Shown: piece after piece, positions 1 through 5,323 of the stretch
Layout: every line of letters begins with the position of its first letter
How positions within the stretch are numbered: position 1 is the stretch's first letter
The notes under the pieces: model-generated
The model's database searches: none
Told to the model about the DNA's origin: nothing
What the model saw: only the letters and a program-made list of their open reading frames with translations
NCBI GenBank assembly: GCA_003557485.1
Contig: PWOI01000031.1
Coordinates: 1-5,323 of the forward strand
Source of the DNA: Elusimicrobiota bacterium
GTDB taxonomy: Bacteria > CG03 > SLGR01 > PWQF01
Direction of reading: 5' to 3'
Length of the DNA: 5,323 nt
Translations under genes and position numbers: made by a program

Positions 1-53
1 ATCCTTTCCTGTTCGGCATCTGTCAGAGTTTCGGGAATTTTTCTTTTGGCCAT
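1..53 (-). CDS. Partial CDS, N-terminus of a possible tyrosine recombinase
   Basis: Only the first 17 codons are present; the gene runs off the left edge. The minus strand reads MAKRKIPETLTDAEQER. A basic start followed by 'IPxTLTxxEx' is common at the beginning of the SAM-like core-binding domain of XerC/XerD-type tyrosine recombinases, where it leads into the first helix. That resemblance is the only protein evidence, and no catalytic residue is visible. On a plasmid such an enzyme would resolve dimers or act as an integrase, which suits the inverted repeat just upstream. The start is uncertain: AGGG on the minus strand lies 17 nt before the ATG but about 11 nt before an in-frame TTG two codons earlier (59..57). 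If the window were a closed circle this frame would stop within a few codons across the junction, so the window is probably not a complete circle. Confidence 0.45.
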   Translation of the reverse strand, partial: MAKRKIPETLTDAEQER

Positions 54-75
54 TTGCAATAGGTTTTATGCCCTT

Positions 76-123
76 TTCGTGAATAGAACCCCATATTTAC
101 TATTATAGGGGGTTATTCACGAA
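76..123. repeat. Long inverted repeat upstream of the recombinase
   Basis: TTCGTGAATA (76-85) is the exact reverse complement of 114-123. The arms extend inward, after a 2-nt bulge (86-87), with ACCCC (88-92) against GGGGT (109-113), leaving a 16-nt AT-rich loop. It lies in the leader of the partial recombinase, ending about 22 nt before its ATG. No T-run follows on either strand, so it does not look like an intrinsic terminator. It could be a recombinase site, an operator or an origin element. Confidence 0.6.
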
Positions 124-181
124 CAAATTAGAGTTTATTTATCAAATCCCGGAAGTCAAGTACTTTCGGGGGTTATTCACG
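108..181 (+). repeat. Direct repeats of GGGGGTTATTCACG, 60 bp apart
   Basis: The 14-mer occurs exactly at 108-121 and 168-181, a 60-bp spacing (about six helical turns, so the copies face the same side of DNA). A degenerate inverted copy is at 79-92. The core TTATTCACG matches the DnaA-box consensus TTWTNCACA at eight of nine positions. The copies bracket the putative -35/-10 pair at 132-159, so they could be an operator, DnaA boxes, or recombinase arm sites. Confidence 0.55.
132..159 (-). promoter_or_regulatory. Possible promoter for the partial recombinase gene
   Basis: On the minus strand TTGACT (159..154) is followed after 16 nt by TAAACT (137..132), which matches the -10 consensus at four of six positions. 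The repeat boxes lie just upstream and just downstream, as expected for a regulated promoter. The weak -10 makes this tentative. Confidence 0.3.
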
Positions 182-186
182 GCTTT

Positions 187-204
187 TGAAAATATCTATT
201 TTCA
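187..204. repeat. 18-bp AT-rich dyad after the 117-residue gene
   Basis: TGAAAATA (187-194) and TATTTTCA (197-204) are exact reverse complements around a central TC. It begins 10 bp beyond the stop codon of the gene at 214-567. No U-run follows on the minus strand, so an intrinsic terminator is unlikely; an operator is more plausible. Confidence 0.4.
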
Positions 205-213
205 TGCGTTTTT

Positions 214-567
214 TTAAACCGAAACCTCTTTATTATTTTCTTTAGGGGATTCAGGAAAACTTTTGATTAAAACCTCTTCAATAACAGTAGAAGCAACCTG
301 AGCGGGGCTGACTTTAACTCCGGTCCGGCTCCACTTTTCAGCTATTTTGCTTAACTTTTTCCATTTATCATTTGAAAAACGCACCTTCCTAACCACTCCC
401 GCTCCTTTAATTGTCGGCCGACCGCCCTTTGAGGAAAGCCGGGATTTTAAGTGATCTTCCAGTTCATCCAAAAAAGGCGGCGCATAGTAAGACGGAAGAT
501 GAATATCTTCTTCGCGAGTTGCACCTGTTATTTCTTTTATTTTTGATGATGTTATTTTTTTAGTCAT
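214..567 (-). CDS. Probable ribbon-helix-helix DNA-binding protein, 117 residues
   Basis: A small, basic protein with no enzyme motif. Residues 59-103 have the order expected of a MetJ/Arc/CopG ribbon-helix-helix fold: a short strand VRKVRFS (59-65), a first helix NDKWKKLSKIAEKWS (66-80), a loop, and a second helix around SPAQVASTVIEEVL (87-100). The first 58 residues look like a partly disordered extension (GGRPTIKGAG at 48-57) and the last 14 are a polar tail. Such proteins bind short operators as dimers and often regulate plasmid maintenance genes. The start is supported by GGAG seven or eight nt upstream of the ATG. The gene lies 23 bp after the gene at 591-977 and shares its promoter. 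Repeats at 79-181 are candidate targets. The fold is inferred from pattern only; partition accessory or antitoxin roles are also possible. Confidence 0.6.
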   Translation of the reverse strand: MTKKITSSKIKEITGATREEDIHLPSYYAPPFLDELEDHLKSRLSSKGGRPTIKGAGVVRKVRFSNDKWKKLSKIAEKWSRTGVKVSPAQVASTVIEEVLIKSFPESPKENNKEVSV

Positions 568-590
568 CGGTCTCTCCTTTTTTTATTCCT

Positions 591-977
591 TTAAATATCT
601 ATAAAATACATTTTTCCGTCTACAACAAATGCTGCGCTGTCCTGGGCCGTCTTTTTCCCGAATTCTTTAAGAAAATCGGATACTTTTTTTAAAGCCTCTT
701 CAGTAAACTCTTTTTCTGTAATGAAAGAAGTTACCATTCGCGTTTTTTCTATCATTACATCTTCCCCAATATTACCCTCTGAATCTGCAATACGATACGA
801 GCCTCTGGCCGGATATGAAGTAGCTCCTCTAAATAATTTCCCCTGTAAATTTAACGCTTTTGTCTCCCAGGGTCTAACATCAAATTCACTTCCGTTTTTA
901 TCTTTATTTGGCAAATATGAAATAAGTACATGGTCATAATCTAACGGGAACAGTTCTTTAATCCAATCTTTCCACAT
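591..977 (-). CDS. Hypothetical protein, 128 residues
   Basis: I do not recognise this family. It is a soluble, acidic-to-neutral protein with no signal peptide, membrane segment or nucleotide-binding motif. The N-terminal third is rich in aromatic residues (MWKDWIKELFPLDYDHVLISYLP), the middle holds GATSYPARGSYRI (51-63) and GEDVMIEKTRMVTSF (71-85), then comes a helix (FTEEALKKVSDFLKEFGKK, 91-109) and a terminal strand pair ending VDGKMYFIDI. A compact alpha/beta fold is likely. AGAGGAG sits about 10 nt before the ATG, and a strong promoter (TTGACT-17-TATAAC) lies 26 nt upstream, so the start is well supported. It is the first gene of a two-gene unit with the ribbon-helix-helix gene at 214-567, 23 bp apart. 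A toxin-antitoxin or small regulatory pair is conceivable, but nothing in the sequence shows toxin activity. Confidence 0.75.
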   Translation of the reverse strand: MWKDWIKELFPLDYDHVLISYLPNKDKNGSEFDVRPWETKALNLQGKLFRGATSYPARGSYRIADSEGNIGEDVMIEKTRMVTSFITEKEFTEEALKKVSDFLKEFGKKTAQDSAAFVVDGKMYFIDI

Positions 978-1002
978 TATTGTTATCTCCTCTTTTGTTT
1001 AA

Positions 1003-1031
1003 GTTATAATACTTTCTGCACCGAAAGTCAA
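1003..1031 (-). promoter_or_regulatory. Promoter of the 591-977 / 214-567 unit
   Basis: Minus strand: TTGACT (1031..1026), a 17-nt spacer, then TATAAC (1008..1003). Each box matches the sigma70/SigA consensus at five of six positions with ideal spacing, 25 nt before the ATG at 977 and just upstream of its Shine-Dalgarno. The sequence TTGATACA (1044..1037) lies six bp upstream of the -35 and recurs upstream of the parA promoter. Confidence 0.7.
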
Positions 1032-1098
1032 GGCTGTGTATCAAATTACCTGAATTTCCATAATGTAACAAACGGGCCATAATGTTGCGTTATTCATT

Positions 1099-1530
1099 TT
1101 AAACATAATCTTCCTCTGTATCAATTTCTTTGGCCAAGTACTCCGGAAAGAAGTCGGCCAGTTTCTTGTTTTCAAAGTAAACATCACACAAAAGTCGGTT
1201 ATAGGATAATTTTATCGGATTCTTTAATTCAACCTCCTGATCTAAAAGCAGTTCTTTTAACCTGGCCGTCGTTTCATCAAATTTTGCTTCGCCCTTTTCC
1301 GGAGTATCGTAACCCAGGGGCCTGATCGTATGGCCTTTTTTGCCGTTCCATTTCCAGCCGGGTACAATTTTAAAGGTATCTCCATCTATTATTTCGATAA
1401 CTTTAAATCTGTTTTCAAAAGCTATACTTTGATAATTTTCCGGAACCGGTTCTTTTGATTTTAAAAGATACCATACGGCTGCAGCAATTAAAATCGCTAT
1501 AACTAAAATTATGATTATTGTAACTGTCAT
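1099..1530 (-). CDS. Membrane-anchored thermonuclease-like (SNase family) protein
   Basis: A 143-residue protein with an uncleaved-looking N-terminal membrane segment (residues 3-23, IIIILVIAILIAAAVWYLL) followed by lysines, then a staphylococcal-nuclease OB-fold domain (about 42-132). The family's catalytic set is present: D51 in IDGDT, R70 and D75-T-P-E78 in IRPLGYDTPE, and R112 in SYNRLL, matching D21, R35, D40, E43 and R87 of S. aureus nuclease with the same Arg-to-Asp spacing. It should therefore be a calcium-dependent DNA/RNA phosphodiesterase displayed outside the membrane. The domain is shorter than the secreted enzyme after the last arginine. Small SNase genes are frequent plasmid cargo; a role in conjugation, nucleic-acid scavenging or barrier function is inference. 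No Shine-Dalgarno precedes the ATG; a stop codon lies two codons upstream in frame, so the start cannot move far. See the leader ORF at 1534-1596. Confidence 0.85.
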   Translation of the reverse strand: MTVTIIIILVIAILIAAAVWYLLKSKEPVPENYQSIAFENRFKVIEIIDGDTFKIVPGWKWNGKKGHTIRPLGYDTPEKGEAKFDETTARLKELLLDQEVELKNPIKLSYNRLLCDVYFENKKLADFFPEYLAKEIDTEEDYV

Positions 1531-1533
1531 TTT

Positions 1534-1596
1534 TTATAAAATCGCTTTACGTAAAAACCCCTTACTAAAAACATATACAAAACAAAAACCTGCCAT
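1534..1596 (-). CDS. Possible 20-codon leader ORF of the nuclease gene
   Basis: The minus strand reads MAGFCFVYVFSKGFLRKAIL then TAA, in the same frame as the nuclease and ending three nt before its ATG. It has a run of six G's four nt before its ATG, which could serve as a ribosome binding site, whereas the nuclease ATG has none. Termination and reinitiation would explain how the nuclease is translated. An 11-codon ORF starting at the overlapping ATG (1600) is the alternative. The peptide itself is hydrophobic and unrecognised; it may have no function. Confidence 0.3.
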   Translation of the reverse strand: MAGFCFVYVFSKGFLRKAIL

Positions 1597-1673
1597 CCAT
1601 CCCCCCTTGTATATTACAATACTCTTTCAGATACAACGATTTTAACCTTTCAATTTTCTTTATCGTCAATGTG

Positions 1674-1699
1674 AAAAACCTCTCGTCCTACCGAGTTGG
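1674..1699 (-). terminator. Weak candidate terminator after rep
   Basis: On the minus strand CTCG (1695..1692) can pair with CGAG (1685..1682) across a 6-nt loop, with outer CC/GG pairs beyond a small internal loop, followed by TTTTT (1678..1674). It reuses part of the first 22-bp repeat. The stem is short, so efficiency is doubtful. Confidence 0.25.
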
Positions 1700-1728
1700 A
1701 TAACACCGTCCTACCGAGTTGGATAACA
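1684..1728. repeat. Two tandem 22-bp direct repeats (candidate iterons)
   Basis: Positions 1684-1705 and 1707-1728 are identical over 22 bp, with a 23-bp period, about two helical turns. The unit begins CGTCCTACCGAG and ends TTGGATAACA. Each carries an imperfect dyad CCTAC-CGA-GTTGG. On the minus strand each begins TGTTATCCAAC, which shares TTATCCA with the DnaA box. The second copy touches the rep stop codon (1729-1731). Length, period and position next to rep fit initiator-binding iterons, though two copies are few for an iteron origin. Confidence 0.65.
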
Positions 1729-3702
1729 TTATTTTAACCCCAATTTTGCCTGATTTTCATCCGAAAACTGGCTTGCCTTGAATTTAAATTCAGTGGCTTC
1801 CCGGTTGCTTGAAACATCTATCTTTCTGGCGCTTGTTCCAATCAGCTCTAAAAGATTATTATTATTAATTTCCTTAACTGACTTATAAACTCGATCACGA
1901 AACCGTTTAGCGTAATTATTTGATACTTTCCTGGGCCCCTGCAGCCGTTTTATTAGCTCTTCGCTGCTTATTACAACCTCTGTATTCGCATTTTTCTTAT
2001 CATAAAAGGTTTCTCCAATCCATAATAATAACGGGGGCGTTAAAGCCTCTTCTGCTCGGTCAATGAAAGATAAAAATTTATTGCTGATTCGCTTTAATCT
2101 TACGGGGTCGTTTAAGGCTTCTTCCATTTCAGGACTTATTTCGATAATTACCCTGTCGTCTTCTGTCCGTTTAAATTCGGTAAAAGGACTGATCCCTCTT
2201 GAGCCGGAAGAAAGATCGTAATATTTGCCTACCACAAACCGCAGAGAGACCATCGGCTCATGGAGCCGGTCGAAATCCCTGTAAGCCCGCATGAGATAAC
2301 GGCGCCGGCTGTCAAAATCCTTTTCATTAATTCCCATGACATCCTTTGCAAAATCATCAAAAGGAGTATCGATAATACGTTTTAAATGCACCCGGGTGCC
2401 TTCATCGTTCAACCAGACCATGGCCTCGCTTAATCCCCACATTAAAACCCTGGCCCGCTGGCGGGTCATTCCCCCGCCGGAGCGGGATATTTTTATCTTT
2501 CCCCCGTCAACGGGAATATCGATTATAACTTTCGGCCGTCTTGAAAAAAGAAGGGCCGCCGCTTCTCCGAAAACCCTGAGAAGGTCAAACGTAGTGCGCC
2601 TGCGAACAGATAACGGACCTTCTATCTTTTCTTGAGGAAAGGTTTCCAGTTTCTTAAAGAGCGAATCAAAATACTGTTCCCCCTTGTCCTGGCCCTTCTG
2701 CCGGTTGGGACTTGAGAGAAGTATTTTTTTAATCATATTCCCTGAAGCATTATACTGATCCATGAGCCTGCCGGCAGCTGAAAGATCTCTTTCGTTGGCT
2801 GTCCAGGACCGGCCGATATCATCCGCGGATTCCCCCCACCCTAAAAGATTTTCAATGAGGATCCAGTCATTGTTCTTGCGGACTTTTAAAAAAATATCCG
2901 CAAATTTATCCTGATAGTGTTTTTCTATTTCCGGAGATAAAAGTTTTGTGTAAAATTCTCCGAAATTTATGCGGTTCGAAGGAGAGAAATCCGAGTGGAG
3001 AAGTTCTACTTCCGGAGCCGGTGAATATTTATAATTCCGGGTGAAAGGCAGGCGGTATATTTGATTCAGGTTTGACCCTCCCGGGTCCCCTTCCAGTCTT
3101 TTTTTAAGAAGCCCTAGCATGCGGTTAAAAAGATCTTTTCTATGTTTCGGATCAGCCGGAAGAAATGACGGCTGAGGTCCCTTGTACCTTTCGTCGATAG
3201 GTAGAAATCCTTTGAAATTCCAGAGGACCTGGCAGTTCCCCGGGCTGGTTTGAATTATCGTTGAGACAGGGAAGGAAAAATTCGGAAGGACCATTCCTTT
3301 TGAAAGCATATCCTCTGAAAATAAATTTGCCGGAACATCATCTAAAAAAGCGCAGCCCAAGCCGGTAATGTCATCATGCTTGCGGGTATTTTTTACCAGC
3401 GCCGGAACGGAAAAGAAAACATTTAATTCAAGATCTTCGCTGAGCTTTAAAACTTTTTCGCAGAAAGAAGCGGTAAGATTTTTTGCGTAGACAGAATGGC
3501 CGTGCTGGAAATTTTCCTTAACCACCGCCATTTTTTTCAATGAAACTTTTACCGGCGGTCCCATGGGCTGCCCTGTTTTGCCGCTCTTTTTAAAAAAGAA
3601 AATTACGGCCTTGCCGCCGTTGATGTTGGCGTGGCCCACTAAAAATTTTCTGAGTTTTTCTGCCCTTTTAGAGGCTGTTTTTGTTTGAGTTTTTTCGCTC
3701 AT
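1729..3702 (-). CDS. Plasmid replication initiator with RepB-primase-like domain
   Basis: A 657-residue protein. Residues about 100-225 fit the archaeo-eukaryotic primase (RepB-primase) pattern: motif I GCAFLDDV with D121-D122, a second motif TSPGNCQVLW (152-161), and motif III around GDPGGSNLNQIYRLPFTRNYK (D206, 205-225). Residues about 298-352 (NERDLSAAGRLMDQY..IKKILLSSPNRQ..YFDSLFKKL) resemble the PriCT-like helical region that follows such domains. The C-terminal part (about 365-625) is basic and helical, with LTPPLLLWIGETF and SSEELIKRLQG suggesting a winged helix that would bind the iterons. No Walker A helicase motif is visible. It probably binds the origin and primes or starts DNA synthesis. 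The ATG directly follows the stop of the ribbon-helix-helix gene (TAAATG), and only a distant GGAAG precedes it, so translational coupling is likely. The gene is more GC-rich than its neighbours in its central part. Confidence 0.8.
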   Translation of the reverse strand: MSEKTQTKTASKRAEKLRKFLVGHANINGGKAVIFFFKKSGKTGQPMGPPVKVSLKKMAVVKENFQHGHSVYAKNLTASFCEKVLKLSEDLELNVFFSVPALVKNTRKHDDITGLGCAFLDDVPANLFSEDMLSKGMVLPNFSFPVSTIIQTSPGNCQVLWNFKGFLPIDERYKGPQPSFLPADPKHRKDLFNRMLGLLKKRLEGDPGGSNLNQIYRLPFTRNYKYSPAPEVELLHSDFSPSNRINFGEFYTKLLSPEIEKHYQDKFADIFLKVRKNNDWILIENLLGWGESADDIGRSWTANERDLSAAGRLMDQYNASGNMIKKILLSSPNRQKGQDKGEQYFDSLFKKLETFPQEKIEGPLSVRRRTTFDLLRVFGEAAALLFSRRPKVIIDIPVDGGKIKISRSGGGMTRQRARVLMWGLSEAMVWLNDEGTRVHLKRIIDTPFDDFAKDVMGINEKDFDSRRRYLMRAYRDFDRLHEPMVSLRFVVGKYYDLSSGSRGISPFTEFKRTEDDRVIIEISPEMEEALNDPVRLKRISNKFLSFIDRAEEALTPPLLLWIGETFYDKKNANTEVVISSEELIKRLQGPRKVSNNYAKRFRDRVYKSVKEINNNNLLELIGTSARKIDVSSNREATEFKFKASQFSDENQAKLGLK

Positions 3703-3948
3703 TTATTTTCTGTCTTCCGGCAGGGGTTTAACTTTCTTGTCTTTGAAAAACTCCTCTAAAGCCGTATTAACAACTTCGGATTTACTATATCTTTCCCAAT
3801 AAGCATAACCGTCGACTTTATCAGTAAGAGACTGTTTTAAATAATAAGTGTGTCTCTTAAAAACTTCTTGCGGTTCCTTTTTTTCCGGTTTGCTCTTTTC
3901 TTTTTTTCCCTTGGAAGGCTCGAATATATCTTTTTTTCCTAATGCCAT
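3703..3948 (-). CDS. Small ribbon-helix-helix protein, likely ParA partner
   Basis: An 81-residue protein with a lysine- and glutamate-rich, probably disordered N-terminal tail (1-28) and a CopG-like ribbon-helix-helix domain: strand KRHTYYL (31-37), helix A QSLTDKVDGYAYWERY (39-54) and helix B SKSEVVNTALEEFF (55-68). This layout, a flexible charged arm plus a ribbon-helix-helix domain encoded immediately after parA, is that of small centromere-binding proteins of type Ib partition (ParG/omega-like). It would bind repeats near its own promoter, repress the operon and stimulate ParA ATPase. An arginine finger in the tail, known in ParG, is not evident because the tail has lysines. Its ATG overlaps the parA stop by 10 bp and has AAAAGGAG about 9 nt upstream. 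It abuts rep, so it might also influence initiator level. A pure copy-number repressor is the alternative. Confidence 0.75.
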   Translation of the reverse strand: MALGKKDIFEPSKGKKEKSKPEKKEPQEVFKRHTYYLKQSLTDKVDGYAYWERYSKSEVVNTALEEFFKDKKVKPLPEDRK

Positions 3949-4715
3949 AATTTTTTACTCCTTTTTATAACTTCTTTTACTAATTTTTTATACGCTTCTC
4001 CTCCGGTTGATGCGGGGGCGTAAGAAAAAATGGTTTTGCCGTAAGAAGGAGCTTCCGCAAGACTTACACAGACCCGCACTTCTGTCTTTAAAACCTTGTC
4101 TTTAAAATTTTTTCTTATTAAAGATAAACTGTCATTCGTAAGGTTTCGCCTGTAATCAACCATATTGGGAAGAATGCCCAGGATACGGAGATCCGGATTA
4201 AATTTCTCTTTAATGCGATTGATGGAATCGATGAGTTGCTTTAATCCTTCAAGGGACAGATAATCGCATAACACAGGAATGATTATTCCGTCTGAAGCGG
4301 CTAACGCATTGACAGAAAGTAAATCCAGGGACGGCGGACAATCCACTAAAATAAAATCGTAATCATTTTTAATAGGAGAAATGGCTTCTTTTAATACCAT
4401 TTGATTATGAGAGACATCGGCCAGGTTGACAGAAGAGTTTGAAAGATCTATTTTCGCGGGGGCAAGAGACAGATTCTCTGTTGAAGTCGGGACAATTATA
4501 TCGCTAATATGAACATTATCAATTAATACGTCGTACATCGATTTTTTTATTTCGGAAGGTTCAATTGCTAAAGAAAGAGTTGCATTGGATTGAGGTTCAA
4601 TATCGATAACAAGAACTTTATAACCCTTTAAAGCTAATCCTGCTCCTACATTAATGGTAGCAGTTGTCTTACCGGTTCCACCTTTTTGATTAACAAAGCT
4701 TAATACTTTATTCAT
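3939..4715 (-). CDS. parA: ParA/Soj-family partition ATPase
   Basis: A 258-residue protein of the Walker-type ParA family. It shows the deviant Walker A motif KGGTGKTT (11-18) with signature lysine K11 and K16, the A' motif DIEPQSN (38-44; the family usually has DxDPQ, here E40), and Walker B ILVDCPPS (122-129, D125). The length and the lack of an N-terminal helix-turn-helix place it with Soj-like and type Ib plasmid ParAs, so autoregulation should come from its partner. It would bind DNA nonspecifically as an ATP dimer and move plasmid copies apart with the ribbon-helix-helix protein encoded next. It is the first gene of the parA-rhh-rep operon. The ATG at 4715 fits family N-termini (MNKVLSFVNQKGG), but the perfect AGGAGG is 18 nt away; an ATT start at 4724 would have 9-nt spacing. 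Confidence 0.93.
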   Translation of the reverse strand: MNKVLSFVNQKGGTGKTTATINVGAGLALKGYKVLVIDIEPQSNATLSLAIEPSEIKKSMYDVLIDNVHISDIIVPTSTENLSLAPAKIDLSNSSVNLADVSHNQMVLKEAISPIKNDYDFILVDCPPSLDLLSVNALAASDGIIIPVLCDYLSLEGLKQLIDSINRIKEKFNPDLRILGILPNMVDYRRNLTNDSLSLIRKNFKDKVLKTEVRVCVSLAEAPSYGKTIFSYAPASTGGEAYKKLVKEVIKRSKKLWH

Positions 4716-4726
4716 AATATTAATAT

Positions 4727-4769
4727 GTAATAACCTCCTACAATTATTATTAACAATATAGGTAATAAC
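4727..4769 (+). repeat. GTAATAAC direct repeat in the parA leader
   Basis: GTAATAAC occurs at 4727-4734 and 4762-4769, 35 bp apart, in a leader of about 20% GC (4721-4800). The first copy abuts the Shine-Dalgarno; the second lies between it and the -10. Short repeats at this place are what a ribbon-helix-helix partition protein would bind, but in DNA this AT-rich an 8-mer can recur by chance. Confidence 0.3.
4734..4739 (-). promoter_or_regulatory. Shine-Dalgarno AGGAGG with long spacing to parA
   Basis: AGGAGG on the minus strand is separated by 18 nt from the parA ATG. In the same open frame an ATT codon (4724..4722) is 9 nt from it. Either initiation is inefficient from the ATG, a leader fold shortens the distance, or a rare ATT start adds three residues (MNI). 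Confidence 0.55.
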
Positions 4770-4778
4770 TTTAATAAA

Positions 4779-4807
4779 AGAATATAAAATACAGTCTCAG
4801 ATGTCAA
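4779..4807 (-). promoter_or_regulatory. parA: Promoter of the parA-rhh-rep operon
   Basis: Minus strand: perfect TTGACA (4807..4802), a 17-nt spacer, and TATTCT (4784..4779), four of six consensus positions. It lies about 64 nt upstream of the parA ATG. TTGATACA (4825..4818) lies upstream of the -35, as at the 1003-1031 promoter. Confidence 0.55.
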
Positions 4808-4813
4808 GGGAGG

Positions 4814-4939
4814 GCGCTGTATCAATTGCCGGCAGTTGCCGGTACTTGATACCGAGTGAGGGAATCGCAGCTAAGCTGCGACAGCAATTCAATATCCTGA
4901 AAGGATATTTGAGTTGCTGCCGGAACGAGGGAACAGCGC
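4814..4939 (+). other. Branched RNA-like domain closed by a long-range helix
   Basis: GCGCT (4814-4818) pairs with AGCGC (4935-4939), enclosing three hairpins. The first is 4819-4852, GTATCAA/TTGATAC with inner CCGGC-AGTT-GCCGG. The second is 4865-4881, TCGCAGC-TAA-GCTGCGA. The third is 4882-4919, a stem of 17 pairs with one bulged T (4910), one G-U pair and a GAA loop. This makes a four-way junction of cloverleaf type. It is not a tRNA: lengths and loops do not fit. Confidence 0.55.
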
Positions 4940-5030
4940 GGCCGGAATACAAAAATAAGTTTGAATTCGGATCCCGGTGGTGGGCGGGTATGAGCGGAGA
5001 GAATGAAGCGGAATAATTCTGTGGTGAGCG

Positions 5031-5073
5031 CCGGGATAAGTTTTCCGGAAGAATGACGGAGATCTTATCCCGG
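5031..5073 (+). repeat. 10-bp perfect inverted repeat with inner stem
   Basis: CCGGGATAAG (5031-5040) is the exact reverse complement of 5064-5073. The 23-nt interior can add TCCG (5044-5047) against CGGA (5057-5060), extended by a G-U and a U-A pair. No T-run follows on either side, so it is not an intrinsic terminator. Confidence 0.65.
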
Positions 5074-5087
5074 GAAAAGCGAACGTA

Positions 5088-5116
5088 TTTTCCGCCTGCC
5101 TTTTTGCAGCGGAAAA
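5088..5116 (+). repeat. 11-pair hairpin TTTTCCG / CGGAAAA
   Basis: TTTTCCG (5088-5094) pairs with CGGAAAA (5110-5116). After a bulged C, CTGC (5096-5099) pairs with GCAG (5106-5109), leaving a 6-nt pyrimidine loop. CCTGCC (5095-5100) could instead pair at long range with GGCAGG (5213-5218). Confidence 0.55.
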
Positions 5117-5159
5117 CACAGAGTTATGCAGCGCAATGAACGCAGCTCATAAAAGCGAG

Positions 5160-5211
5160 CCCCGGGCGACAGCACGGCCGGCCGCCCGAAAGGGCGGACG
5201 GGGACATCCCC
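5160..5211 (+). other. GC-rich GNRA-tetraloop hairpin domain
   Basis: CCGCCC (5182-5187) and GGGCGG (5192-5197) form a 6-bp stem capped by GAAA, a GNRA tetraloop on the plus strand (its complement is TTTC). An outer helix CCCCG (5160-5164) / CGGGG (5199-5203) can close the domain, or GGGG (5200-5203) can pair with CCCC (5208-5211) over an ACAT loop. The two are mutually exclusive and could be a switch. Confidence 0.55.
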
Positions 5212-5228
5212 AGGCAGGGAAGGGAAAG

Positions 5229-5251
5229 TTAACATAACAGGGTTATGTTAA
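5229..5251 (+). repeat. 10-bp perfect hairpin with 3-nt loop
   Basis: TTAACATAAC (5229-5238) and GTTATGTTAA (5242-5251) are exact complements around AGG. It is followed by GGCGTAAG, not a T-run on either strand, so an intrinsic terminator is unlikely. Confidence 0.65.
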
Positions 5252-5279
5252 AGGCGTAAGTGTTTCGGCAAGGCAGTGT

Positions 5280-5300
5280 CTGATAAGACAGTCTTATCGG
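5280..5300 (+). repeat. 9-bp hairpin with a G-U pair near the right edge
   Basis: CTGATAAGA (5280-5288) pairs with TCTTATCGG (5292-5300) over loop CAG, with T5281-G5299 as a wobble. AAAGGAGG follows directly (5301-5308). Confidence 0.55.
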
Positions 5301-5323
5301 AAAGGAGGCTTTAGCGAAGGCAG

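Follow-up and report, generated by a model that had tools for sequence, protein, structure and literature searches.

Does the gene-free, GC-rich end of a small bacterial contig, lying beside a plasmid partition operon, encode a large RNA, and if so, of what kind? The window analyzed here (the whole stretch of DNA, 5,323 bp) is the entire contig G000:C149 from a 2.07-Mb genome bin. From its letters alone, a first-pass annotation had proposed an unrecognized large structured RNA at 4811-5323, and had suggested looking past position 5323, searching Rfam with Infernal (group II introns, ROOL, GOLLD, OLE) and collecting homologs for a covariation test. The proposal remains the best reading in light of covarying homologs, a negative Rfam search and wobble pairs favoring the plus strand. 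The region is in our judgment probably the 5' part of a plus-strand non-coding RNA (ncRNA), large and structured, that belongs to a previously undescribed class on plasmids; this confidence applies to the structured-RNA class and not to any role in plasmid maintenance. Sequence comparison places its relatives on small plasmids from Omnitrophota and from the phylum to which the window belongs (NCBI "Elusimicrobia" metagenome-assembled genomes, MAGs).

A Structured, Gene-Free Region at the Contig End

GC content rises from 17% at 4700-4799 to 53% at 4800-4899 and stays at 48-62% onward, bearing out the sharp jump initially described. The GC-rich, gene-free feature starts near 4804-4814, while position 5323 is the contig end, falling inside the feature. 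The originally proposed extent was therefore right in marking a structured region without genes but not in its boundaries. In homologs the feature continues beyond the point corresponding to the window's end, and their comparison indicates that the best-conserved stretch of the RNA family spans and passes it. The longest open reading frame (ORF) in the region is at most 76 aa on either strand, and no Pfam matches were obtained for the two ORFs tested. Gaps relative to the nearest homolog include indels of 1, 2, and 7 bases, thus no reading frame is kept. A 71-aa plus-strand ORF (4801-5016) was discarded as a gene, as were the minus-strand ORFs. With neither a domain match nor a conserved frame being found, the earlier view that over 500 bp hold no credible gene is upheld.

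The plus strand of 4801-5323 has a predicted minimum free energy (MFE) of -220.2 kcal/mol, compared with -164.7 +/- 5.7 kcal/mol for dinucleotide shuffles (z -9.7; 0/100 as low), and its complement reaches -177.0 kcal/mol (z -7.4). The fold contains at least eight predicted hairpins (4820-4851, 4865-4881, 4882-4919, 5031-5073, 5088-5116, ~5182-5197, 5228-5252, and 5278-5301), in agreement with the eight or more, mostly stable, reported at the outset. The purine-rich linkers noted between them are present, but in part they may be tandem G.A internal loops within long irregular helices rather than simply single strands. No sigma-70-like plus-strand promoter was found at 4719-4804 and no terminator was found for the RNA; it should be noted that sigma-70 signals may not be those of these bacteria, which may also terminate transcription by other signals.

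Homologs and Distribution

A blastn search of 145 genomes, in which most short matches were due to chance, detected a homolog in G006 (same order as the window; 80-90% identity over two blocks), a second, diverged copy on that same contig, a third copy on G006:C78 and one further homolog in G011, from the window's phylum. Scanning GTDB contigs with a topoisomerase VI-like (TopoVI-like) protein yielded 23 loci, from bins assigned to Elusimicrobia, Omnitrophota, and Patescibacteria, many with a window-related, GC-rich noncoding stretch of up to ~1.4 kb on the opposite strand, downstream of an HU/IHF-like gene. A covariance model of the core (R1), built from five diverged copies aligned with MAFFT, found further copies in 5/384 Omnitrophota genomes. 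One Omnitrophota bin contains four RNA copies on four contigs; such closely related copies are not independent, independent lineages are few, and the homolog genomes are MAGs, in which binning errors are possible. The Patescibacteria bin of locus L051 is probably mis-binned, its origin being doubtful since R1 matched 0/378 other Patescibacteria genomes and the ParA gene of L051 differs very little from its counterpart in the Omnitrophota locus L050.

The RNA region totals ~0.6 to 1.3 kb, reaching ~1.3 kb in Omnitrophota. A 3' module of the RNA occurs in tandem duplicate in L031 (191-306 and 462-581), each unit being 88% identical to L021 copy a (L021a). Reduced versions that keep Pa and Pb (see below) and have lost most else occur in L061 (~9440-10093, minus strand) and L087 (~6920-7130, plus strand), the latter near a primase and a recombinase and away from the histone operon described below. 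When plasmids and phages were searched with the region by blastn, nothing was returned beyond 28-bp chance matches in Lak phages. Exact-pattern scans of viral contigs gave six matches in total, which we attribute to chance because each lies inside a protein gene; as far as these patterns reach, this does not appear to be an IMG/VR phage RNA.

Plasmid Setting and Neighboring Genes

Plasmid genes (ParA, replication initiators, recombinase) are present on the homolog contigs in G006 and G011, and L051 (~7.6 kb) and L086 (~10.6 kb) are taken as closed circles on the basis of direct terminal overlaps of 50 and 127 nt, respectively. In the window, the gene for a 657-aa protein in the partition operon (Table 1) is probably of the plasmid replication/primase type, a role suggested by operon position and motifs. 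Two perfect 20-bp direct repeats (TCCTACCGAGTTGGATAACA) with 23-bp spacing lie just past this gene (1686-1728). A probable membrane-anchored thermonuclease-like protein is encoded at 1099-1530 on the minus strand (weak NCBIfam and PHROG matches). Near the contig start, GGGGGTTATTCACG occurs twice, 60 bp apart (113-121 and 173-181; chance expectation 0.03 TTATTCACG), and these repeats are possible iterons or origin sites.

The divergent orientation relative to parA, noted by the first-pass annotation, holds for the window and L021a only, whereas the constant neighbor in most homologs is a convergent HU/IHF-like gene. The operon beside the RNA region encodes TopoVI-A-like, histone-fold, and HU/IHF-like proteins; its spans include L021:2593-4225, L032:2920-4154, L051:5069-6702, L052:4696-6335, and L083:4434-6249, on small plasmids, some of them closed circles. 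The RNA 3' end is tail to tail with the HU/IHF-like gene in L021, L032, L049-L054, L057, L058, and L083, the Omnitrophota-type cassettes (L049-L054, L057, L058, L083) being counted where that gene is followed by 75 nt or more. In L031 the two are separated by a toxin-antitoxin-like pair, no RNA was found within the 196 nt remaining on the contig in L040, a different ORF accompanies the reduced version in L061, and the RNA has different neighbors in L081, L082, and L084-L087.

This operon has been published under the name "IHF histones," with IHF-like and topoisomerase VI-like genes, from Omnitrophota, Wallbacteria, CG03, and Elusimicrobiota; that paper makes no mention of an adjacent noncoding RNA, and its section on the operon none of a plasmid setting (PMC11390915). 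The operon, which consists of protein genes, flanks the RNA in most homologs and occurs in the same phyla. The window contig lacks this cassette, and none was found elsewhere in the window's genome. The TopoVI-like protein gave a weak AlphaFold model (pLDDT 68) with topoisomerase VI A as the best PDB match (E 2e-4), and a tblastn search with it against plasmids and phages returned nothing. On the circular L086, which also has a DNA-methyltransferase-like ORF, the RNA does not lie next to the distant TopoVI-like gene, so that RNA and operon can be separated.

A Conserved, Covarying Core

Three elements make up the family core: the long-range helix P0, the hairpin Pa, whose tip is invariant, and a three-way junction. 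In our model the core measures ~230-350 nt and is closed by P0, inside which lie Pa, the variable hairpin Px, helix P1 (bearing a tandem G.A step), and the junction. The junction comprises P2, the hairpin Pb with an invariant AUAAU/AUUAU tip, and a helix Pd-Pc with the near-invariant loop AAAUUGAGG. When copies are folded singly, most share P0, Pa, Px, P1, the P2-Pb-Pd/Pc junction, and a hairpin Ph, with fold z-scores of the core domain ranging from -5.3 to -19.2 in 12 homologs.

The suggested covariation test was carried out on these homologs. In the MAFFT alignment of the five copies, which was not fitted to structure but whose 39-pair structure was read from one row (L051), 92% of cells are paired and 17/39 pairs have changed on both sides. 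The covariation score is 0.451, compared with 0.168 +/- 0.033 in shuffled alignments (0/500 shuffles reach it), and sliding the partners by one column lowers pairing from 92% to 44-45%. Among 14 distinct copies, 27/39 core pairs have changed on both sides (0/500 shuffles as high) in an alignment (A6) that was fitted to the model and whose counts therefore lean toward pairing; L021 copy b (L021b) and L087 count for little, being poorly aligned in the core. The helices not covered by the model (P0, Px, P1, and Ph) also covary, their percentages being favorable to pairing as the strands were chosen from the individual folds. One group has ACAGGGGAA/TTCCCCTGT as its P0 and a second group AAAAGAGAAA/TTTCTCTTTT, L032 has GGCAGGAAAAA/TTTTTCCTGCC, and the helix is weak in L021a and L086. 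Px and Ph are nearly wholly rewritten between copies with pairing retained. The Omnitrophota 3' modules covary as well (N, 10/57 pairs; M, 11/62 pairs). The conserved, covarying secondary structure expected of a large structured bacterial ncRNA was thus found.

The window copy is interrupted within the core, and the pairing of P0, P1, and Pd was assessed there in homologs. R1, which was built without the window, matches 5272-5323 with 23.7 bits (E 0.003-0.005; 3'-cut). The Pa strands are TTAACATAAC/GTTATGTTAA in the window, TTGACATAAC/GTTATGTCAA in L021a, and TTTACATAA/TTATGTAAA in L032. Domains I and II form most of the window's part of the RNA and have so far been seen only in the window's order. 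The domain I fold, so far found only in the window and L021a, keeps its pairing between the two (GCGCTGT/ACAGCGC to CCGCTGT/ACAGCGG; TATCAA/TTGATA to TATCAG/CTGATA), and the domain II closing helix reads TAGGAGC/GCTCCTA in L021a. Domain II also includes an inverted repeat (5031-5047/5057-5073) and GTGGGCGGGTADGAGCGRAG, which is common to the window and L021a and near-identical in L021b. At the sequence level, three pairs changed on both sides between the window and L021a point to conservation of these domains, a signal that is weak but consistent. An RNAalifold result for domain II was set aside, its inserted hairpins being mis-aligned.

Table 1. Features of the window, comprising the parts of the putative RNA and the neighboring operon (R1, covariance model of the core).
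Feature	Coordinates	Strand	Basis and details
5' part of large structured RNA	4804..5323	+	Fold z -9.7; homologous to L021:1932-2570 and other copies; interrupted by contig end
Domain I	4814..4939	+	Closing helix 4814-4820/4933-4939; hairpins 4820-4851, 4865-4881, 4882-4919; GA-rich linkers
Domain II	4989..5151	+	Closing helix TATGAGC 4989-4995/GCTCATA 5145-5151; inserted hairpins 5031-5073, 5088-5116
GC-rich hairpin between domain II and core	5182..5197	+	Predicted by MFE fold
5' strand of long-range helix P0 closing the core domain	5212..5227	+	Assigned by position before Pa; partner beyond contig end
Hairpin Pa	5228..5252	+	Apical ACATAAC/GTTATGT invariant; compared with L021a, L032
5' half of three-way-junction core	5265..5323	+	Core model R1 match
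P1/P2 5' strand	~5265-5276		Core sub-part
Pb	5278-5301		Core sub-part
Pd 5' strand	5307-5312		Core sub-part; GGCTTT
Pc start	5313-5323		Core sub-part
ParA-type partition ATPase, divergent from RNA	3939..4715	-	AAA_31, E 2e-61
Small Arc/CopG-like protein after parA, putative partner/regulator	3703..3948	-	Weak PHROG matches to Arc-like repressors, E 1e-3
657-aa protein, probable plasmid replication/primase type	1729..3702	-	PHROG 3123 (unknown function), E 2e-6; homolog in G004:C217

Strand and Nature of the Folded Molecule

G-U wobbles occupy 20 core cells, 8 of them from a single conserved U-G position, compared with 2 cells for A-C, which would be wobbles on the opposite strand. The sense fold is also stronger than the antisense fold in 13/13 full-length copies, and together these observations identify the folded molecule as the plus strand. 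We take this molecule to be RNA, single-stranded DNA being less likely. A DNA element would nonetheless account for part of the evidence. It might fold as a single strand or a cruciform, or present a row of palindromes to binding proteins, and serve as partition centromere, transfer origin, single-strand origin, or recombination site for the plasmid's tyrosine recombinase, with Pa and Pb as the binding sites. The feature is always on plasmids or mobile elements and lies beside parA in two cases, the minimal versions in L061 and L087 retain both Pa and Pb, and both strands, including those of the homolog core, fold far above chance. However, the strand bias of the wobble pairs argues against it, most copies have no ParA neighbor, and no centromere or origin is known to need long-range helices spanning 200-300 nt, nested multiway junctions, and a conserved asymmetric loop such as AAAUUGAGG. 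A ParABS centromere is similarly disfavored, with no direct repeat family found in 4600-5323 and most homologs lying away from parA. A DNA element is therefore unlikely overall, retaining a small but appreciable share of the probability because the Pa and Pb tips (ACATAAC/GTTATGT and AUAAU/AUUAU) are invariant, near-perfect palindromes that could bind protein.

If the molecule is a structured RNA, it could be a member, too diverged for Rfam to recognize, of an already described class of catalytic or mobile RNA (group I or II intron, circularly permuted group II intron, retron ncRNA, omega RNA), as its size, multidomain build, and mobile setting would fit. In the suggested Infernal search, cmscan against Rfam 15 gave only chance-level matches far below family cut-offs for the window and 14 homolog loci, in keeping with the initial failure to recognize a family. 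Recognizable ROOL, GOLLD, OLE, and group II introns are excluded on these grounds; group II introns, including circularly permuted ones, were rejected with no Domain V/VI match, and ROOL, GOLLD, and OLE with no covariance-model match. In addition, the neighboring ORFs include no recognized reverse transcriptase, TnpB/IscB, or homing endonuclease, no gene is interrupted, and modules are freely gained and lost, leaving a divergent known class very improbable. Equally improbable, and largely refuted, is a pile of unrelated REP- or MITE-like palindromic repeats without joint function in a plasmid gap, a picture that suits the module gain and loss, the tandem duplication in L031 and the variable hairpins, but not the constant order of core helices across phyla; nor would independent insertions produce the covariation of P0, P2, and Pd seen between strands separated by 40-300 nt.

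Proposed Architecture and Role

The structured RNA may be viewed as a string of modules built about a conserved core, with lineage-specific modules added on the 5' side here (domains I/II) and on the 3' side in Omnitrophota (M/N). It is very probably transcribed, presumably from a promoter of its own next to the partition genes, and would fold into a stable particle, either by itself or together with proteins from the plasmid or the host, among which the products of the adjacent IHF-like/histone operon are candidate partners. Such a particle could act in trans to keep the plasmid, by way of copy number or segregation. Plasmid maintenance is the likeliest guess at a role, if a tentative one; a service to the plasmid is suggested by confinement to plasmids, separate copies on the contigs of one bin, structural constraint, and position in the backbone. 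More speculatively, and with distinctly less assurance, the class (up to ~1.3 kb) might be a backbone component of plasmids in histone-bearing bacteria, building an RNA or RNA-histone/IHF particle needed for copy control or segregation. The constant setting, in which the RNA faces the IHF-histone/TopoVI-like operon in a plasmid backbone, offers a testable handle on function. More broadly, the noncoding plasmid DNA of uncultured phyla holds RNA families missing from Rfam.

Comparison With Known Large RNAs

Few bacterial RNA classes are this large and complex, and the roles of ROOL, GOLLD, and OLE are poorly understood; the present family would add to this handful of giant RNAs with an unknown job. 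OLE is a structured ncRNA of ~600 nt, mostly from Bacillota, whose precise function is unknown. Our RNA resembles it as a large structured ncRNA but has no Rfam match. In the open literature searched on large structured RNAs in connection with Omnitrophota or plasmids, no description of the family turned up, an unpublished or paywalled one being possible. ARAGORN found no tRNA in the window or L021, and the tRNA islands that often, if not strictly, harbor ROOL and GOLLD were thus not seen here.

GOLLD exceeds 800 nt, has one conserved and one variable region, and is found on mobile elements (PMC12286853). It is similar to the present RNA in its very large size, its combination of conserved and variable regions, and its mobile setting, but it is set in phages, whereas the RNA described here is set in plasmids, without Rfam match or tRNA association. 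ROOL (rumen-originating, ornate, large; ~520-660 nt) is likewise a large structured ncRNA on mobile DNA, and both ROOL and GOLLD form cages (PMC12286853). In contrast to ROOL, the RNA described here has no Rfam match, a different core and different conserved loops, no tRNA island, a modular length of up to ~1.3 kb, and hosts among Omnitrophota and Elusimicrobia relatives. A very abundant 520-nt lncRNA on a Lactobacillus salivarius megaplasmid, which is treated as ROOL (PMC12286853), lowers the plasmid/chromosome ratio from 1.61 to 1.16 when deleted (PMC5643018). This lncRNA, with its modest effect on copy number, is the nearest precedent for such a role in the present family. Comparison across these classes could reveal a shared role of giant mobile-element RNAs in keeping the elements that carry them.
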